DNA from: Halostella salina
Lineage (GTDB): Archaea > Halobacteriota > Halobacteria > Halobacteriales > Natronoarchaeaceae
Reading direction: 5' to 3'
DNA: 64,000 nt
Assembly: GCF_003675855.1 (NCBI RefSeq)
Contig: NZ_RCIH01000001.1
Location: 496,001 to 560,000, forward strand
The notes under the pieces were generated by a model that saw nothing but the letters and a program-made list of their open reading frames with translations, ran no database searches and had not been told where the DNA came from. How positions within the stretch are numbered: the first letter of the stretch is position 1; every line of letters starts with the position of its first letter. Shown one piece after another: positions 1 to 64,000 of this stretch. Both the position numbers and the translations under genes were made by a program.

Positions 1-1746
1 AGCGACGACGCGGCGTCGTTCGAACCGGTCGACGCGACCGTCGTCGGCGAGGACCAGGGGATCGGCACCGTCGCCGTCTCCGAGGGCCTCTGCATCGGCG
101 AGGACGAGGACGACACCACCCTGCGCGCGTACGTCACGGCCGAGAACCGGCCGAACGTCCGCATCGGCAAGTACCTGCTCGTCCCGTACCCCGACGAGGG
201 CGGGCGGGGGAGCGCCGGGCGCGGCGAGAAGCTGTTCTGCCGGATCACAGCCCTGGAGTACGTCCAGGAGTACCGGAGCGACGACGCCACCGAGATCCAC
301 GCCCGGCGGGCGATGCGCAGCGACGGCATCGACGAGGCCGACTTCAAGTTCCTCGCCACGCTGGAGCCGGTGGCGATCCTGTACGAGGAAGACGGCGACC
401 TCAAGCGCCGGATGACCGACCGCGTCCCGAAGCCGGAGACGCCGGTCCGCGAGGCCGACGACGCCTCCGAGATCAAGACGGGGCTGAAGATGCCCGACGA
501 CGGCGTGTTCCTCGGCCACCTCTCGGTCGGCGGCGAGAAGGTTCGCACCGCGGCCGAGCCGCCGACGATCGACTACCGGCTGAAGGACGACTACGAGGAC
601 GGCGACCCCCTCGTCTTCCGGCACACGCTGGTCGCGGGCGGTACGGGGTCGGGGAAGACCCACGCCTCGAAGAACGTCCTCCGGCAGTTCCTCGCCGCGG
701 ACCGCACGTACGACATGGAAGACGGCCGGGAGGCCCGGGCCGCCGTCGTGCAGTTCGACCCGCAGGACGAGTACGCACAGATGCACGACGACAACCCCGC
801 GATGACCGACGACGACCGCCGCCGGTTCGAGCGCGAGGGGATCGCCCACGGCGGCCACGACGACACCAAGGCGCTCGTCCCGGTCGTCGACGGGACCAGC
901 TACGGCGCGGACCACCACCGCGCCGAGCAGGTGGAGTTCACGATACCGTTCTCGATGGTGCGGACGAACCGCTGGCTCATCGCGGGCGGGAGCCTCAACG
1001 ACAACCAGTTCAACGCGCTGGACGTGCTCGTCGACCGCTTCTTCCGGCAGTACGGGGACAGCGGGACCTACGAGCAGTTCTGCTCCTTCCTCGACGACCC
1101 GGCGCTCCGCGAGGAACTCCACGAGAGCGGGCGCGTCCACGAGGCGACGTTCGACGCCGTGACGCGCCGCGTCCGCGGGTTCGGGAGCGTGTTCGACGGC
1201 GACGCCCCCCCGATCACGGACCTGGTGCCGGAACTCGTCCGGCCGGGCGGCCTGAGCGTCGTCCCGACGTACCACATCAACGACACGCGGGCGACGGAGG
1301 TGGTCGTGCTGGCGGTGTCTTCCCTGCTCGTCGACCAGAAGCTGTCGAACGCGCCGACGTACGACCGGATCAAGGAGACGCCGCTCGTGGTGGGGATGGA
1401 CGAGGCCCACAACTTCCTCACCGACGCCGACAGCGTGCAGGCCCGGAAGGTGATCGGCAAGTTCACCGACGCCGCAAAGCAGGGCCGCAAGGAGCGACTC
1501 GGCCTCTTTCTCATCACGCAGGACCCGCAGGACATCGCCGACCCCGTGTTCAAGCAGATCAACACGACGGTCGTCCTGAACCTCGGCGACGAGGACGCCA
1601 TCTCCTCGGTGAACATCCCGTCGAACCTCGAGGGGAAGGTGCCGTACATGGAGAAGGGGCAGATGGTCGTCTACTCGCCGGACAACTCCGAGCCGGTCGA
1701 GCTGATCGGCCTGCCGACCTGCGTGACGAAACATGGCCGGGAGTAG
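1..1746 (+). CDS. HerA/DUF87-type ATP-dependent helicase-like ATPase, 5' end outside window
   Basis: The reading frame is open from base 1 to the stop at 1746 (581 visible residues), so the start lies left of the window. The visible N-terminal part looks like a HAS-barrel (beta-rich, hydrophilic). It is followed by a RecA-like ATPase core with Walker A GGTGSGKTH encoded near 637-663 and a Walker B-like VVGMDEAHNF near 1390-1420, then LFLITQDPQDIA. HerA-type ATPases are hexameric DNA translocases, often paired with NurA nuclease; no nurA is visible here. The DUF87/HerA assignment is firm; the cellular role is inference. Confidence 0.85.
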   Translation, partial: SDDAASFEPVDATVVGEDQGIGTVAVSEGLCIGEDEDDTTLRAYVTAENRPNVRIGKYLLVPYPDEGGRGSAGRGEKLFCRITALEYVQEYRSDDATEIHARRAMRSDGIDEADFKFLATLEPVAILYEEDGDLKRRMTDRVPKPETPVREADDASEIKTGLKMPDDGVFLGHLSVGGEKVRTAAEPPTIDYRLKDDYEDGDPLVFRHTLVAGGTGSGKTHASKNVLRQFLAADRTYDMEDGREARAAVVQFDPQDEYAQMHDDNPAMTDDDRRRFEREGIAHGGHDDTKALVPVVDGTSYGADHHRAEQVEFTIPFSMVRTNRWLIAGGSLNDNQFNALDVLVDRFFRQYGDSGTYEQFCSFLDDPALREELHESGRVHEATFDAVTRRVRGFGSVFDGDAPPITDLVPELVRPGGLSVVPTYHINDTRATEVVVLAVSSLLVDQKLSNAPTYDRIKETPLVVGMDEAHNFLTDADSVQARKVIGKFTDAAKQGRKERLGLFLITQDPQDIADPVFKQINTTVVLNLGDEDAISSVNIPSNLEGKVPYMEKGQMVVYSPDNSEPVELIGLPTCVTKHGRE

Positions 1747-1836
1747 CGCGGGACCGCGTAGTTGAGAGACTTCCCGGTCGAGCCGGCGGGGCGCAGGGTC
1801 GGGGATTTTTCATCATGGGGAGTGCTACCGTCGCGC

Positions 1837-2265
1837 ATGGGAAAGCGGATACTCGTGGCGTACGACGGCTCGCCCCAGTCCGAGGACGCGCTGGACTACG
1901 CGCTGACGGAGCACGCCGGCGACGAACTCGTCCTGCTGTACGCCATCGACCCCGGCGAGGCCGGCTACGGCGGCCGTGCGGCGACCCCGAGCTACCCCGA
2001 GGAGTGGTACGAGGAAGCCCGCGAGGACGCCGCGGAAACGCTGTCGTCGGCAGCCGACCGCGCCGATGCCGCCGGCGTCGACGCCGAGACGGCCATCGAG
2101 GTCGGCGGTCCGGCCAACGCCATCGTGGAGTACGCCGAGGCGGAGGACATCGACCACATCGTCACGGGGAGCCACGGCCGGTCCGGCGTCACGCGCATCC
2201 TGCTCGGGAGCGTCGCGGAGGCGGTGATCCGGCGCTCGCCGGTGCCGGTGACGGTCGTGCGCTGA
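1837..2265 (+). CDS. Universal stress protein, UspA family
   Basis: 142 aa. Starts MGKRILVAYDGS, the typical first strand and loop of UspA. An in-frame ATG at 1762 would add 25 unrelated residues and lie before the promoter-like run GGGATTTTT at 1801-1810, so 1837 is preferred. The C-terminal ATP-binding signature G-x2-G-x9-GS is intact (GSHGRSGVTRILLGS), followed by the usual VPVTVV end. Single-domain cytoplasmic protein; the family binds ATP/AMP and is linked to stress survival, with no specific substrate deducible. Monocistronic: the convergent neighbour begins 25 bp downstream. Confidence 0.92.
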   Translation: MGKRILVAYDGSPQSEDALDYALTEHAGDELVLLYAIDPGEAGYGGRAATPSYPEEWYEEAREDAAETLSSAADRADAAGVDAETAIEVGGPANAIVEYAEAEDIDHIVTGSHGRSGVTRILLGSVAEAVIRRSPVPVTVVR

Positions 2266-2290
2266 CCCACAGGGCTGCTCTCGTCGCCCG

Positions 2291-2542
2291 CTACGTCCCC
2301 TCTCGCCGCGGCTTCCAGCGCATCTCGATGCTCACCGTCTCGCGGTCGCTCCGCAGCCGCGACGACCGCTCCACGACCTCCACGTCGCAGGTGATCGAGT
2401 CCGAGGGGTGGAGCTGTACCTTCCGGTTGTCCACCGGCACGGTGACGTTCCCCTCCCCCTCCAGTTCGTCGGCCAGCCGTCGCAGATACCCGCTCAGTTC
2501 CTCGCGCGTCATCGACAGCGTGGCGTCCGTCCGCTGAACCAT
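2291..2542 (-). CDS. Amphi-Trp domain protein
   Basis: 83 aa starting MVQRTDATLSMTREELSGYL. The pattern of a short amphipathic helix (EELSGYLRRLADELE), two beta segments and a closing IEMRW is that of the haloarchaeal amphi-Trp domain family, whose function is unknown. Upstream residues in the same frame overlap the divergent gene region and look non-coding, so the ATG at 2542 is chosen. It is divergent from the lipoprotein gene at 2652, with about 110 bp of shared promoter region. Confidence 0.75.
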   Translation of the reverse strand: MVQRTDATLSMTREELSGYLRRLADELEGEGNVTVPVDNRKVQLHPSDSITCDVEVVERSSRLRSDRETVSIEMRWKPRREGT

Positions 2543-2651
2543 GCCGCCGGATACGACGGATTCCGGCAAAAGAATGCGCCGGTTACCGGGGGCGACCCCC
2601 GGCGTCGCCACCACCCCGACCTTTTTCGACGTGTCGGTCCAAGCCGCCGCT

Positions 2652-3287
2652 GTGAACCGTCGGACGCTGCTCGGGCTGCTTGGCTCCGGGACGGCCGTCG
2701 GCGTCGCCGGCTGCGTGAATGTCCCCGAACCGCTCCGGTCGACGCCGACCGTCACGGACGGTCTCCAGCGGCGGGTCGCCATCATCGACCAGAACGCCGT
2801 ACCGGACGGACACGGCGTTCGGATCCGCGCGGAGCTACTCGACCGACGGATAACGGGGGAGAGCACCGCGACGGTGCGCCTCACGACGACGAACGAGGGG
2901 GAACCACGGGAGCTTTCGGTGGGCACCGGCGGGTGCGTACTGCTAAACCGGGAGCGTCAGGGCAGCGACCCGGCAGGACTGTGGCTCCGACGCCGCGCGG
3001 GGATGGACCAGTCGGACGACGTGGGACCGCGGTGGGTCGCGACCGACCTGCCGGCGTCGCCGGGCGGGTTCGGCGGGTACGGTTGCGCCGCCCGGACGTA
3101 CGCCTCGGGGGAGTCAGTCGCCACCGACTACGCCGTGTTGCACGACGGCCGCGTCGACGGCTACCTGTCATCCGACGAGTACCGGTTCGAGGCGGCGGTG
3201 ACCGTCGGGGAGCCGTCGCCCGACTCCGACGGATCGACTGAGTCGTTCACGTGGGGGTTCTCGATGCGGGTCAAAGATCCCGACTGA
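2652..3287 (+). CDS. Tat-exported lipoprotein, unknown function
   Basis: 211 aa from a GTG start. The N-terminus NRRTLLGLLGSG followed by a hydrophobic stretch and VAGC is a twin-arginine signal with lipobox; lipidated Cys is residue 21. A TATA-like GACCTTTTTCG lies 25-30 bp upstream of the GTG, fitting a leaderless transcript; an upstream ATG at 2541 would precede that promoter. The mature part is beta-rich, with no recognised domain. Probably anchored to the outer face of the membrane. Function unknown. Confidence 0.72.
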   Translation: MNRRTLLGLLGSGTAVGVAGCVNVPEPLRSTPTVTDGLQRRVAIIDQNAVPDGHGVRIRAELLDRRITGESTATVRLTTTNEGEPRELSVGTGGCVLLNRERQGSDPAGLWLRRRAGMDQSDDVGPRWVATDLPASPGGFGGYGCAARTYASGESVATDYAVLHDGRVDGYLSSDEYRFEAAVTVGEPSPDSDGSTESFTWGFSMRVKDPD

Positions 3288-3380
3288 TACGATGTCCCGA
3301 CCGCCCCGCACGCGGCCGGGGACCGGTGCTGACAGCTGCGCGATGGAAGGCGTTTTCCGACGAGCGCGTGAGACCGACGC

Positions 3381-4172
3381 ATGACGCTGCCCGACGACTG
3401 GACTGCGGGGACCGTCCGGGCGAACGGTATCGACCTCGGGTACTACCGAACGGGCGAGGGGCCGCCGGTCGTTCTCGCGCACGGGATGTTCGACAGCGGC
3501 CGACGCTGGGTGCCGCTGGGGTCGGACCTGGCCGACGAGCACGAGGTGATCGCCTACGACGCACGCGGTCACGGCCGGTCGGACGCCCCGGAGTCCGGGT
3601 ACGACATCGACTCGCGGATCGCCGACCTCGTCGGACTCGTCGAGGGGCTGGACCTCGCCGATCCGGTCCTCGTCGGGCATTCGATGGGGGCTGCGACGGT
3701 CGCGCTGGCCGCCGCGGAGCATCCTGACCTGCCTCGCGGCCTCGTGCTCGAAGACCCGTCGCGATTCCGGCGACGCCCGGAGATGAGCGTCGAGGCGGCA
3801 CGGTCGGCCGCCCGGGAGCGCCTGAAGGAGGCGAAAGCGCAGTCCGTGGCGGAACGGATCGACGAACACTACGACGACTGCGACCCCGACCACGCGCGCC
3901 GGCTGGCGGCAGCGGTCGACGACTGCAGCCCCCACATCGCGAAACTCGCGCAGGAACACCGACCGGTCGCGGCGGCGTTCGACGGGATCACCCGCCCGAC
4001 GCTCGTGTTGCGCCGCGACCTCGACGTCCCGGACCGCGTGGACGACCTGAACGCCGCCGACCGGCTGACCGACGGCCGGCTCGTCCACATCCCCGACGCC
4101 GGCCACTACGTGTTCCGCGACGCGTCCGACGCCGCAACTGCCGAACTCCGGACGTTCCTGCGGCGGCTGTGA
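3381..4172 (+). CDS. Alpha/beta hydrolase
   Basis: 263 aa. Classical alpha/beta-hydrolase: oxyanion region LAHGMFDSG, strand-turn YDARGHGRSDAP, nucleophile elbow GHSMGAA (Ser about residue 102), then a cap and PTLVLRRDLD with a C-terminal catalytic His in IPDAGHYVFRD. Complete catalytic triad. Single-gene unit; substrate (ester, epoxide or haloalkane) cannot be told from sequence. The 3' end is followed by the hairpin repeat at 4190-4306 that belongs to the convergent gene. Confidence 0.9.
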   Translation: MTLPDDWTAGTVRANGIDLGYYRTGEGPPVVLAHGMFDSGRRWVPLGSDLADEHEVIAYDARGHGRSDAPESGYDIDSRIADLVGLVEGLDLADPVLVGHSMGAATVALAAAEHPDLPRGLVLEDPSRFRRRPEMSVEAARSAARERLKEAKAQSVAERIDEHYDDCDPDHARRLAAAVDDCSPHIAKLAQEHRPVAAAFDGITRPTLVLRRDLDVPDRVDDLNAADRLTDGRLVHIPDAGHYVFRDASDAATAELRTFLRRL

Positions 4173-4189
4173 GCTGACGACCCGCATCC

Positions 4190-4306
4190 AAGCATCCGCG
4201 AGCGACCGGCGGGAGCGCCCGGAGTTTTTGGCCGAGCTTTTTGCCGGGAGGGTGCCCGCAGCGGGGCGAAGCCCCGCGAGGACACCCGACCGGGAAAAAG
4301 GTCGTC
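4190..4306 (-). repeat. Copy A of modular 3' hairpin element
   Basis: Begins 4 nt after the minus-strand stop codon of the KaiC-like gene. Read on the minus strand: GACGACCTTTTT, then a long hairpin closed by T5/A5 with a perfect 7-bp stem and triloop at its tip (4261-4277, stem GCGGGGC/GCCCCGC), then an A-run and a second GC-rich module (4202-4222 and 4190-4203) that reappears in copy C (46517-46537 and 46559-46572). Core 4238-4306 matches copy B at 50208-50276 except for one base and the stem bases. Probably a transcription terminator or 3' UTR structure. Confidence 0.8.
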
Positions 4307-4309
4307 GTT

Positions 4310-5446
4310 TTAGAAAATGTTCGCCTGCCGGTAGACGCTGATCCCCTCGTTGGTGATCTCGTAGGGCTTGGTCTCGCGGGAGTGGTTGGCGTCGCGGATC
4401 TTCTGGATCTCGACGGCCAGCCGGGTCTCCCGGAAGTCCGAGGGGCGGACGTACTGGAGGACGAACACGGCGTCGGTGAGGTACTCGACGATGCCGTGCC
4501 GGGAGGCGTAGGCGTTGTCCTGGCTGGCCTCGCTGGTCAGCATCGTCGTCACGCCGGCGCGCTTGAGGCTCTTGGTGAAGTCGTAGATCTCGTTGCGGCG
4601 GGTCGCGCGGTCGTCGTACATCATCTCCAGCAGCGAGACGGAGTCCAGCACGAGCCGCGAGGCCCCGAACTCCTCGATGAGCCGGGGGAGTTCGCTCCGG
4701 ATCGAGGCGAGGCTGTTTGCCATCTCGATGGGGTCGATGTCGACGATCGCGAGGCGGTCGTCGTCGACGTACTCGTCGAACGCCCAGCCTTTCTCGGTGG
4801 CGCTGTTGATCACCCGCTTGCGGCTCTCCTCCAGCGTGATGTAGATGGCGCGCTCGCCGGCCTCCAGCGCGTGGTTGAGGAACTGGAGGCCGAAGGTGGT
4901 CTTCCCGGTGCCCGCGCTGCCGATGGTGACCATCAGCGAGCGCTCGGGGACGCCGCCTTGGATCATCTCGTCTAATCCGTCGATGCCGAGTTCGATCCGC
5001 GGGAGGTCGGAGTCGAGCCGCTCGTCGTCGAACTCGCCGGCGGACCCGCCGCCGAAGTCGCCGCCGACCGCGCCCATGCCGAAGTCGCCGCCCCCGACGC
5101 CGAACTCGTTGCTCACCGGGTCGCCGTCGTCCTCGCCGAACGGTTCGTCCGGCACGTCGAGGGCCTCGCCGAACCCCTCGGCGTCGTCGTCCGGCAGGTC
5201 GGTCCTGCCGGCGTCCGACAGCGCGTCGGCGAAGTCGTCCTCGAACAGCGAGTCGTCGTCGGTGTCGGTGTCGTCAGCCGAGGTGTCGGGGTCGGCGGGT
5301 GGAGCGTCGTCGGTCGAGGGCTCCGCCTCGGCGGTGCCGTCGGCCGGGTCGTCGGCTCTCGGCTCCGTGTCGTCCTCGTCCGTCTCGTCCGCAGAGCCGT
5401 CATCGACGGCGCTCTCGAACCAGTCGTCGTCGAGGCGGTCGCTCAC
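4310..5446 (-). CDS. KaiC-like RecA-superfamily ATPase with long acidic N-terminal extension
   Basis: 378 aa from GTG 5446 (VSDRLDDDWFES); the 23 residues upstream in frame are Arg-rich and atypical. Residues 1-145 are acidic and low-complexity (Asp/Glu/Ser/Thr, then Gly-rich). The KaiC/RadA-like domain runs from about 150: GIDGLDEMIQGGVPERS, Walker A GSAGTGKTT (176-184), TLEES, and Walker B region RLVLDSVSLLEM. Such proteins are often annotated HTR-like or RAD55-family ATPases in haloarchaea; their role is usually regulatory and undefined. The gene is followed within 4 nt by hairpin element A. Confidence 0.83.
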   Translation of the reverse strand: MSDRLDDDWFESAVDDGSADETDEDDTEPRADDPADGTAEAEPSTDDAPPADPDTSADDTDTDDDSLFEDDFADALSDAGRTDLPDDDAEGFGEALDVPDEPFGEDDGDPVSNEFGVGGGDFGMGAVGGDFGGGSAGEFDDERLDSDLPRIELGIDGLDEMIQGGVPERSLMVTIGSAGTGKTTFGLQFLNHALEAGERAIYITLEESRKRVINSATEKGWAFDEYVDDDRLAIVDIDPIEMANSLASIRSELPRLIEEFGASRLVLDSVSLLEMMYDDRATRRNEIYDFTKSLKRAGVTTMLTSEASQDNAYASRHGIVEYLTDAVFVLQYVRPSDFRETRLAVEIQKIRDANHSRETKPYEITNEGISVYRQANIF

Positions 5447-5643
5447 GGCGACCACCCTGGTCGACCGGCGGCGTCGACGGTGTCCGCGTCGCTGGGGAGT
5501 GTTGCCGTCGGCCACTCCGCCGTCGTCGCCGCGGTCGTAACGCGCTGGGTCGCCACAGTACTACCGGAGGATTGACCGCCCGGGATAAATAATGCTTGTT
5601 GCCCAACGGGGAGTTTTTCACGCGCCGACGGCAACGGGGAGCC

Positions 5644-6468
5644 ATGCACGTCGGGCTCGTCGGACAGCGGGGTAACGACCGCGCCGCCACACTGGTCGCC
5701 GACCTCCGCGAGACGCTGTCGGCCGACGGCGTCGACTGCCTGGTCGACGCGGCGACCGCCTCGGCGCTGTCGGTCGACGGTGTGGCGGTCGACCGGATGG
5801 CCGACTGCGACCTCGTGGTGAGCATCGGCGGCGACGGCACGTTCCTCTTTGCGGCCCGCGGCGCGGGGTCGACGCCGATCATGGGCGTCAACCTCGGCGA
5901 GGTCGGCTTTCTCAACGCCGTCCCGCCGGCGGAGGCGGTCGACGCGGTCCGCGACGAGGTCGCCCGGCTCCGCGAGACCGGGACGGCGAGATACCGCGAG
6001 GAGCCCCGCCTGCGGGCGGCGGGCGACGGCTGGTCACTGGAGCCGGCGATAAACGAGGTGGTCGTCCAGGGCCGCCAGCGCGGTCCCGACAACGGCGCGA
6101 CGATCACGGTCGAGGTCGACGGGGCGGCGTACGCGAGCGGGCACGCCGACGGCGTCCTCATCGCGACCGGGACCGGGAGCACGGCGTACAACCTGAGCGA
6201 GGGCGGGCCGCTGGTCCGGCCGGGCGTCGACGCGCTGGTGGTCACGGAGATGTGCGCCGAGGACGGGATGCCGCCGCTGGTGACCGACGACGGGAGCGAG
6301 GTGACGGTCCGGATCGAGGACGCCGAAATCGGCTACGCGATCAGCGACGGCCGGACACAGCAGGAGCTGTCGCCGCCGGCGACCGTCCGGGTGACGACCG
6401 CGGAGACGCCGGTCCGGATCGCCGGGCCGCCGGTCGACTTCTTCCAGGCGCTCGATAAGCTCGACTGA
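5644..6468 (+). CDS. nadK: NAD kinase (ATP/polyphosphate-NAD kinase)
   Basis: 274 aa starting [11 protein letters not shown]. Diagnostic GGDGT at residues 62-66 ([12 protein letters not shown]), NE-type substrate loop INEVVV, and [16 protein letters not shown], the second family signature. It phosphorylates NAD+ to NADP+ in the cytoplasm. A TATA-like GAGTTTTTC lies about 28 bp upstream of the ATG, supporting this start over an in-frame ATG at 5596. Divergent from the KaiC-like gene. No partner operon gene. Confidence 0.93.
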
Positions 6469-6542
6469 CCGGCACGTCCCGGATCTCGGCAGGACTCCCG
6501 GTTCCGAAAGGCCTAATCGCGTTCTTTCCCTAACAGTGTCCG

Positions 6543-7478
6543 ATGAGTGAGCAACTGCCGGACGTGCAGGCCGCCAGTCCGGACGTGACTGTCGGGCTGA
6601 GTCAGGTCGGTGTCACCGGCGTCGAGAAGCTCGTGAAGATCGCACGGAACGGCAAGCGCCCGATCGTGTTGAACGCCGAGTTCGAGGTGTTCGTCGACCT
6701 GCCGAGCTGGCGGAAGGGTGCGGACATGTCCCGCAACATGGAGGTCGTCGACGAGATACTGGAGGAGGCGGTGAGCGAGGAGACGTACCGCGTCGAGGAC
6801 GTCTGTGGCGACGCCGCCGAGCGCCTGCTCGACAAGCACGACTACACCACCAAGGCGGAGGTGTCGATGGAGGCGGAGTACGTCGTCCGCGACGAGACGC
6901 CCGAGAGCGGCAAGCCGACCCAGAACACCGTCGACATCATCGCCAGCGCGACGGCGAGCGAGGACGGCACCCGCGAGGAGATCGGTGCCCGCGTCACGGG
7001 GATGACGGTGTGTCCCTGCTCCCAGCAGATGATGAGCGGGCGCGCCCGGGAGAAGCTCCGCGAACTCGACGTCGCCGAGGACGACGTCCGGGAGTTCCTC
7101 GCCGAGGTTCCCCAGGCCGGCCACGCCCAGCGCGGCCACGCCACGCTGACCGTCGAGAGCGAGGGCGCGCCGGAGGTCGACCTGAACGAACTGATCGAGG
7201 TGGCCCGCGACTCGATGAGCGCGCGGATCTACAACCTCGCGAAGCGCCCCGACGAGGACCACATGACCTATCAGGCCCACGCGAACGCGAAGTTCGTCGA
7301 GGACTGCGTGCGCTCGATGGCCCAGGGCGTCGTCCGGGAGTTCCCGGACCTGCCCGACGAGGCCATCGTGACGATGAAGCAGTCCAACGACGAGTCGATC
7401 CACCAGCACAACGCCCACGCCGAGCGCCAGGTCGAGGTCGGCACCGTCCGCCGCGAACTGGCCGCGGACTTCGAGTAA
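6543..7478 (+). CDS. mptA: GTP cyclohydrolase MptA (GTP cyclohydrolase IV, FolE2-like)
   Basis: 311 aa, full family length. Opens with [20 protein letters not shown], as in archaeal MptA. The family metal-binding and catalytic segments are present: [24 protein letters not shown] and [10 protein letters not shown]. MptA opens GTP to a cyclic phosphate product, the first step towards the tetrahydrofolate- or methanopterin-type cofactors used in haloarchaeal one-carbon metabolism; it is Fe(II)-dependent. Single gene behind a CCTAATCGCG-type promoter region. Confidence 0.93.
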
Positions 7479-7840
7479 CGCGGCTCGTTTCTCACCTTCG
7501 GTTCCGACGTGCACTGCCTGGAGCGACCGCCGTATCCAGACCGTTTTGGTTTCAACCGTTGTGGTCACCGATATGGTTACCACATCGGTCACCGATCCAG
7601 TCACGAAACCGCTGTACGTAGCGGTATTCGACATTGCCACGCGGCCAGCGCGAGCGCGCGGCGCTTGCACGCGCCGCGGGCGAGCGTCCGGGGAAGGGCA
7701 GGCACTCAAAGCGTGCGCTGACGACCGTCAGCGCTCGCGCAAACTAGCGGGCTTGGACCGACGCGCGAGCTACGCGAGCGCGTCGTGGAGGACATTGAAA
7801 GGGCGCAGCGCGCCGCGCCAGCGGCGCGCAAGGGCTTTCT
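7479..7840. terminator. Convergent intergenic region with an array of perfect hairpins
   Basis: 362 bp between the ends of mptA and the TrmB-type gene, with no convincing gene. Three perfect inverted repeats: 7657-7678 (8-bp arms, 6-nt loop), 7715-7734 (8-bp arms, loop GACC) and 7808-7829 (9-bp arms, loop GCCA). The last lies 12 nt after the minus-strand stop and is probably the terminator of the TrmB-type gene. The left part (about 7561-7600) repeats GGTCACCGAT twice, separated by a related GGTTACCACATC. Confidence 0.6.
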
Positions 7841-8644
7841 TTAGAAGGAAAGGGGTTCGGCCTCCTCCCACGTCGGCTGGAAGGTTTCGTGCACGTCAGC
7901 GGCGAACTCGGGGTCCTTGAGGTCGATCATGGCGAACGGTTCGTCGGCGTCGAGCGGGTTGGGCACCTGGATGCACACCTCGATGTCGTCGATGAGGTTG
8001 AACGTCCCGGAGATGGCGTCGGTGGTGCGGACGTTGAAGTCGGGGTGGTCCGACAGCGACCGGCGGTAGCGCTTGCCCACGGCCGGGGGGAGCGAGTCGA
8101 CGAGGCCGGGGGTCATCAGCAGGTCGACCTCGACGCCGCGGGAGAGCGCCTCCTCCAGTTGCTCGGTGATCAGGACGCCCACCTCGCTGATGTCGAACTG
8201 CGGGGACTGGTGGGAGGCGACCATCACGACCCGCCGGTCGGCCGCCGAGAGGCGTTCGAGCAGGAGGTCGGTCGTCTCCTCCGGGCCGACCGCGGCGGTC
8301 CAGAACTGCTCCTCGACGGGTTCGGCGGCGTCGAGTTCGTCGCTCAGGTCGTCGACGATGCTCTCGTACTGCTCGGCCTTCTCGTCGAGTTCGCGCTTCT
8401 TGTCCTCCAGCAGGCGGTCGAGCGCGGTCGACGGCTCGACGGCGACGTACTTCTTCGGCCGGCTCGCCGTCTGGCTCCGGACGAGGTTGTACTGCTCGAT
8501 GCTGTTCAGCACGTCGTAGATGCGGCCCATCGGCACGTCGCTGGCCCGTGACAACTCTTTGGCGGTTGTCGGTCCCGTGTTCAGCAGCGCACGGTACGCG
8601 CGCGCCTCGTACTCCGACAGCCCCAGGTCCCTCAAACTCGCCAT
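7841..8644 (-). CDS. TrmB-family transcriptional regulator
   Basis: 267 aa starting MASLRDLGLSEYEARAYRAL. N-terminal winged helix (residues 1-70: GPTTAKELSRASDVPMGRIYDVLNSIEQ), a short helical linker (about 80-110), then the C-terminal TrmB effector domain with the PLD-like pattern RRVVMVASHQSP and VEVDLLMTPGLV. TrmB-family proteins respond to sugars or other metabolites and repress or activate uptake and central-carbon genes; effector unknown here. The 12 in-frame residues upstream are discarded because ATG 8644 gives the canonical family start. A hairpin follows the stop. Confidence 0.85.
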   Translation of the reverse strand: MASLRDLGLSEYEARAYRALLNTGPTTAKELSRASDVPMGRIYDVLNSIEQYNLVRSQTASRPKKYVAVEPSTALDRLLEDKKRELDEKAEQYESIVDDLSDELDAAEPVEEQFWTAAVGPEETTDLLLERLSAADRRVVMVASHQSPQFDISEVGVLITEQLEEALSRGVEVDLLMTPGLVDSLPPAVGKRYRRSLSDHPDFNVRTTDAISGTFNLIDDIEVCIQVPNPLDADEPFAMIDLKDPEFAADVHETFQPTWEEAEPLSF

Positions 8645-8761
8645 ACGTCCCGTTCTCAGGCTACAACACCATAAACGCACCGAAGGTTTGTAGGCTCGGT
8701 TACAGATGTGGCACGGGAATCCGGCGACGGCCGCGACGGCCGGCGACGACCAGCTGGCGGT

Positions 8762-10423
8762 CTACTGGACGCGCTCGGCGACGAGGGCAGCAAGTTCGTC
8801 CGGCGTCGTGGCCGGCTCCGAGACCGTCTCGGGGTCGGGGACGCCGCCCTCGACGACGTAGGCGCTGCCGCGCTCGTAGGCGTCGCCGGTAGCGTCCGGG
8901 ACGACGACCTTCTCGTGGTCGGCCATCCGGAGCGCGGCGCGGTGGAGGTCCGACCTGGCGTCGTCGGCGACGGCGACCGTGAGTCCCCCCCGGCGGACGC
9001 GCGACGCGACGGCGGCGTAGTGGGCGACCTGCGGCCCGAACCGGTCGCTCGCGCCGGCGAAGGCCTCGACGGCCTCGCGGGCGGCCTCGCGGTAGCGCTC
9101 CGCGCCGGTCAGCGCGTGGAGGTCCAGCAGCGCGTCGGCGAACTCGACGTTGGCGTCCAGCGGGCGGAGCGGGCGGTCCAGCAGCGCCGGGCCGCTGGCC
9201 GGGCCGTCCGTGAACGACCCCGCCGAACGGAGGTCGTCGAGGACGTAGTCGGCGAGCCGTTCGGCGTCGGCGAGGGTGTCCGCGCCGAGCACCTGCCGGG
9301 CGGTCGAGAGCGCAGCGACGACGCGGGCGTGGTCCGCGAGCAGGCCGCGCTCGCCCGTTTCGTCGCCGTCGCGGTAGTGGACCACGCGGTCGCCGTCGAC
9401 CAGTTCGGTCCGGAGGTGGTCGAGCGTACGCTCGGCGTACTGCCGGGCGCGCTCGTCGTCGGTGTAGGCGTGGAGCGTGAGCAGGCCGTCGACCGCGACC
9501 GCGTTCCAGTCGGCGAAGACCGTGTCGTCGACCGGGGGCGCGTCCGCGTCCTCGCGGTCGGTCGGGTCCAGCGTGTAGTACTCCGCGCTCGCCCCGGCCG
9601 ACTGGCTGCCGGCGAACGCCTCGCCCGTCCACAGCGTGGTCGTCAGGTACTCCAGCGTGCGCTCGGCCGGCTCGCGGTACGACTCGTCGCCGGTGTAGAG
9701 GTAGCCGTTGGCGAACGCGCGCAGCAGGGCGGCGTTCGTGTCCAGCACCTTCTCGTACTGGATCCCGCTCCAGTCGGCCTCCGTGGCGTACCGGAAGAAG
9801 CCGCCGGCGTAGTCGTCGAGCAGGTTCGCGCTCACGGCCGAGAGCGAGCGCAGCGCCTGCTCGCGCTCCCGCTTCAGCGCGAACTCGACGGTGCGGGGCA
9901 TCGGGAACTTCGCGTCGGTCCCCCACCCGCCGGCCGTCTCGTCGTAGGCGGCGCGAAGCTGGCCGACCATCCGCCCCTCCACGTCGTCGGTGAGTTCGCC
10001 CGCCGGCGTGTCGTTGCCCTGGACGGCGCGGGGGACGCTCCCCGCGCTCGTCCCCTTCGCGTCCCACGTCTTCCGCACGCTGTCTATCACCTGTCGCATC
10101 CCGTCGGGGCCGAGGTAGCCCGCCCCCGTCAGCACCTCGCCGTCCGGCGTGAGGAACACGGTCGAGGGGAACCCGCCCATGTTGTACCGCTCGCCGACCC
10201 GGGGGTGCCGGTCCACGTCGACCCGCACCGGGACGAACCCGTCGTTGACGTTCGCCGCGATGCGTGGCTCGGAGTACGTCGCCTCGTCCATCTCGTGGCA
10301 GTGCGTACACCAGGTCGCCGCCAGCGAGAGCAACACCGGCTTGCCGGCGCGGTCGGCCGCCTCGAACGCCGCCGGCCCCCACTCGCGCCACTCGACCCGC
10401 GTCGCCGCCGCGCTGTCGTCCAT
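8762..10423 (-). CDS. DUF255 thioredoxin-like protein (YyaL/SPATA20 family)
   Basis: 553 aa. N-terminal thioredoxin fold with WCTHCHEMDEATY (CxxC at residues 39-42) and the cis-Pro region GGFPSTVFLTPDG, followed by an (alpha/alpha) barrel resembling N-acylglucosamine epimerase/glycosidase folds (GGFFRYATEADW, LYTGDESYREPAERTL, DWNAVAVDGLL). Family members are often near 650-700 aa, so this is a short form. The family is conserved in bacteria, archaea and mammals but its reaction is unknown. Start at ATG 10423 (MDDSAAATRVEW); the far longer upstream extension is antisense to fxsA and spurious. Confidence 0.85.
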   Translation of the reverse strand: MDDSAAATRVEWREWGPAAFEAADRAGKPVLLSLAATWCTHCHEMDEATYSEPRIAANVNDGFVPVRVDVDRHPRVGERYNMGGFPSTVFLTPDGEVLTGAGYLGPDGMRQVIDSVRKTWDAKGTSAGSVPRAVQGNDTPAGELTDDVEGRMVGQLRAAYDETAGGWGTDAKFPMPRTVEFALKREREQALRSLSAVSANLLDDYAGGFFRYATEADWSGIQYEKVLDTNAALLRAFANGYLYTGDESYREPAERTLEYLTTTLWTGEAFAGSQSAGASAEYYTLDPTDREDADAPPVDDTVFADWNAVAVDGLLTLHAYTDDERARQYAERTLDHLRTELVDGDRVVHYRDGDETGERGLLADHARVVAALSTARQVLGADTLADAERLADYVLDDLRSAGSFTDGPASGPALLDRPLRPLDANVEFADALLDLHALTGAERYREAAREAVEAFAGASDRFGPQVAHYAAVASRVRRGGLTVAVADDARSDLHRAALRMADHEKVVVPDATGDAYERGSAYVVEGGVPDPETVSEPATTPDELAALVAERVQ

Positions 10424-10522
10424 ACCTCGGGGTAGGCGGCCCGCGGCGTAAGGCCTTCGCACCGGCCCTGCGGCCGTCGCGGCTGTATAAAGGGTTTTGA
10501 GGCCGGCCCGGGAAGGACGAGT

Positions 10523-11035
10523 ATGATCTGGTGGCTGCTGGCGCTGCTGCTCATCCCGCTGCTCGACGCGCTGTTTCTCATCTACGTCGCCCTCGAACTG
10601 CTCGGTGCCGTCGAGACGGTCCTGCTCGTCGTGCTCACGGCGCTCGTGGGGATGTTGCTCGTCCGCGCCGAGGGGCGCCGCACGATGGCGAAGATCCAGC
10701 GCTCGCTCGCTCAGGGCGAACCGCCCACCGACGCCCTGCTCGACGGCGGCCTGCTCATCGCCGCCGGCGCGTTCCTCCTGACCCCCGGCCTCGTCACCGA
10801 CGCCGTCGGCCTCCTGCTTGCGCTCCCGCCGACCCGCGCGCTGATACGGATGGCGCTCAAGCGCTGGGTCGTCACGCCGTACGTCGACGAGAAGACCGGC
10901 GGCTTCGCCACCGGCAACGTGTACACGTTCGGGTTCCCCGACGGCGACGCCGACCGGGAGCGCGACGGCCCCGACGACACCTACGATCTCGGCGACGACG
11001 CGTACGACGTGGACTTCGAGGACGACGACCGCTAA
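10523..11035 (+). CDS. fxsA: FxsA family membrane protein
   Basis: 170 aa. Two N-terminal membrane segments (about residues 3-23 and 28-46), the family motif of an EGRR-type polar turn, then GGLLIAAGAFLLTPGLVTDAVGLLLALPPTR, the most conserved FxsA stretch, and a strongly acidic haloarchaeal tail. FxsA in bacteria modulates phage F exclusion when overproduced; its normal role is unknown. Located just before the tRNA-Ile that is the integration site of the provirus. Promoter element TATAAAGGGTTTTGAGG at about 10484-10500. Confidence 0.85.
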   Translation: MIWWLLALLLIPLLDALFLIYVALELLGAVETVLLVVLTALVGMLLVRAEGRRTMAKIQRSLAQGEPPTDALLDGGLLIAAGAFLLTPGLVTDAVGLLLALPPTRALIRMALKRWVVTPYVDEKTGGFATGNVYTFGFPDGDADRERDGPDDTYDLGDDAYDVDFEDDDR

Positions 11036-11106
11036 CCGGACGACGGCGGCGTGGTGCAAGAAGGAAACGCTTAAAGGTTCCAACCGACAACGACTGAGTG
11101 CGTTCG

Positions 11107-11180
11107 GGGCCAATAGCTCAATCAGGTTGAGCGCTCGGCTGATAACCGGGAGGTTCGCGGTTCAAATCCGCGTTGGCCCA
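11107..11180 (+). tRNA. tRNA-Ile (anticodon GAT)
   Basis: 74 nt. Acceptor GGGCCAA pairs with TTGGCCC, discriminator A. Anticodon stem CTCGG/CCGGG encloses loop CTGATAA, anticodon GAT. T arm GCGGTTCAAATCCGC. No CCA encoded, as usual in haloarchaea. A promoter-like GCTTAAAGG lies about 38 bp upstream. The 3' part is the attachment site of the integrated element that follows. Confidence 0.96.
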
Positions 11181-11182
11181 TC
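11168..11182 (+). other. attL of the integrated element
   Basis: CCGCGTTGGCCCATC, the last 13 nt of tRNA-Ile plus two bases, is repeated exactly at 31927-31941. Integration into a tRNA 3' end with regeneration of an intact tRNA is the usual outcome for archaeal tyrosine-recombinase elements. Confidence 0.88.
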
Positions 11183-11345
11183 TTCAATTTTACCGCTTTT
11201 CAGCCGAACTAAAGCGGCGTCTACAGCGTCGTAACCGTCCGTTTTCGGTCGTCTCAGCGAAAACGGAACCGGCCGATCTGAATCAGCCCGGAAGCACCTC
11301 TCCCGGTACCCCTCGCAGTCCCTCACTTCCCGTAGCCACGCGGAG

Positions 11346-11543
11346 GTGGTCCGCGTGACGCTCCGGTGTGAGTGCGGTGGGCCGGTGCGCGTCACGGAGG
11401 GCAGCGATCCCGACCGCGACGGCCGCCACTGGGAGGAGTACGAGTGCGAGATCTGCAGCCGCGTCGGGACCTACGAGTTCGGCGGCGGCGTCTCGGACCG
11501 TGTCAGCGGGTGCCTCACGAAGACGAGCGAGGTGCCGCTATGA
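11346..11543 (+). CDS. Small zinc-ribbon protein of the provirus
   Basis: 65 aa from GTG 11346, or 62 aa from GTG 11355. Two metal-binding pairs: CECGG near the N-terminus and CEIC in the middle (LRCECGGPVRV, YECEICSRVG), i.e. a CxC/CxxC zinc ribbon. The stop overlaps the next ATG (ATGA, 11540-11543), so it is translationally linked to the SWIM-like gene. GTG 11355 itself overlaps a TGA in another frame. Role unknown; small zinc ribbons of haloviruses are usually nucleic-acid or protein adaptors. Confidence 0.65.
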   Translation: MVRVTLRCECGGPVRVTEGSDPDRDGRHWEEYECEICSRVGTYEFGGGVSDRVSGCLTKTSEVPL

Positions 11544-11923
11544 GCAAGGCCGTCGAACAAGCGGCCGCAGAGCTGGAGCGCAAGCTCGGCGAACCCGACC
11601 GACTGACGTTCCCCGACGACTGGACCATGTCGGCATCCTGGCGGCGCGCCCAAGAGGAGGCTGACGCTGGCGGGCCAGTCTCGGCCGCTGAGCGGGTCGT
11701 GTTGCTCGGCGAGGGAGATCCCCACCGCGTGCTGTTCACCATCTACGACGGTACCCTGCGGGCCGAGTGCGACTGTGACGGCTACCACTACCGCGGCTGG
11801 TGCGCTCACGTCGCTTCGTGCTGGTGGCGGTGGGTCCGCTCGGACCTCGCAGTGACCGACCTAGACACCGGACAGACGCACCTCTCGCCGCCCTGGTGGC
11901 TCTCTGTCGGGGGTGAACGATGA
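11540..11923 (+). CDS. SWIM zinc-finger-like protein
   Basis: 127 aa starting MSKAVEQAAAELERKLGEP. The core LRAECDCDGYHYRGWCAHVASCWWRW has the CxCx(n)CxH spacing of a SWIM zinc finger, preceded by a short beta segment (VLFTIYDGTLRAECDC) as in that family. SWIM domains bind DNA or protein. The gene shares ATGA overlaps with both neighbours, so it is part of the leftmost provirus operon. Specific function unknown. Confidence 0.7.
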   Translation: MSKAVEQAAAELERKLGEPDRLTFPDDWTMSASWRRAQEEADAGGPVSAAERVVLLGEGDPHRVLFTIYDGTLRAECDCDGYHYRGWCAHVASCWWRWVRSDLAVTDLDTGQTHLSPPWWLSVGGER

Positions 11924-12141
11924 CGGTGCGACGCCGAACGCGGCGGCAGTCACGCGCGGGCACGCCCGAGAGCGCGCACGACACCCCCACCGCATCCCCT
12001 GGGGGGTGTGGTACCCACGTTGCGATCACGGGGGTCGGCCGCTCCCTGTCCCGTGGTTTTGCCGTGGTACCACCGCGGTACCAGAGTGGTACCATTCCTG
12101 TAAGCAAAGCTAAGAGAAACGGAGGGGTTCGCCGTGAGTAA
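11920..12141 (+). CDS. Possible small basic protein, weakly supported
   Basis: 73 aa, basic and rich in Arg/Ser/Gly. Support is only the ATGA overlap with the upstream gene and an 8-nt overlap with the next one. Its sequence lacks the acidic bias of neighbours, and its second half covers the GGTACC iterons (12066-12093), so the region may instead be regulatory. No domain recognised. Confidence 0.25.
   Translation: MTVRRRTRRQSRAGTPESAHDTPTASPGGCGTHVAITGVGRSLSRGFAVVPPRYQSGTIPVSKAKRNGGVRRE
12010..12093 (+). promoter_or_regulatory. GGTACC operator array, three boxes at 11-bp spacing
   Basis: GGTACC occurs at 12010, 12066, 12077 and 12088. The last three are exactly 11 bp apart, about one helical turn, and lie 41-68 bp upstream of the GTG start of the RHH-wHTH regulator at 12134. 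Each is flanked by similar bases (GTGGTACCAC, GCGGTACCAG, GTGGTACCAT). The arrangement is what a cooperative dimeric repressor would bind; autoregulation is inference. Confidence 0.6.
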
Positions 12142-12643
12142 GCAGATCCACGAGGAGGGCGACCGTCGTAAGCAGGTGAAGTTCCGCGTCGACGAGTCGA
12201 AGTGCGACGCACTCGACGAGGTAGCCGACGAACTCGACATCTCCCGCGCCCGGCTGCTCCGGGACGCCGTCGACGACATCCTCGACGAACACGGCGACGC
12301 CACCCGCGACGTGGGCGGCGAGTACTGGCCCGACCGTGAGGACCTGACCGAGCTGTACCGGGCCTGCCTCCGGCACGCCAACAAGAAGCTCATCCTGAAC
12401 CTGCGGGTGAAAGGCGGAATGGTCGCCGAGGACACCCGGTACAACCGGAACGATCTGGTCGGGGCGCTCCGCCCGCTCGAAAAGCGCGGGTACGTCCGCA
12501 TCCAGTGTAGCGGTGTCTTCGGGCGGAATCTCAACTCCGAGGTAGCTGTACGGGTCAAGCCGAAGTGCGCCGACCCGAAGCAGTGGAAGTACCGGAAGGT
12601 CGAAGACGAGAAGGGCCAGCGACAGGCCACGGGGGCGGATTAG
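12134..12643 (+). CDS. RHH plus winged-helix DNA-binding regulator
   Basis: 169 aa from a GTG preceded by GGAGGGG. Residues about 12-52 form a ribbon-helix-helix: strand KQVKFRVDESKC, then helices with DEVADELDISRARLLRDAV. Residues about 70-155 look like a winged helix: LYRACLRHANKKLIL, DLVGALRPLEKRGYVRI, a wing and AVRVKPKC. Combination suggests a transcription regulator or plasmid-partition-like protein. The GGTACC array directly upstream is its likely operator. First candidate for controlling the virion operon that follows. Confidence 0.72.
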   Translation: MSKQIHEEGDRRKQVKFRVDESKCDALDEVADELDISRARLLRDAVDDILDEHGDATRDVGGEYWPDREDLTELYRACLRHANKKLILNLRVKGGMVAEDTRYNRNDLVGALRPLEKRGYVRIQCSGVFGRNLNSEVAVRVKPKCADPKQWKYRKVEDEKGQRQATGAD

Positions 12644-12644
12644 C

Positions 12645-12806
12645 GTGCCAACCTGTCGCTCCTGCGGTGAGGAAGTCAGCTCGAAATACGCCCGTGTCTG
12701 CGGTGTCGATGGCGTGGTGACCGACTGCCCGTGGTGCAACTCCCAAGTACGGGACGGACAGCCCCCGAGTGGAACGCTCTACCACATCCGCGCCGAGGGC
12801 GTTTAA
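12645..12806 (+). CDS. 53-aa zinc-ribbon protein
   Basis: GTG start immediately after the stop of the regulator gene (stop 12641-12643, start 12645). The product begins [13 protein letters not shown] and has a second pair CPWC (DCPWCNSQV), giving a CxxC...CxxC zinc ribbon. The tight spacing and clean reading frame support a real gene. A promoter-like CATATCCTTTTCC follows, so the virion operon probably has its own start. Function unknown. Confidence 0.6.
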
Positions 12807-12859
12807 CTTCCACCCTGCTGCATATCCTTTTCCTAGCCGGTTTCGGACAGCGCGGCGGT

Positions 12860-13291
12860 ATGGCACTCAACATACCCCAACAGTACGTGCCTTCCGGCCT
12901 TCGCCGGGAGGACGGTATCGACCTCACAGACAGCGTTCTTGCGCCGTTGTTCGTCCTCGCGTCGTTCAGCGTCGGGGCGGTCGGGACGCTTCAGTTCTCC
13001 GACCCGCTGAACCTCGCGCTGTCGGACGCACTGTACGCGGCTCACGGCACCGAGATCACGTTCGCGTTCATCGTCAGCATGTCCGTCCTGGTGGTCGGGT
13101 GGCTCACCAACGAGAACACGCCTGAGGACTACACGGACATCGAGACGATCGTGATGCTCCTGGCGGTGCTGCTGAACGTCCTGACTGCGCTGGTTCCGGC
13201 CGTCAGCGTCGCCGTCGCCGACATGTGGTACATCGGTTGGTTCAGCGTGTTCCTCAACGGCGCGGCGTTCTACCTGATCGCCTACAAGTAA
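12860..13291 (+). CDS. Small four-helix membrane protein, pleolipovirus VP3-like
   Basis: 143 aa. Four predicted membrane helices: about 25-46 ([18 protein letters not shown]), 68-86 ([19 protein letters not shown]), 97-120 and 124-142. This matches size and topology of VP3, the internal membrane protein of pleolipovirus virions, and it sits where VP3 does, immediately before the spike gene. Start ATG 12860 lies about 38 bp after a TATA-like CATATCC. Identification rests on topology and gene order; no direct homology search was possible. Confidence 0.65.
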
Positions 13292-13315
13292 ACCTGGATT
13301 CGGAGGATTCAGACC

Positions 13316-13438
13316 ATGATAAACCGCTTTTCGACGTTCGTAGAAGAGAACGAAGACATCCTATTGGCGGCGTACGGCGGCGCATCGGCCGCGCTTGCGT
13401 TCGCTGCGACACTGCTGGCGCAAGTGGGGGGACTATGA
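13316..13438 (+). CDS. 40-aa membrane peptide in the virion operon
   Basis: Starts ATG 13316 behind a strong Shine-Dalgarno-like CGGAGGATT (13301-13309). Product MINRFSTFVEENEDILLAAY followed by a hydrophobic Ala-rich helix (about residues 21-38). Single-spanning peptide between the VP3-like and spike genes. Its stop overlaps the start of a 15-codon ORF (ATGA, 13435-13438). Function unknown; position suggests a minor virion or assembly component. Confidence 0.6.
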   Translation: MINRFSTFVEENEDILLAAYGGASAALAFAATLLAQVGGL

Positions 13439-13482
13439 CAGCCCATCAGCCCATGCCCAAAGCTGAGAGGGGGAACCGATGA
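13435..13482 (+). CDS. 15-codon leader ORF coupled to the spike gene
   Basis: MTAHQPMPKAERGNR, starting in an ATGA overlap with the preceding stop and ending in an ATGA overlap with the spike start. It carries the GAGAGGGGGA ribosome-binding sequence for the spike. More likely a translational coupler than a functional peptide. Confidence 0.35.
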   Translation: MTAHQPMPKAERGNR

Positions 13483-15230
13483 CGCGGCGGATCGTCTCTC
13501 TCGCGCTCGTCGGGCTGCTGCTCGTCTCGTCGCTGGCGGGACCGGCGGCGGCCGCGGCGACCGCGCCGAGCGCGGACACCAGGAGTGCGGCGACGGCCTC
13601 GACGCCGACTGCGACGACGGCGACCGCGCAGGATAACACGTCAGCGGTCGACTACGCGATCGTCACGGCCGCGAGCGTCGGATGTGTCACGAACCCGGTG
13701 GGTTGCGCTTCCGGTGCGGCGTTGGCGAGCTATTCGACGGGTGTGACCGCTCAAGACACCAAGGTCAGCATTCACAGCATTGGTACCGGAGAGTACGAGA
13801 GCGCGTCGGCGTATTTCTCACTCTTTGGGAACTACTTGCAAGATACCGGAACGGTCGCGTCTATCGATGCTCGGAACGCAATCGCAACCGCGTACGAGCA
13901 GGGGAACACGACGACTCAAGCGGACCAGATGGCCCGGTCAGCAATCCGTGATTACTATTCCGTTCATCAAAAGAATCTTGTAAATTACCACAACAAGCAG
14001 GTGGCTCAACTCAATCAGGGCGCGGACATTGCACAGAGTTCCTCAGAGATAGATGACACGTTTATCTCCGGGCCGCCTGTGACCGACCACGGAGAGGACG
14101 ACGAATACGATTCGTGGAATACGACTGCATTGGTCGATGTTCACGAGAACACGGGGACGCTGAACAACGGGACAGAGATCACGTATCTCGTCCCCGAATT
14201 TGCCGTTCAGTTTGACGACAATTCGTTCGATGAGGTCGTTAATATCCGGTTCCGTCTTGACCCCCTGTCCGATAAGTACACAGTCACGGACGACGGGCGG
14301 ATTCGGTTCGATGCTAACGACGTTGCGAAGTTCGAGAACGTTGGTTCGGAAAATAAGAGTGCGGACATTATGGGTTACATCGAAGTTGAGCCGGTTATGA
14401 CCGTCCAGTCCGTAACCGGGTCGGGCCTTCAATCGGCGACTGTGTACGATTTCGAGCAGTGGTATGAAACCAGCCAAGAAATCCAGACACAGGCGTCAAC
14501 GGTCGCAGGAAACTACGTCAGCGGGTTCTCCGAAGACATCTACACCGCGCTCGACAACGGGGAGATCTCCGTCTCCGACCTTCGCGGGATCGACGGCCAA
14601 GCGCGTCATCTCATCGGCGACGACGACGCGAACGTGACGAGTGACCGCTACGAGACCGCGGCGCTGACCCTGCTCGGCATCGCCCAACCCAACGCGTCAC
14701 AGACTTCTACGATGGTCGTAGAGTACAGCGGTTATACTGACCGAACCCGGAATGCGACGACCGGCGAGTGGGAGTACACCGGGTACGTCGAGAACCGGAC
14801 GTATCAGGGCCTCCTATTCGCTCAGAACGTTCCGACTGGCGGGTTCTCGACGGGAACGACGTACAACACGACGACTCTCGGCGGAACCGTCGTCATGGCC
14901 AACGAGACAGCCGGTTCGCAGGAACGCTTTGAGAAGGGCGAATTTGTAATCAAATCGATGTTTGATGAGTCCGGCAACTCGGTCAACAAGACGGACTACG
15001 ACGAACCGCAGTACGATTCCTACAATTCGACTGAGTACATCACCTACATCAACAAGTCGACGGGAGCATGGGAAGATGCCCTGAGCGAAGAAGAATCGGG
15101 ACCGTCCGCGGGCGGCGGAGGGGCGTCGATCGAACTCCCTGACGGGTTCAACGCCGGGAGCATCTTCGGCGGGGTGGCAATCATGGCCGTCGCCGCCGGA
15201 GCCGTCGTCTTAGTCGTCCTGCGAGGCTAA
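13479..15230 (+). CDS. Pleolipovirus spike protein (VP4-like), secreted glycoprotein with C-terminal anchor
   Basis: 583 aa. N-terminal Sec signal (MTRRIVSLALVGLLLVSSLA, cleavage probably after AAAAA near residue 28), a Thr/Ala linker, a large beta-rich ectodomain with more than ten N-x-S/T sequons (for example GNTT, WNTT, NNGT, ENKS, PNAS, RNAT, ENRT, YNTT, NKST), and a single C-terminal membrane helix (about 558-581). Size and architecture match pleolipovirus VP4 spikes that bind the host and fuse membranes. Overlaps the leader ORF by 4 nt and is followed 3 nt later by the next membrane gene. Confidence 0.75.
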   Translation: MTRRIVSLALVGLLLVSSLAGPAAAAATAPSADTRSAATASTPTATTATAQDNTSAVDYAIVTAASVGCVTNPVGCASGAALASYSTGVTAQDTKVSIHSIGTGEYESASAYFSLFGNYLQDTGTVASIDARNAIATAYEQGNTTTQADQMARSAIRDYYSVHQKNLVNYHNKQVAQLNQGADIAQSSSEIDDTFISGPPVTDHGEDDEYDSWNTTALVDVHENTGTLNNGTEITYLVPEFAVQFDDNSFDEVVNIRFRLDPLSDKYTVTDDGRIRFDANDVAKFENVGSENKSADIMGYIEVEPVMTVQSVTGSGLQSATVYDFEQWYETSQEIQTQASTVAGNYVSGFSEDIYTALDNGEISVSDLRGIDGQARHLIGDDDANVTSDRYETAALTLLGIAQPNASQTSTMVVEYSGYTDRTRNATTGEWEYTGYVENRTYQGLLFAQNVPTGGFSTGTTYNTTTLGGTVVMANETAGSQERFEKGEFVIKSMFDESGNSVNKTDYDEPQYDSYNSTEYITYINKSTGAWEDALSEEESGPSAGGGGASIELPDGFNAGSIFGGVAIMAVAAGAVVLVVLRG

Positions 15231-15233
15231 CCC

Positions 15234-15803
15234 ATGCGCCGTATTCTTTCCGCGCTGCTGCTGGTGACAGCGGTGGCTCTGGCGATGGGCATGGGCACGT
15301 GGGCCGCGGTCGAGCCGGTGGCCGCGCAGGAAAATCAGAGCTCCAATCAGACGACCGCCGCGCCGCCGTCGACGCCGAACGGGACGCTGGCGCTCTCGGA
15401 CGCGGCACGTATCACCGACTGGGAGTTTCAGAACGACACGGTTCACGTCACGGTCGAACTGGAGATCTCCCGGACAGTGGTCATCACAGACGGCATGGCC
15501 GGGGTGAACACCACTGGAGCGACCCGGCCACCGTCGCAGTCGTGGGACCTCTCCCGCGGTACGCATGAACTGACGATGCCGGTCGAGCATGTCCGCGGCG
15601 GGTCGTCCGTGACGGTCGCCACCGCGGGCGGCTCCTACCGACTCAGCAACGCGATGGACCCACCGGACGATGAAGCCAACCCCTTCGAGACGTTCGGCGG
15701 AGAGTCCGGTCTGTTCTGGGGAGTCGGCATGACCGTCATCGTGGCCGCACTGGCCGCGTGGTACACGATCCGCACCGAGGCGAGCGGGGTGGTCGAGGCA
15801 TGA
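15234..15803 (+). CDS. Secreted, C-terminally anchored protein of the virion module
   Basis: 189 aa. Signal peptide (MRRILSALLLVTAVALAMGM to about residue 32, AAQ/E), short Thr/Ser/Asn-rich linker with sequons (NQSSNQTT, NGT), a beta-sandwich-like ectodomain (about 60-140), and a C-terminal membrane helix (about 160-178, GLFWGVGMTVIVAALAAWYT). The position between spike and the next membrane protein corresponds to conserved uncharacterised genes of pleolipoviruses. Its stop overlaps the downstream ATG (ATGA). Confidence 0.65.
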   Translation: MRRILSALLLVTAVALAMGMGTWAAVEPVAAQENQSSNQTTAAPPSTPNGTLALSDAARITDWEFQNDTVHVTVELEISRTVVITDGMAGVNTTGATRPPSQSWDLSRGTHELTMPVEHVRGGSSVTVATAGGSYRLSNAMDPPDDEANPFETFGGESGLFWGVGMTVIVAALAAWYTIRTEASGVVEA

Positions 15804-16600
15804 CCGACACCAGCGGGACGTTTCAGAACTGGCGCGACCGTCTCACCTTTATCATCGCGGAAGCACAGCTACTCGTCGCCGGCCTCCTGGTGTCGGTCGG
15901 GATCGTCCTCCTGTGGTACAAACCCACCGTGCCGGGTATCCCGCCGGTCGCAGGCGGAATGTTCGCCGCGCTGCTGTTGCTCGGCCCCCCGCTGTTCGGT
16001 CTGTTCGTAAGTGGGGCGCGGTGGCTCCGACGGCGCAACATGGTCGAGGTGTACCACATCAACGGAGTCGACGACACCCGCCGAAAGCTGTACGTCGCTC
16101 CCGAACTGTGGGATGAGAAAACCGTCGAAGGGCCGAGCCCGTACGTGTGCAACGACGGCGACGCCTACGAAGTCCGCGAGTTCACCCACCACGACGACGC
16201 CGATCAGCTCGTCGTCCGCGGGTGCTACTTCAGTCAACTCGCCGACTCCAAACTCGTCACCACGAAGGCGATGCTGGAGGACATTCACGGCGACCTCGTC
16301 GACGCGTTCCTTGAGTACAACCGGCTCCGGGGTCGCATCTCCAAGATGGGGCTGGAGATACAGCGGGACGTAGTGAACGAGGAAGCCGAGGCCGACGAGC
16401 GCGGGTTGATGCACCCGCGGACGGCCGTGAAGGACCACTTCGAGGACGCCAAGCAGGACGCCGAGGAGCGCGACGTAGACGAAATCAAGGACGTGACTGA
16501 GTACGTCGAAGAGTACACCGAAGCCCACGGCCCGAGGACACCTGTGGCGGCGGACGACTCGACGAACCAGGCGGCAACCGACGGAGGGACCGACCGATGA
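15800..16600 (+). CDS. Membrane protein with cytoplasmic domain, virion module
   Basis: 266 aa starting MTDTSGTFQNWRDR. Two membrane helices (about 13-38 and 46-70) followed by a soluble domain of beta and then long charged helices (DIHGDLVDAFLEYNRLRGRI to VEEYTEAHG) and a polar tail. Corresponds by order and size to the roughly 280-aa conserved pleolipovirus protein encoded before the ATPase. ATGA overlap upstream and 4-nt overlap downstream (ATGA at 16597). An alternative ATG at 15758 lies inside the previous gene and adds no plausible sequence. Confidence 0.65.
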   Translation: MTDTSGTFQNWRDRLTFIIAEAQLLVAGLLVSVGIVLLWYKPTVPGIPPVAGGMFAALLLLGPPLFGLFVSGARWLRRRNMVEVYHINGVDDTRRKLYVAPELWDEKTVEGPSPYVCNDGDAYEVREFTHHDDADQLVVRGCYFSQLADSKLVTTKAMLEDIHGDLVDAFLEYNRLRGRISKMGLEIQRDVVNEEAEADERGLMHPRTAVKDHFEDAKQDAEERDVDEIKDVTEYVEEYTEAHGPRTPVAADDSTNQAATDGGTDR

Positions 16601-17766
16601 GCGACGAACAGGACAACTACACGGTCGGCGGCTTTCGGGAGTACCAGGACGGCAACCGCGAGCGCGACCCCGAGGAGGTACTCCCACACACCGGGTTCGT
16701 CCGAGACGAGAAGGTCGACCGTCAGTTAGCCATGCGGGCAGTCCACCACGACCCAGAGAAGTGGGATGGGAAGGCCGCGGCCGACTACCTCCAGGTGCAG
16801 AAGAACCGTGACATCCTCCGGGCCGAAGGGAGCGACACCGCGCGGAACGCCTTGGAGAACGGTGATACAGTCACACTGAAGCACTACATCGGCGACCCAT
16901 CCCAGCAGGCCGACATGGCGGGCATCAAAACGGTGACGCGGCTCCAGGAGATCGTTGCCGGCCCCGCCCCGGTCATCGTCGTGTTGGGCGAGATGGGTGC
17001 GGGGAAATCCGACTTCGCGGGACTTCTCGGCCAGCTCCGACAGCGGTGGGTCGACGGGAACCTCCTCGTCGGGTCGAACATCCGGACGCTGGACCGCAAC
17101 GACGACTGGGTTCGGGAGGGCGGGAGCGTCGACGACGGCTGGATACCGAACTATCCGCTGCTGACCAAGTGGGTCGCACAGGACGGTGACCCCGTCGAGA
17201 ACCCCCAGCAGCCGAAGCTGTTCATCGGCGACGAGTTCAGCAGCGCGGCCAGTGGCTCCGGCGAGCAAGGGCACAAGGTCCGGAAGTTGATGGGGCCGCT
17301 GGTGTTCAAGATCCGCAAGTACGGCGGGGCGCTCATCTACATCGGCCACGACGAGAGTTCGATTCACCCGCTCCTCTGGCGCGTCGGCACGATCATCAAG
17401 AAGCAGTCCAAGAAGAAAGCCGTCGTCGCGGACCGCATTTCGGGCGGGAAGCTCGTCGACGTCGACCCGCGGCCGCTCGAAGGCATCCCGCCGACTGATT
17501 GGAACATGGCGACCGAAGAGGCGTCAGATTGGTCCTGGGAAGCGCCGAGCGGCGAGGAGAAGGACGGCGAGGCGGTCGCCGAGGAGGACGTGAAGCGGGT
17601 GGCCATGTGGACGATGAAGGCGTGTCGGGACCGGGGGATGTCGCCGTACGAAATCGAGGATTTCGTGCCGTACACGCGCACTACCGTCAAGAACTGGCTC
17701 GACGACTACCAGGACGGTGGCGAGAAACGCGAGTGGGTTTCGACGGTGGAGCAGGTGATCGCATGA
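16597..17766 (+). CDS. VP8-like viral ATPase
   Basis: 389 aa. P-loop GEMGAGKSD (131-138), Walker B-like PKLFIGDEFS (207-215), and a conserved GGALIYIGHDES sensor region. The C-terminal segment MSPYEIEDFVPYTRTTVKNWL looks like a helix-turn-helix. Pleolipovirus VP8 is the NTPase closing the conserved gene block; this gene occupies the same place. Packaging, assembly or entry role is inference. Ends in an ATGA overlap with a small basic ORF. Confidence 0.72.
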   Translation: MSDEQDNYTVGGFREYQDGNRERDPEEVLPHTGFVRDEKVDRQLAMRAVHHDPEKWDGKAAADYLQVQKNRDILRAEGSDTARNALENGDTVTLKHYIGDPSQQADMAGIKTVTRLQEIVAGPAPVIVVLGEMGAGKSDFAGLLGQLRQRWVDGNLLVGSNIRTLDRNDDWVREGGSVDDGWIPNYPLLTKWVAQDGDPVENPQQPKLFIGDEFSSAASGSGEQGHKVRKLMGPLVFKIRKYGGALIYIGHDESSIHPLLWRVGTIIKKQSKKKAVVADRISGGKLVDVDPRPLEGIPPTDWNMATEEASDWSWEAPSGEEKDGEAVAEEDVKRVAMWTMKACRDRGMSPYEIEDFVPYTRTTVKNWLDDYQDGGEKREWVSTVEQVIA

Positions 17767-17924
17767 GAGCGTCGGGTTCGAAAGTTCGAAAGCGAAAGCA
17801 ACCCCCCTTTAGCCCATACGTCGCCCGACACCCTGGCGGGCGTCGGACGACCCCGATGGGCGCGCCGTCGGCGCGGCGGCGGAGTAGTATATATATCGGC
17901 GCGCGAAGCGCGTGGTCCGCGTGA
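17763..17924 (+). CDS. Possible 53-aa basic protein, weakly supported
   Basis: Begins in an ATGA overlap with the ATPase stop: MRASGSKVRKRKQPPFSPYV and further Arg-rich sequence. Its 3' part contains a TATATATA run (about 17888-17895) that looks like the promoter of the next gene, and GC-rich inverted repeats. Coding status doubtful. Confidence 0.25.
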   Translation: MRASGSKVRKRKQPPFSPYVARHPGGRRTTPMGAPSARRRSSIYIGARSAWSA

Positions 17925-18307
17925 GTCGGAATCGGTCGCACCGGGCGAACCGGTTCGGGACGCTTGCCGAGCGGCATCTCGCGGAGGAGTACCGCCTCGA
18001 ACTTGACCGATGCAGCTGGCACGACGCCCGCGATAGCGACGGGCGGCCGTGGGAGCTGAAGGCCGCGATGATCGAACATTCGAACGGCCAGCCCGGCACG
18101 TTCAAACTGTACAAGCAGTATCACGGGAGGCTCCGGGACCACGACGGGATGTACGCGTTCGCGGCGTACAAGCCGTGGGGGCGTGGGATTCGGGTTCTCA
18201 AGTCGAAAGCGGTTCACTCCTCGAAGTTACCGATACTTCGGTGGCACGGTGGCGGCGATCATCGAGATACGAAGCAGGCGAAAGTTGCGATTGATACGGT
18301 ATTTTAG
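17921..18307 (+). CDS. Putative PD-(D/E)xK-type nuclease of the provirus
   Basis: 128 aa from GTG 17921 (VSRNRSHRANRFGTLAERHL); an upstream GTG at 17912 is possible. The sequence DRCSWHDARDSDGRPWELKAAM gives the D...ExK arrangement of Holliday-junction-resolvase-like and other PD-(D/E)xK folds, preceded by a GxLAE-type helix (Glu in helix 1). A TATA-like run lies about 30 bp upstream, so the gene may be transcribed on its own. Nuclease activity is inferred from the motif only. Confidence 0.5.
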   Translation: MSRNRSHRANRFGTLAERHLAEEYRLELDRCSWHDARDSDGRPWELKAAMIEHSNGQPGTFKLYKQYHGRLRDHDGMYAFAAYKPWGRGIRVLKSKAVHSSKLPILRWHGGGDHRDTKQAKVAIDTVF

Positions 18308-18335
18308 TCGGTAAGGAATGCCGGCAATATGGTTT

Positions 18336-19052
18336 CTACCGCCATTTTTCGTGCATAGTCACACCTAATGGACCGATCTCATCTCTTGTGATGCTACTAT
18401 CAATTCGATTCCACCGAATCATCCCAAATCCGTTCGCGTCTCTGAATTTCAGTAGATGGAATTTTATCGTTTTGGACTCGTCACTGGGATGATCATATTC
18501 TGCAAAACTCCATTGGCTATCCACAGCGATATCGAGCTGTATTGTTTCGTCGGCTTCTATACCTCCCGTTATTCTCCGAATGTTGATGTAGTTATAGAAC
18601 TCCTGCGCATCTTCTACATTCTCAGCTAATACCGCACTACAGTGCAGAACCTCCGACTTGTTGTCTCCCCGAGCAAAGGCCCGGTTTGACTGTCGCTCAG
18701 CACCTGCAAAGACGGGCGGCTCTTTGGATTCCCACCCATCCCCTGGCAGCTCGGACATATTAAGAACCAATTCTTCAGGGGCTTTTTCGATAGGTACCGA
18801 ATCGTCCCCTTCCGTAGCGAATCGCGACTCTGTTGCAGTTGTAGCCTCTGTCCCCTGTGTTTCTGTGGTCTGGTCTTCAGTAGTCTGGTCAGCTTCAGCC
18901 GACGTGTTCTCAGGTTCCGTAGTTTCATCACCAGCACTATCTCGGCCCCCGCTTGAACAGCCAGCCAAGGCTACTACCGTACCAGAACCAACAATTGCTA
19001 CAACCCGTCTCCGAGAAATCAGTGAGTGATCAGCCACGGTGACAGAGAACAC
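18336..19052 (-). CDS. Tat-type lipoprotein, cargo of the provirus
   Basis: 238 aa. Twin-arginine signal ISRRRVVAIVGSGTVVALAGC with lipobox Cys at residue 32; a Thr/Glu/Asp-rich linker (about 35-75) then a globular domain with no recognised fold. Start at ATG 19052 or GTG 19037. AT-richer than the virion genes, suggesting separate origin. It could be a superinfection-exclusion or surface protein, but nothing in the sequence shows this. Confidence 0.65.
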   Translation of the reverse strand: MFSVTVADHSLISRRRVVAIVGSGTVVALAGCSSGGRDSAGDETTEPENTSAEADQTTEDQTTETQGTEATTATESRFATEGDDSVPIEKAPEELVLNMSELPGDGWESKEPPVFAGAERQSNRAFARGDNKSEVLHCSAVLAENVEDAQEFYNYINIRRITGGIEADETIQLDIAVDSQWSFAEYDHPSDESKTIKFHLLKFRDANGFGMIRWNRIDSSITRDEIGPLGVTMHEKWR

Positions 19053-19148
19053 TTGGAGCAGAAACCAAAAATCTTTGATTTAGTTACATAAGATGGGTCC
19101 GAACAGGGTTTCATCTGTTTTTGTTTCCTACAGAAGCGCGCAGAGTCC

Positions 19149-19538
19149 CTACACTACGTCTTTCGGGTGTTCCGCGCCATGGTCGACAAGTTCGGCGTCA
19201 AACGAAACGAGAGTAGCGTCGACGGCGTCGGCCGCGGCGAGAACGAGGGCATCCATCGGGTAGAGGAGCATCTCGGACTGGAGCCGGTTGGCCTCCATCA
19301 TATCGGAGGCGTCGGGAAACGTGACCGTGACGCGGGAGGTGATCCGGTTCTCGATCTGCTCGATCCGGTCGCGCTCGAACTGCTTTTTCTTCGTGAGGAC
19401 GCTACGGAGTTCCATCAGGTTCAGCACGGAGACGTACGTCTCGTCGGCTTCGTTGAGGAGCTTCACCGCGTCGTCGGACCGCTCCGTGTCACGGGTGACG
19501 GCGGCGACGAGAACGTTCGTATCCAGAAGGAGTCTCAT
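19149..19538 (-). CDS. PIN-domain toxin, VapC-like
   Basis: 129 aa. PIN fold: MRLLLDTNVLVAAV carries the first catalytic Asp (residue 6), VLNLMELRSVL the acidic Glu, YPMDALVLAAA and SFDAEL the C-terminal acidic residues. VapC toxins are Mg-dependent RNases that cleave tRNA or rRNA. Start codon overlaps the stop of the 50-aa antitoxin gene upstream (ATGA), the classical TA arrangement. In this context it would stabilise the provirus. Confidence 0.82.
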   Translation of the reverse strand: MRLLLDTNVLVAAVTRDTERSDDAVKLLNEADETYVSVLNLMELRSVLTKKKQFERDRIEQIENRITSRVTVTFPDASDMMEANRLQSEMLLYPMDALVLAAADAVDATLVSFDAELVDHGAEHPKDVV

Positions 19539-19687
19539 AGCCGCTCGCGGACATCACGGACTTCCTCGACGGAGTCGACCTCGACATCTACTGCCAGCTC
19601 GTCGAGTGCGTCACCGAGCGGGAGACTCGGATCGTCCTCGGGGTCCTCGGCCATGAACTCGGTGAAGTCGTCCGTGGTGAGGCTCAT
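19535..19687 (-). CDS. Antitoxin of the VapBC-type pair
   Basis: 50 aa, MSLTTDDFTEFMAEDPEDDP..., very acidic. Located directly upstream of the PIN gene with a 4-nt overlap (TCAT at 19535-19538 on the plus strand). Size, charge and position are those of a VapB-type antitoxin; no clear AbrB or RHH motif is visible, so the DNA-binding class is undetermined. Confidence 0.7.
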   Translation of the reverse strand: MSLTTDDFTEFMAEDPEDDPSLPLGDALDELAVDVEVDSVEEVRDVRERL

Positions 19688-19833
19688 ACCGGCTGATTGG
19701 ATTGCTGTTTGGAAAAGCCTGCTGGTGGTATGACCCGAGTGGTAAGTGGATGGACGAACTGAGTAATTTCGAACCCGAGAACGTTAGAAGAGACTGACTG
19801 ACTGTGGTCGATAAACGGGTACATTTCTATCAG

Positions 19834-19847
19834 TGGTTGCACAACCA
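19834..19847. promoter_or_regulatory. 14-bp perfect palindrome at the promoter of the M50-like gene
   Basis: TGGTTGCACAACCA is a perfect dyad adjoining the TATA-like CATTATTATC (19846-19855), about 25-45 bp upstream of ATG 19878. Probably an operator; the binding protein is not identified. Confidence 0.5.
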
Positions 19848-19877
19848 TTATTATCAGACGGTTCGCTGTAGCTGTCG

Positions 19878-20423
19878 ATGGCCGAGTCCATCCCGTCACT
19901 CGTTGCATTTGTGTGCGTGTACGGACTCATCGTGTTCATTCACGAGTTCGGCCACTATAGTGTCGGACGCTTGCTTGTCGGGATTCCGAGATCTGACATC
20001 AGGATCGTTCTTCTCGATTTCCCCCAGCACGTTGCATTACGTGACGGAGACGATTGGGTGAAACCACACGAACAGCCTCGATATGGCGAAGCATATTCCG
20101 AATACAACGCTGAGAGAGCACAATTCCAACACATCGATCTATACATCGCTGGGGGATTGATAGGGCAGACAGTCGGGGTTGCAGTGATCGGAGGACTCTG
20201 TCTCGTTGTCGGCGAACGGCTCTGGGCCGAACTGTTCGTCGAACTATCGATTCTCCTATCCGGCTCGTACTTTCTCTTCGATATTGGATCGTATCTCAGT
20301 TCCTCTCGGAAACGCGGATACACTGGCGACTTTTCAGCACTCTGGATGTACTCCCCTGCTGGCATCATTATGGTCATTTCCTTCTTCGTTCTCGTCCACG
20401 GGAGTCTCTACTTTCTGTTGTGA
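19878..20423 (+). CDS. M50-like membrane metalloprotease homologue
   Basis: 181 aa, mostly hydrophobic with about five membrane segments. The first contains FIHEFGHYSVGR, an HExxH zinc motif within a membrane helix, as in site-2-protease/M50 enzymes. A later AGGLIGQ resembles the family AGP-type loop, and FDIGSYL could supply the third ligand Asp. Shorter than most S2P enzymes and lacking a PDZ domain. Substrate unknown; regulated proteolysis of a membrane protein is a reasonable guess. Confidence 0.6.
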   Translation: MAESIPSLVAFVCVYGLIVFIHEFGHYSVGRLLVGIPRSDIRIVLLDFPQHVALRDGDDWVKPHEQPRYGEAYSEYNAERAQFQHIDLYIAGGLIGQTVGVAVIGGLCLVVGERLWAELFVELSILLSGSYFLFDIGSYLSSSRKRGYTGDFSALWMYSPAGIIMVISFFVLVHGSLYFLL

Positions 20424-20724
20424 GCGAATGTGAACGGTGAATACCGACGTGGCCAGCCGCAATGCACGTTCAGTACGTCCTTCACCGGTGTCTCTCAACT
20501 GCGTGTTTGTACAGAAACGTGAGAGTAGAGCCGTATCTCAGGAGATGCTAGCCACGATGGTGGTAAGTGGAGAGGGCATGCTCCCCATTCCGATAACCGT
20601 TTCATTCGTTTGCTGAAAGGGGGGAGTGAGTAATACTCCTCGTCCCCCTGTATGACACTCTATACTCTCTCATATGGTTGGAACAGAAATATATACTAAT
20701 CCAGAGTCGCCATCCTGTGGTGAA
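20424..20724. other. Intergenic region with first copy of a 27-bp repeat
   Basis: About 300 bp without a convincing gene. Contains repeat copy 1 (20495-20521), and near its right end a TATA-like AAATATATACT (about 20687-20697) that probably drives the lipoprotein gene starting at 20725. Confidence 0.5.
20495..20521 (+). repeat. 27-bp direct repeat, copy 1
   Basis: Matches 22045-22071 at 23 of 27 positions: TCAA[C/T]TGCGTGTTT followed by three or four variable bases and AGAAACGTG. The pair brackets the lipoprotein gene, with copy 2 lying 114 bp before the short integrase start. May be old attachment sites or a shared operator. Confidence 0.55.
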
Positions 20725-22002
20725 ATGGATTCAAGATGGTCCCGCCGTGAAATACTTGGTACTTTAACAGCAGGATCCCTGATTGGTCTGGCCGGTTGTA
20801 ATTCCATCACAGCACGCTTAGACCGCGGCAGTCGGACGAACACTGTTAAAAAAATCTACCAACCAGGCGACCTCTCGGCAACGATCTCGCTGGAGGAGGG
20901 CCAGGCAGTATCTCGGAAGACAATAGATGGGGCATCGGTGAGAGTCCCGCACCGATCCGTATCATCGCTCTTCCATAGGGAGACCGGTGAAGAACTTCCA
21001 TTACGAGATGAAGACGCACCAGGCGCACTTTCGAACGTAAGTGTCGGGTACGCTGACGGGATCGGAGCCCCAGCTAGCGGCACGTATGTCTGTGCCATCG
21101 TGCCATTAATGCCGCCGATGGATGGACAGATTGAGACCGATCCGAAAGCAAAACGGAAACTCGAAACGTTTGGGGAGTCCGGTTCGTATAAACCTATTAG
21201 TGAGAACCCGTACCCGATCAAGGATGCGGTTGAACTACTAGAAACTGCCCGGGAAAACTTTGGTACGACACCAAAAGGATATAATGGGTATCCACTTGGT
21301 CAAGCTGGCTATCCTATCCCGGCATCATACCTCTATTTCCGTACCGATGGTGCAGGGTCGCAACATATCGGTGTAGAGGGAGCACCAGATCCTCCAATCG
21401 ATGGCGAGGTGATCTATGTCCCCGGGAATAAGTTATTTGAACTCGTGACAGTCGAACTGGTTCGTGCGCGCACTGTAAAATCCCTCTCCGAAAGCAAACG
21501 CGAGGAGTACATATCACGCTTGACCGCTCTCCTCCCGGCAGTCTACAGCGAATATGGCCTGATGTTTCAGGGACGGGAACTGACTGCTCAGGAAGACGAA
21601 TTCATCGACAGTATTACCGACGAAGTGCTTGGTGAGATAGGAACCAGTGCTTCTCGAGTCGCAGAGCGTGTCACTGAAGCGATCTCCGATGAGGTTGGAG
21701 GAGATTATGAATGGGAAGTCAGCGAAGTTTCCGAGGAAGCAACCGTTGAGGACCCGACTATCACCGCCACATGGTTCCTGACTGGCGAGTCAGAAATAGA
21801 CATAAGTGATGATGAAGCCCAGTTTGAACCAATAGAGGACGCACTTCCGGCTGGTGCTTCCCCGGTGTTTGATCTCTCCGTTTCAGTACCGTTCTCGTGT
21901 ACGACGATGCTCGAACTGACTGACCAATTTCTGGTCGGGTCCGATGTCAGGACGGACAGACGACTGCGAAATGCCCAGATTGATCTAAACTATAAGTCCT
22001 GA
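20725..22002 (+). CDS. Large Tat-type lipoprotein, unknown function
   Basis: 425 aa from ATG 20725 (MDSRWSRREILGTLTAG). Twin-arginine signal with lipobox GLAGC, Cys at residue 25. The long mature domain has no recognised fold. A TATA-like AAATATATACT about 30 bp upstream fits this start and rules out the in-frame 20674 start, which precedes the promoter. Lower GC than the chromosome. Flanked by the 27-bp direct repeats at 20495 and 22045, so it may be a discrete cargo unit. Confidence 0.68.
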   Translation: MDSRWSRREILGTLTAGSLIGLAGCNSITARLDRGSRTNTVKKIYQPGDLSATISLEEGQAVSRKTIDGASVRVPHRSVSSLFHRETGEELPLRDEDAPGALSNVSVGYADGIGAPASGTYVCAIVPLMPPMDGQIETDPKAKRKLETFGESGSYKPISENPYPIKDAVELLETARENFGTTPKGYNGYPLGQAGYPIPASYLYFRTDGAGSQHIGVEGAPDPPIDGEVIYVPGNKLFELVTVELVRARTVKSLSESKREEYISRLTALLPAVYSEYGLMFQGRELTAQEDEFIDSITDEVLGEIGTSASRVAERVTEAISDEVGGDYEWEVSEVSEEATVEDPTITATWFLTGESEIDISDDEAQFEPIEDALPAGASPVFDLSVSVPFSCTTMLELTDQFLVGSDVRTDRRLRNAQIDLNYKS

Positions 22003-22044
22003 GCTAGAAACGAAGATGTTTGAAAGGTAACTACACGGTACCTA

Positions 22045-22071
22045 TCAATTGCGTGTTTTTGTAGAAACGTG
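22045..22071 (+). repeat. 27-bp direct repeat, copy 2
   Basis: Partner of 20495-20521, same orientation, 23 of 27 identical. Lies between the lipoprotein gene end and the short integrase gene. Confidence 0.55.
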
Positions 22072-22184
22072 CAACCACCGCGGCCCACAGCCCACGAACC
22101 CCCGCTATTCCGCCGTTCTGAGTGAGTCGGTCGACTGGTCCGGTGGAACGAAGTGCACGTAACTCAAGAAAAGTGCGAAGCGCC

Positions 22185-22790
22185 ATGCGTACTGAACGCA
22201 ATAGAGACGGGAGCTGGAACGTGTGGATGAGTCGGGAGGAGTACCGCGAGCTACCCCGAGCGGCGGACACCTTCGAGCACGAGATCGCCGTGCGGTTGAT
22301 GGGCGACTGTGGGCTCCGGGTCGCGGAGGTGCTCGACGTGCGGCCCGAGCACATCGACCGGATGAGCGACGGGCGGCACTACGAGCTGGAGGTAGTCGGC
22401 GGGAAGGACACCACCGGCGAGTACGAGGGGGGCAAGCACCGCGAGACGTGGCTCCCCGTCGAGTTCGAGGCGGTCATCAATCGTTACGTCCAGGAGCGTG
22501 GGCTCGCCGACGACGAGGCGCTGATCGACCGCTCGAAGCGGACCGTGCAGTACTGGGTGGAGGAGGCCGCGGCTGATGCGGCGGCGGCGACCGGCGACGA
22601 CGATTACCGGCGGCTGTCGACGCACGACCTTCGGCGCTGCTGGGCGAACCACCTGCTCGTCGAGGAGAACGTGAGTCCGCGGATCGTGATGGCGCTCGGT
22701 GGGTGGTCGTCGTACGATGCGATAGAGCCATATCTGGCTGCTCCTACGGAGGAGAACATCATTGACACTATGGCAGTAACTGAGCTCTGA
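22185..22790 (+). CDS. Short tyrosine recombinase (integrase catalytic domain)
   Basis: 201 aa starting MRTERNRDGSWNVWMSREEY. Catalytic set visible: Arg in GDCGLRVAEVL, Lys candidate in GGKDTTGEYEGGKHRETW, HxxR in THDLRRCWANHLL, Trp in GGWSSYDAIEPYL with Tyr in the last motif. The N-terminal core-binding domain is nearly absent, as in a common class of about 200-aa haloarchaeal integrases. A second recombinase inside the element beside the main integrase at 30829 suggests composite origin. ATG 22185 chosen because upstream codons are basic and low quality. Confidence 0.8.
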   Translation: MRTERNRDGSWNVWMSREEYRELPRAADTFEHEIAVRLMGDCGLRVAEVLDVRPEHIDRMSDGRHYELEVVGGKDTTGEYEGGKHRETWLPVEFEAVINRYVQERGLADDEALIDRSKRTVQYWVEEAAADAAAATGDDDYRRLSTHDLRRCWANHLLVEENVSPRIVMALGGWSSYDAIEPYLAAPTEENIIDTMAVTEL

Positions 22791-22807
22791 ACCAACCGAT
22801 ACCGTGG

Positions 22808-23044
22808 TTACTCTCCGGCACGTTCCGCCTGAAGGGTCAGTTCTCCTCGTTCGGTGAGTGAATATACCTTTCTTCGACCGTCCTCTCTACTCTCCACGTA
22901 ACCGGCTTCTTCCAGTTCTTGAAGATGCTCGTACACGGTAGGGCCTTGCTTTCCAAGATCTTTGGCGAGAGCGTAGCCGTGGCGGGGTTCTTCATCTAAT
23001 AGAGAGAGAATCCTACGCTTTGCATCAGTCAACGTCAGCCCCAT
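22808..23044 (-). CDS. PadR-like winged-helix regulator of the restriction-modification locus
   Basis: 78 aa, a bare winged helix: LTDAKRRILSLLDEEPRHGYALAKDLGKQGPTVYEHLQELEEAGYVESREDGRRKVYSLTERG. The HGYALAKDL segment is typical of PadR-family proteins, but the usual C-terminal dimerisation helix is missing. Divergent from the methylase-like operon. A 19-bp palindromic box lies 53 bp upstream of its start and recurs 51 bp upstream of the endonuclease gene in the same relative orientation, so it probably controls itself and the endonuclease. Confidence 0.75.
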   Translation of the reverse strand: MGLTLTDAKRRILSLLDEEPRHGYALAKDLGKQGPTVYEHLQELEEAGYVESREDGRRKVYSLTERGELTLQAERAGE

Positions 23045-23087
23045 CTCCTTCAGGGTTGGAATGGGTTGCTGATAAGCGATGGATACC

Positions 23088-23106
23088 CGAATACCTATGC
23101 ATAGGC
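23088..23106 (-). promoter_or_regulatory. 19-bp palindromic control box, copy 1
   Basis: The palindromic core CCTATGCATAGG with a conserved flank; the 19-nt sequence here is the exact reverse complement of 24714-24732. Read towards the regulator gene it is GCCTATGCATAGGTATTCG, centred 53 bp before the regulator ATG. It is also 32 bp upstream of the divergent methylase-like gene start. Confidence 0.75.
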
Positions 23107-23128
23107 GTACAGCTATGTATTGGTGAGA

Positions 23129-23854
23129 ATGGTGAAACGGTCAAGTACCCCAGGTGGTAAACTGGATACCAATCAAATGTATCTCGTCGATTTGAGCCGG
23201 GTGGTATCTGCAGCCGACTCACAGAACGAGGTTCTTGAGAAGACGCGGGGGGTCTGGGATGGGATCTATGATCGAATGGAGCCGACTGAAACACTGTGGG
23301 TCGTTGCTCCAAATGACTACCGCGATGGACGTTTCTGGCCAATTTCGATGGCAGTATCGGATTATGCCCGGCAAGAAAGCTCTCTTACCCTGAAGAACAC
23401 GATCACGGTCCATCAGTGGAACGAACGCGGCGCCGACATGGAATCGGCGTACGATGAGATCCTGCTTTTGGTTAAAGACAAGAGGCAGTATCAGTTCCAC
23501 AAGGACGAAATCCGAGTTGCCCACGTGTACGAGGGGAACGAATGGGGCGGTGAGCGAAAAGAGGGAAATAGCGCCTACCATGATACGGAGGTTCGACGTT
23601 ATAATCCCGACGGGAAGGATCCGGGGAACGTATGGCTGGAGGAGAACCGAACTTTGACTAACAACCAAGAGGTCGACGAAACCGCGTCGATCCCATTGGA
23701 AGAAGCTATTCGTCGATGTGTACTCGTGGGCTCCACTGAGGGTGAGACTGTTCATACCCTCTGGGTGAATGACTTTGAGAGCGTTATCACGGGGGAGAAC
23801 CGGCAGGTCAACCAGCTCGAACCGGAGGAGGTTCAGGTGATACAAAATGACTGA
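23129..23854 (+). CDS. Degenerate DNA methyltransferase-like subunit
   Basis: 241 aa from ATG 23129 (in-frame GTG 23123 and TTG 23120 also possible). The order and wording resemble the middle and C-terminal part of beta-class methylases: TLWVVAPNDYRDGRFWPISM, AYDEILLLVKDKRQYQFHKDEIR, KDPGNVWLEENR, IPLEEAIRRCVLVGSTEGETV. However, the catalytic (S/D)PPY motif is absent, and the expected DPFxGSGTT after ETV is replaced by HTLWVNDFES. It overlaps the intact methylase gene by 8 nt. Best explanation: a catalytically inactive partner for target recognition or AdoMet-independent scaffolding. Resemblance judged by eye. Confidence 0.6.
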   Translation: MVKRSSTPGGKLDTNQMYLVDLSRVVSAADSQNEVLEKTRGVWDGIYDRMEPTETLWVVAPNDYRDGRFWPISMAVSDYARQESSLTLKNTITVHQWNERGADMESAYDEILLLVKDKRQYQFHKDEIRVAHVYEGNEWGGERKEGNSAYHDTEVRRYNPDGKDPGNVWLEENRTLTNNQEVDETASIPLEEAIRRCVLVGSTEGETVHTLWVNDFESVITGENRQVNQLEPEEVQVIQND

Positions 23855-24629
23855 TCTGGATTCTTTCGACAATCTGGAAGTCCACTGGGAGTCGAGCGAG
23901 GACATGAGTGCAGTTGACGACGGAAGCGTTCAATCGGTCATCACATCACCGCCGTACTGGGATCTGAAGGACTACGGGCACGAAGATCAAATCGGGACCT
24001 CCGACGAGTCTTACGAGAAATACCACGACCGAATGGAAGCGGTCTGGAGTGAGTGTTATGACGTACTCTCCGACGACGGGACCATGTGGATCGTCGTTGA
24101 TACAGTAATGGAACGTGGGGATCTCCAGCTCCTTCCATACCACATCGCTCAGCGAGCAGAAGATATCGGATTCGTCCTACAGGATTTCGTCACCTGGTAC
24201 AAGCCCACCGCCATCGCGGGGATGACGGATCGGAACGTCGTCAACAAGAAAGAGTACGTCGTTTATCTCTCGAAGAACCGGGATCACAAGTTCAGAGAAG
24301 ACGGGGTAGAAAATGGGCTTGAAGACCCGGCCATATCGGAAGAGCACCGACTCGGGAACGTATGGCGACATCCCGTGAAACGCGGTTCAGTGGGTCAGAA
24401 TGTTCTTCACAAGGCGCCGTATCCTGCTTCCCTGATCAACCGTATCGTCGAAATTTCCACAGATCCAGGTGACACTGTCCTCGATCCGTTCTTCGGTAGT
24501 GGCACTACTGCCGCTTCCGCACTTGGCCTTGACCGCGCCTGTATCGGATACGAGTTGAACGAGGAGTTCGAGTCGGTGATAGCTGAGCGGCTCGCCTCTT
24601 TACAGCAGCGATCACTCACCGAATTCTAA
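23847..24629 (+). CDS. Beta-class DNA methyltransferase (N4-cytosine or N6-adenine)
   Basis: 260 aa. Catalytic motif TSPPYWDL at residues 33-40 and AdoMet-binding motif DPFFGSGTTAAS at 213-224; motif IV precedes motif I, the permuted beta order. SPPY is most often seen in N4-cytosine methylases, but N6-adenine is possible. No separate long target-recognition domain, which may be why the preceding methylase-like protein exists. Start overlaps it by 8 nt, so the two are co-translated. The endonuclease gene follows 144 bp later behind its own controlled promoter. Confidence 0.85.
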   Translation: MTDLDSFDNLEVHWESSEDMSAVDDGSVQSVITSPPYWDLKDYGHEDQIGTSDESYEKYHDRMEAVWSECYDVLSDDGTMWIVVDTVMERGDLQLLPYHIAQRAEDIGFVLQDFVTWYKPTAIAGMTDRNVVNKKEYVVYLSKNRDHKFREDGVENGLEDPAISEEHRLGNVWRHPVKRGSVGQNVLHKAPYPASLINRIVEISTDPGDTVLDPFFGSGTTAASALGLDRACIGYELNEEFESVIAERLASLQQRSLTEF

Positions 24630-24713
24630 GTCCCAGTTTTTTGCCTGAGACGGCCACTCGGGAATCCGAAGCAGGAAGTGATGAGTGACTACCTTGGATA
24701 TACAGAGATATTT

Positions 24714-24732
24714 GCCTATGCATAGGTATTCG
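24714..24732 (+). promoter_or_regulatory. 19-bp palindromic control box, copy 2
   Basis: GCCTATGCATAGGTATTCG, centred 51 bp upstream of the endonuclease GTG (24774) and just before a TATA-like GATTTATTCGTTATC (24735-24749). Same sequence, orientation and distance as the box in front of the regulator gene. Confidence 0.75.
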
Positions 24733-24773
24733 CGGATTTATTCGTTATCCCACCGCCGTGTCCGGGATTCTAT

Positions 24774-25658
24774 GTGGCTGATAAGAACCCTTGGACTGAC
24801 GATCTCGGATTCACCGATTTAGGAACTGAAGAACGCGAGCAGACGTTAGAGGAAATCAAGGATCTAATCAAGACCCTCGGCAACGAACACCCTGAAATCT
24901 TCGAAGGCCGGGATATCGACGCTGGCGACTACCAACGCGAATTGAAGGACGCCGTTTTCTCTTTGGGCGGGACGTTTCGGCAATCTCACGGCGCGGATAA
25001 CGAGGATATCGTCCGAGACGTTTTCCTCGAACCAGCGGCGGAGCAGGGATACCTCACCTTCGACGATCAGCGCGGTAGCGAACGTATCGATTTCAAAGGC
25101 CGTATCGAGAGTACCGGAGACGTGTTTGCGATGGACGTGAAGGGCGGTGAAGGCCAAAGTATCGGTCACCTGCTTGTGCCGGAGAACACGGATTCCCTGA
25201 TGCTGTGGAGCGAACGGAACGCCCGAAACACCAAATCGCCAGCGTCGCGGTTGAACGAAGTCATCAACCGAGCTGTCCGGTGGGGTCTGAACCAAGCCGA
25301 GGATCCGCAGTTCATGATCATCCGCGACCCGCCGGCAGGCGCCCGAACTGAGAACGGTCGCGTCATCCCAGACCTGGTAGTGTTCCCTACCGAATATCCG
25401 TCGCCTGCGAATCCCGATCCCGAAATGCCCACTTTCGATGACCTCCATTTCGCCGAAATTCTATTCGAGGTGACGACGGGCATCGGAGATCTCGAAGAAG
25501 ATCAGTGTTTGAAACACATCTGGTGGCACGAAATGGAGTACGAGGACCGCGATGGCGGGAAGATCGAGAAAAACATCTACAACGCATACGACGAGAGTAT
25601 TCAACTACAGACACACAGTATCGACTATTCCAGGATTTCAGACGTTGAATCGGGCTAA
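24774..25658 (+). CDS. Putative type II restriction endonuclease, PD-(D/E)xK fold
   Basis: 294 aa from GTG 24774 (MADKNPWTDDLGFTDLG). Nuclease motif: ERIDFKGRI with Asp106, then VFAMDVKGGEGQ with Asp121-Val-Lys123, matching D...(D/E)xK with the common GG after the Lys. The remainder is alpha/beta with no known domain. It is adjacent to a methylase pair and has its own promoter carrying the regulator box, as expected for delayed endonuclease expression in restriction-modification systems. Target sequence cannot be predicted. Confidence 0.7.
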   Translation: MADKNPWTDDLGFTDLGTEEREQTLEEIKDLIKTLGNEHPEIFEGRDIDAGDYQRELKDAVFSLGGTFRQSHGADNEDIVRDVFLEPAAEQGYLTFDDQRGSERIDFKGRIESTGDVFAMDVKGGEGQSIGHLLVPENTDSLMLWSERNARNTKSPASRLNEVINRAVRWGLNQAEDPQFMIIRDPPAGARTENGRVIPDLVVFPTEYPSPANPDPEMPTFDDLHFAEILFEVTTGIGDLEEDQCLKHIWWHEMEYEDRDGGKIEKNIYNAYDESIQLQTHSIDYSRISDVESG

Positions 25659-25686
25659 TTGCAATTAACCAGCCCACAAAGAGTAA

Positions 25687-25935
25687 TCAGCGTTGACCGC
25701 TCCTGACAAGTGAAATCACAATTGCCAGTATCACCGTGATAAAAATAGCCGGCTGAATAGCATTAGCGATTGCATTGATACCCGCTCGGGAAGCAGCGAT
25801 CATATTGAATTCGGGATTTGTCATCTGTTGAGTCATAACAAAGAGCAGAATAAACGCAGGAATAAGCCCAATTAGCGTTATAATCGCACCAGCATCCTCG
25901 AATGCCTGTCCAAATCCCATATTTGGTTCATACAC
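25687..25935 (-). CDS. Small two-helix membrane protein
   Basis: 82 aa from GTG 25935, or 77 aa from ATG 25920. Two hydrophobic helices (about 18-36, AIITLIGLIPAFILLFVMT, and 60-77, QPAIFITVILAIVISLV) around a short polar loop. A TATA-like TTTATTACC about 25 bp upstream of 25920 favours the ATG. Convergent with the endonuclease gene, 28 bp apart. Function unknown. Confidence 0.55.
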   Translation of the reverse strand: MYEPNMGFGQAFEDAGAIITLIGLIPAFILLFVMTQQMTNPEFNMIAASRAGINAIANAIQPAIFITVILAIVISLVRSGQR

Positions 25936-26135
25936 GTTACAGGTAATAAATCGTTCACCGTGAAAACCAGAGAGTCGAGTGCCGACTCGGTCCAGAAGTG
26001 GGCTCGACTCGGAGGAGCCACCCTCCGGCCCCGCTGTCCATACTGGGGGGTCAAAAGGTTTCTCGACTGTCGGGATAATTCCTCCAAGTGTAGAATGCTA
26101 TGCTCGCAAGATTTGGTTCCGTTGGTGAGGAGAGA

Positions 26136-26486
26136 CTACAGTAAGTCGCTATCTTCGTCGACGATCTCCTCATCCCACTCCAAAACAGCTCTCTGGACTG
26201 CGAACTTTCGTTCAGTTATATTCATGACTCGGTTTTCTAATTGGTCGATGTAGTCTTCCAATTCATCTTCATCCTGAATAACAAAGTATCCTTTAGTGGA
26301 GGCAGCCACGGGGAGGTAGTCATCCATAACCAATTCACGTATTATTGCTCTCGTAGAAGGGAAAGAACCGATGTCATCCACACCGATTTCTTCATTGATT
26401 TCGCGGGATGAGATAGGGTTGTCCTCACCTTTGTGATTTAGGAGGATCTGCTTGACTTGTTCTTTTACTGCGGGGTCATCTGCCAT
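26136..26486 (-). CDS. Winged-helix-like protein
   Basis: 116 aa. Residues 5-75 look like a winged helix: VKEQVKQILLNHKGEDNPISSREINEEIGV, FPSTRAIIRELVMDDYLPV, STKGYFVIQDED, followed by a helical region (ELEDYIDQLENRVMNITERKFAV) likely for dimerisation and an acidic tail. Resembles regulators or initiator-associated proteins of haloarchaeal mobile elements. Isolated gene; function uncertain. Confidence 0.62.
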   Translation of the reverse strand: MADDPAVKEQVKQILLNHKGEDNPISSREINEEIGVDDIGSFPSTRAIIRELVMDDYLPVAASTKGYFVIQDEDELEDYIDQLENRVMNITERKFAVQRAVLEWDEEIVDEDSDLL

Positions 26487-26546
26487 AGTACAAATGACTC
26501 TCCCCCGGGCACTTAATAATCTAGTACCGAATTGACAGAAAGATAG

Positions 26547-26753
26547 TTAACGGCCCAGTTGGCAAGCGTAGTAATGCGATTTCAGTTCATTCTCTAAAAC
26601 TACTGCTAAATTCTGTCTACCGGCTTCTCGTGCCTGTTCAATGGCCTGGACAAGCGTTTCATCTAATTCTGCATCAGCCTCGGTGTCATATTCCCTGTCG
26701 GTCGGAAGATCAGTAATCGTGGTACTTTCGTTGACGGATTCTGTGGTTGCCAT
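26547..26753 (-). CDS. Small acidic protein, unknown
   Basis: 68 aa, MATTESVNESTTITDLPTDR..., with a predicted amphipathic helix AELDETLVQAIEQAREAGRQ and VVLENELKSHY at the end. No domain recognised. Clean frame and acidic composition support coding. Lies between two DNA-binding protein genes on the same strand. Confidence 0.5.
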   Translation of the reverse strand: MATTESVNESTTITDLPTDREYDTEADAELDETLVQAIEQAREAGRQNLAVVLENELKSHYYACQLGR

Positions 26754-26858
26754 GCTGGCGTCTATGAGGTCCTCCTATCTAGTTTTTTCGGCGCAGGACC
26801 CCCCATAGCACAAATTGAAGTGTTTCCAGGCAAACTGATTTTGCTCTTGGAGTCTCGA

Positions 26859-27146
26859 CTACAGCAACGCGACCTGCGGGCGCGGCAGCCCACGTGCATC
26901 CAGCTCGCCATCAAGGAACTCCTCGCCCTTCGTCGTGATCTCGTAGTGTCCCCAGTTCTTGCTAACCGGCGCGGCGAGTTCGGCCCGTACCAGCATGATA
27001 CATCGTTCTCTCACCCGTCCCGTCGACGCGTATAACGAGACTTCGCGAGCGATGTAGGAGGGCGACGCCATGTCTTCATTGCGGAGGATTTCAAGCGTGC
27101 GCTCATCGAGGGGGCACATCCAGGTAGCGGCGTGTCGTGTGGTCAT
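26859..27146 (-). CDS. PhiH1-repressor-like winged-helix protein
   Basis: 95 aa. MTTRHAATWMCPLDERTLEILRNE and SPSYIAREVSLYASTGRVRERCIMLVRAELA, then NWGHYEITTKGEEFLDGEL: the winged-helix plan of the haloarchaeal phiH1-type repressors (start with a Trp-Met-..-DERILE segment and end with TxxGxxYLxGE). Ends 7 nt downstream of its paralogue at 27153, and both are on the minus strand. Possibly part of the lysogeny control of the provirus. Confidence 0.7.
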   Translation of the reverse strand: MTTRHAATWMCPLDERTLEILRNEDMASPSYIAREVSLYASTGRVRERCIMLVRAELAAPVSKNWGHYEITTKGEEFLDGELDARGLPRPQVALL

Positions 27147-27152
27147 CTTATC

Positions 27153-27470
27153 TTAGATATCGCCAGTTTCGGATGCTGTTGGCCCGTTATTCTCGCCGTT
27201 GCCGTTGATGTAGGCTTCCTCCTCTGCATTGTACTCGCCGTCGAGGTACGCCTCGCCTTCGTCAGTCATTCCGTACACTCCATTTCCGAGGGGGAGAAGT
27301 AGACCCTTCTCTGCGAGTTTTCGGCACCGTCGAGATACGTGCGAGTTGGAGACGTGGATAATATCGCTATTGGCTAATTCCCCCACAGAGGCGGATTCAC
27401 CTTCTGTCTCGCGGATATACTCCAATATACGGTCATCCCATACTGTCATCCACGTCCCGGAATGTCGCAT
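27153..27470 (-). CDS. PhiH1-repressor-like winged-helix protein, likely lysogeny regulator
   Basis: 105 aa. MRHSGTWMTVWDDRILEYIRE followed by ASVGELANSDIIHVSNSHVSRRCRKLAEKGLLLPLGNGVYGMTDEGEAYLDGEY: close to the phage phiH1 repressor plan. Divergent from the right operon of the provirus (gene at 27684). The intervening region carries the 9-bp direct repeats TTCCCCTAT and the TATA box of the operon, so this protein is the best candidate repressor. A paralogue follows directly. Confidence 0.75.
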   Translation of the reverse strand: MRHSGTWMTVWDDRILEYIRETEGESASVGELANSDIIHVSNSHVSRRCRKLAEKGLLLPLGNGVYGMTDEGEAYLDGEYNAEEEAYINGNGENNGPTASETGDI

Positions 27471-27490
27471 TACCTGTGCTTCTACACTTG

Positions 27491-27538
27491 TTCCCCTATC
27501 AGTTGTCTATTCGGATTTTAGGGTCCAGTTTCCCCTAT
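27491..27538 (+). promoter_or_regulatory. Operator-like direct repeats before the right operon
   Basis: TTCCCCTAT occurs at 27491-27499 and 27530-27538, in the divergent region between the phiH1-like repressor and the operon starting at 27684. The second copy precedes a TATA-like AACATATATGC (27548-27558). Binding of the repressor is inference. Confidence 0.45.
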
Positions 27539-27629
27539 TCACCTCACCATAACATATATGCAGAATGACCCCGTTTGTGCGAGTGGAGCCGCCGACTCGG
27601 TCCAGATGTCGCTCGCCGGTTTCGTCGTG

Positions 27630-27655
27630 CCGGGCGATGCTGGCACATCGCCCGG
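27630..27655 (+). other. Perfect 10-bp stem hairpin in the 5' leader of the right operon
   Basis: CCGGGCGATG, six-base spacer CTGGCA, CATCGCCCGG. If transcription starts about 25 bp after the TATA at 27548-27558, the hairpin lies in the leader, ending 28 nt before ATG 27684. Confidence 0.5.
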
Positions 27656-27683
27656 CTTAGTGCGGCTCCGTGGAGAAACCGCT

Positions 27684-28481
27684 ATGTCGCAATCAAGCAA
27701 CGCGGGCACGAAGGCCCGCACGACCCGAGAAGAGTCGTCTCCCAATAAATCCGACGCCGCGCGGACGGTGCTCATCAACCCCGAGTCCGAGCGCGACGCG
27801 TTCCACCGCGGGCTCGGCTGTGCCAGCAAGGCCAGCGGCCCCACCCGCTCGGTCTCCCTGTCGTGGGCGCGAGAGCAGGGCCTCGACGCCTGCGGCAACT
27901 GCGCGCCCGATCTCGCCCGCGAAGTCGTCACCGACGGCGGCCGCGTCGTCGAGTCCCCCGCCGACGGCGTCGACGACCTCGCCTTCGAGTACGTCCACGA
28001 CCCCCACGACCCCGAGGCGTTCCTCGTCCGCTGCACCACCTGCGGCGAAATCGACGAGTGCTCCGACCGCGGCGACGCCCACAGCCGGGCCGACACCCAC
28101 GGCCTGAACTGCTCGGCCACCGGCGTCACGCCCGTCTCCTCGAAGCGCGTCGCCACCGACGGCGGCCGCGATATCTACGGCTGCGACACGCCCGACTGTG
28201 ACGGCGAGAAGGAAGTCGTCACCCCCGACGGCTACGTCTGCCAAACCTGTGCGGACCAGCTCGCCGCCGAGTACGAGGACGAAGATCCGCGGCTCCTCAC
28301 CGACGGCGGTGAACCTGCCGAGGAGTGCGATCACGAGGTGAGGTACCTGGAGGACTTCCGGGAGCCGTCTTACGGGGATTCTCACAATGGGCGGGGAGAT
28401 CTCAGTCTCGAAGCAGACTGCGCTGCGTGCGGGACGGCCGTTCTTATCGACGCGAAGGTGAACGAGGTGATGGAATTTTGA
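27684..28481 (+). CDS. Cys-rich (zinc-binding) protein of the provirus right operon
   Basis: 265 aa from ATG 27684 (MSQSSNAGTKARTTREESSP); in-frame ATGs at 27558 and 27606 lie in or near the promoter and leader. Cys pairs: CGNC, CTTC, CDTPDC, CQTC and a final CAAC, suggesting several zinc ribbons; the start of the body (ERDAFHRGLGCASKASGPTRSV) resembles conserved haloviral hypothetical proteins. First gene of an operon whose members overlap by 4 nt. Role unknown. Confidence 0.65.
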   Translation: MSQSSNAGTKARTTREESSPNKSDAARTVLINPESERDAFHRGLGCASKASGPTRSVSLSWAREQGLDACGNCAPDLAREVVTDGGRVVESPADGVDDLAFEYVHDPHDPEAFLVRCTTCGEIDECSDRGDAHSRADTHGLNCSATGVTPVSSKRVATDGGRDIYGCDTPDCDGEKEVVTPDGYVCQTCADQLAAEYEDEDPRLLTDGGEPAEECDHEVRYLEDFREPSYGDSHNGRGDLSLEADCAACGTAVLIDAKVNEVMEF

Positions 28482-28849
28482 ACGAGTCTTCCAGCAGCGG
28501 TCAACCCGAGGACCAGTCGATCAACCCGCTCGACCTGCCGTCGTACTGTGACCCCGCGGTCATCCAGACCAAGGCCCGGTCCAACGGCCAGGAAGTCACG
28601 GAGAAGGTGGGCGTCGCCAACGTCGACGTACTCGATTCCGGTGCTGCCCGCGTCCGCCAGTGGGACGGCCGCACGAAGGTCGTCCCCGAGTGGCGCTGGT
28701 GTACGGTCATCTACCTCCGGACCGAGAGCTACGACAAGAGCCCGGAGGACGCCGAAAACCAGTACCTCCACGCCGAGCGCGTCGTCCAGTCCGACCGCGA
28801 GCACGTCCCCGTCGACACCACGCCCACCCGCGAGGAGGTGACGGCATGA
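28478..28849 (+). CDS. Conserved-looking hypothetical protein, provirus operon
   Basis: 123 aa from a TTG start that overlaps the preceding stop (TTGA, 28478-28481); no better start exists downstream that keeps the overlap pattern. Product MNESSSSGQPEDQSINPLDL then a beta-rich domain (VIQTKARSNGQEVTEKVGVANV, VVPEWRWCTVIYLRTE). No family recognised. Ends in an ATGA overlap with the next gene. Confidence 0.6.
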   Translation: MNESSSSGQPEDQSINPLDLPSYCDPAVIQTKARSNGQEVTEKVGVANVDVLDSGAARVRQWDGRTKVVPEWRWCTVIYLRTESYDKSPEDAENQYLHAERVVQSDREHVPVDTTPTREEVTA

Positions 28850-29094
28850 GCGACGCCGACGCGACCCGCGAGACGAAGACCTTCCACCGCGCGGTGTGTC
28901 CCTCCTGTGACACCGAGAACGGGCTGAACCGCCCGTCAACGCTTCGCGTCCGGGCGAAGGTCGACCGCAAGATCCACAACAACAAGCATCACAGCGGCGC
29001 GCCCGTCGCCGAAGTCGAGACCTTCGACGCCGAGGCGATCGGGGCCGTGCCCACCGACGCGCCGCCCCTGCCGGGCGAGGAGGTGGACGCATGA
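28846..29094 (+). CDS. Small zinc-finger-like protein, provirus operon
   Basis: 82 aa, MSDADATRETKTFHRAVCPS... with one CPSC pair followed by basic and His-rich sequence (RKIHNNKHHSG), possibly completing a metal site. ATGA overlap upstream and downstream (29091). Function unknown; position next to the PCNA gene suggests a DNA-metabolism role. Confidence 0.6.
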   Translation: MSDADATRETKTFHRAVCPSCDTENGLNRPSTLRVRAKVDRKIHNNKHHSGAPVAEVETFDAEAIGAVPTDAPPLPGEEVDA

Positions 29095-29996
29095 GCCGCG
29101 CCGTCGACGCCGACGACCGGACCGACGACCTCGCCGCCGACGCCGACGAGGATCCCGCCGTCAGCATCCTCACGAACGGCGACCCCATCCGGTCGCTGAC
29201 CGAACTGCTCGACCCCGTCGCCGACGAGTTCCGAGTGCGGTTCGACGAGGACGGCATCCACACGCGGGCCGTCGACCCGGCCAACGTCGCGCTGGTCGAC
29301 CTGACCGCCCACGCCCAGGGCTTCGACCGGTTCGATGTCCACGAACCCACGACGTTCGGCCTGTCGCTCCCGGCCTTCGAGAACGCCGTGACGTGGGCGC
29401 GCAAGCGCGGCGGCGACGGCGACCCCGTCGCCATCGACGTGTTCGACGACCCGGCCCGCATGCGTGTCCGGGTGACTCGCCCCGACCAGGAGATCACCCG
29501 CGTCACGGAGTGGTTCGGCGTCGACCCCGACATGCTCCGGGAGGATCCCCACATCCCGACGGATCTCACGCTCCCCTGCCGCGCGGACCCGAGCGTGAAG
29601 GCGTTCAACCAGGGCATCAAGGCCGTCGAGAGCAACCACGACCACGCCTTTGTCACCCGCGACGACTCGACGTTCGTACTCGGGAGTCAGGCGGGCGGCG
29701 ATACGACGCCCTCCGACGACGAGGACGGGCGGACCGACCCCGAGGACGCCGTGATGTTCGCCAACTGCGCGTGGGCCGAGACCGACGACGTGGAACCGTT
29801 CTCGACGGTGTTCAGCCTCGACTACCTGACGGACATCGCAACCGGCATCAAGCGCGGGAAGGCCGACCGGCTCCTCGTGAAGTGGGGCGACGAGTTCCCC
29901 GCGAAGTTCGAGATCGAACACGACGACTGGGGGTTCGAGGCGACGTACATGCTCGCCCCGCGAATCAAGAAGGACGACCAGGAGGGATCTGCGTGA
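29091..29996 (+). CDS. Provirus-encoded PCNA-like sliding clamp
   Basis: 301 aa, longer than the usual 247 aa haloarchaeal PCNA because of an acidic N-terminal extension (about 25 residues) and an insert with a Glu/Asp-rich loop (about 205-225). PCNA landmarks: ILTNGDPIRSLTELLDPVADEFRVRFDEDGIHTRAVDPANVALVDL at the first domain and LVKWGDEFPAKFEIE...ATYMLAPRI at the C-terminus, almost the canonical PCNA end. A clamp for its own replication, or to recruit host polymerase, is likely. Overlaps both neighbours by 4 nt. Confidence 0.85.
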   Translation: MSRAVDADDRTDDLAADADEDPAVSILTNGDPIRSLTELLDPVADEFRVRFDEDGIHTRAVDPANVALVDLTAHAQGFDRFDVHEPTTFGLSLPAFENAVTWARKRGGDGDPVAIDVFDDPARMRVRVTRPDQEITRVTEWFGVDPDMLREDPHIPTDLTLPCRADPSVKAFNQGIKAVESNHDHAFVTRDDSTFVLGSQAGGDTTPSDDEDGRTDPEDAVMFANCAWAETDDVEPFSTVFSLDYLTDIATGIKRGKADRLLVKWGDEFPAKFEIEHDDWGFEATYMLAPRIKKDDQEGSA

Positions 29997-30832
29997 CGCT
30001 GAGCGCGTTCCCCTACATCGGCGGTAAGACCCGATTGGCGGACTGGATTACCGACCACTTGCCGCCGCACACTACATACGTCGAACCGTTCGGCGGCTCC
30101 GGGGCGGTGCTGCTGAACAAGCCCCGAAGCAAAGTCGAGGTGTTCAACGACAAGGATGACGACGTGGTGACGTTCTTCCGGGTTGTACGCCAGCGCCCGG
30201 AGGAGCTGGCCGACTGGTGCCGGATGACGCCGTTCTCCGAACAGCTCCACGGTGAGTGGGCTGATCAGTTCTTCGGCGGTGACCGCCCTGACGACGAACT
30301 CAAGCACGCCGGGCGGTGGCTGTTCCTCCGCTACAGCCAGTACGCTTCGAAGGTATCGGGGAAGAGCGGCTTCAAGCGTGAGAGTCCAAACTACGAGACT
30401 GGCAGTAAGAACGCACGAAATTGGGCCAACGTCCCTGTCCGGATTGACCAGGTAGCCGACCGCTTCCGCGGCGTCTCCGTGGTCAACGAGGACTATCAGA
30501 GGATCATCGAACGGTACGACTCCGACGAGACGGTGTACTACCTTGACCCTCCGTACTTCGGGAACGAAGATCTCTATCGGGAGGCTGCGGATCACGCTGC
30601 CCTCGAGCAGACGCTCCGGGACATCGACGGCTACGCAATCGTCAGTTACTCCGAGATCCCGCCGGGGCTGTACGAGGACTGGCACACCGTCGAGAGGACG
30701 ACCCACCACTCCGCTGCGGGCAACGGCAAGGAGGCCGAGGAGCGGCTCCTGATGAACTTCGACCCGGAGACGGTCGAACCGTGGGTACCAGCACAGCAGA
30801 CGGCGGCGAGTGAATGGGGGTCGGAAGCGTGA
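29993..30832 (+). CDS. Dam-type (D12 class) DNA N6-adenine methylase
   Basis: 279 aa from GTG 29993, overlapping the PCNA stop (GTGA). AdoMet motif FPYIGGKTRLADWI and VEPFGGSGAVLLNKP at the N-terminus, catalytic DPPY in VYYLDPPYFGNE. This alpha-order D12 family methylates adenine, typically in GATC-like sites. As an orphan methylase in a provirus operon with PCNA and integrase it probably protects viral DNA or marks replication, separate from the restriction system at 23-25.7 kb. Confidence 0.88.
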   Translation: MTLSAFPYIGGKTRLADWITDHLPPHTTYVEPFGGSGAVLLNKPRSKVEVFNDKDDDVVTFFRVVRQRPEELADWCRMTPFSEQLHGEWADQFFGGDRPDDELKHAGRWLFLRYSQYASKVSGKSGFKRESPNYETGSKNARNWANVPVRIDQVADRFRGVSVVNEDYQRIIERYDSDETVYYLDPPYFGNEDLYREAADHAALEQTLRDIDGYAIVSYSEIPPGLYEDWHTVERTTHHSAAGNGKEAEERLLMNFDPETVEPWVPAQQTAASEWGSEA

Positions 30833-31863
30833 CCGACGACCTCGAACCCATCACGCCGGAGGCCGCGCTGGAGTACTATCTCGACGACCGCCGGTACGAC
30901 CTCGCCGACTCGACGTACCGGAGCCACGAGGCCCGGCTGCGTTCGTTCATCGAGTGGCTGGAGGACCAGGGCATCCACAACATGAACGACGTGGACCTGC
31001 GGACGCTCCACTCCTACCGCGTGTACAAGCGGGAGGACAACGGGGAGGACGACCCCTGCAACGCGGTCACGATGCAGGGGCAGATGTCCACGATACGGAA
31101 GTTCATGGAGCGGTGCGTCGACCTGCACGCGGTTCCCGAGAGCCTCCCCGACCGCATCCGGCTCCCGACGGTCCGGGCGGAGGACCAGAGCGACGACACC
31201 AAGCTCGAACCCGAGCAGGCGCAGGCGACGCTTGACTTCCTCCGGCAGTACCGGTACGCGTCGAAGGTCCACGTTACCCTGCTCCTGATGTGGCGAACCG
31301 CGGCGCGGCGGGGCGGCATCCGCGCGCTCGACGTGGGCGACTTCGACGCCGACGAGAACGCGCTGTGCTTCCGCCACCGCCCCGAGGAGGGAACGCCGCT
31401 GAAGAACGGGCCGAGCGGCGAGCGCGACGTGGCGATCCACGAGCACACCGCCGCCGTGCTGGCGGACTACATCCAGAGTCCGAACCGCGACCAGGTGACC
31501 GACGAACACGGGCGGCGGCCGCTCATCACGACCACCCACGGCCGCCCGTCGCTCTCGACGATACAGAACTGGGTCTATCGCATCACTCGCCCGTGCGTCA
31601 TCGGGGACCCGTGCCCCCACGACCGCGACCCGGAGACGTGCAAGGCGATGGACAACGACTTCGCCAGTACGTGCCCGTCGTCGCTGTCTCCACATCCGGT
31701 CCGGACGGGGTCGATCACTGCCCACCGCGACAAGGGAACGCCCCGGCAGGTGGTGAGCGACCGCGGCGACGTGAGCGAGGAGATCTTGGAAAAGCACTAC
31801 GACAAGGCGTCGAAGCGCCAGCGGATGCGCCGGCGTCAGGAACACATCCCGGAGGACCTGTAA
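30829..31863 (+). CDS. int: Integrase, XerC/D-type tyrosine recombinase
   Basis: 344 aa from GTG 30829 (overlapping the previous stop, GTGA). N-terminal SAM-like core-binding domain (ALEYYLDDRRYDLADSTYRSHEARL) and catalytic domain with Arg in MWRTAARRGGIRAL, HxxR in SPHPVRTGSITAH, and Tyr in EEILEKHYDKAS. A Cys-rich insert (CVIGDPCPHDRDPETCKAM) may bind zinc. It ends 63 bp before attR, the usual position for archaeal integrases whose att site lies outside the gene. It very likely catalyses integration into tRNA-Ile. Confidence 0.92.
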   Translation: MTDDLEPITPEAALEYYLDDRRYDLADSTYRSHEARLRSFIEWLEDQGIHNMNDVDLRTLHSYRVYKREDNGEDDPCNAVTMQGQMSTIRKFMERCVDLHAVPESLPDRIRLPTVRAEDQSDDTKLEPEQAQATLDFLRQYRYASKVHVTLLLMWRTAARRGGIRALDVGDFDADENALCFRHRPEEGTPLKNGPSGERDVAIHEHTAAVLADYIQSPNRDQVTDEHGRRPLITTTHGRPSLSTIQNWVYRITRPCVIGDPCPHDRDPETCKAMDNDFASTCPSSLSPHPVRTGSITAHRDKGTPRQVVSDRGDVSEEILEKHYDKASKRQRMRRRQEHIPEDL

Positions 31864-31926
31864 CCATGCCTGCGAACCCCCAAACAGAGCGAGTCAGCGA
31901 CCCGTGGGAAAATCGGAAGACACAGA

Positions 31927-31941
31927 CCGCGTTGGCCCATC
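31927..31941 (+). other. attR of the integrated element
   Basis: Exact copy of attL CCGCGTTGGCCCATC. Similarity continues imperfectly for about 23 bp to the right (compare 11183-11205 with 31942-31964). Confidence 0.88.
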
Positions 31942-31979
31942 CCGAATTCTCACGCTTCTCAGCCTCCATAGAAGGTCGG

Positions 31980-32915
31980 TCACTCGCCGCTGAGCACGTC
32001 GCCGAGTTCGCCGCCGATCTCGGCGATGGCGTCGTGGGTGCGGTCCACGCCGCGGAGCGTCAGGAACCCGTGGACCATGGCCTCGTAGTTCTCGTAGCGC
32101 ACGTCGACGCCGTCGCCGGCGAGCTGGTCGGCGTAGGCTTTCCCGCCGTCCCGGAACGGGTCGAACCCGGCGGTGACGACCGTCGCGGGGGCGACGCCGG
32201 CGACGTCGCCGGCGTTCGTCGGGTCCGCGTAGGGGTTGCGCTCGTGGATCTCGCTTTCGTAGTAACACTCCCGGAACCAGTCCAGATCGGCCTCGTCGAG
32301 GACGATACCGCTGTGCTCCCGAACGGAGGGCTGGTCCGGCTCGACGCCGACGCCCGGGTAGAGCAGCGTCTGGTGGTCGATCGCGGGCCCGTCGCGCTCG
32401 GCGGCCATGAGCGCGGTGACGGCGGCCAGCGCCCCGCCGGCGGAGTCGCCCGCCACCGCGAGCCGGCCGTCGCCCGCGACCGAGTCGGGGTTCGCGGCCG
32501 CCCACTCGACGGCGGCGTAGGCGTCCTCGACCGCCGCGGGGAAGGGGTGTTCCGGGGCGAGCCGGTAGTCGACGGAGAGGACGGCACAGCCGCTCTCCCG
32601 GGTGAGGTGCCGGCAGAGCCAGTCGTGTGTCGCGATGCTCCCCAGCACGAACCCGCCCCCGTGGAAGAAGACGACCGTCGGGAACGGGCCGTCGGCGTCG
32701 GGCACGTAGAGCCGGGCGTCCAGATCCCCGGCTGGCCCGGGGATCGTCCCGTCGACGGTCGCGCCGACGCTCGGCGGGTTGCGGTTCCGGACCCACATCA
32801 TCGCCCGGGAGAACTGCCGGAGCAGCTTCAGCCCGCGGCGGCTGTGGGGCAGCGGTATCAGGGCCTGTCGCTCGACCGCGGCCTTCGCCTGCGGATCGAT
32901 CTCGTCTGCGTGCAT
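31980..32915 (-). CDS. Alpha/beta-hydrolase esterase, hormone-sensitive-lipase family
   Basis: 311 aa. HSL-family markers: FFHGGGFVLGS (oxyanion hole HGGG), YRLAPEHPFPAAVEDAY, nucleophile elbow GDSAGG, then DPFRDGG (catalytic Asp) and VHGFLT (catalytic His). Cytoplasmic carboxylesterase acting on short acyl esters. First chromosomal gene to the right of the provirus; its 3' end lies 38 bp from attR and is intact. Confidence 0.9.
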   Translation of the reverse strand: MHADEIDPQAKAAVERQALIPLPHSRRGLKLLRQFSRAMMWVRNRNPPSVGATVDGTIPGPAGDLDARLYVPDADGPFPTVVFFHGGGFVLGSIATHDWLCRHLTRESGCAVLSVDYRLAPEHPFPAAVEDAYAAVEWAAANPDSVAGDGRLAVAGDSAGGALAAVTALMAAERDGPAIDHQTLLYPGVGVEPDQPSVREHSGIVLDEADLDWFRECYYESEIHERNPYADPTNAGDVAGVAPATVVTAGFDPFRDGGKAYADQLAGDGVDVRYENYEAMVHGFLTLRGVDRTHDAIAEIGGELGDVLSGE

Positions 32916-33013
32916 GGCAAACCCTTCGGCGAGCCGACAGTAAAGCTTCGGGGCGGGACGACGGCCCGTCTCGGACGCGCTGTGGGGTCACCCGTCGCGG
33001 CCGAGCGCGGCCG

Positions 33014-34273
33014 TCAGCGGTCGCTGTCGGCCACCGCCGGCGACGGGAGTCCCGGCAGGTCGACGCCCGCCACGACGCGGAGGTGTTCGGCCATCGCGTA
33101 GGCCATCCACGCCTGACACCAGCGCATGAGCGTGTACCGCTTCGAGACGACCCGACCCTTGCGGAACCGAAACCGACCGTCGCCGGCGTACAGCTCCTCG
33201 TGCACCCAGTCGAAGATCCGGCGGGCGAGGTCGTGCTCGCCGGCGTAGGTGAACGTCAGGATGCCCTGCGCGGCGGCGTGAACGTCGCGGGGGTACGCCG
33301 ACGACTCGTCCCAGCGCGGCGCGCCCGAGTCCTCGAACATGGTCCGGTAGAACGCGAGCGCGTCGTCGACGGTGTCGGCGTACCGGTCCCCGACGGCGTC
33401 CTCGTAGCGGAGGAACGACTCGACGACGAAGCCGTTGTGGAAGTTGTCCATCGACAGATGCGACGCCTCGGGCGGGTCGCGGTAGTGCCAGCCGCCGCGG
33501 TCGGTCTGGAGCGCGGCGACGTGGTCGAGGATCGCCGTCGCGCGGTCGCGCAGGTCGGCGTCGCCGAAGTGGTCGTAGAGGTCGACCAGCAGGCGCGCGC
33601 CGATGGCCCCGGCGTTGATGGTGTAGTACTCGTCGGCGTCGTTCGTGTGGTAGTCGATGACCGCGCCGTCGTCGACCTCGCGGTAGCGCAGGTCCTCGAC
33701 GACGAAGTCGGCGGCGGTGCGGGCCACGGTCGCGTACTCCCGGTCCAGCGTCGACGCGGCGAGCAGCGCGCGGACCGGTGGGGCCGTCGAGACGACCGAG
33801 GGGTCCGCCGGGTGACTGAGCGTGTCGAGCGTCTGGATCCGGTGCTTGTGGCCGCCGCAGAACCCGCGGTAGCCGGTCGACTGGTTGTCCAGCAGCCAGT
33901 CGACGAGATGTCGCGCCTCGCCGGCGTAGTCGACGCTCGGGTCGGTTTCGGGGAAGTCCCCTGCCGCGAGGCGGTCGACGGCGAGGTTGGCGGCCGCGAA
34001 CAGCCCCGTACTCATGAAGTTGCGGCGGCGCTCGACGAGAAACAGCGGGCGGACGTTGACCGGGGCGCGCTTGATCGTCTCCTGGAAGGCGAGGTTCACC
34101 CACTTGTTGTCGACGGGGAGCGCCCGCAGCAGGCGGCTGCTCAGGCCGTCGCAGTAGTCCCAGCCGACGTAGTTGCGCGCCCGGGAGTACGCCAGCGTCT
34201 CGCGCAGGGTGCGACTCATCCGGCGGACGGTCTCCGTCGCGTCGACCGCCACGGCGTCGGTCGTCTCGCTCAT
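33014..34273 (-). CDS. Alpha/alpha-toroid protein of unknown function
   Basis: 419 aa with no membrane segments. Repeated helical hairpins with Trp/His/Gly motifs (DWLLDNQSTGYRGFCGGHKH, ALQTDRGGWHYRDPPEASHLS, HNGFVVESFLRYEDAVGDRY, DVHAAAQGILTFTYAG) indicate a six-hairpin glycosidase or terpenoid-cyclase-like toroid. Homologues are sometimes mis-annotated as antibiotic transporter permeases. Last gene of a three-gene operon with ATP-grasp and GNAT proteins; start overlaps the ATP-grasp stop by 4 nt (TCAT). Probably part of a glycan or peptide-modification pathway. Confidence 0.65.
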   Translation of the reverse strand: MSETTDAVAVDATETVRRMSRTLRETLAYSRARNYVGWDYCDGLSSRLLRALPVDNKWVNLAFQETIKRAPVNVRPLFLVERRRNFMSTGLFAAANLAVDRLAAGDFPETDPSVDYAGEARHLVDWLLDNQSTGYRGFCGGHKHRIQTLDTLSHPADPSVVSTAPPVRALLAASTLDREYATVARTAADFVVEDLRYREVDDGAVIDYHTNDADEYYTINAGAIGARLLVDLYDHFGDADLRDRATAILDHVAALQTDRGGWHYRDPPEASHLSMDNFHNGFVVESFLRYEDAVGDRYADTVDDALAFYRTMFEDSGAPRWDESSAYPRDVHAAAQGILTFTYAGEHDLARRIFDWVHEELYAGDGRFRFRKGRVVSKRYTLMRWCQAWMAYAMAEHLRVVAGVDLPGLPSPAVADSDR

Positions 34274-35502
34274 CGTCCCTCCCGCGGGTCGAGGCGAGCC
34301 AGCAGCGGTTCGACGCGCCCCCGGATGTTAGCGGCCCTCTCCGTCGACTCGTCATCGGGGTCCGCCTCCGTCGACCCGTCGTCCGGGTCCGTCCCGTCGG
34401 CGGGCGGCGTGAACCATGCCCGATAGTCGTGGAGATTGAAATCGGGTCGCGCGGGCGGCCACAGCATCGACAGCGCGGCCCGCGGGACGGACCCATCGGA
34501 ATCGCGGCGCGCGAAGTCCAGCTCCCGGAGCGGAAACACCATTTCGCGGCGCTGGTCGGGCGTCGGCGGCCGCCAGTCGAGGCCGAGCAGCGCCGCGACC
34601 ATTGTCGAGACGAACCGGTAGCCGGCCTGGCTCGCGAGGGCGTAGGAGGCCCACAGCTTCGGGTTGACCTCCATCAGGGCGTACGAGCCGTCGTCCCGGC
34701 GCTTGAACTCCACGAGGGCGAACCCGTGCCAGTCCAGTTCCCGGAGGAGGCGGATCGCGGCCGCCTCCAGTTCGGGGTCGCGGAACACCCCGACCCGCGT
34801 GCCGCTTCCGCCCTGCCGGGGGATCGAGCGGCGCTCCTCGTGTTCGAACAGCGTCCGGACCGCGCCATCGAGAAACAGCGCGCCGCAGGCGTACGTGGTC
34901 GACCCGCCGACGTACTCCTGGACGAGCACGTCGTCGCTCTCGGCGTCCAGATCCTCGTACGTCGGCCAGAACTCGCGTGGCTCCTCGACGACGGCCGTCA
35001 CGTTCTCGCCGGACTCGTGTCCGGCCTTGAGAAAGAGGGGGAACGGCAGGTCCCGAACCGCGGCGGGCGTGCGCTCGGCGTCGGCGAGCGTCGCGGAGAA
35101 GTCCGCGGGCGTGTCGATCCCGAGGTCGTCGGCGAGCGCGAGCGTCCGCCGCTTGTCGACGGCGGCCGCGAGCGAGTCGGACGGCGGCAGACAGCACGCG
35201 ACGCCGTCGGGGAGCTGCTCGCGGACCTCGTCCATCGCCGTGACCGACCGGTAGCCGACCGGAACCACCACGTCGGGGCGGTGCCGGTCGGCGGCCGTCA
35301 GGAGTTCGGTCGGGTACCCGTCGCCGGTCGTGGCGACCGTCTCCGCGATGTCGCAGTGCGTCGAGCGCAACAGCCTGCTGTCCGGCGACGTGCCGACGCC
35401 GACGACGGTGGCGTTCAGGTCGGTCGACAGCTCCGTCGCGACCTGGATCGCGTTGTCGAAGTCGCCGTCGAGCACCATCACACGGGGTGGTCGCTCGCCC
35501 AT
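34270..35502 (-). CDS. ATP-grasp carboxylate-amine ligase-like protein
   Basis: 410 aa starting MGERPPRVMVLDGDFDNAIQ. ATP-grasp fold: pre-ATP-grasp Rossmann part (to about 120), LPFPLFLKAG and VLVQEYVGG for ATP binding, GFALVEFKRRDDGSYALMEVNPKLW as the Mg-binding metal site (Glu and Asn). Resembles haloarchaeal carbamoyl-phosphate-synthase-like ATP-grasp proteins of surface glycan loci. It would ligate a carboxylate to an amine or similar. Middle gene of the operon, 2-nt gap to the upstream GNAT gene. Confidence 0.8.
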   Translation of the reverse strand: MGERPPRVMVLDGDFDNAIQVATELSTDLNATVVGVGTSPDSRLLRSTHCDIAETVATTGDGYPTELLTAADRHRPDVVVPVGYRSVTAMDEVREQLPDGVACCLPPSDSLAAAVDKRRTLALADDLGIDTPADFSATLADAERTPAAVRDLPFPLFLKAGHESGENVTAVVEEPREFWPTYEDLDAESDDVLVQEYVGGSTTYACGALFLDGAVRTLFEHEERRSIPRQGGSGTRVGVFRDPELEAAAIRLLRELDWHGFALVEFKRRDDGSYALMEVNPKLWASYALASQAGYRFVSTMVAALLGLDWRPPTPDQRREMVFPLRELDFARRDSDGSVPRAALSMLWPPARPDFNLHDYRAWFTPPADGTDPDDGSTEADPDDESTERAANIRGRVEPLLARLDPREGR

Positions 35503-35504
35503 GT

Positions 35505-36620
35505 TCAGAACCGGTCCTGTTCCGCGAAGGTGAGCGCCCAGTTCGCCGGCGTCCGGAGCGTCGCCCGCGGGAACCGGGGCGACGCCCCGTCGCCCGCGAG
35601 CGGCCGCGCCGCGAGCCGAACCCCCGTGCAGAACCGGGAGACGACCGGCGCGTCGTCCGGAACGAACCCGAACCGCGCCAGCAGGTCGGACGGCACCGCC
35701 GACTCGCCGACCGAGAGCACCGCCGCGTCCGCGTCGTCGCGGACCCACGACTCGAGCAGGCGACAGTACGCCGCCCGGTCACCATCCGAAAGCGGCAGCG
35801 CGTCGAGCAGCCTGACGCGGTCGCCGTCGCGGGTCCGCGTGACGAACGCGGCGACCGGCCCGTCGTTCCGGCGCGCGACGTACGTCGTGTGGTCGAACGA
35901 CGGGTTCGCGAACCACCAGTCGAAAAACGCCTCGTCCCGCTCCGCGTGGAGTCCGTCCGGGGCGGTCGCGGCCACCTCCGAGAGCACCTCGGTCGGCGCG
36001 CCGTCGTAGCGGGCGACGGCAAGGTCCTCCGCCGCGGGCGCGACGCGGTCGCAGACGCCCAGCACGCCGTCGACGAGCGGCCGAGCGCCCCGGGCGAGCG
36101 TCTCCGAGGTCCCACCGTCGTCCGTGACCGCCGTGGGGTCTTGGAGGCGGTAGTGCGTGGTGACACGGTCGACGCCGACCCAGCCGAGGTCCTGCTGTGC
36201 GCGGAACGCCCCGGGGTTCGGGTAGTTGAAGAAAAACGCCGGGCGGCCCGTCTCGTACCGGCCTATCGCCGCCTCGGTCAGGCGCGTGTACAGCCCGTTG
36301 CGGCGGTGGTCCGAGTCCACGATAGCGTCGGCGGGCTGGAGCGCCAGCGCCGTCCGGTCCCCGTGGCGGAGCCGGAACGGGACGTACGCCTGCACCCCGA
36401 CTACCTCGGGTGCGTCGTCAGGGCCGGCCTCCCGGACGGCGACGTTCACCGGGACGTGCGAGAGGTACGGGTCGTCGAGGTACTTCCAGTCGAACCACTC
36501 CCGGCTTGGCCGTCGCCCCCACTCCCGCTCGTACAGCGACAGGATCCCGTCGCGGTCCCCCGGCTCGTACCATCGAACGGCGTACTCGTCGCCGGATCCG
36601 CGTGCAACCGTCTGGCTCAT
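35505..36620 (-). CDS. GNAT-family acetyltransferase, long form
   Basis: 371 aa. N-terminal acetyltransferase domain: YAVRWYEPGDRDGILSLYERE, PADAIVDSDHRRNGLYTRLTEAAIG (the acetyl-CoA-binding R/Q-x2-G-x-G/A like RRNGLY), followed by YPNPGAF. The second half is another GNAT-like lobe (RNDGPVAAFVTRTRDGDRVRLL). Resembles FemAB-like double-GNAT proteins. First gene of a three-gene operon with ATP-grasp and toroid proteins, suggesting peptide or amino-sugar modification of a cell-surface polymer. Confidence 0.75.
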   Translation of the reverse strand: MSQTVARGSGDEYAVRWYEPGDRDGILSLYEREWGRRPSREWFDWKYLDDPYLSHVPVNVAVREAGPDDAPEVVGVQAYVPFRLRHGDRTALALQPADAIVDSDHRRNGLYTRLTEAAIGRYETGRPAFFFNYPNPGAFRAQQDLGWVGVDRVTTHYRLQDPTAVTDDGGTSETLARGARPLVDGVLGVCDRVAPAAEDLAVARYDGAPTEVLSEVAATAPDGLHAERDEAFFDWWFANPSFDHTTYVARRNDGPVAAFVTRTRDGDRVRLLDALPLSDGDRAAYCRLLESWVRDDADAAVLSVGESAVPSDLLARFGFVPDDAPVVSRFCTGVRLAARPLAGDGASPRFPRATLRTPANWALTFAEQDRF

Positions 36621-37006
36621 TGCTACGGCCGTACCCCGGGGACGGGCATTGTAATGGAGGGATTAGCGCCCGGTCCCGCGGTGTCGGCGGACGGGTGGCG
36701 GGGGGAAAGCAACGCTACCAGAGCCACTACCGCCGTATCAGCACGGTCCGGCGACTTTTCGGCCCGTGCCACGATTAGCCGGTCATTGTGCCGTTAGGGA
36801 CCATCTGACGGCACCGTCGGGAGCCGGTTCGCGGAGCGTCGCTTCGGTCCGTCGCGCGGCGGGCGTCCCGTCAGGAAACCAATTAACGTGATTTATAGTT
36901 GTCGAGCTGTTAGATCCGCACGGACGCACAGTGTCACACGCTCCATCGTGCGTCCACCCCCTTTGTGATCGAGAGATTCACGCCGCTCCAGTTCCAACGG
37001 TGGCGC
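36621..37006. other. Intergenic region with 7-bp inverted repeat and a TATA-like site
   Basis: 386 bp with no gene I can support. GTGCCGT (36788-36794) and ACGGCAC (36808-36814) form an inverted repeat. AATTAACGTGATTTATAG (about 36880-36897) is promoter-like and points to the small genes at 37007-37278. Confidence 0.4.
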
Positions 37007-37075
37007 ATGAACGACACGAGGATCAGCGACGGCGGCGGGGCCGAACGGCGGGGCGGCCACGGAGGTGACCGGTAG
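37007..37075 (+). CDS. 22-codon ORF upstream of a small membrane protein
   Basis: MNDTRISDGGGAERRGGHGG and two more residues; its stop shares a base with the GTG start of the next gene. Possibly a leader peptide; weak. Confidence 0.3.
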   Translation: MNDTRISDGGGAERRGGHGGDR

Positions 37076-37278
37076 TGGTCTCGGAGAAAGTCGCCTTCGG
37101 CACGGTGCTCGCGAGCGGCGTGATCATCCCGGGGCTGGCGAAGTACTTCCTGTCGAGCGCCGGCTATCCGGATCTGGGGTCGCTGATCTGGGTGCTCGGT
37201 TTCGGCACGATGGTCTTCGTCATCTGGTACGTGTGGCTCCGCCCGCTGGAGATCACCGGCCCGATCGGGTCGGATTGA
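37075..37278 (+). CDS. Small two-helix membrane protein
   Basis: 67 aa from GTG. Two hydrophobic segments: about 8-27 (GTVLASGVIIPGLAKYFLSS) and 36-54 (LIWVLGFGTMVFVIWYVWL), then a short polar tail ending PIGSD. No family recognised. The TGA stop lies within the TTGACATCC that marks the terminus of the adjacent IS200/IS605-like remnant, so its C-terminus may have been shortened by the insertion. Confidence 0.6.
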   Translation: MVSEKVAFGTVLASGVIIPGLAKYFLSSAGYPDLGSLIWVLGFGTMVFVIWYVWLRPLEITGPIGSD

Positions 37279-37775
37279 CATCCTCTTCCGCGTAGGCGCG
37301 GAGGAATCCCGAGCGGTGGGAGTTTCAGGTATGCAGTCCAGTCACCGGACTACCAGACCGTTCGGGTCCGGGTAGTCCCACAGTATCGGACTGGTGGACT
37401 GCTGGCGGTGCCAAGCCGCCGTTACCCCTATCCTCGACCATATACGGCGTCCCAGTGTTGGTTTTTCCACGGGGACGCCGGCAGACATTAGCGGAGTCGG
37501 GGGTATCGTAGCGCGGGCTTTGAGCAGTCGGCACGTTGGCACACCCTTCAAGGATGTGGCGTTCACCGACGGCCCTTTCGGATACTGCCTCGTTACGTGG
37601 GCGGACAGGCCGCCTCCGAAGGCCGTTCGGAACCCGCTCCGCTCCGACCTGACCTTACCGTCGGATAGCGGTTCTTGGAAGTTCAAAGTATGGGTTAGAA
37701 ATTCGGCTATGAAATCAGCCGTGGAATGTGTCACTAAGTGACTGCGCGTATCCACGGCCTTCAGGCCGTGGTGAT
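37278..37775 (-). mobile_element. IS200/IS605-type remnant or derived miniature element, no intact transposase
   Basis: Read on the minus strand: a left-end-like perfect hairpin (37752-37771, arms CCACGGCC/GGCCGTGG, 4-nt loop) and, 450 bp on, a right-end-like hairpin (37284-37305, stem CCGCG/CGCGG extended by four pairs) followed by GGATGTCA. These ends resemble haloarchaeal IS1341-type (tnpB-only) elements. The interior encodes only broken frames (for example a 137-codon minus frame 37342-37755 without TnpB catalytic motifs). It could still carry the 3' guide-RNA-like segment of such elements. Identification by end structures. Confidence 0.5.
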
Positions 37776-37838
37776 TGCGCCTGTTCGGGGTAGAATAACA
37801 AGTTTAAAGGCCGACTCGGCGGCAACCTTTCGATAGGG

Positions 37839-38096
37839 ATGACCGAGATACCGCTGCAGGCGCTCGACAACTTCCTGCTCAACTATCACGTCGGGCACGC
37901 TCTGCTGCTCCTGTTCGTGCTGTCGATCCTCGGCTCGCTGCCGCTGAAGTCCCAGAAAGTGCTGTCGGCCAACGCGGTGGCGTTCGGGCTTCTCTTCGTT
38001 ATCACGCCCAGCAGCGAGGCCCCGATCACCTTCCGCTACCTCGGTATCGTGTTGCTCGTCGTCGGCCCGGTGCTGTACGCCACCGCGCGCCGATAG
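37839..38096 (+). CDS. Small three-helix membrane protein
   Basis: 85 aa, MTEIPLQALDNFLLNYHVGH... with hydrophobic helices at about 18-34, 44-58 and 64-82. Preceded by AACAAGTTTAAAGG (promoter-like, about 37798-37811). Conserved-looking haloarchaeal membrane protein of unknown function. Followed by the PDCD5-family gene 58 bp later on the same strand. Confidence 0.65.
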   Translation: MTEIPLQALDNFLLNYHVGHALLLLFVLSILGSLPLKSQKVLSANAVAFGLLFVITPSSEAPITFRYLGIVLLVVGPVLYATARR

Positions 38097-38154
38097 CGAC
38101 CCGACACACCAGTCCGTAATGATTTTGCCGTCAGCTACGTAACTTCGGGACACG

Positions 38155-38505
38155 ATGAGCAACAGCCCCGACGAGGACGAACTGGAGGAGCTTCGCCAGA
38201 AGAAGATGGAACAGCTCAAGGAGCAACAGGGCGAGGGCGGCGACGCCGAGGCCCAGCAGCGCCGCCAGGAGCAGGCCGACGCCCAGAAGAAGGCGGTGCT
38301 CCGCCAGCACCTCACCGACGGCGCGCGCAAGCGCCTGAACTCCGTCAAGATGAGCAAACCCGACTTCGGCGAGCAGGTCGAGCGCCAGGTCGTCGCGCTC
38401 GCCCAGAGCGGCCGCATCCAGGGGAAGATAGACGAGGAGAAGATGAAGGAGCTCCTCAGCGAACTCAAGCCCGACTCCCAGAGCTACAACATCAAGCGTC
38501 GCTAG
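38155..38505 (+). CDS. DNA-binding protein, PDCD5/TFAR19 family
   Basis: 116 aa. The N-terminal helix [18 protein letters not shown], Gln/Arg-rich linker and triple-helix core [55 protein letters not shown] are typical of archaeal PDCD5 proteins, which bind DNA non-specifically. The usual size is 110-120 aa. Often next to ribosomal protein S19e genes in archaea, not seen here. The next gene starts 1 nt after its stop, so the two are probably cotranscribed. Confidence 0.9.
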
Positions 38506-38506
38506 G

Positions 38507-39100
38507 ATGGAGCTCGGCCTGCTCTACAGCGGCGGGAAGGACTCCACGCTCGCGGCGCTCCTCCTGGACGAGTTCTACGACGTGACGCTCGTCACCGGCC
38601 ACTTCGGCGTGACCGACGAGTGGGAACACGCCCGCGACACCGCCGAAACGGTCGGGTTTCCCTTCGAGCGGATCGACCTCGACCGCGAGGTCGCGGTCGA
38701 CGCCGTCGACCGCATGCGCGAGGACGGCTACCCCCGCAACGGGATCCAGCGCGTCCACGACCACGCGCTCGAACGCGTCGCCGGGCGGGAGTTCGACGCC
38801 GTCGCCGACGGCTCCCGGCGCGACGACCGCGTCCCCACGGTCTCCCGCGCCGAGGCCCAGAGCCTGGAGGACCGCCACGGCGTCGACTACATCGCCCCCC
38901 TCTCGGGCTTCGGCCGCAGTGCCGTCGACCGGCTTGTCGACGCCACCCTCGAACTCGACGTGGGACCGAGCGAGGAGATCCGCCGCGCGGACTACGAGGG
39001 CGAACTCCGCGCCCTGCTCGCCGACCGCCACGGTTCCGAGGCGGTCGCCGACGTGTTCCCCGACCACGACCAGACGCGCGTGACGGGCGTCCGGGAGTGA
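38507..39100 (+). CDS. PP-loop ATP-pyrophosphatase domain protein
   Basis: 197 aa. N-terminal PP-loop SGGKDST (residues 9-15, LLYSGGKDSTLAALLL), then DYVTLVTGHFG-type strand-loop and GRREFDAVADGSRRDDR near residue 100, as in adenine nucleotide alpha-hydrolases/diphthine-ammonia-ligase-like proteins. The family activates substrates by adenylation; target unknown. Starts immediately after the PDCD5-family gene, and hisS follows on the same strand. Confidence 0.8.
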   Translation: MELGLLYSGGKDSTLAALLLDEFYDVTLVTGHFGVTDEWEHARDTAETVGFPFERIDLDREVAVDAVDRMREDGYPRNGIQRVHDHALERVAGREFDAVADGSRRDDRVPTVSRAEAQSLEDRHGVDYIAPLSGFGRSAVDRLVDATLELDVGPSEEIRRADYEGELRALLADRHGSEAVADVFPDHDQTRVTGVRE

Positions 39101-39177
39101 GCGACGCGCTCGCTGGACCGCCCGGACGACCGGCGGGGATAGCAGGTTTCAAGCGCGCCCCGGCGCAATCCGGGGAC

Positions 39178-40482
39178 ATGTACGACCGACTGAAGGGGTT
39201 CCGTGACTTCTACCCCGGCGAGATGAGCGCCCGGCGGGCCACCATCGACGGGCTGGAGGACGCCGCCCGCCGGTACGGCTTCCGCGAGGTGGGGACGCCG
39301 GCGCTCGAATCGACGCAGATGTACGTCGACAAGAGCGGCGAGGGGATCGTCGAGGAACTGTACTCCTTCGAGGACCAGGGCGGCCGCGAGGTGGCGATGA
39401 CGCCCGAACTGACGCCGACCGTCGCGCGGATGGTCGTCGCCAAGCAGCAGGAGCTGTCGAAGCCGATCAAGTGGTTCTCGACGCGGCCGTTCTGGCGCTA
39501 CGAGGAGCCACAGCAGGGCCGGTTCCGCGAGTTCTACCAGACCAACGTCGACATCTTCGGCTCCGACGACCCCGCCGCCGACGCCGAGATCCTCGCGTGG
39601 GCGGCCGACGCGCTGACCGGCCTCGGGCTCACCGGCGAGCACTTCGAGTTCCGCGTCTCCCACCGCGACATCCTCGGCGGCCTGCTGGCGGCGTTCGACG
39701 CCGACGTGGACACGCAGGCGGCGATCCGCGCCGTCGACAAGAGCGCGAAGATCGAGACCGCCGAGTACCACGGCCTGCTGACCGACGCCGGCCTCTCCTA
39801 CGACCAGGCCGAGCGGTTCGACGACCTGCTCCGCGTCGGCGGCGACGACCTCGACGAACTCGTCGACTTCGCCGAAACGGACCGCGTCGAGGCCGCCGTG
39901 ACGAACCTCCAGAACGTGCTCGACGCCGCCGAGGACTTCGGCGCGCGGGAGCACTGCACCGTCTCGCTGGAGACCGCTCGCGGGCTGGACTACTACACCG
40001 GCGTCGTCTTCGAGTGCTTCGACTCGACGGGCGAGGTGTCCCGCTCCATCTTCGGCGGCGGGCGCTACGACGACCTCATCGAGAGCTTCGGCGGCCAGCC
40101 CACGCCCGCCGTCGGCGTCGCGCCCGGCCACGCGACACTCTCCCTGCTGCTCAACCGCGCGGGCGTCGGCCCCGACGCGACGCTATCGACCGACTACTAC
40201 GTCCTGCAGGTCGGCGACACCCGGCCCGTCGCCGCCCGGGTCTCGAGCGACCTGCGCGAGCGCGGCCACGTCGTCGAGACGGACGTGGCTGGCCGGAGCT
40301 TCGGCGCGCAACTCGACTACGCCGACTCGATCAACGCCGAGACGGTCGTCATCGTCGGCGAGCAGGACCTCGAAAACGACGAACTGACGATCAAGGACAT
40401 GGACAGCGGCGACCAGACGCAGGTGCCCGTCGACGAGTTCCCCGGCGACCGCGAGCGGCCGACGTACGACGACCTGGTGTAG
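39178..40482 (+). CDS. hisS: Histidyl-tRNA synthetase
   Basis: 434 aa starting MYDRLKGFRDFYPGEMSARR. Class II core: motif 2 RPFWRYEEPQQGRFREFYQ, histidine-binding motifs LETARGLDYYTG and FGGGRYDDL, motif 3 GVAPGHATL, and C-terminal anticodon domain (VLQVGDTRPVAARVSSDLR...FGAQLDYADS). Charges tRNA-His in the cytoplasm. ATG 39178 is preceded by AGGTTTCAAGCG; upstream in-frame sequence is antisense-like and not included. Complete and undisturbed. Confidence 0.96.
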   Translation: MYDRLKGFRDFYPGEMSARRATIDGLEDAARRYGFREVGTPALESTQMYVDKSGEGIVEELYSFEDQGGREVAMTPELTPTVARMVVAKQQELSKPIKWFSTRPFWRYEEPQQGRFREFYQTNVDIFGSDDPAADAEILAWAADALTGLGLTGEHFEFRVSHRDILGGLLAAFDADVDTQAAIRAVDKSAKIETAEYHGLLTDAGLSYDQAERFDDLLRVGGDDLDELVDFAETDRVEAAVTNLQNVLDAAEDFGAREHCTVSLETARGLDYYTGVVFECFDSTGEVSRSIFGGGRYDDLIESFGGQPTPAVGVAPGHATLSLLLNRAGVGPDATLSTDYYVLQVGDTRPVAARVSSDLRERGHVVETDVAGRSFGAQLDYADSINAETVVIVGEQDLENDELTIKDMDSGDQTQVPVDEFPGDRERPTYDDLV

Positions 40483-40552
40483 TGCGGCGTCAGCCGGGCC
40501 TCGTCGCCGCGCACCGCGTAGTTATTTGTCACCCGCGACGGATCGCCGGGGT

Positions 40553-41008
40553 ATGAGCGTCCGAAGCGCCGTCGAAGCCGTCGTCAACCCGGGAACGATG
40601 TCGATACTGGTGCTCGGGGCGGGTATTCTCGCCGGGTCGTTCGACCACCCCCAGACCGGGCTGATCTTCGCGTTCGGCTTCGCGGTGCTGGTCCCGCTGT
40701 CGGCGATCCTGCACGGGCGGCTGTTCGAGGCGGACGACGAGGACTGGTCGTGGGACGACGGGAGCAGCGAGAGCGACGAGTCCACGACCGAGGTTGACGA
40801 ATCGGCCGCCCTCGAAACGCTGCGCGAGCGGTACGCCCGCGGCGAGATCGACGAACTGGAGTACGAGCGCCGGCTGGAGGACCTGCTCGAAACCGAGAGC
40901 GTCGGCGAGGCGCGCGAGTACGTCCGCGATCGGCGACCGGGGCAGTCGGCCGGTGGCTCGGAGCCGGCCCGCGACGCCGACCGCGAGACCGAACGGGACC
41001 GCACCTGA
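40553..41008 (+). CDS. SHOCT-domain membrane protein
   Basis: 151 aa starting MSVRSAVEAVVNPGTMSILV. Two membrane helices (about 14-33 and 36-55), acidic linker, then a SHOCT motif ALETLRERYARGEIDELEYERRLEDLL (about 86-112) and a polar tail. SHOCT domains are oligomerisation modules of bacterial and archaeal membrane proteins. Stop overlaps the truA start (TGATGG: TGA ends at 41008, ATG starts at 41008), so co-translated with truA. Confidence 0.82.
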   Translation: MSVRSAVEAVVNPGTMSILVLGAGILAGSFDHPQTGLIFAFGFAVLVPLSAILHGRLFEADDEDWSWDDGSSESDESTTEVDESAALETLRERYARGEIDELEYERRLEDLLETESVGEAREYVRDRRPGQSAGGSEPARDADRETERDRT

Positions 41009-41802
41009 TGGACGCCTACCGGATCGCCTACGACGGCCGGCCGTTCCACGGCTTCCAGCGTCAGCCGGACGTGCCGACCGTCGCGGACGCCATCCTCGAC
41101 GCTCTCCGGGACCTTGGCGTCCACGAGGGCGACACGCCGCCGGGGTACGCGGCGGCGGGGCGCACCGATGCCGGCGTCTCGGCCGTCGCCCAGACGGTCG
41201 CGTTCGAGGCCCCCGACTGGCTCTCGCCCGCCGCGTTCAACGGCGAACTCCCGGCGTCGGTCCGGGCGTGGGCGCGTGCCGACGCGCCCGAGGGGTTCCA
41301 CGCGACCCACGACGCCACGGCCCGGGAGTACGTCTATCACCTGCACGCACCGGACGCCGACCCCGGGCGGGCGCGGACGGCGCTGGACGCGCTGTCGAGC
41401 GAGCACGACTTCCACAACCTGACGCCCGACGAGACCGGGACGGTTCGTGACCTCTCGGCGTCGCTGTCGGTCGACGGCGACTACCTCGCCCTGACGTTCC
41501 GCGCCGGCGGCTTCGCGCGCCAGCTGGTGCGGCGGCTCGTCTCGCTGGTCCGGGCCGTCGCGGTCGGCGATGCGGGACTGGCGAAGGTCGAGCGCGCGCT
41601 GGCTCCAGTCCCGCTACCCGGTCACGAGGGAATCCCGCCAGCGCCGGCGTATCCGCTCGTGCTGACCGCGGTCGACTACCCCGCCCTCGATTTCGCCGTC
41701 GACGCCGACGCCGCGGCGAGCGCCCGGTCGGTATTCCGGGAGCGCCGTGCGGAGTGGCGAACGCGGGCGCGGGTGGCGGGCGAGGTGGCCGACCGCCTCT
41801 AA
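41008..41802 (+). CDS. truA: tRNA pseudouridine synthase TruA
   Basis: 264 aa. TruA signature AAGRTDAGVSAVAQTVAFE with catalytic Asp in GRTDAGV, then REYVYHL and FRAGGFARQLVRRLVSLVRAVA. It isomerises uridines 38-40 in the tRNA anticodon arm. Begins one base into the preceding stop; its own stop overlaps the convergent lipoprotein gene by 4 nt (41799-41802), leaving no intergenic terminator. Confidence 0.93.
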   Translation: MDAYRIAYDGRPFHGFQRQPDVPTVADAILDALRDLGVHEGDTPPGYAAAGRTDAGVSAVAQTVAFEAPDWLSPAAFNGELPASVRAWARADAPEGFHATHDATAREYVYHLHAPDADPGRARTALDALSSEHDFHNLTPDETGTVRDLSASLSVDGDYLALTFRAGGFARQLVRRLVSLVRAVAVGDAGLAKVERALAPVPLPGHEGIPPAPAYPLVLTAVDYPALDFAVDADAAASARSVFRERRAEWRTRARVAGEVADRL

Positions 41803-43184
41803 GTCGCCAGAGCGTACAACGTCCCGTCGCGGTCGACGGCGTACAGCGTTCCATCCACGAGCGCCGGGGAGGCGACCACAGCTCTCTCGGTCCCGAACGC
41901 GAACTCGCGTTCCCCGTCTGCGAGGCCGAGCGCGACCACGCCGCGATCGGTCCCGACGTACGCCCGCTCCGGCCCGGCCGCGGGCGACGAGCGCACCGGC
42001 GACCCGGCCTGCTGTTGCGGCCCGAACGCGGCCCCGTCTGCGTCCGGCGCGGTCCACAGCGGCTCGCCCGTCCCGTCGAACGCGTGCGTCGCGCCGTCGC
42101 CGCGGAGGACGACGGCGGCGTCGCCCCCGGCCTCGGCGACCGCCGGCGATGAGTCGACAACGAGCCGCTCCTGTTCCGATCGTTCCGATGGCGGGTACGC
42201 CCGCCCGCCGCGAGCGGCCGACCAGTCCGGATCCCCGTTGTCGGCCGCCAGTGCCAGAACCGACCCGTCGAGACTGGCCGCGTGGACGACGCCGCCGCGG
42301 ACCGCGGGCGAGGCGGTCACTGCGGCGGGCGCGTCGGTTCGCCACTCGGGGTCGCCGGTTTCGGCGACGAGCGCGGCGACTGTCGGCCCGGCCGCTGCGT
42401 ACACGATCCCGTCGGCGACTGCGGGCGTGGCGACGGCCGGCGCGGCGACCTGTCCGCGCGGCGGGAACCCGTCGCCCCGGACGCGCCTCCGCCACTCGGG
42501 GTCGCCCGTTTCGGCGTCGAACGCGTACACCGCGCCGTCGTCGCCGCCGACGAACACCGTCCCGCCCGCGACCGTCGGCGACGAGTGGACGGCGGGGTCG
42601 ATCTGCTGTGCCGTCCGGCCGAAGCCGAACGCATCGGCCCGGAGGGCGGCGCGCCACTGCACGCTCCCGTCGGTGATCCCGACCGCGTACAGCGTCCCGT
42701 CGGCGTCGGCGACGTACGCCCTGTTTCCGGCGACGGCCGGCGTCGCGGTCACCGGCGCGTCCGTCGGGGCCTCCCACGCCGGGTCGCCGTCGGTCGTGAA
42801 CGCCCGCAGACCGTCCTCCGACCCCGCGAGGACGACCCCGTCCGCGACGACCGGCGACGAGAGGCCCGGTCCGCCGACGTCGGCGGTCCACCGGGTGGTC
42901 GGCGTCGCCCCCGGGCCGGCAGCCGATGCCGTCCCGGTGTTCGCCGCGTCCGCGCGGAACGTGGGCCACCCCTCGACGGACGTCTCCCCGTCGCTCGACG
43001 TCGTCGGTCCGGTCGTCGCTGATCCGTCGGTGTCTGTATCGGTGTCCGCGTCGGTCCCGCCGTCGTTGCCGAACCCCGAACCGCTACACCCCGCCAGGCC
43101 GACCGCGACCGTCGCCGCGGCGCTCCCGACGAACCGGCGGCGCGTCCGCTCGGCTCGTCCGCGGCCGCTCTCGTCTCCTGTCAT
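41799..43184 (-). CDS. Tat-type lipoprotein with PQQ-like (BamB-type) beta-propeller
   Basis: 461 aa. Twin-arginine signal RTRRRFVGSAAATVAVGLAGC, Cys33 as lipobox, acidic Ser/Thr/Asp linker (35-75), then about seven propeller repeats with the recurring patterns VVADGVVLAGSEDGLRAF, AYVADADGTLYAV, TVFVGGDDGAVYAFDAETGDPEW and similar. Such PQQ-like domain lipoproteins are extracellular, usually protein scaffolds without a bound cofactor. Convergent with truA. Confidence 0.88.
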   Translation of the reverse strand: MTGDESGRGRAERTRRRFVGSAAATVAVGLAGCSGSGFGNDGGTDADTDTDTDGSATTGPTTSSDGETSVEGWPTFRADAANTGTASAAGPGATPTTRWTADVGGPGLSSPVVADGVVLAGSEDGLRAFTTDGDPAWEAPTDAPVTATPAVAGNRAYVADADGTLYAVGITDGSVQWRAALRADAFGFGRTAQQIDPAVHSSPTVAGGTVFVGGDDGAVYAFDAETGDPEWRRRVRGDGFPPRGQVAAPAVATPAVADGIVYAAAGPTVAALVAETGDPEWRTDAPAAVTASPAVRGGVVHAASLDGSVLALAADNGDPDWSAARGGRAYPPSERSEQERLVVDSSPAVAEAGGDAAVVLRGDGATHAFDGTGEPLWTAPDADGAAFGPQQQAGSPVRSSPAAGPERAYVGTDRGVVALGLADGEREFAFGTERAVVASPALVDGTLYAVDRDGTLYALAT

Positions 43185-43299
43185 GCCCGAGTCCTGTCGT
43201 GTCTGTTACTTTTCGATTCCGGTCCTGACACCGTCGGCGCGATCCTGGCAAGACCCGTGAAAGACAAGCCTTACCACCGGGCTGAACCAAGGCAGGGCC

Positions 43300-45090
43300 A
43301 TGAGTTCGGTACCCGAACGCTCGGAGATAGACACCGAGTACAAGTGGGACCTCGAGAGCGTGTACGCGACCGACGAGGAGTGGGAGGAGGCCTACGAGGC
43401 GGTCGCCGAACGGGTCGACGACCTCTCGGCCTACGAGGGCCGCGTCACCGAGGACGGCGAGACGCTGCTCGAAGTGCTCGAACTGCGGGACTCGATCATG
43501 CGCGAGGTGTCGAACGTCGCCGCCTACGCCCGGATGCGCCGCGACGAGGACACCCGCGACCAGGAGTACCAGGCGCTGACCGCCCGCGCCCAGTCGCTCC
43601 ACTCCGACGCCGCCAGCGCGGCGAGTTTCATCGAGCCGGAGATACAGGAGCGGACCCGCGAGGAACTCGACGAAATGGTCGCGGCGACCGAGGGGTTAGA
43701 GCGGTACGAACACTACCTCGACGACGTGCTCCGGATGAAAGAGCACACGCGCTCGGCGGAGGTCGAGGAGCTGCTCGCCGAACTGGGCGAGGTGACCCAC
43801 GGCACCGGCGAGGTGTACAACATGCTCACCAACGCCGACATGGAGTTCCCGACGGTCGAGGACCCCGACGGGGACGCCGTCGAGATAAGCCTGAGCAACT
43901 TCACGACCCTCCAGAAGCGCCAGGACCGCGAGTTCCGGCAGGAGGTGTACGAGCAGTTCTACGACGAGTGGGAGACGGTGCGCAACGCCGTCGGCACCGC
44001 GTACAAGAACAGCGTGAAAGCCGACGTGAAGGAGGCCCGCGCCCGCGGCTACGACACCGCCCGCGAGGCGGCCCTCGACGGCCCGAACATCCCCGCGGAC
44101 GTGTACGACAACCTCGTCGACACCGCCCGGGAGAACCTCGACACGCTCCACCGCCACGCCGACCTCAAGCGCGAGGCGCTCGGCGTCGACGAGCTCCGGA
44201 TGTGGGACCTGTACATGCCCATGACCGAGAGCGAGAGCCCGGAAGTCACCTACGAGGAGGCCAAGGACTACGTCGTCGAGGCCGTCGCCGCGCTCGGCGA
44301 GGACTACCAGTCCCGCGTCGCCGAGGGGCTCGAATCGCGCTGGGTCGACGTGTACGAGAACCGCGGGAAGCAGGCCGGCGCGTACTCCAGCGGCACGTAC
44401 GACACCCAGCCGTTCATCCTGATGAACTACCAGGACGACATCGCCTCGATGTACACGCTGGCCCACGAACTCGGCCACTCGCTGCACTCCCAGTACACCA
44501 GCGAGACCCAGCCCTACGTGTACAGCGACTACGAGATCTTCGTGGCCGAGGTGGCGAGCACCGTCAACGAGGCGCTGCTCACCCACCACCTGCTCGATAC
44601 GGTCGAGGACCCCGAGTTCCGCCGGCACGTCCTGAACGAGTACCTGGAACGGTTCCGGTCGACGCTGTACCGCCAGACGATGTTCGCGGACTTCGAGCAC
44701 CGCGTCCACCAGCTGGAGGAGAACGACGAGGCGATCACCCCCGACCGCCTCGACCAAGTGTACGGCGACCTGAAGGCCGAGTTCTACGAGCCGGCCGTCG
44801 TCGACGACCGGATCGCCCGCGAGTGGATGCGCATTCCGCACTTCTACCGGGCGTACTACGTGTTCCAGTACAGCACCGGCATCAGCGCCGCCGTCGCGCT
44901 TGCACAGGGCATTCTGGAGGAGGGCGAACCGGCGGCCGAGCGGTACATCGAGTTCCTCCAGCGCGGCTCGCGGGAGTACCCCCTCGAACTGCTCCGCCAC
45001 GCCGGCGTCGACATGCGCTCGCCCGAACCGGTCCAGCGGGCGCTGGACGAGTACGACGAGCATCTGGACGAGATGGCCGACCTGATATAG
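43300..45090 (+). CDS. pepF: Oligoendopeptidase F (M3 metallopeptidase)
   Basis: 596 aa, full family length. Catalytic HELGHSLHSQYT (HExxH) around residue 390, with Glu in EVASTVNEALLTHHLL as third ligand; N-terminal M3 helical domain (EYKWDLESVYATDEEWEEAYEAV). It cleaves peptides of about 5-20 residues in the cytoplasm, which fits with the proteasome ATPase gene next in line. TATA-like GACAAGCCTTACC about 30 bp upstream. Confidence 0.94.
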   Translation: MSSVPERSEIDTEYKWDLESVYATDEEWEEAYEAVAERVDDLSAYEGRVTEDGETLLEVLELRDSIMREVSNVAAYARMRRDEDTRDQEYQALTARAQSLHSDAASAASFIEPEIQERTREELDEMVAATEGLERYEHYLDDVLRMKEHTRSAEVEELLAELGEVTHGTGEVYNMLTNADMEFPTVEDPDGDAVEISLSNFTTLQKRQDREFRQEVYEQFYDEWETVRNAVGTAYKNSVKADVKEARARGYDTAREAALDGPNIPADVYDNLVDTARENLDTLHRHADLKREALGVDELRMWDLYMPMTESESPEVTYEEAKDYVVEAVAALGEDYQSRVAEGLESRWVDVYENRGKQAGAYSSGTYDTQPFILMNYQDDIASMYTLAHELGHSLHSQYTSETQPYVYSDYEIFVAEVASTVNEALLTHHLLDTVEDPEFRRHVLNEYLERFRSTLYRQTMFADFEHRVHQLEENDEAITPDRLDQVYGDLKAEFYEPAVVDDRIAREWMRIPHFYRAYYVFQYSTGISAAVALAQGILEEGEPAAERYIEFLQRGSREYPLELLRHAGVDMRSPEPVQRALDEYDEHLDEMADLI

Positions 45091-45157
45091 CGCCGACAGG
45101 AGATCGGCCGCGACCCAAAGGCACATTTACGCAGCGTTTCTTAACCGTTTACAACCG

Positions 45158-46396
45158 ATGTCACGCAGCCCCTCGCTCCCGGACAGACCGCGGCTCGAAC
45201 TCGACCCCGAGATGTCCGACGAGGAGCGCCTGGAAGCGCTCCGCGAGCACTTCGCGGAGATCGTCGAGGTCCACGACGAACTCACCGAACAGCTAGACGC
45301 CGCCGACGACCGCCGCGCGGAGCTGAAAGGCGAGGTCGACCGGCTCGAACGCGAAAACGAGACGCTGAAAACCTCCTCGCTGTACGTCGCCACCGTCGAG
45401 GAGGTGTCCGACGAGGAGGCCGTCGTCAAGCAGCACGGCAACAACCAGGAGGTGCTGACCGAGGTGTCCTCGCGCATGGCGGAGCGCCTCGAGGCCGGCG
45501 ACCGCGTCGCCGTCAACGACTCCTTCAGCGTCCAGACGATCCTCGACAACGAGACCGACGCCCGGGCGCAGGCGATGGAGATCGACGCCAGCCCCGACGT
45601 CCGCTACGAGGACATCGGCGGCATCGACGAGCAGGTCCGCGAGGTCCGCGAGGCCGTCGAGGAGCCGCTCGTCAACCCCGAGAAGTTCGTGGAGGCCGGC
45701 ATCGAGCCGCCCAGCGGCGTCCTGCTCCACGGCCCGCCGGGGACGGGGAAGACGATGCTGGCGAAGGCTGTCGCCAACGAGACCGACGCCACGTTCATCA
45801 AGATGGCCGGCTCCGAACTCGTCCGGAAGTTCATCGGCGAGGGGTCCCGGCTCGTTCGCGACCTGTTCGAACTGGCCACCGAGCGCCAGCCCGCGATCAT
45901 CTTCGTCGACGAGATCGACGCCATCGCGGCGAAGCGCACCGAATCGAAGACCTCCGGCGACGCCGAGGTCCAGCGCACGATGATGCAGTTGCTCTCGGAG
46001 ATGGACGGCTTCGACGACCGCGGGAACATCCGCATCATCGCGGCGACGAACCGGTTCGACATGCTCGACCGCGCCATCCTCCGGCCCGGCCGGTTCGACC
46101 GCCTCATCGAGGTGCCCGAACCCGACCACGAGGGCCGCGTCCAGATCCTCCGGATCCACACCCGCGACATGAACGTCGCCGACGCAGTCGACTTCGACGC
46201 GCTCGCCGACCGCACCGAGGGGTACAGCGGCGCGGAGATCGAGTCGCTCACGACCGAGGCCGGCATGTTCGCAATCCGCGACGGCCGCACCGAGGTCCGG
46301 ATGACCGACTTCGAGGAGTCGTTAGAGAAGATTGAGGACGACGACGGCGCGGGCGACACCGTCACCAGCGGCGGCTACCCCGACTACGCCTACTAA
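45158..46396 (+). CDS. pan: Proteasome-activating nucleotidase (PAN)
   Basis: 412 aa. N-terminal coiled coil (about residues 22-75: LEALREHFAEIVEVHDELTEQL...), OB fold, AAA+ core with GPPGTGKTMLAK (Walker A), IIFVDEIDAIAAKR (Walker B), sensor/SRH NRFDMLDRAILRPGRFDR. It forms the hexameric unfoldase on the 20S proteasome. The C-terminus ends GGYPDYAY, not a clear Hb-Tyr-X gate-opening motif. Downstream, hairpin element C starts right after the stop. The PepF gene precedes it by 67 bp. Confidence 0.93.
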   Translation: MSRSPSLPDRPRLELDPEMSDEERLEALREHFAEIVEVHDELTEQLDAADDRRAELKGEVDRLERENETLKTSSLYVATVEEVSDEEAVVKQHGNNQEVLTEVSSRMAERLEAGDRVAVNDSFSVQTILDNETDARAQAMEIDASPDVRYEDIGGIDEQVREVREAVEEPLVNPEKFVEAGIEPPSGVLLHGPPGTGKTMLAKAVANETDATFIKMAGSELVRKFIGEGSRLVRDLFELATERQPAIIFVDEIDAIAAKRTESKTSGDAEVQRTMMQLLSEMDGFDDRGNIRIIAATNRFDMLDRAILRPGRFDRLIEVPEPDHEGRVQILRIHTRDMNVADAVDFDALADRTEGYSGAEIESLTTEAGMFAIRDGRTEVRMTDFEESLEKIEDDDGAGDTVTSGGYPDYAY

Positions 46397-46572
46397 GACG
46401 ACCTTTTTTCTCGTCGGGTCGCGCTCCGCGCGACCACTCCTCGAAAAAATGTCCACCGGGAGAGCAAAGCTCTCCCGAGCCTCGGCTCGCTCCGCTCGCC
46501 GAGAGATCAAAAAAGGCCGGGCGCTCCCGCCGGTCGCGTCCGGTGAACCGCTCGCTTCGCTCGCGGATGCTT
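46397..46572 (+). repeat. Copy C of modular 3' hairpin element, expanded form
   Basis: Starts directly after the PAN stop: GACGACCTTTTTT (46397-46409), hairpin 46418-46434 (7-bp arms GTCGCGC/GCGCGAC, triloop TCC), A6 run and ATGTC, a second hairpin 46459-46475 (GGGAGAGC/GCTCTCCC region with AAA loop), GATCAAAAAAGG, then the module 46517-46537 shared with copy A, and 46559-46572. Compared with copies A and B it has extra hairpins inserted between shared blocks. Confidence 0.75.
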
Positions 46573-46849
46573 CTCGAACGCCTGATCGCATCCCGGCCGA
46601 ACCGGTGAGGGCATTGCTGGCGCTCTATCGCTGTGGCGGCCACTCCGACTACTCGTACTGAGCCGTCGGACCGCCGTCCGTGCAAACCGTCACCACACGC
46701 ACGCCGACCCACAGATCTTTTACATCCGCCGTTCCGGAAGCATAGCCAATGGATCGCTGTGTTACGCGGGTTGTTTGTGATCGATCGATCATGATTTTCG
46801 GAACCGCGGGCGACGGCCACGCCGGGGAGTCGCTGTAGGTGTCGTAACG
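46573..46849. other. Remainder of the PAN-transporter intergenic region
   Basis: Short reading frames here (for example a plus frame to 46661) continue through the hairpin repeats and are not convincing. Near 46781-46793 GATCGATCGATC is a small repeat; the 60 bp before 46850 would hold the promoter of the transporter. Nothing else recognised. Confidence 0.35.
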
Positions 46850-47932
46850 ATGAGTGCGAGTGCTCTCCAGCGGCTGCAGAAGGCGTTCCTGAAGCGCCAG
46901 CACCTGTTCGTCTTCGCCGCGCCCGTGCTGTTCGTCGTCGGGGTCGTCCTTACCGCGCCCGTCGACGGGGGCGGCGGGACCGGCTACTGGCTCGACTACT
47001 GGTGGCTGTTCCCCTTCTTCCTGCTCGGCGCGACCATCGTCAACACCGTTGGGATCAGCGGCTCGGCGCTGTTCGTCCCGTTTCTCATCTTCGTGTTCCC
47101 GCTGTTTGCCCGTCCGCTCGACCCGTCGACGATCGTGAAGGTCGGGCTGATAAGCGAGTCGTTCGGCCTGTCGAGTTCGGCCGTCGCGTTCGTCCAGTAC
47201 GGGCTGGTCGACCGGCGTCTGGGGCTCACGCTCGTCCTCGGCGGCCTGCCGTTCGTCGTCGGCGGAGCGATCCTGTCGTTTTTCATCCCCGAGCCGGTGT
47301 TCCACGCGCTCCTCGCGCTCGCGCTCGTCGCCGCGGCGTACCTGATGTTCACCGCGGACCTGGGACACGGCGCGCCGGAGAGCGACGAGCAGAGCGTCGC
47401 GACCGACGGCGGAACCGACGCCACCCTGCCGGACGACCACGGGAAGCTCGGTCCCGCGGGCGTCAGCGTCGACGATTCGGGGACCGTGACCCGCGTCGAC
47501 CGTGGCGGCGACACCTACACGTACACGTGGTCGGGCTACCTCGAACGGTTCGCGAACTACGCCGTCGGCGGTACGTTCCAGGGACTCGCCGGCTTCGGCA
47601 TCGGTGAACTCGGGATCATCTCGAAGCTCCGGACGGACGTGCCCGTGCGCGTCGCCATCGGGACGAACCACATCGTCGTCGCGACTACTGCGATCATCGC
47701 CTCGCTCGTCCACGTCTTCGGCGGGGCGCTCGTCCCCGGTGCCCACTCGCTCTCCCTCGCGTCGACGCCGTGGAACATGGTCGTCTTTACCGTGCCTGCA
47801 ACGGTGCTCGGCGGCCAGATCGCGCCGTACGTGTCGAACACGCTCGACACCGGGACGATCAAAAACGGGGTCGCCGTCATCTTCACGGTCATCTCGCTGG
47901 CGCTGTTCGGCATGGCCGCCGGCGGCATCTGA
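46850..47932 (+). CDS. TSUP family (TauE/SafE) membrane transporter
   Basis: 360 aa with about eight membrane helices. Two TauE/SafE repeats: PFFLLGATIVNTVGISGSALFVPF (first, residues about 55-80) and GGTFQGLAGFGIGELGIISKL (second, about 240-262), separated by a cytoplasmic or extracellular loop with an acidic insert (about 175-225). Family exports or imports sulfite, sulfoacetate or other organic anions. Substrate unknown. Its stop (TGA 47930-47932) abuts a long palindrome. Confidence 0.88.
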   Translation: MSASALQRLQKAFLKRQHLFVFAAPVLFVVGVVLTAPVDGGGGTGYWLDYWWLFPFFLLGATIVNTVGISGSALFVPFLIFVFPLFARPLDPSTIVKVGLISESFGLSSSAVAFVQYGLVDRRLGLTLVLGGLPFVVGGAILSFFIPEPVFHALLALALVAAAYLMFTADLGHGAPESDEQSVATDGGTDATLPDDHGKLGPAGVSVDDSGTVTRVDRGGDTYTYTWSGYLERFANYAVGGTFQGLAGFGIGELGIISKLRTDVPVRVAIGTNHIVVATTAIIASLVHVFGGALVPGAHSLSLASTPWNMVVFTVPATVLGGQIAPYVSNTLDTGTIKNGVAVIFTVISLALFGMAAGGI

Positions 47933-48013
47933 TAGTGTTTGCTCTCGCCAATTACCGGTGGTCGACGGTAACGGTGTGGTCGACCACCGGTAAACAGTGA
48001 GAGCAAACACTAT
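47932..48013. repeat. Two-tier perfect palindrome, 15 + 15 bp arms
   Basis: Outer arms 47932-47946 (ATAGTGTTTGCTCTC) and 47999-48013 are perfect reverse complements; inner arms 47952-47966 (TTACCGGTGGTCGAC) and 47979-47993 are too, with a 12-bp centre and 5-bp spacers. It sits between the transporter and arginine decarboxylase genes. It could act as a terminator, as a cruciform, or be a miniature inverted-repeat element. Confidence 0.8.
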
Positions 48014-48069
48014 GACGGGCGGTCCCGCCGAACCGCAACGCATTCCGCCGCCGGGCGTCCACGTCCGGT

Positions 48070-48546
48070 ATGAACGCGATCCGCGTCGTCTGGGGGACCG
48101 CGACGGGACCCACGGAGATGGCGGCGTACGACGCCGCGCTGGCCGCGGCCAACGTCCACAACTACAACCTCGTCCCCGTCTCGTCGGTGATCCCGGCCGA
48201 CGCGACGGTCGAGGCGGTCGGCACCGCGCCGGACCTCGGCCCGGCGGGCGAGCAACTGACCGTGGTGGAGGCTCGCGCCACCGTCGCCGGGCCGGGTCGC
48301 GCGAGCGCGGGACTCGCGTGGGCGACAGGCGAGGACGGTCCGGGGCTGTTCTACGAGGCCGCCGGCGAGACCGGCGTCGAGGACGTTCGCGGGCGGGTGC
48401 TGGAGGGCCTCTCGACCGGGCAGGAGCTGCGCGACTGGGCGTTCGGGGATCCGCAGTACGAGGTCGTCACCGCGCCCGCCGAACCGGGGATGTACACCTC
48501 CGCGGTCGTGCTCGCGGTCTACGGGGAGTCGTCGTCGGTCTTCTGA
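48070..48546 (+). CDS. pdaD: Pyruvoyl-dependent arginine decarboxylase
   Basis: 158 aa. Self-cleavage site LVPVSSVIPADATV with Ser38-Ser39: the chain splits between the serines and the second becomes the pyruvoyl group. Other family segments WGTATGPTEMAAYDAALAAANVHNYN and GRASAGLAWATGED are present. Makes agmatine from arginine for archaeal polyamine and agmatidine synthesis. The start ATG 48070 follows the palindrome by 56 bp. Confidence 0.93.
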   Translation: MNAIRVVWGTATGPTEMAAYDAALAAANVHNYNLVPVSSVIPADATVEAVGTAPDLGPAGEQLTVVEARATVAGPGRASAGLAWATGEDGPGLFYEAAGETGVEDVRGRVLEGLSTGQELRDWAFGDPQYEVVTAPAEPGMYTSAVVLAVYGESSSVF

Positions 48547-48607
48547 ACGTTGTGCCGGCCGAACGCTTTTTATCGGGGGCCGCCCTATCCGCGGTAGCAA
48601 GATTCTC

Positions 48608-49003
48608 ATGAACGGAAACACGCCGTACGCCGGGAACCCAGGTATCACACAGGCCGGCAAGCGCGCGTCAGCGGACCTTCCGGAACTCACTACCGACCAG
48701 AAGCGGATGCTCCGGCAGGACGTCTCCCGGATCGCGGCCCGCACTCGCGAGTTCCTCCCCAACGAGTACGTCGTCGACTCGGAGATCTCCCACGGCTCCG
48801 CCGGCCCCCAGGCGACTGTCGCCGTCCGGCCCCCCGTCGGCCACCCCGTCAGCGCCGGCTTCACGCCGGACCGGGACGACCTGGACGGCGAGGACCTGAT
48901 CGCGGCCGAGGACCGCGACGAGGTCGCTCGCGGCCTCGCCGCCAGCGCGGCGCTGCAGGTCAAGCAGGCGATGCAGGAAGGCGTCACGCCGACGGCGCGG
49001 TAA
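48608..49003 (+). CDS. DUF5811-type haloarchaeal protein
   Basis: 131 aa, MNGNTPYAGNPGITQAGKRA..., a conserved-looking haloarchaeal small protein: central helix DQKRMLRQDVSRIAARTREFLPNEYVVDSE and beta segment PQATVAVRPPVGHPVSAGF, Ala-rich helical tail. Function unknown. Preceded by GCTTTTTATCGGG (promoter, about 48564-48576). Family name from recall. Confidence 0.7.
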   Translation: MNGNTPYAGNPGITQAGKRASADLPELTTDQKRMLRQDVSRIAARTREFLPNEYVVDSEISHGSAGPQATVAVRPPVGHPVSAGFTPDRDDLDGEDLIAAEDRDEVARGLAASAALQVKQAMQEGVTPTAR

Positions 49004-49009
49004 TCCTTC

Positions 49010-49228
49010 TCACGCCGTCGCGCCGAACAGCACCAGAAACAGCCCCAGCCCCGCCAGAACGCCGGCCATCCCCATCGTCCGCCAGTACTGCTTCTCCGTT
49101 GCCGCCTCGGGCTGTTCCGTCCACTCCCGGGGCGACACCCAGCTCCGCGACCGCTCCATCGGGTCGCTGGCCACGTACACCGCCGCGGCGACCATGAGAA
49201 ACCCGAGGAAGACGAGTGTCGGTTCCAT
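49010..49228 (-). CDS. Small two-helix membrane protein
   Basis: 72 aa. Hydrophobic helices at about 4-20 (TLVFLGFLMVAAAVYVA) and 50-70 (MGMAGVLAGLGLFLVLFGA) with a polar loop containing SPREWTEQPEAATEKQYWR. Convergent with the DUF5811 gene (6 bp apart). Unknown function. Confidence 0.65.
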   Translation of the reverse strand: MEPTLVFLGFLMVAAAVYVASDPMERSRSWVSPREWTEQPEAATEKQYWRTMGMAGVLAGLGLFLVLFGATA

Positions 49229-49328
49229 CTCGCCGGCGGTTCGGCGGCCAGCCGAAAAATTCCGGCGGTGGGGACCGTGCCGACCCCGCCAGTGACGAGG
49301 GCTGCCGCCGACCGTCCGTTCGCCGCGC

Positions 49329-50030
49329 TCAGCGGTCGCGGTCGAGGGCGTCCAGCGTCTCCGCGACGATCGCCGTCCGGTTCCCGTTGAACGAGTGGGT
49401 CTCCCCGGGGATCACGGTCACGTCACCGTCCTCGACCGCCGTGGCGACGCTCTCGCAGTCCTCGGCCGATACGCCCCGGTCCTCGTCGCCGACGAGGATC
49501 CGGACCGGCACGTCGACCGCTTCGAGGTCGTCGGTACCGACCGCTATCGGGAGGTCCTCGCTGTCGTCGACCCGCTCGTCGGAGTCGTGCTCGACGCTGC
49601 CCTCGACGAGTTCGACGGCGGGGGCCCAGAGCACCACCCGCTCGACGGCGTCGGGGACGTGCGTGAGCGCGATCCCGCCGCCGAAGCTCTTCGCGATCAG
49701 GTGGATCTCGGAACAGCCCTCGTCCTGCAGGCGCTCGACCGCCGTATCGACCTCCCTGTGGAGTTCCTCGAACGTTTTCGCCTCCAGTCCGTCGATGCTC
49801 TCCCAGCTCTCGTACCGGAACACGTGTGCGCCGGTGCCAGCCAGTTCGTACGCGACGATGTCGAAGATGTTCCCGAACGGCCCGTGCCCCGCGCCGGGAA
49901 CCATCACGACGCCCACGTCGGACTCCGCGTCGCCTTCAGGTACGTTCAGTCGCCCCTCGTACGTCTCCTCGCCGAACTCCAGTTCGGACAGTTCGATTCC
50001 CACCCGTCCGGCTTCTTGGGGAACTGTCAT
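49329..50030 (-). CDS. Alpha/beta hydrolase, dienelactone-hydrolase-like
   Basis: 233 aa starting MTVPQEAGRVGIELSELEFG. VVMVPGAGHGPFGNIFD (oxyanion region), nucleophile elbow AKSFGGGIAL, DVPVRILVGDEDRGV (Asp) and PGETHSFNG (His). Single-domain esterase/hydrolase; substrate unknown. Earlier in-frame codons (from 50132) are not used because ATG 50030 gives the first regular strand. The repeat B region separates it from aIF5B. Confidence 0.82.
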   Translation of the reverse strand: MTVPQEAGRVGIELSELEFGEETYEGRLNVPEGDAESDVGVVMVPGAGHGPFGNIFDIVAYELAGTGAHVFRYESWESIDGLEAKTFEELHREVDTAVERLQDEGCSEIHLIAKSFGGGIALTHVPDAVERVVLWAPAVELVEGSVEHDSDERVDDSEDLPIAVGTDDLEAVDVPVRILVGDEDRGVSAEDCESVATAVEDGDVTVIPGETHSFNGNRTAIVAETLDALDRDR

Positions 50031-50130
50031 AAGCGGTTCGGGGGTGTGGGTACTGGTATCAGACCGATCGGTCGTCGGTGCGAAGGAGGGAGGAACGTCA
50101 TCACAAACCGCGGGAACCAGGCAGTAGATC

Positions 50131-50276
50131 AAGCATACGCCGCCGAAGGCGGCGTTTCACCGCCGGAGCGGGGCGGAGCCCCGCGGAGGCGGCCTTTTTG
50201 ATCGACATTTTTGCCGGGAGGGTGCCCACAGCGCGCCGGAGGCGCGCGAGGACACCCGACCGGGAAAAAGGTCGTC
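50131..50276 (-). repeat. Copy B of modular 3' hairpin element
   Basis: Begins 1 nt after the minus-strand stop of aIF5B. Core 50208-50276 equals copy A (4238-4306) except for one base (50228) and the stem at 50231-50247, where GCGCGCC/GGCGCGC replaces GCGGGGC/GCCCCGC with pairing kept. Then AAAAATGTC, GATCAAAAAGGCCG (shared with copy C), a nested hairpin with a 7-bp triloop tip (50168-50184) and a last hairpin GCCGCC/GGCGGC (about 50141-50155). Confidence 0.8.
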
Positions 50277-50277
50277 T

Positions 50278-52080
50278 TTATTTGCCCCAGAACGGGTCCC
50301 GCTTGCGCTGCTTGTCGAGGTACTGCTGGAGCGCCTCGAACTCGTCGGCCGGGATGTCGTCGGACAGTTCCTGCTCCAGTATCTTCGCGTGTTTCTCGGG
50401 GAGTTCCGTCCACAGTTCGTCGCCCTCCTCGATGCCGCGGCCGACGGTGGGCCCGTCGATGGCGACGGAGACGCGGTCGCCGCGGCGGGCCTCCTCCACG
50501 TCATCGCCCTGCTCCTGAATGCCCTTGATCTGGCCGATGCGCTCGGGCTCGTTGCCGTCGAATAGGACGACCCGGGCGTTGTTTTTCACTGTCCCCGCGA
50601 GCACCTCTACGCCGACGACGGCGGGGTCGTTCTGCCGGAACGTGTGGTCCGGCAGGATGCGGAAGCGGGCCGGCCGGGTGATGTTCTCCAGCACCGTCTC
50701 CTGCTGGGCCTGCTCGACCTCCTCGACGTACTCCTCGTACTCCTCGATGAGCTGGTAGATCACGTCGCTGGTGAACAGGTGTACGTCGTCACGGTCGACC
50801 TGGTCTTCGGCGTCGTCTAACACGTCGACGTTGAACCCGAGGATGGTGCGGTGCTTGTCGTCGTCCGCGGTGTCGGCCACCGACACGTCGCGGGGGGCCA
50901 CGTCGCCGACCTCGGCGCGGACGATCGGTACCTCGGCTTCTTCCAGCGCGTTCGCCATCGCTTCCAGGCTACCGAGCGTGTCGGCCTTGATGACGACGCC
51001 GTCCTCCTCGGTGGTGACCGCGATGTCGCTGAGTTCGGCCTGCACCTCGTCGATCACCTCGTCGACCGGGCGGTCGCGGACGACGCGGACGGGCGCGCCG
51101 GCCATCGCCTCGCCGAGGTCCGGCGCGGCGATCTTCACGCCGGCCGCCGCGGAGATGGAGTCGACGTTCTCGAAGCGGCTCTCGGTGCGGATCTCCGCGA
51201 GCGGTCGGGGCTTCAGCAGCGCGCGGACCTCCGTGACGATGGGCTGGTTCTCGCCGCCGACGACGATGGTGTCGTCCTCGCTGATAGTCCCGTCGTACAG
51301 CACCACGTCGACCGTCGTGCCGAAGCCCTTCTCCTCCTTGACTTCGAGGACGGTGCCGACGCCGGGCCCCTCCACGTCGATCTCCATGGCCTCCTTCATG
51401 TACCGCTGGGAGAGGCCCATCATCACCGTCAGCAGGTCGGGGACGCCCTCGCCGGTCATGGCGCTGACCGGGACGACGCCGACGTTGTTCTGGAAGTTCT
51501 GGACCCGCCAGTACATGTCGGCGGAGAACCCCTCGTCCGAGAGGTTGCCGATGATCTCGTACAGGCGCTCGTCCAGGTCCGACCGGACGCGGTCGCTCTG
51601 TGAGTCGTAGGTCCCCCGGATCGGGGCGTCCTCCGTGGGGTTCCACCCCGGCACCGTGTCGACCTTGTTCGCGGCGACGATGAACGGCGTCTCCGAGCGC
51701 TTGAGGATGTCAAGCGCCTCAAGCGTCTGTGGCTGGAACCCGTCGTTCACGTCGACGACGAGGATGGCGATGTCGGCGAGCGCGCCGCCGCGGGAGCGCA
51801 GCGTCGTGAAGGAGTGGTGCCCCGGCGTGTCGATAAACAGCAGGCCGGGGAGGTCGAAGTCCTCGGGGTCGACGAGTTCCCCGGCGATCTCCGAGATCAC
51901 GTCGAGCGGGACGGCCGTCGCGCCGATGTGCTGGGTGATCGCGCCGGACTCGCCCTCGATGACGGCGGAGCCGCGGATCTTGTCGAGCAGGCTGGTCTTG
52001 CCGTGGTCGACGTGGCCCAGGACGGCGACGATGGGGGTGCGAAGGGATTCAGACGGGTCGCGTGTATCGGTATCAGACAT
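50278..52080 (-). CDS. infB: Translation initiation factor aIF5B (IF2-like GTPase)
   Basis: 600 aa starting MSDTDTRDPSESLRTPIVAV. G1 GHVDHGKTS (22-30), G2 region GAITQHIGAT, G3 DTPGHHSF, G4 NKVD (AANKVDTVPGW), G5-type SAMTGEGV, then domains II-IV with FRQNDPAVVGVEVLAGTVK. Promotes ribosomal subunit joining. Ends with ...DKQRKRDPFWGK. ATG 52080 chosen; the 16 residues upstream in frame are unrelated. Followed by hairpin element B. Confidence 0.95.
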   Translation of the reverse strand: MSDTDTRDPSESLRTPIVAVLGHVDHGKTSLLDKIRGSAVIEGESGAITQHIGATAVPLDVISEIAGELVDPEDFDLPGLLFIDTPGHHSFTTLRSRGGALADIAILVVDVNDGFQPQTLEALDILKRSETPFIVAANKVDTVPGWNPTEDAPIRGTYDSQSDRVRSDLDERLYEIIGNLSDEGFSADMYWRVQNFQNNVGVVPVSAMTGEGVPDLLTVMMGLSQRYMKEAMEIDVEGPGVGTVLEVKEEKGFGTTVDVVLYDGTISEDDTIVVGGENQPIVTEVRALLKPRPLAEIRTESRFENVDSISAAAGVKIAAPDLGEAMAGAPVRVVRDRPVDEVIDEVQAELSDIAVTTEEDGVVIKADTLGSLEAMANALEEAEVPIVRAEVGDVAPRDVSVADTADDDKHRTILGFNVDVLDDAEDQVDRDDVHLFTSDVIYQLIEEYEEYVEEVEQAQQETVLENITRPARFRILPDHTFRQNDPAVVGVEVLAGTVKNNARVVLFDGNEPERIGQIKGIQEQGDDVEEARRGDRVSVAIDGPTVGRGIEEGDELWTELPEKHAKILEQELSDDIPADEFEALQQYLDKQRKRDPFWGK

Positions 52081-52248
52081 GGCTAACCACCCGAGAAGGT
52101 TCTTGTGTACCCCTACTCTGCGCGGCATTTAATTGTATCGTCATCGCCGTCCGTCGGGGGCCGGCACTGATCCGGCTCCGCGGTCGCCAGGGGCGGTCGG
52201 GACCGACTGCCCGGTACCGTTTTGTCGGTTCGAATGTGACCATCACAC

Positions 52249-52431
52249 ATGATCCGTGCCGCACTCGCCCGCCTGTGGAACCGCCTCGGCGATGCCGTCG
52301 CGGTCGAGGACCCGGAGGACCGGATCGAGGGGTCCGGCGAGGTGTACCTCGACCCGGCGTACAACGGGCGCTACGAGGGCGAACGGGATATCCAGCGGCT
52401 GTCGGACGCCGACGACGAGCGAAAGGAGTAG
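52249..52431 (+). CDS. Small acidic protein, unknown
   Basis: 60 aa, MIRAALARLWNRLGDAVAVEDPEDR..., with an amphipathic N-terminal helix and acidic body (YLDPAYNGRYEGERDIQRL). Divergent from aIF5B. Promoter-like TACCGTTTTGTCGG about 45 bp upstream. No family recognised. Confidence 0.55.
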   Translation: MIRAALARLWNRLGDAVAVEDPEDRIEGSGEVYLDPAYNGRYEGERDIQRLSDADDERKE

Positions 52432-52497
52432 GGCCGGCCGATGCCGCCACTGTCGGTCCCCGTGGCGTTTATATTACATTAGCCGGAAGGGGCCTGT

Positions 52498-52743
52498 ATG
52501 TCCGACGTACTCGCGGAGAACCTCTCGGGGAAAGCCGTCATGGGCTCGGACGGCACAGAACTCGGGATGCTGTACAACATCACGATGGACCTCAGGACGG
52601 GGGAACTGGACGACATCCTCGTCGACCCGACCGAGGAAACGCCGACCAGAAGCGTCGACTTCGACACCGATAGCGGCGGCCGATACCGCGTTCCCGTTTC
52701 GCGCGTGCAGGCTGTGAAAGATTACATCGTCGTTCAGCGGTAA
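52498..52743 (+). CDS. PRC-barrel domain protein
   Basis: 81 aa. MSDVLAENLSGKAVMGSDGTELGMLYNITMDLRTGELDDILVDP, a single PRC-barrel (beta-rich) as found in the photosynthetic reaction centre H subunit and RimM. In archaea it stands alone next to ribosome-related genes. Its stop (52743) is immediately followed by the NOB1 ATG, suggesting an operon and an RNA-processing connection. Confidence 0.9.
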   Translation: MSDVLAENLSGKAVMGSDGTELGMLYNITMDLRTGELDDILVDPTEETPTRSVDFDTDSGGRYRVPVSRVQAVKDYIVVQR

Positions 52744-53208
52744 ATGTACGTTCTCGATTCCTCAGCCTTCATCGACGAGTATCACACCGACGAGCAGACG
52801 GCGACGATCCCGATGGTCCGGGAGGAGCTGGAGGACGAAAGCGCCTACCGCTTCGACGCCATGGAGGGGTCGGGGATGCATATCCACATCCCGGGCGAGC
52901 AGACCGTCGAGAAGGTCCGCCGGGCAGCCGGGGAGGTCGGCGACCTGGATGAGCTCTCGGACACGGACATCCGGCTCATCGCCGCCACGTTCGAACTCGA
53001 CGGGACGCTCGTCACGGACGACTACGCCATGCAGAACGTCGCGGACCGGCTGAACGTCGACGTGGACGTGATCGCAAAGGAGGGGATCACCGAGCAGCGC
53101 GACTGGAACTTCCAGTGCCAGGGCTGTGGTCGGGAGTTCGACGACAACAAGGACCGCTGCCCGGTCTGCGGGAGCTCCCTCTCCCGAAAGAACCCGTCGA
53201 ACGCGTAG
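52744..53208 (+). CDS. nob1: rRNA maturation endonuclease NOB1
   Basis: 154 aa. PIN domain: MYVLDSSAFIDEYH (Asp5), DTDIRLIAATFEL and VTDDYAM acidic residues; C-terminal zinc ribbon with CQGCGREFDDNKDRCPVCGSSL (CxxC...CxxC). NOB1 cleaves the 3' end of 16S rRNA precursor. Starts directly after the PRC-barrel stop. Complete. Confidence 0.93.
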   Translation: MYVLDSSAFIDEYHTDEQTATIPMVREELEDESAYRFDAMEGSGMHIHIPGEQTVEKVRRAAGEVGDLDELSDTDIRLIAATFELDGTLVTDDYAMQNVADRLNVDVDVIAKEGITEQRDWNFQCQGCGREFDDNKDRCPVCGSSLSRKNPSNA

Positions 53209-53212
53209 CCGG

Positions 53213-53365
53213 CTACTGCCGCTGCCGGTCGTGCTCCGTCTGCTCTAACCCCCGCTGGATCAGCTGACGCAGCACCTCCTCCTCGGTGAGGTCGTACTCG
53301 CGGGCCAGCGACCGGACCCGCTCGGTGACGTCGTCCTCACAGACGATGGAGTACTGCCTGACCAT
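53213..53365 (-). CDS. 50-aa CopG/RHH-like protein
   Basis: MVRQYSIVCEDDVTERVRSL followed by AREYDLTEEEVLRQLIQRGLEQ and a polar tail. Strand, two helices and spacing resemble a ribbon-helix-helix fold. Too small to be found by length filters, but the reading frame is clean and ATG 53365 has a promoter-like region with TTTATTTCC (about 53387-53395). The stop lies 4 bp from the NOB1 stop, convergent. A DNA-binding role is inference. Confidence 0.65.
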   Translation of the reverse strand: MVRQYSIVCEDDVTERVRSLAREYDLTEEEVLRQLIQRGLEQTEHDRQRQ

Positions 53366-53411
53366 GGATGCGATCCGATACGGGAGGAAATAAAACCCAG
53401 TCAGACGGTCG

Positions 53412-54566
53412 TCAGACGACCGCCGGGACTCCGCCGGTGAGTTCGACGTAGACGGAGGCGAACTGGAGGGCGTTCAAAATCCCGTGGATCGCGGCGGGGA
53501 CGATGATGTTGTCGGTCTTCGAGTAGAACGCGCCGAGCACCAGCGACAGCGTGAACAGCGTGATAAGGCTGCCAAACGTCGCGATCACGCTCCCGCCGAA
53601 GTACGCCGGGAAGTGGATCAGCGCGAACAGGACGCTGGCGACGACGATGGCGGCCGGTCGGGAGAACACGTCGTACAGCCACTTCTGGACGATGTTGCGG
53701 TAGATGATCTCCTCGCAGGGACCGATCACTACCAGCGTGATCGGGATCAGCACGAGCAGGATCTCGGGGTTGTCCTCGGCCTGCTGGACCGTGGAATGGC
53801 CCGACGAGGGGACTCCGATCAACTGTAGTGCGACCGACACCAGCACAAGCCCGCCGAAGATGACGAAGATCCCGCCAACCACCCAGCCGACATCGCGCAG
53901 CGACGGCATCCGGACGTCGAAGAAGTCGGTCGTCTCGTCCGTCCAGTTCAGGAACGCGTACACCGTTACAACGGTGCCGAGAGTCAGTCCCGCGGCGCTG
54001 ACGAGCTGTTCCTGGACGGGCGTGAGTTCCCCCCCGACCGCCACCAGCAGGAACAGGCCGACGACCAGCACCGCGACGTTGAACATCAGGTAGCCGAACA
54101 GCCCGAACGCCGTGCTGGAGAGCGTCGTCCGTGTCATCGCCGCGAGCCGGTCGTCCGGGATCGCCCGCCAGTCGGCGACGGCCGCGAGCAGCCCGCCGAC
54201 GCCGCCCAGCAGCGTGCCGACCGCGCCGACGCCCAGCAGCGTGAGCCCGAACGCTATCGGCTCGCCGGGGCCGCCGGCGACGAGCGCGTAGCCGCCGACG
54301 CCTGCGACGGCGAGGCTCGCCCCCGCAGCCGCCGGTGCGGCGACGCCGGCGTCCAGCATGTCCCGGCGGCGAGCGAAGAAGGCGGCGACGGCGACCCCGG
54401 CGACGGCGACCCCGGCGACGCCGACCGTCGGGTCCGCGAGCGTCCCGTCGGTGAGCAGGAGGACCGCCGCCAGCAACGCGACCCCGGCGAGCATCGACCC
54501 CACGTTCGGCGCGAGCGACCGGTCGGGGGACCTGACGTACTCGCTCGCGACTTCCCTGTCGTCCAT
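53412..54566 (-). CDS. CPBP (Abi) family intramembrane metalloprotease
   Basis: 384 aa with about ten membrane helices. CPBP motifs in the second half: GPCEEIIYRNIVQKWLY (motif 1, EExxxR), ALIHFPAY (motif 2, FxxxH) and IIVPAAIHGILNAL (motif 3, HxxxN). These are the catalytic residues of CAAX-protease/bacteriocin-processing enzymes. Substrate unknown. Single gene, ATG 54566. Confidence 0.88.
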   Translation of the reverse strand: MDDREVASEYVRSPDRSLAPNVGSMLAGVALLAAVLLLTDGTLADPTVGVAGVAVAGVAVAAFFARRRDMLDAGVAAPAAAGASLAVAGVGGYALVAGGPGEPIAFGLTLLGVGAVGTLLGGVGGLLAAVADWRAIPDDRLAAMTRTTLSSTAFGLFGYLMFNVAVLVVGLFLLVAVGGELTPVQEQLVSAAGLTLGTVVTVYAFLNWTDETTDFFDVRMPSLRDVGWVVGGIFVIFGGLVLVSVALQLIGVPSSGHSTVQQAEDNPEILLVLIPITLVVIGPCEEIIYRNIVQKWLYDVFSRPAAIVVASVLFALIHFPAYFGGSVIATFGSLITLFTLSLVLGAFYSKTDNIIVPAAIHGILNALQFASVYVELTGGVPAVV

Positions 54567-54650
54567 ACTGACGGGTTCGGTCGCTGGAAATAAAGGATCT
54601 CTCCTTCCGGCCGAGGCGGCCGACTGCTGCCACCGAGGCGGGCGCGGCGG

Positions 54651-55943
54651 TCACTCCACGACGAGTCGCTCCTTCTCCGCCACCGCTTCGGCCTCCTCGA
54701 ACTCGCCGCCGCCGAGCAGGCCGCGCGCCGCGCGTTTCCCCCACTCGACGGCGGGCTGGACGAACGTGTCGACGCCGTACAGCTCCCCGGCCATGACGCA
54801 TGCGGCCTCCATCCCGTACAGCAGTTCGCCGAGGCCGTGCTCGTCGACGCGGTCGATCTCCACCCGGACCGACGGGCGGCCCGCGGCGGCGAGGCTGGCC
54901 TCCGTCGCCTCGAACTCGGCGTCGAGCAGGTCGCCCAGCGACGAGCCGCCGAGGTAGGCGAGCCCCTCAAGGTCCGTCTCGGGGATCGCGCGGTCCTCAC
55001 GCTCGCGCGGCCGGACCATCGTCACCAGCTTGTCCCGCGGGCCGGCGCGGTAGAGCTGGAGCTGGGAGTGCTGGTCGGTCGCGCCGAGCGCGCGGGCCGG
55101 CGTCTGTCCGAGGCCGTCCTTGCCGAGACTCTCGGCCCACAGCTGGGCGAACCACTCGGCGTACGTCTCCAGGGACTCGGCGTACGGCATCATCGCGTTG
55201 ACCGACGCGCCCCGCGAGTCCAGCGCGTACGCCGTCGCGCCGTAGGCGTACGCCGGCGACTCGAACAGCGACCCGGCGAGGCGGTCGGCCTCGGCGGCGG
55301 CCCCCGCGAGTATCGCCTCGATGTCGTGGCCACACAGCGCCGCGCAGGCCAGCCCGACGGTCGAGAGCGCCGCGAACCGGCCCGGAACGCCCTCCGGAAC
55401 CGCAAGCGCCGGCAGATCGTGTCGCTCCGAGAGCCGCCGGAGCGGCCCCGACTTGCCGGTCGTGACGAACGTGCGGTCGGTCCAGTCGACGCCCGCGGCC
55501 TCCATCGCGTCGCGGACGACGAGGAAGTTCGACAGCGTCTCCGCGGTGGTGCCCGAGCGCGAGACGGCGTTGACGACGACGTTCGAGAGGTCGAGCGAGT
55601 CGAGTAGCCCGGCGACGTGCGCCGGGTCGACGTTGTCGAGGAAGTACGCGTCGACGTCCGAGTCGAGCGCGTGGGCCAGCGTCGCCGCGCCGAGCGCGCT
55701 GCCGCCGATGCCGACGGTGATCACCGCGTCGGGGTCGTCGAACCGGTCGACCGCCGCACGGATCGCGTCCGGGTCCGCGGTGTCGGGCAGGTTCAGCGCG
55801 GCGTAGCCGTGTTTGCTGTCGGCGCGGCCCGCCTCGATCCGCTCGTGGGCCGCGGCCACGTCCTCGTCGAGCCGTTCGAGCGCGTCGCGCGAGACGCCCG
55901 GCGAGGCCACCGAGGCGAGCGCGTTGCCGATGTCGACGTGCAT
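54651..55943 (-). CDS. pgi: Glucose-6-phosphate isomerase
   Basis: 430 aa starting MHVDIGNALASVASPGVSRD. PGI landmarks: VGIGGSALGAATLAHAL, SRSGTTAETLSNFL, ATDQHSQLQLYRAGPRDK and EWGKRAARGLL at the C-terminus. Interconverts glucose-6-phosphate and fructose-6-phosphate, mainly in gluconeogenesis in haloarchaea. ATG 55943 chosen; the upstream in-frame stretch is antisense to nothing and Arg-rich. 84 bp upstream of the CPBP gene start on the same strand, no shared operon evident. Confidence 0.94.
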   Translation of the reverse strand: MHVDIGNALASVASPGVSRDALERLDEDVAAAHERIEAGRADSKHGYAALNLPDTADPDAIRAAVDRFDDPDAVITVGIGGSALGAATLAHALDSDVDAYFLDNVDPAHVAGLLDSLDLSNVVVNAVSRSGTTAETLSNFLVVRDAMEAAGVDWTDRTFVTTGKSGPLRRLSERHDLPALAVPEGVPGRFAALSTVGLACAALCGHDIEAILAGAAAEADRLAGSLFESPAYAYGATAYALDSRGASVNAMMPYAESLETYAEWFAQLWAESLGKDGLGQTPARALGATDQHSQLQLYRAGPRDKLVTMVRPREREDRAIPETDLEGLAYLGGSSLGDLLDAEFEATEASLAAAGRPSVRVEIDRVDEHGLGELLYGMEAACVMAGELYGVDTFVQPAVEWGKRAARGLLGGGEFEEAEAVAEKERLVVE

Positions 55944-56073
55944 GGTGCAACGCCCGTTACGGCAGGTTAAGTCAGTACCGCGTCGCGGGCGGCGAGCGGA
56001 GCGACACACCGCCGGTCCCGTGACGCCACCGCGGACCGCGGCGCTTATTCGGCCGTCAGTCCAACATCCGCCA

Positions 56074-56619
56074 ATGGCCGACTCCGACGACGGGCGCACG
56101 TATCGGGGCCTCCCCGGAGCCTTTCCCTACGCCTTTCGGGCGAGCGAGTCCCGGCTGTTCCGGGGCTACGTCGGCGCGAGCGCGCTGGTCACTCTGCTGG
56201 TGAGCTTCCTGCTCGGTTCGGCGCTGGTCGTGCTCGTGGCGAACACGCTCGGGACGGCCGGCGGGTCGCTGACGCTCTCGCGCTCGTTCTACGTCCTGAT
56301 CGGGATCCTCGTCGTCGTCCCGCTCGTCGCGCCGGTGCTGCTCGTCGCGCGCCGCCACCGTCGCGGCGGGAGCGACGCGCGCTACGACCGCGCCCTCGCG
56401 GCGGCGGGGTTCCTGTTCGTGCTGTCGCTGTACCTCGGGCTGGTCGCCTCGATGCCCGAGACGTTCGTCCTCGACGGCGAGACGGTCACCAGGCCCGAGC
56501 CGAGCGGCCTCTTTGCCCCCGTCGTCGCTGCGCTGTACGCCATCCCGCCGGCTGCGTCGCCGGTCGTGCCGGCGGCGGCGGCCGCGGTGATGGGGCTCGT
56601 CCACCGACGCTATCGGTGA
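56074..56619 (+). CDS. Multi-pass membrane protein, unknown
   Basis: 181 aa starting MADSDDGRTYRGLPGAFPYA. Four membrane helices (about 35-60, 75-95, 108-125, 150-172) with a polar Arg-rich loop. ATG 56074 lies after GCGCTTATTCGGCC (promoter-like, 56041-56054). Followed 31 bp later by the DUF5812-type gene on the same strand. No family recognised with certainty. Confidence 0.7.
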   Translation: MADSDDGRTYRGLPGAFPYAFRASESRLFRGYVGASALVTLLVSFLLGSALVVLVANTLGTAGGSLTLSRSFYVLIGILVVVPLVAPVLLVARRHRRGGSDARYDRALAAAGFLFVLSLYLGLVASMPETFVLDGETVTRPEPSGLFAPVVAALYAIPPAASPVVPAAAAAVMGLVHRRYR

Positions 56620-56650
56620 GGGGAAAAGGGTCGAGTCCGTTCCTCGACCC

Positions 56651-57127
56651 ATGAGCGAGAAGACGGGCACGTTCGTCGTCACACACGCCGACGAGGAGTC
56701 GGCCGTCCTGCGCGACGTGGCGGACAGTCAAGTGCACACGCTGTCGTCGAACCCCGGCGTCGAGGTCGACGACGTGCTGACCGCGACGATCGCGCCGGAC
56801 CCGCCGCTGGAGGTGTCGTGGCAGGTCGTCGAAGTCGAAAAGCGCCGGCAGGTCGAACTCGTCGACAGCGACCTCTCGCCGACGACGCAGGCGATGGAGA
56901 TCGCGGCCGACTTGGAGCCGGGCGAACTGGCCCGGGAGGAACGCGCCGGCACGGGCGAGATCCACGTCCTGACGGTGCCCGAGGGGACGGACGCGGCCGA
57001 CGCCGCGGCCGACGTGCTGGACGACGAGGCGACGCTGGCCCGTGCGGCCCGGCTCGACGCCGTCCGCGTCGAGGTGCGGACCGACGACGACGAGGGCGTG
57101 GTGAACGTCCGGTACCTGCCGGATTAG
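56651..57127 (+). CDS. DUF5812-type haloarchaeal protein
   Basis: 158 aa, MSEKTGTFVVTHADEESAVLRDVADSQ..., acidic, beta-rich first half and a helical segment, ending VEVRTDDDEGVVNVRYLPD. Conserved-looking but uncharacterised haloarchaeal protein; family name from recall. Its stop overlaps the convergent gene by 4 nt (57124-57127). Confidence 0.7.
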   Translation: MSEKTGTFVVTHADEESAVLRDVADSQVHTLSSNPGVEVDDVLTATIAPDPPLEVSWQVVEVEKRRQVELVDSDLSPTTQAMEIAADLEPGELAREERAGTGEIHVLTVPEGTDAADAAADVLDDEATLARAARLDAVRVEVRTDDDEGVVNVRYLPD

Positions 57128-57435
57128 CTCGGGCCCGCTTCGCTCTGGACCTGCCACCCGCCGTCGATGTCGCAGGCCTCGCGGACGGCAAAGTCGAACG
57201 CGGTGTCGTCGCCGACCGCCGCCGGGCCGTCCACGGACTCGACCCGGAGCGGCACGTCGAGCGAGTTGCCACAGCAGCCGACGCCGACGAACTCCTCCCA
57301 CACGTCGCCCTCGCTCGCCGTCTCGCGGGTGCGCCGGAGGAACGCCCGGAACGCGTCCTTCTCGACCTGGAACCGCCCCCAGTCGCTCAGGTCGGCCGGA
57401 TACGAGAGCACGACGCTGTCCGCGGTTTCGGTCAT
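57124..57435 (-). CDS. Conserved-looking haloarchaeal protein with adjacent Cys pair
   Basis: 103 aa starting MTETADSVVLSYPADLSDWG. Beta strand, helix, GVGCCGNSLDVPLRVESV. The CC pair could bind metal or form a disulfide. Convergent 4-nt overlap with the DUF5812-type gene. Function unknown. Confidence 0.65.
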   Translation of the reverse strand: MTETADSVVLSYPADLSDWGRFQVEKDAFRAFLRRTRETASEGDVWEEFVGVGCCGNSLDVPLRVESVDGPAAVGDDTAFDFAVREACDIDGGWQVQSEAGPS

Positions 57436-57603
57436 GGGCGACGGTACGCCGCGCGGGCACAAAGGGACTCGGGCCATGCGGCACGCGGCTATCTGTCGGT
57501 GGCCCGGAGCGCCCGGATCCGCTGTGTTAACGTCTACCAGACGTTCTCGCGCCGGTCCCGGATATAAGAAGGCTTATTCGGCACCGAGGCACAAGTCGCG
57601 GCC

Positions 57604-58473
57604 ATGGTAGAGTTCGAAGTACCGGAGATCGATTACACCCGGTACACGAATCGCCAGCTGGCGGCCGTGCCCCTCGCCGTCCTGGCGGTCGCGCTGGCGA
57701 TACTGCTCGGGTGGTATCTGTTCACCGGAGCGCCGGTCGAGCCCGGCATCGCCTTCACCGGCGGTGAGGAGCTGACGATACAGACCGAACAGTCGGCCGA
57801 GGAGATCCGCGCCGCGTTCGACCAGGACCCGAACAGCGTCCGGGCGATCCAGGGCGAGGCGAACACGTACATCGTCGAGTTCCAGGCCGGTGACGACGCG
57901 TCGGCCAGCGACTTCGTCGCGCAGGCGGAGTCGGCCGGCTTCGACGTCCGGTCGAGTTCGTCGACCTCCCCGAGCTTCGGGGCCGACACCCAGACCGAGG
58001 CGTTCTACGGACTGATCATCGCCTTCGTCGGGATGAGCCTGCTGGCGTTCGGTCTCTTCCGGACGTTCGTGCCGAGCATCGCCATCGTCATCTCCGCGTT
58101 CAGCGACATCATGATCCCGCTCGCGCTGATGAACGTGCTCGGGATCGAACTCACGCTCGGGACCGTCGCAGCGCTCCTGATGCTCATCGGGTACAGCGTC
58201 GACTCCGACATCCTGCTCAACAACCACATCCTGCGGCGGTCCGGCGAGTTCTACGACAGCACCCACCGCGCGATGCGGACCGGCGTGACCATGACCCTGA
58301 CCTCCATCTCGGCGATGGCCGTCATGGCGGTCACGGCGACGATATTCGGCATCGACCTGCTCGCCGACATCGGGCTCGTGCTCGTGCTCGGGCTCGCGGC
58401 CGACCTGATGAACACCTACATGCTCAACCTCAGCCTGCTTCGCTGGTACAAGTTCGAGGGGGTGAAGCGATGA
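57604..58473 (+). CDS. secF: Preprotein translocase accessory subunit SecF
   Basis: 289 aa. Six membrane helices: first about 20-38, then P1-type extracytoplasmic domain (GIAFTGGEELTIQTEQSAEEIRAAF), and a C-terminal bundle with LMLIGYSVDSDILLNNHIL and ALMNVLGIELTLGTVAALL, the RND/SecF signature. Works with SecD in proton- or sodium-motive-force-linked secretion. Overlaps secD by 4 nt (ATGA). Archaeal order secF-secD, the reverse of bacteria. TATA GGCTTATTCGG about 30 bp upstream. Confidence 0.94.
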   Translation: MVEFEVPEIDYTRYTNRQLAAVPLAVLAVALAILLGWYLFTGAPVEPGIAFTGGEELTIQTEQSAEEIRAAFDQDPNSVRAIQGEANTYIVEFQAGDDASASDFVAQAESAGFDVRSSSSTSPSFGADTQTEAFYGLIIAFVGMSLLAFGLFRTFVPSIAIVISAFSDIMIPLALMNVLGIELTLGTVAALLMLIGYSVDSDILLNNHILRRSGEFYDSTHRAMRTGVTMTLTSISAMAVMAVTATIFGIDLLADIGLVLVLGLAADLMNTYMLNLSLLRWYKFEGVKR

Positions 58474-60026
58474 TCTCCCCCCGCGAGAACTGGCGCGTCG
58501 TGATGCTCGTCGTCCTGCTGGTGCTCAGCACGGTCGCGCTGTTCGTCCCCGGCGGCGTCGTCGCCGGCGGCGACGGCAACCAGTCGGTCGGGAGCGACGG
58601 GCCGACGAACCTCCAGTACGGCATCGAACTCGACGGCGGTGCCCGGATCCGCGCGCCGCCGGTCGGGATGACCGCGGAGGATGCGCAGTTCGACACCGAG
58701 AGCGTCGTCGAGCGCGAGGTCGCGAACGAACTCGGGCTCCGCGGTATCGACGTGCGGGCCGACCGGGGCGCCGGCACCGTCGAGGTGTTCAACGCCAGCG
58801 TGAGCGAGGACGAGTTCGCGGCCGCGCTGAATGCCTCCGGCGTCTCCTACGGCGAGATACGCGACGGCGTCACCGAACAGACCCGGCAGGGGATCGTCGA
58901 CGTCGTCAACAGCAAGATCTCCGAGTCCGGGCTCGCGGGCGGCTCCGTCAACCAGCTGACGACCGCCTCTGGCGAGCATTACATCATCGTCGTGGCCCCC
59001 AACTACGACCGGCAGGAGCTACGTGACCTCCTGAGCGAGCGCGGAGACGTGCGCATCGAGGCCCGCTACCCGGTCGAGACCAACGGGACGACCGAGTACC
59101 GCAGCGAGACGGTACTCCAGCAGGAGGACCTCCAGTCGGTCGGCCAGGCCCAGTCCAACGACGACAACGACGGCTACCACGTCTCGGTCACGCTCCGGGA
59201 GCAGGCCGCCAGTGACTTTTCCAGCGTCCTGAACGACGCCGGCTTCACCGAGGCTCGCGGGATCAGTAACTGCCAGCCCGGAGCCGGCCCGAACGGCTCC
59301 GACGCCGGATACTGCCTCCAGACCGTCGTCGACGGCGAGGTCGTGTACAGCGCCGGCGTCCGTCGGAACCTCGCAACCAGCATCCGGGACGGCGACTTCA
59401 ACCGCGACCCCACCTTCCGGATGACGACCACGAGCCAGCAGGAGGCCCAGGACCTGCAGATCAACCTCCGCGCCGGTCGCCTGCCCGCGCCGCTCGACTT
59501 CACCGAGTCTCAGGAGTCGTACGTCGAGCCGTCGCTGGCCGACCGGTTCAAGATGAACTCGCTGATCACGGGGATCATCGCCGTCATCGCGGTCAGCCTC
59601 ACGGTGTACTTCCGGTACGGGAACGCCCGCGTCGCGGCCCCGATGATCGTCACCGCGCTGTCGGAAGTCGTCATCCTGCTCGGGTTCTCGGCGGCGATCC
59701 AGTATCCGCTGGACCTCTCGGTGATCGCCGGGTTCATCGCCGTCATCGGGACGGGGGTGGACGACCTGATCATCATCGCCGACGGGGTGATGTCGGAGGG
59801 TGACGTCGACTCCAGCCGGGTGTTCCAGAACCGCTTCCGGAAGGCGTTCTGGGTGATCGGCGCGGCCGCCGCGACGACCATCGTGGCGATGAGCCCCCTC
59901 GCCGTGCTCAGCCTCGGCGACCTCCAGGGCTTCGCCATCATCACCATCCTCGGCGTCATCGTCGGCGTCGTCATCACCCGCCCGGCGTACGGTGACATCC
60001 TCCGGGAACTGCTGACGGACAAGTAA
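58470..60026 (+). CDS. secD: Preprotein translocase accessory subunit SecD
   Basis: 518 aa. First membrane helix (about 10-28), a large extracytoplasmic P1 domain (GIELDGGARIRAPPVGMTAED...), SecD motif region LRAGRLPAPLDF, then five membrane helices with AVIGTGVDDLIIIADGVMSE. ATGA overlap with secF. Complete. Confidence 0.94.
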   Translation: MISPRENWRVVMLVVLLVLSTVALFVPGGVVAGGDGNQSVGSDGPTNLQYGIELDGGARIRAPPVGMTAEDAQFDTESVVEREVANELGLRGIDVRADRGAGTVEVFNASVSEDEFAAALNASGVSYGEIRDGVTEQTRQGIVDVVNSKISESGLAGGSVNQLTTASGEHYIIVVAPNYDRQELRDLLSERGDVRIEARYPVETNGTTEYRSETVLQQEDLQSVGQAQSNDDNDGYHVSVTLREQAASDFSSVLNDAGFTEARGISNCQPGAGPNGSDAGYCLQTVVDGEVVYSAGVRRNLATSIRDGDFNRDPTFRMTTTSQQEAQDLQINLRAGRLPAPLDFTESQESYVEPSLADRFKMNSLITGIIAVIAVSLTVYFRYGNARVAAPMIVTALSEVVILLGFSAAIQYPLDLSVIAGFIAVIGTGVDDLIIIADGVMSEGDVDSSRVFQNRFRKAFWVIGAAAATTIVAMSPLAVLSLGDLQGFAIITILGVIVGVVITRPAYGDILRELLTDK

Positions 60027-60057
60027 CCCGTCGGCAGCCGTCGCCGACTGCTCCCGA

Positions 60058-60705
60058 TCAGAAGTCGTCCAGTCCCGACTGTTCTGCTGCCGCGAGAGCG
60101 TCCTCGCACGTCCCCCACGTCTCCCGCGCGAACGGTGGGAGTGCCCCGTTCTCGGCGACGTAGTCGGCCAGAAACTCGCGGGTGGTCGGGTCGCTCGGGT
60201 AGCCGCTGCCGACCGCGCCGAACTCGTCGCCGTAGCGCGCCATCTGGGCGTCGCGCTCGACTTTCGCCACGACGCTGGCCGCGCCGACGACCGCGTGGCG
60301 CTCGTCGGCTCCGTGTTCCGCCGTCAGGTCGACCGAGGCGGCCAGTTCGTCGGCAACCCGCCGTGCGAACCGCGCCTCGCTGGTGTCGCAGGCGTCGACG
60401 ACGCCGCGCATGCCCTCGGCGGCGACCGCAGCGAGCGCCTCGGCCTGCGCGGCGACCGTGAGGGTGTTCATGTCCGTCTCGGGCGCGTCGATCCGGTCCG
60501 GCGGGACCTCCGCGACGCCGACCTGTACGCCGTCCGCATCGCGCAGTCGCCCGGCCAGTTCCTCGCGGCGTTCGGGGGCGAGCCGCTTTGAGTCGTCGAC
60601 GCCGTCGGGCAGCGCGGCCGGGTCGTCGACCGCGACCGCCGCCGCGAACATCGACCCGAGCGCCGGCCCTCGGCCCGCCTCGTCAGCACCGAACACGCCG
60701 GTCAT
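60058..60705 (-). CDS. rnhB: Ribonuclease HII
   Basis: 215 aa. Catalytic DEAGRG at residues 8-13 (FGADEAGRGPALGS), Asp in VVDACDTSEARF, and VGAASVVAKVERDAQM; C-terminal SGYPSDPTTREFL. Removes RNA from RNA-DNA hybrids. Convergent with secD. The length fits archaeal RNase HII. Confidence 0.94.
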   Translation of the reverse strand: MTGVFGADEAGRGPALGSMFAAAVAVDDPAALPDGVDDSKRLAPERREELAGRLRDADGVQVGVAEVPPDRIDAPETDMNTLTVAAQAEALAAVAAEGMRGVVDACDTSEARFARRVADELAASVDLTAEHGADERHAVVGAASVVAKVERDAQMARYGDEFGAVGSGYPSDPTTREFLADYVAENGALPPFARETWGTCEDALAAAEQSGLDDF

Positions 60706-60794
60706 GGCCGCTTCTCGTCGGAGCGATGGAAAACCGTTTGCGGTTGCCGGCGCTGGCGAGCGGTCGACGTGCGCGAAAGAACGGGCGGGTTGAC

Positions 60795-60962
60795 TCAGTC
60801 GTCGTCGGCGTGCGGGACTGCGGGTTCGCGGTCGGCGAGGTCCTCCCTCTCCTCGGCGTCTTCCTCGTCGGGTTCGTACGCGAGTTCGCGCTCGTGTTCG
60901 GTTATCTCATAGTGGTGGCACATCGGGCATCGCCCCGTGTGATGGTATGGCGTGACGCGCAA
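60795..60962 (-). CDS. Small Cys/His-motif acidic protein
   Basis: 55 aa from TTG 60962: MRVTPYHHTGRCPMCHHYEI followed by a very acidic tail (YEPDEEDAEEREDLADREP). CPMC with flanking His pairs suggests one zinc site. ATG 60923 inside the motif (MCHHYE) is an alternative start and would fit the CCTTTTTGC promoter-like box better, but would lose the first Cys. Function unknown; lies between rnhB and pus10 on the same strand. Confidence 0.5.
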   Translation of the reverse strand: MRVTPYHHTGRCPMCHHYEITEHERELAYEPDEEDAEEREDLADREPAVPHADDD

Positions 60963-61014
60963 AAAGGTTCGGCCAGCGTCAGCGCCGTACCGCGCTCCCC
61001 CGGTTCCGCCCGGG

Positions 61015-62313
61015 CTACTCCCGGAGGTACTCGGGGTCGTCGAACGGTTCGTCCTCGCCCCGCACGTCGAGCACGTCCAGCGCCGTCACCTCGGCGTCGA
61101 CGCCGAGCAGGTCGGCGAGGCTCGGCTCCGTGCGGCCGCCGTCGCCGCTGACGAGTTCCTTCACGTACAGCCCGCCCTCCCCGTGGAGTTCGAGGGTCGC
61201 GTGCGTCCCGTCGTCGAGTTCCGCCTCGATGTCGTACACCTCCCGAGTCCGGGTGACGCTCGCGCGGCGGTGGTCGACGCGCTCCGGGGTGAACTGCTCG
61301 ACGGTCGCCCCGTCGAGGTCCGCGACGGCCTCGGCCAGCGCGTCCGGCGCGACGGCGTCCCCGAACGCAACGTCCATCCGGTAGGTCTTGCTCGCGTCGA
61401 GTTCCTTCACGCGCTCGACCATCTCGTGGGTCGCCAGCGCGAGGTGCCGGACCTCCGCCTTGCCGTCAGCGGCCTCGTTGATCCGTGCCTGCAGGTCGTC
61501 GGTGTCTGGACTCCGCCGCCCGGGCGCTTTCACTTCGACGACGAACGGGCGGCCCGATTCGAGCATCCGGGCGTCCACGTCCTCGCGCCCAGCGCCGTGG
61601 AAGACGGCCTCCTCGCCCTCCATCGCCTCGCGGACGTGGGGCGCGACCAGCTCCTCGACGCTCTCGTCGTACAGGTAGCCGCTGCCGCCGCAGTAGTCGC
61701 AGGGCTCCTCGCCGTCGTCGCCGAGCTGTTTCCCGCTGCCGCCGCACTCCCGGCAGGGCCACTCCGTCTGGGGGATGTCCCGCTGCAGCTTCCGGTAGCG
61801 CCCGTAGACGAACGCCGGGTTGACCTGCACCTCGACGTCGCCCTCGCGTTCGAGGTTCAACAGCGCCAGCACGTCCGGCCGGTCGAAGTCCACCTCGGTG
61901 TCGGTCAGCCGCCCGACGCGCTTGCCGACCTCGCGATTGAACTCGGATTTGAACGACTCGCCCGCGTCCTCGGGCAGGCCTGCTTCCTCGCGGAGCAGGC
62001 GCTCGTTCTCCTCGACCAGCGGCGGGACGCGCGTCCCGACCTGATACGTCCCGAACTCGACCCCATCGACGGCCTCGGCGACGCGTTCGGCCCACTCGTC
62101 GAACTGCCCGGCGTACCCCTCGCACACCCAGCAGTCGGCCGGGTCCGGGGCGTCGTAGTCCTCGTCGTCCGCCAGCGCGGCGGCCACCCGCAGGCCCTTG
62201 CCGCGCTCGGCGTTCGTCAGCCCGAAGCTCCGGTCCGCGAACGGCCGCCCCAGACAGGCGTCGCAGACCGGTCCCGCGTCGGCGACGGCGCGGGCGTCCT
62301 CGATAACGCTCAT
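61015..62313 (-). CDS. pus10: tRNA pseudouridine synthase Pus10
   Basis: 432 aa starting MSVIEDARAVADAGPVCDAC. N-terminal zinc CxxC pairs (CDAC, CWVC) and THUMP-like region, then an unusual CRECGGSG...CDYCGGSG insert (about residues 190-215), then the catalytic block GREDVDARMLESGRPFVVEVKAPG and KTYRMDVAFGD. Makes pseudouridine 54 (and 55) in archaeal tRNA. Divergent from trmY, whose product methylates pseudouridine 54. Confidence 0.92.
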   Translation of the reverse strand: MSVIEDARAVADAGPVCDACLGRPFADRSFGLTNAERGKGLRVAAALADDEDYDAPDPADCWVCEGYAGQFDEWAERVAEAVDGVEFGTYQVGTRVPPLVEENERLLREEAGLPEDAGESFKSEFNREVGKRVGRLTDTEVDFDRPDVLALLNLEREGDVEVQVNPAFVYGRYRKLQRDIPQTEWPCRECGGSGKQLGDDGEEPCDYCGGSGYLYDESVEELVAPHVREAMEGEEAVFHGAGREDVDARMLESGRPFVVEVKAPGRRSPDTDDLQARINEAADGKAEVRHLALATHEMVERVKELDASKTYRMDVAFGDAVAPDALAEAVADLDGATVEQFTPERVDHRRASVTRTREVYDIEAELDDGTHATLELHGEGGLYVKELVSGDGGRTEPSLADLLGVDAEVTALDVLDVRGEDEPFDDPEYLRE

Positions 62314-62403
62314 ACCCGTGTGCAGACGGGGCGGCGGTAACTGCCTTGCCATTCGGCGGGCGGGATAGCCGACGCTATAACCCCGGCCCGCCACGGCTCC
62401 CGT

Positions 62404-63000
62404 ATGCGCCAGTTCATCGTGCTGGGCCACGACGCCCCGACCACGGCCGACTTCGCGCTCGACGACATCACCGGCGGCGCGGGCCGCCTCGACGTGCTCT
62501 GTCGCTGTGTCAACAGCGCCTTCTTCCTCTCCCACGACATCCGCGAGGCCGTCCGCGTCCACCTCGTCCTCGCCGACGAGTTCACCGTCACCTTCGACGG
62601 CGCGGACCTCCGCCGGCTCAACCCCGACGAACGCTCCACCGCGGCGCTGGTCCGCGGCGCGCTGGAGCAACGCGAGGAGGCGATCGGCCACATGCCGGTC
62701 GAGACGAGTCCCGGCGTCTCGCTGACCCGCCGCGGCTTCGAGCCGGTGCTTTCCGAGGTCGCGAGCGAGAGCGCGGTCGTCCAGCTCCACGAGAACGGCG
62801 ACCCGGTCGTCGACGTCGAACCGCCCGCAGACGCCGCGTTCGTCCTCTCGGACCACCACGACTTCGCCGACGACGAGGCCGACCTGCTGGCCGACGCCGC
62901 CGACCATCGCGTCCGGCTCGGTCCCGAGCGCCTGCACGCCGACCACGCGATCACCGTCGCACACAACTACCTCGACACCGGCGGCTTCGCCGAGTACTGA
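62404..63000 (+). CDS. trmY: tRNA pseudouridine-54 N1-methyltransferase TrmY
   Basis: 198 aa. [22 protein letters not shown] start, SPOUT-fold methyltransferase with [16 protein letters not shown] and [14 protein letters not shown] at the knot. Converts pseudouridine 54 to m1-pseudouridine using AdoMet. Divergent neighbour of pus10, whose product supplies its substrate. Promoter region of about 90 bp between the two starts. Confidence 0.93.
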
Positions 63001-63089
63001 ACGCCGGCGGCGAGGCCTCTCCACCGAGAACCGCCGGCCGTCGTCCGTTTCGCAACCGTTAAAAACGACCCCGCCATTGACTCATACGC

Positions 63090-63162
63090 GGGCCGGTGGG
63101 GTAGCTTGGTATCCTTCGGCCTTCGGGTGGCCGTAACCGCGATTCGAATTCGCGCCGGCCCA
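63090..63162 (+). tRNA. tRNA-Pro (anticodon CGG)
   Basis: 73 nt. Acceptor GGGCCGG/CCGGCCC, discriminator A, anticodon stem CGGCC/GGCCG with loop TTCGGGT (anticodon CGG, G37), T arm CGCGATTCGAATTCGCG. Promoter-like CCGTTAAAAACG about 22-33 bp upstream. Complete, no intron. Confidence 0.95.
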
Positions 63163-63601
63163 CTTCTGCCCGTGTTTTCTGAAAGTCGAGGATAATCCCC
63201 GTATAGCTTGGGGTTCAGGTGTTCGTTCACCGGTTTGGGCTGGGAGAGTCGAACATGACTCATGTTGGCGGTGGCGCTTGCTGGCGGTTTTCAGAGAGTC
63301 GGCGTAGTGAAAGTGGGGGTTCGGTGGTTGTTGAGAAGTGGGTAACACTGAACCTGACCGCGGGCATGGGGTGCAGGGCTGCTACTCTGCGTTAACGGTG
63401 GTATGGTCGTACTGGCAGTCCGTGGTTTGTTCTGTTAGTGTCCTGTGTTCGCGCTCATTCACCGTGTTGACTCGGGGCGATAACATCACGCGGTCACTGT
63501 GGGCGGTAACATTTCTTGGTCACTGTGAGTGATCGCAGTGGGTGGCTGGGGAGGACACGGTTCCTGACCGCGCGGCGTTGACAAGAAAAGAGTCTCCGAC
63601 G
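63163..63601. other. Low-coding region after tRNA-Pro with a 26-bp tandem repeat
   Basis: 439 bp, lower GC than the chromosome, no gene I can support. A 26-bp unit is tandemly duplicated at 63476-63501 and 63502-63527 (21 of 26 identical, both ending GGTCACTGTG). The composition change directly after a tRNA suggests the edge of an integrated element. Confidence 0.5.
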
Positions 63602-64000
63602 TCAGGGTTGAACGTCGCTACCAGCTGCGAATCCGAGTGTCATCTGGAACTCTTCGCGCGAGCTTATGTCCACGACTTCACCGTCGCTGTCGTCGCCGTC
63701 GTCAGCTTCGGCTTCGGCTTCGGCTTCGGCTTCGGCTTCGGCGTCCATGATATCCTGGATCGCCTTGTTCGTCGTCTCGCACGTCAGTGTCACCCATGGT
63801 TCATCGATCTTAGTCATTGAAGCGACGTCGCTCGCGTCCGCGCCGAGCGCGGAGCGAAGTATCGTCGCGTACACATCGCTGACCGGGAGTCCGTCCTGTT
63901 CTGCGAGGTTTTCAGCAGTCTTGGCGGCGTCGAAGGGCTTCACAGCGGTTTCGAGTGTGTCGGTGTCGTGTGCGGTCGTCTCGATCGTGTCGCCTCTGCT
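63602..64000 (-). CDS. Unknown protein with (Glu-Ala)n tract, 5' end outside window
   Basis: The minus frame is open from the stop at 63602 to the right edge (132 residues visible; a GTG at 63943 is a possible internal start). Sequence includes AVKPFDAAKTAENLAEQDGL, MTKIDEPWVTLTCETTNKAIQ, then DAEAEAEAEAEAEADDGDD and a tail VVDISSREEFQMTLGF. The helical body and acidic repeat do not match a family I know. The hexanucleotide repeat encoding Glu-Ala lies at about 63702-63748. Could belong to an element inserted at tRNA-Pro. Confidence 0.45.
   Translation of the reverse strand, partial: SRGDTIETTAHDTDTLETAVKPFDAAKTAENLAEQDGLPVSDVYATILRSALGADASDVASMTKIDEPWVTLTCETTNKAIQDIMDAEAEAEAEAEAEADDGDDSDGEVVDISSREEFQMTLGFAAGSDVQP
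63702..63748 (+). repeat. GGCTTC hexanucleotide repeat
   Basis: Six or seven tandem copies of GGCTTC (variants at the ends) encode the Glu-Ala run on the minus strand. In-frame unit length, so expansion changes length of the tract only. Confidence 0.75.

Follow-up and report, generated by a model that had tools for sequence, protein, structure and literature searches.

In bacterial type II restriction–modification (RM) systems, C proteins bind upstream of their own promoter and activate both it and the restriction gene (R); at higher levels they repress via an adjacent site, and some repress the methylase gene (M) too (PMC12707154). In Esp1396I the M promoter has an operator as well (PMC3758141). 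RptR, a repressor of 79 aa that belongs to type I RM islands in bacteria, acts on three repeated palindromes (PMC12255303). In the haloarchaeon Haloferax volcanii, OxsR activates from sites upstream of the BRE/TATA and represses from sites downstream of it (PMC9426492). A controller of the kind analysed here is not described in the searched portions of an archaeal RM survey (PMC10609329) and a halobacterial survey (PMC6471742); in the available part of the former, a 'C' category appears just in a supplementary profile table. The preliminary description of the locus knew of no archaeal system built this way, and our literature search likewise found none.

The locus lies in the window, the whole 64,000-nt stretch of Halostella salina DNA analysed here. 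It holds a regulator gene (REG), two methylase-fold genes (M1 and M2) and a putative endonuclease gene (R), with the following features:

22808..23044, minus strand: REG, single-domain winged-helix regulator of 78 aa, with orthologues (PF03551 PadR, 7e-14)
23071..23075, minus strand: TATA-like TTATC of the REG promoter, 24 bp past the box centre as at R, in conserved columns
23076..23087, minus strand: REG operator site 3, weak, GGTATCCATCGC, in the +18-bp register, beside the TATA and over the BRE position
23094..23105, no strand assigned: REG operator site 2, the main box CCTATGCATAGG, with at least 10 of 12 matches in 15/15 loci
23112..23123, no strand assigned: REG/M operator site 1, weak, GCTATGTATTGG, in the −18-bp register, immediately ahead of M1
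23129..23854, plus strand: M1, degenerate beta-class methylase paralogue (PF01555, 2.6e-10), without motif IV and motif I
23847..24629, plus strand: M2, predicted N6/N4 DNA methyltransferase (PF01555, 8e-50), with SPPYWDL...DPFFGSGTT
24697..24708, plus strand: R operator site 1, weak, GATATACAGAGA, in the −18-bp register, the best-scoring offset in R promoters
24715..24726, plus strand: R operator site 2, the main box CCTATGCATAGG, with 8–12 of 12 matches in 14/14 loci
24733..24744, plus strand: R operator site 3, weak, CGGATTTATTCG, in the +18-bp register, beside the TATA
24745..24749, plus strand: TATA-like TTATC of the R promoter, at the same box offset as in the REG promoter
24774..25658, plus strand: R, probable restriction endonuclease of an unclassified family, from its linkage to M1–M2 and an invariant D106-x14-D121-x-K123

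The 19-mer GCCTATGCATAGGTATTCG occurs exactly twice in the window, at 23088–23106 on the minus strand and at 24714–24732 on the plus strand, confirming the coordinates and opposite orientations reported in the preliminary description. No further copy with up to three mismatches was present in the window, and 100 shuffles gave none. The two exact window copies of the core CCTATGCATAGG are those of the two boxes, and the whole 3.7-Mb H. salina genome contains no third. The spacing of 53 and 51 bp to the start codons given earlier holds if counted from the centre of the 19-mer; from the palindrome centre, it is 55 bp for the regulator and 53 bp for R. The similar TATA-like stretch after each box was also borne out, with TTATC beginning 24 bp past the palindrome centre at both promoters.

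A search with the R protein against 392 haloarchaeal genomes and two whole families recovered the cassette with all four genes in 13 further haloarchaeal species (14 including the window), plus one decayed copy (G363). The gene order is invariant in the intact loci, with REG on one strand, followed by M1–M2–R on the other. Identity to the window proteins ranges over 65–92% for REG, 54–74% for M1, 73–85% for M2 and 65–86% for R. The cassette is patchily distributed (13 of 378 good genomes, 12 of 86 genera), and its carriers include Halopiger djelfimassiliensis, H. goleimassiliensis, Natrialba chahannaoensis, Halorubrum laminariae and Haloarchaeobius iranensis. In Haloquadratum walsbyi C23, the single carrier in the plasmid search, it resides on plasmid PL100 (G014 copy, L090), where R is annotated as 'hypothetical protein'. 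Shared DNA flanks or a common insertion site were not found beyond the close pair L028/L029 and one stretch between L021 and L027. This combination of patchy distribution and mostly unshared flanks is typical of horizontally moving RM cassettes. Viral contigs contained no relatives of M2 or R, and phages none of R.

Several features of individual loci are also recorded here. In the decayed copy (L030), M2 and most of R are deleted and REG is frameshifted; its box still matches at 10 of 12 positions. On PL100, type I RM genes (a methylase and two S subunits) lie ~3 kb from the cassette. In the window, integrase genes are found on both sides of the cassette (22122–22790 and 30814–31863), and inspection of 26000–32000 by eye revealed small winged-helix ORFs, a clamp-like gene (29091–29996) and an ORF with its end at 30832 that resembles a D12 methylase. 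These surroundings suggest an integrated mobile element.

Ahead of REG, the box is kept with 10–12 of 12 matches in all 15 loci, the decayed one included; ahead of R, 8–12 positions match in each of the 14 loci. Two R promoters were re-anchored: in L021 the highest-scoring match was off position, and the site at the geometry shared by the other loci was used instead (8/12); in L027 the R start was set to the codon in alignment with its counterparts, at a distance of 53 bp. In L018, L021, L023, L028 and L029 the box is less well matched ahead of R (8–9/12) than ahead of REG, and control of R may be looser in these species. The palindrome centre is 53–56 bp from the REG start codon, with exceptions of 50 bp (L026) and 58 bp (decayed L030), and 50–53 bp from that of R. 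At most REG promoters TTATC or TTTTC starts 24 bp past the centre, and the R promoters across loci have TTATC or a similar AT-rich element past the box. With the TATA ~27 bp ahead of the start codon, the REG and R transcripts would be leaderless; leaderless transcripts are common in haloarchaea. The exact 12-mer occurs 12 times in the 392 genomes, nine times inside the cassette and three times in genomes without it. Carrier genomes have no exact copy outside the cassette, and this restriction therefore points to a cassette-encoded binder. The preliminary description had staked its proposal in part on the boxes being kept in homologous loci, and in all 14 intact loci both their position and their sequence are conserved at both promoters.

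The box proved to be part of a larger array that the preliminary description did not mention. When the box was scored at every offset, the two best secondary positions were −18 and +18 bp, independently for the REG and the R promoter sets. Column permutation outside the main site failed to reproduce the ±18-bp result in 2000 trials for each promoter set (0/2000), and the outcome was likewise 0/2000 for any common symmetric spacing. The flanking sites are weaker than the central box: information amounts to 1.68 bits (REG) and 1.42 bits (R) at the main site, 0.87–1.19 bits at the flanking sites, and 0.65 bits (REG) and 0.14 bits (R) in the far-upstream columns. The downstream site ends at the start of the TATA-like element. 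On the divergent side, the box centre is 27–36 bp from the M1 start codon in 14/14 loci, mostly 29–30 bp; assuming a 5′ leader of 0–30 nt, the TATA position of M would sit inside the array. The REG–M1 array thus probably covers the M core promoter, so that all three transcription units would be wired.

REG exceeds the gathering score of the PadR family in the Pfam search, but the ArsR HTH_5 and TrmB models also pass their own cut-offs. The earlier label 'PadR-like' stands as a sequence match and applies to the winged-helix domain alone. In all 14 homologues REG is 76–81 aa long, stops after the wing and lacks the C-terminal helical dimerisation domain of PadR. An AlphaFold2 (AF2) model shows the expected HHH-beta-beta-beta order at low confidence (pLDDT 57.5). 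No HTH_3/XRE model is among the best 25 Pfam matches. Across the homologous loci, REG is the sole DNA-binding regulator always linked to the cassette. We consider it very likely that REG binds its boxes, and there are good grounds to expect that it controls R.

M1 and M2, which overlap by 8 bp and fill 23.1–24.6 kb, went unmentioned in the preliminary description. M2 carries what type II RM systems require of a catalytic methyltransferase, namely the PF01555 match with SPPY and DPFxGSGTT, and its nearest solved structures are a putative modification methylase (2zie) and CcrM; by its motifs, M2 is a predicted catalytic beta-class N6/N4 methyltransferase. M1 lacks both motif IV (SPPY) and motif I (DPFxGSGT) in all 14 homologues, whereas many other positions show strong conservation across species. 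Because both motifs are gone in every species while so much else is retained, M1 probably assists M2 structurally or in DNA recognition, and the two likely form a heterodimeric methylase with a dead subunit.

R lies downstream of M1–M2 in every intact locus. Its homologue alignment contains, besides the invariant D106-x14-D121-x-K123, several invariant blocks, and the motif would fit a candidate PD-(D/E)XK nuclease. Searches of Pfam, PADLOC, NCBIfam, PHROG and the PDB gave no relative, a profile search of the PDB gave nothing credible, and an AF2 model from six sequences was poor (pLDDT 52.8), with no Foldseek match in the PDB at E ≤0.001. As the ORF matches no family, the word 'endonuclease' originally attached to 24774–25658 was a deduction; from linkage and motif, we are nevertheless strongly inclined to regard R as the cognate endonuclease.

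How far, then, does the locus resemble the described systems? As in C-controlled type II RM systems (PvuII, Esp1396I, Kpn2I, Csp231I), a small regulator gene is located within the RM cassette, and a palindromic operator, present in all intact loci, lies ahead of the regulator gene and is linked to R. There is a likeness of anatomy, too, in a strong site with a weaker neighbour close to the core promoter, an arrangement that would allow activation followed by repression, and the operator at the M promoter has a parallel in Esp1396I. However, C proteins are helix-turn-helix proteins of the XRE/HTH_3 type, whereas REG is a winged helix with PadR, ArsR and TrmB matches. C-protein systems co-transcribe the regulator and R, whereas here the two genes are encoded on opposite strands, 1.7 kb apart, and under separate promoters. 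R comes with a promoter and a copy of the array of its own, the sites number three with an 18-bp spacing where C systems have two, and the promoters are of the archaeal BRE/TATA type, unlike the bacterial ones. Because neither the fold nor the operon layout of the C-protein family was found, REG is, as judged by sequence, outside that family. The C-protein-like logic with a PadR-like regulator, as put forward in the preliminary description, is thus supported by the arrangement, with boxes at the regulator and R promoters in 14/14 intact loci.

Other systems share single traits with the cassette. RptR of E. coli is, like REG, a small single-domain regulator beside RM genes with three regularly spaced palindromes, and is autoregulatory; it differs in its four-helix bZIP-like fold, its 6-bp palindrome over the −10 box, its association with type I RM, its demonstrated role as a repressor and its bacterial host. 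OxsR is a single winged-helix haloarchaeal regulator as well, but it belongs to the TrmB family, carries a redox cysteine and acts globally in oxidative stress, with no RM link. In the available part of its description, BrxR of BREX is a winged-helix regulator whose gene accompanies a defence system that includes a methylase, and differs in being a bacterial WYL-domain protein without a REase/MTase pair (PMC9122589). In M.SsoII and Ecl18kI, a transcription factor role within the RM system governs the choice between divergent promoters, as here, but the repressor is the N-terminal HTH of the methylase, whereas REG is a separate gene.

We favour, with moderate confidence, an archaeal controller circuit that is C-like in function and lies outside the C-protein family. 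The cassette would be a mobile type II-like RM unit with its own controller. REG would bind the strong central palindrome, probably as dimers, and the weaker sites 18 bp on either side, in two arrays, one between REG and M1 and the second ahead of R. For REG and for R, the strong site lies just upstream of the BRE/TATA, a position from which haloarchaeal single-winged-helix regulators can activate, and the weak downstream site abuts the TATA; for the divergently transcribed M genes, the core promoter itself would be covered by the array. Upon entry into a new cell, M1–M2 would be produced first. Accumulating REG would then fill the strong sites, turning REG and R on and M off, and at high REG levels the TATA-proximal sites would fill, capping REG and R. 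Gene order, box conservation, spacing and genome-wide specificity are the established parts of this circuit; that REG is the binder, that it dimerises and the sign of its control at each promoter are what we infer. Activation of R by REG appears somewhat more probable than repression, and 'REG and R on, M down' is favoured because of the asymmetric position of the array and the OxsR precedent in Haloferax.

The main competitor is a REG that acts as a plain repressor of all three units, in an RptR-like three-site negative feedback relieved by infection or by dilution on transfer. Three tandem sites, the last beside the TATA, are what such a repressor would use; the 79-aa RM-linked RptR does so with three repeated palindromes (PMC12255303), and REG has no ligand domain. 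The site 3 beside the TATA fits this reading equally well, and sequence cannot separate activation from repression. However, the strong site at REG and R is upstream of the BRE/TATA, the position from which OxsR activates in Haloferax (PMC9426492), whereas RptR sites overlap the −10 box, and equal repression of M and R would yield no delay of R relative to M. We regard plain repression as less likely than the activating circuit.

The remaining explanations dispense with REG as the binder. The boxes could be bound by a different, host-encoded regulator, the cassette thereby plugging into a host regulon, and the 12-mer does precede an unrelated ~200-aa winged-helix gene in two cassette-free genomes (L086, L087). 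Against this, exact boxes in carriers are confined to the cassette, the box travels with the cassette across several families, and REG is the only DNA-binding regulator constantly linked to it, which makes a host regulon very unlikely. If the palindrome were instead the recognition site of the RM system, promoter methylation could regulate the genes in the manner of CfrBI; the box is palindromic and contains ATGCAT, and such control exists in bacteria (PMC3874152). Yet no 4- to 6-mer is common to all 29 box regions (ATGCAT is found in 16, TGCA in 18), and the TATA spacing and 18-bp array would stay unexplained, so this highly improbable reading was rejected. The location of the boxes in promoters at a fixed TATA distance would also suit a duplication arisen by chance, or a core promoter element that no dedicated regulator reads, but almost no other promoter in the 392 genomes carries the exact 12-mer, shuffles gave none, and the box is conserved in 14 species, leaving this idea hardly credible. 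REG as the dedicated binder remains our preferred reading.

Mini proteins resembling REG (40–56% identical) were also examined outside the cassette, at 27 loci. Seven of them are beside a SacI-family restriction gene (L079, L081, L096, L099, L100, L103 and L104; PF09566 9.8e-49 in L079), which is fragmentary in L081 but complete at the others. Those six loci also have a D12 methylase, in the order M–R–regulator, and R and regulator promoters of the SacI-type cassettes have a loose ATATCGGTTTTAGCCGATATA-like element in common; its statistics are weak (0–27 of 200 shuffles reach it), and a shared element is at best suggestive. In L084, L085, L101 and L108 the REG-like gene is divergent to a NucS-like nuclease (PADLOC candidate class PDC-S11), while one locus is near a type IIG enzyme and another near HsdM/HsdS. 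These associations offer a lead that REG-like regulators are a recurring component of archaeal RM systems. In the two cassette-free genomes the exact 12-bp box is directly ahead of the ~200-aa winged-helix gene (L086:5930–5941; L087:901–912). L087 has additional box copies 37 bp on either side (~2×18). In L086 the next gene looks nucleotidyltransferase-like by eye, without a Pfam or NCBIfam match, and the pair is possibly an AbiE-like toxin–antitoxin.

The archaeal RM literature searched is silent on how the host is spared cleavage by a newly arrived restriction enzyme while its DNA is still incompletely methylated. An evenly balanced proposition is that archaea have evolved their own class of RM controllers: stand-alone mini winged-helix proteins, unrelated to C proteins, whose multi-site operators order M before R, and which serve at least two unrelated RM types (M1/M2–R and SacI-type D12) and occur beside other restriction or nuclease genes, here with a dead methylase partner and a new endonuclease family. 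If true, the cassette would supply a new endonuclease family, a pseudo-methylase pairing and a regulator that could serve as a tool through its 18-bp modular operator, as well as a compact ~3 kb system for studying ordered expression upon horizontal transfer in archaea. The bacterial controller circuit would then have an independently built archaeal counterpart on eukaryote-like BRE/TATA promoters.
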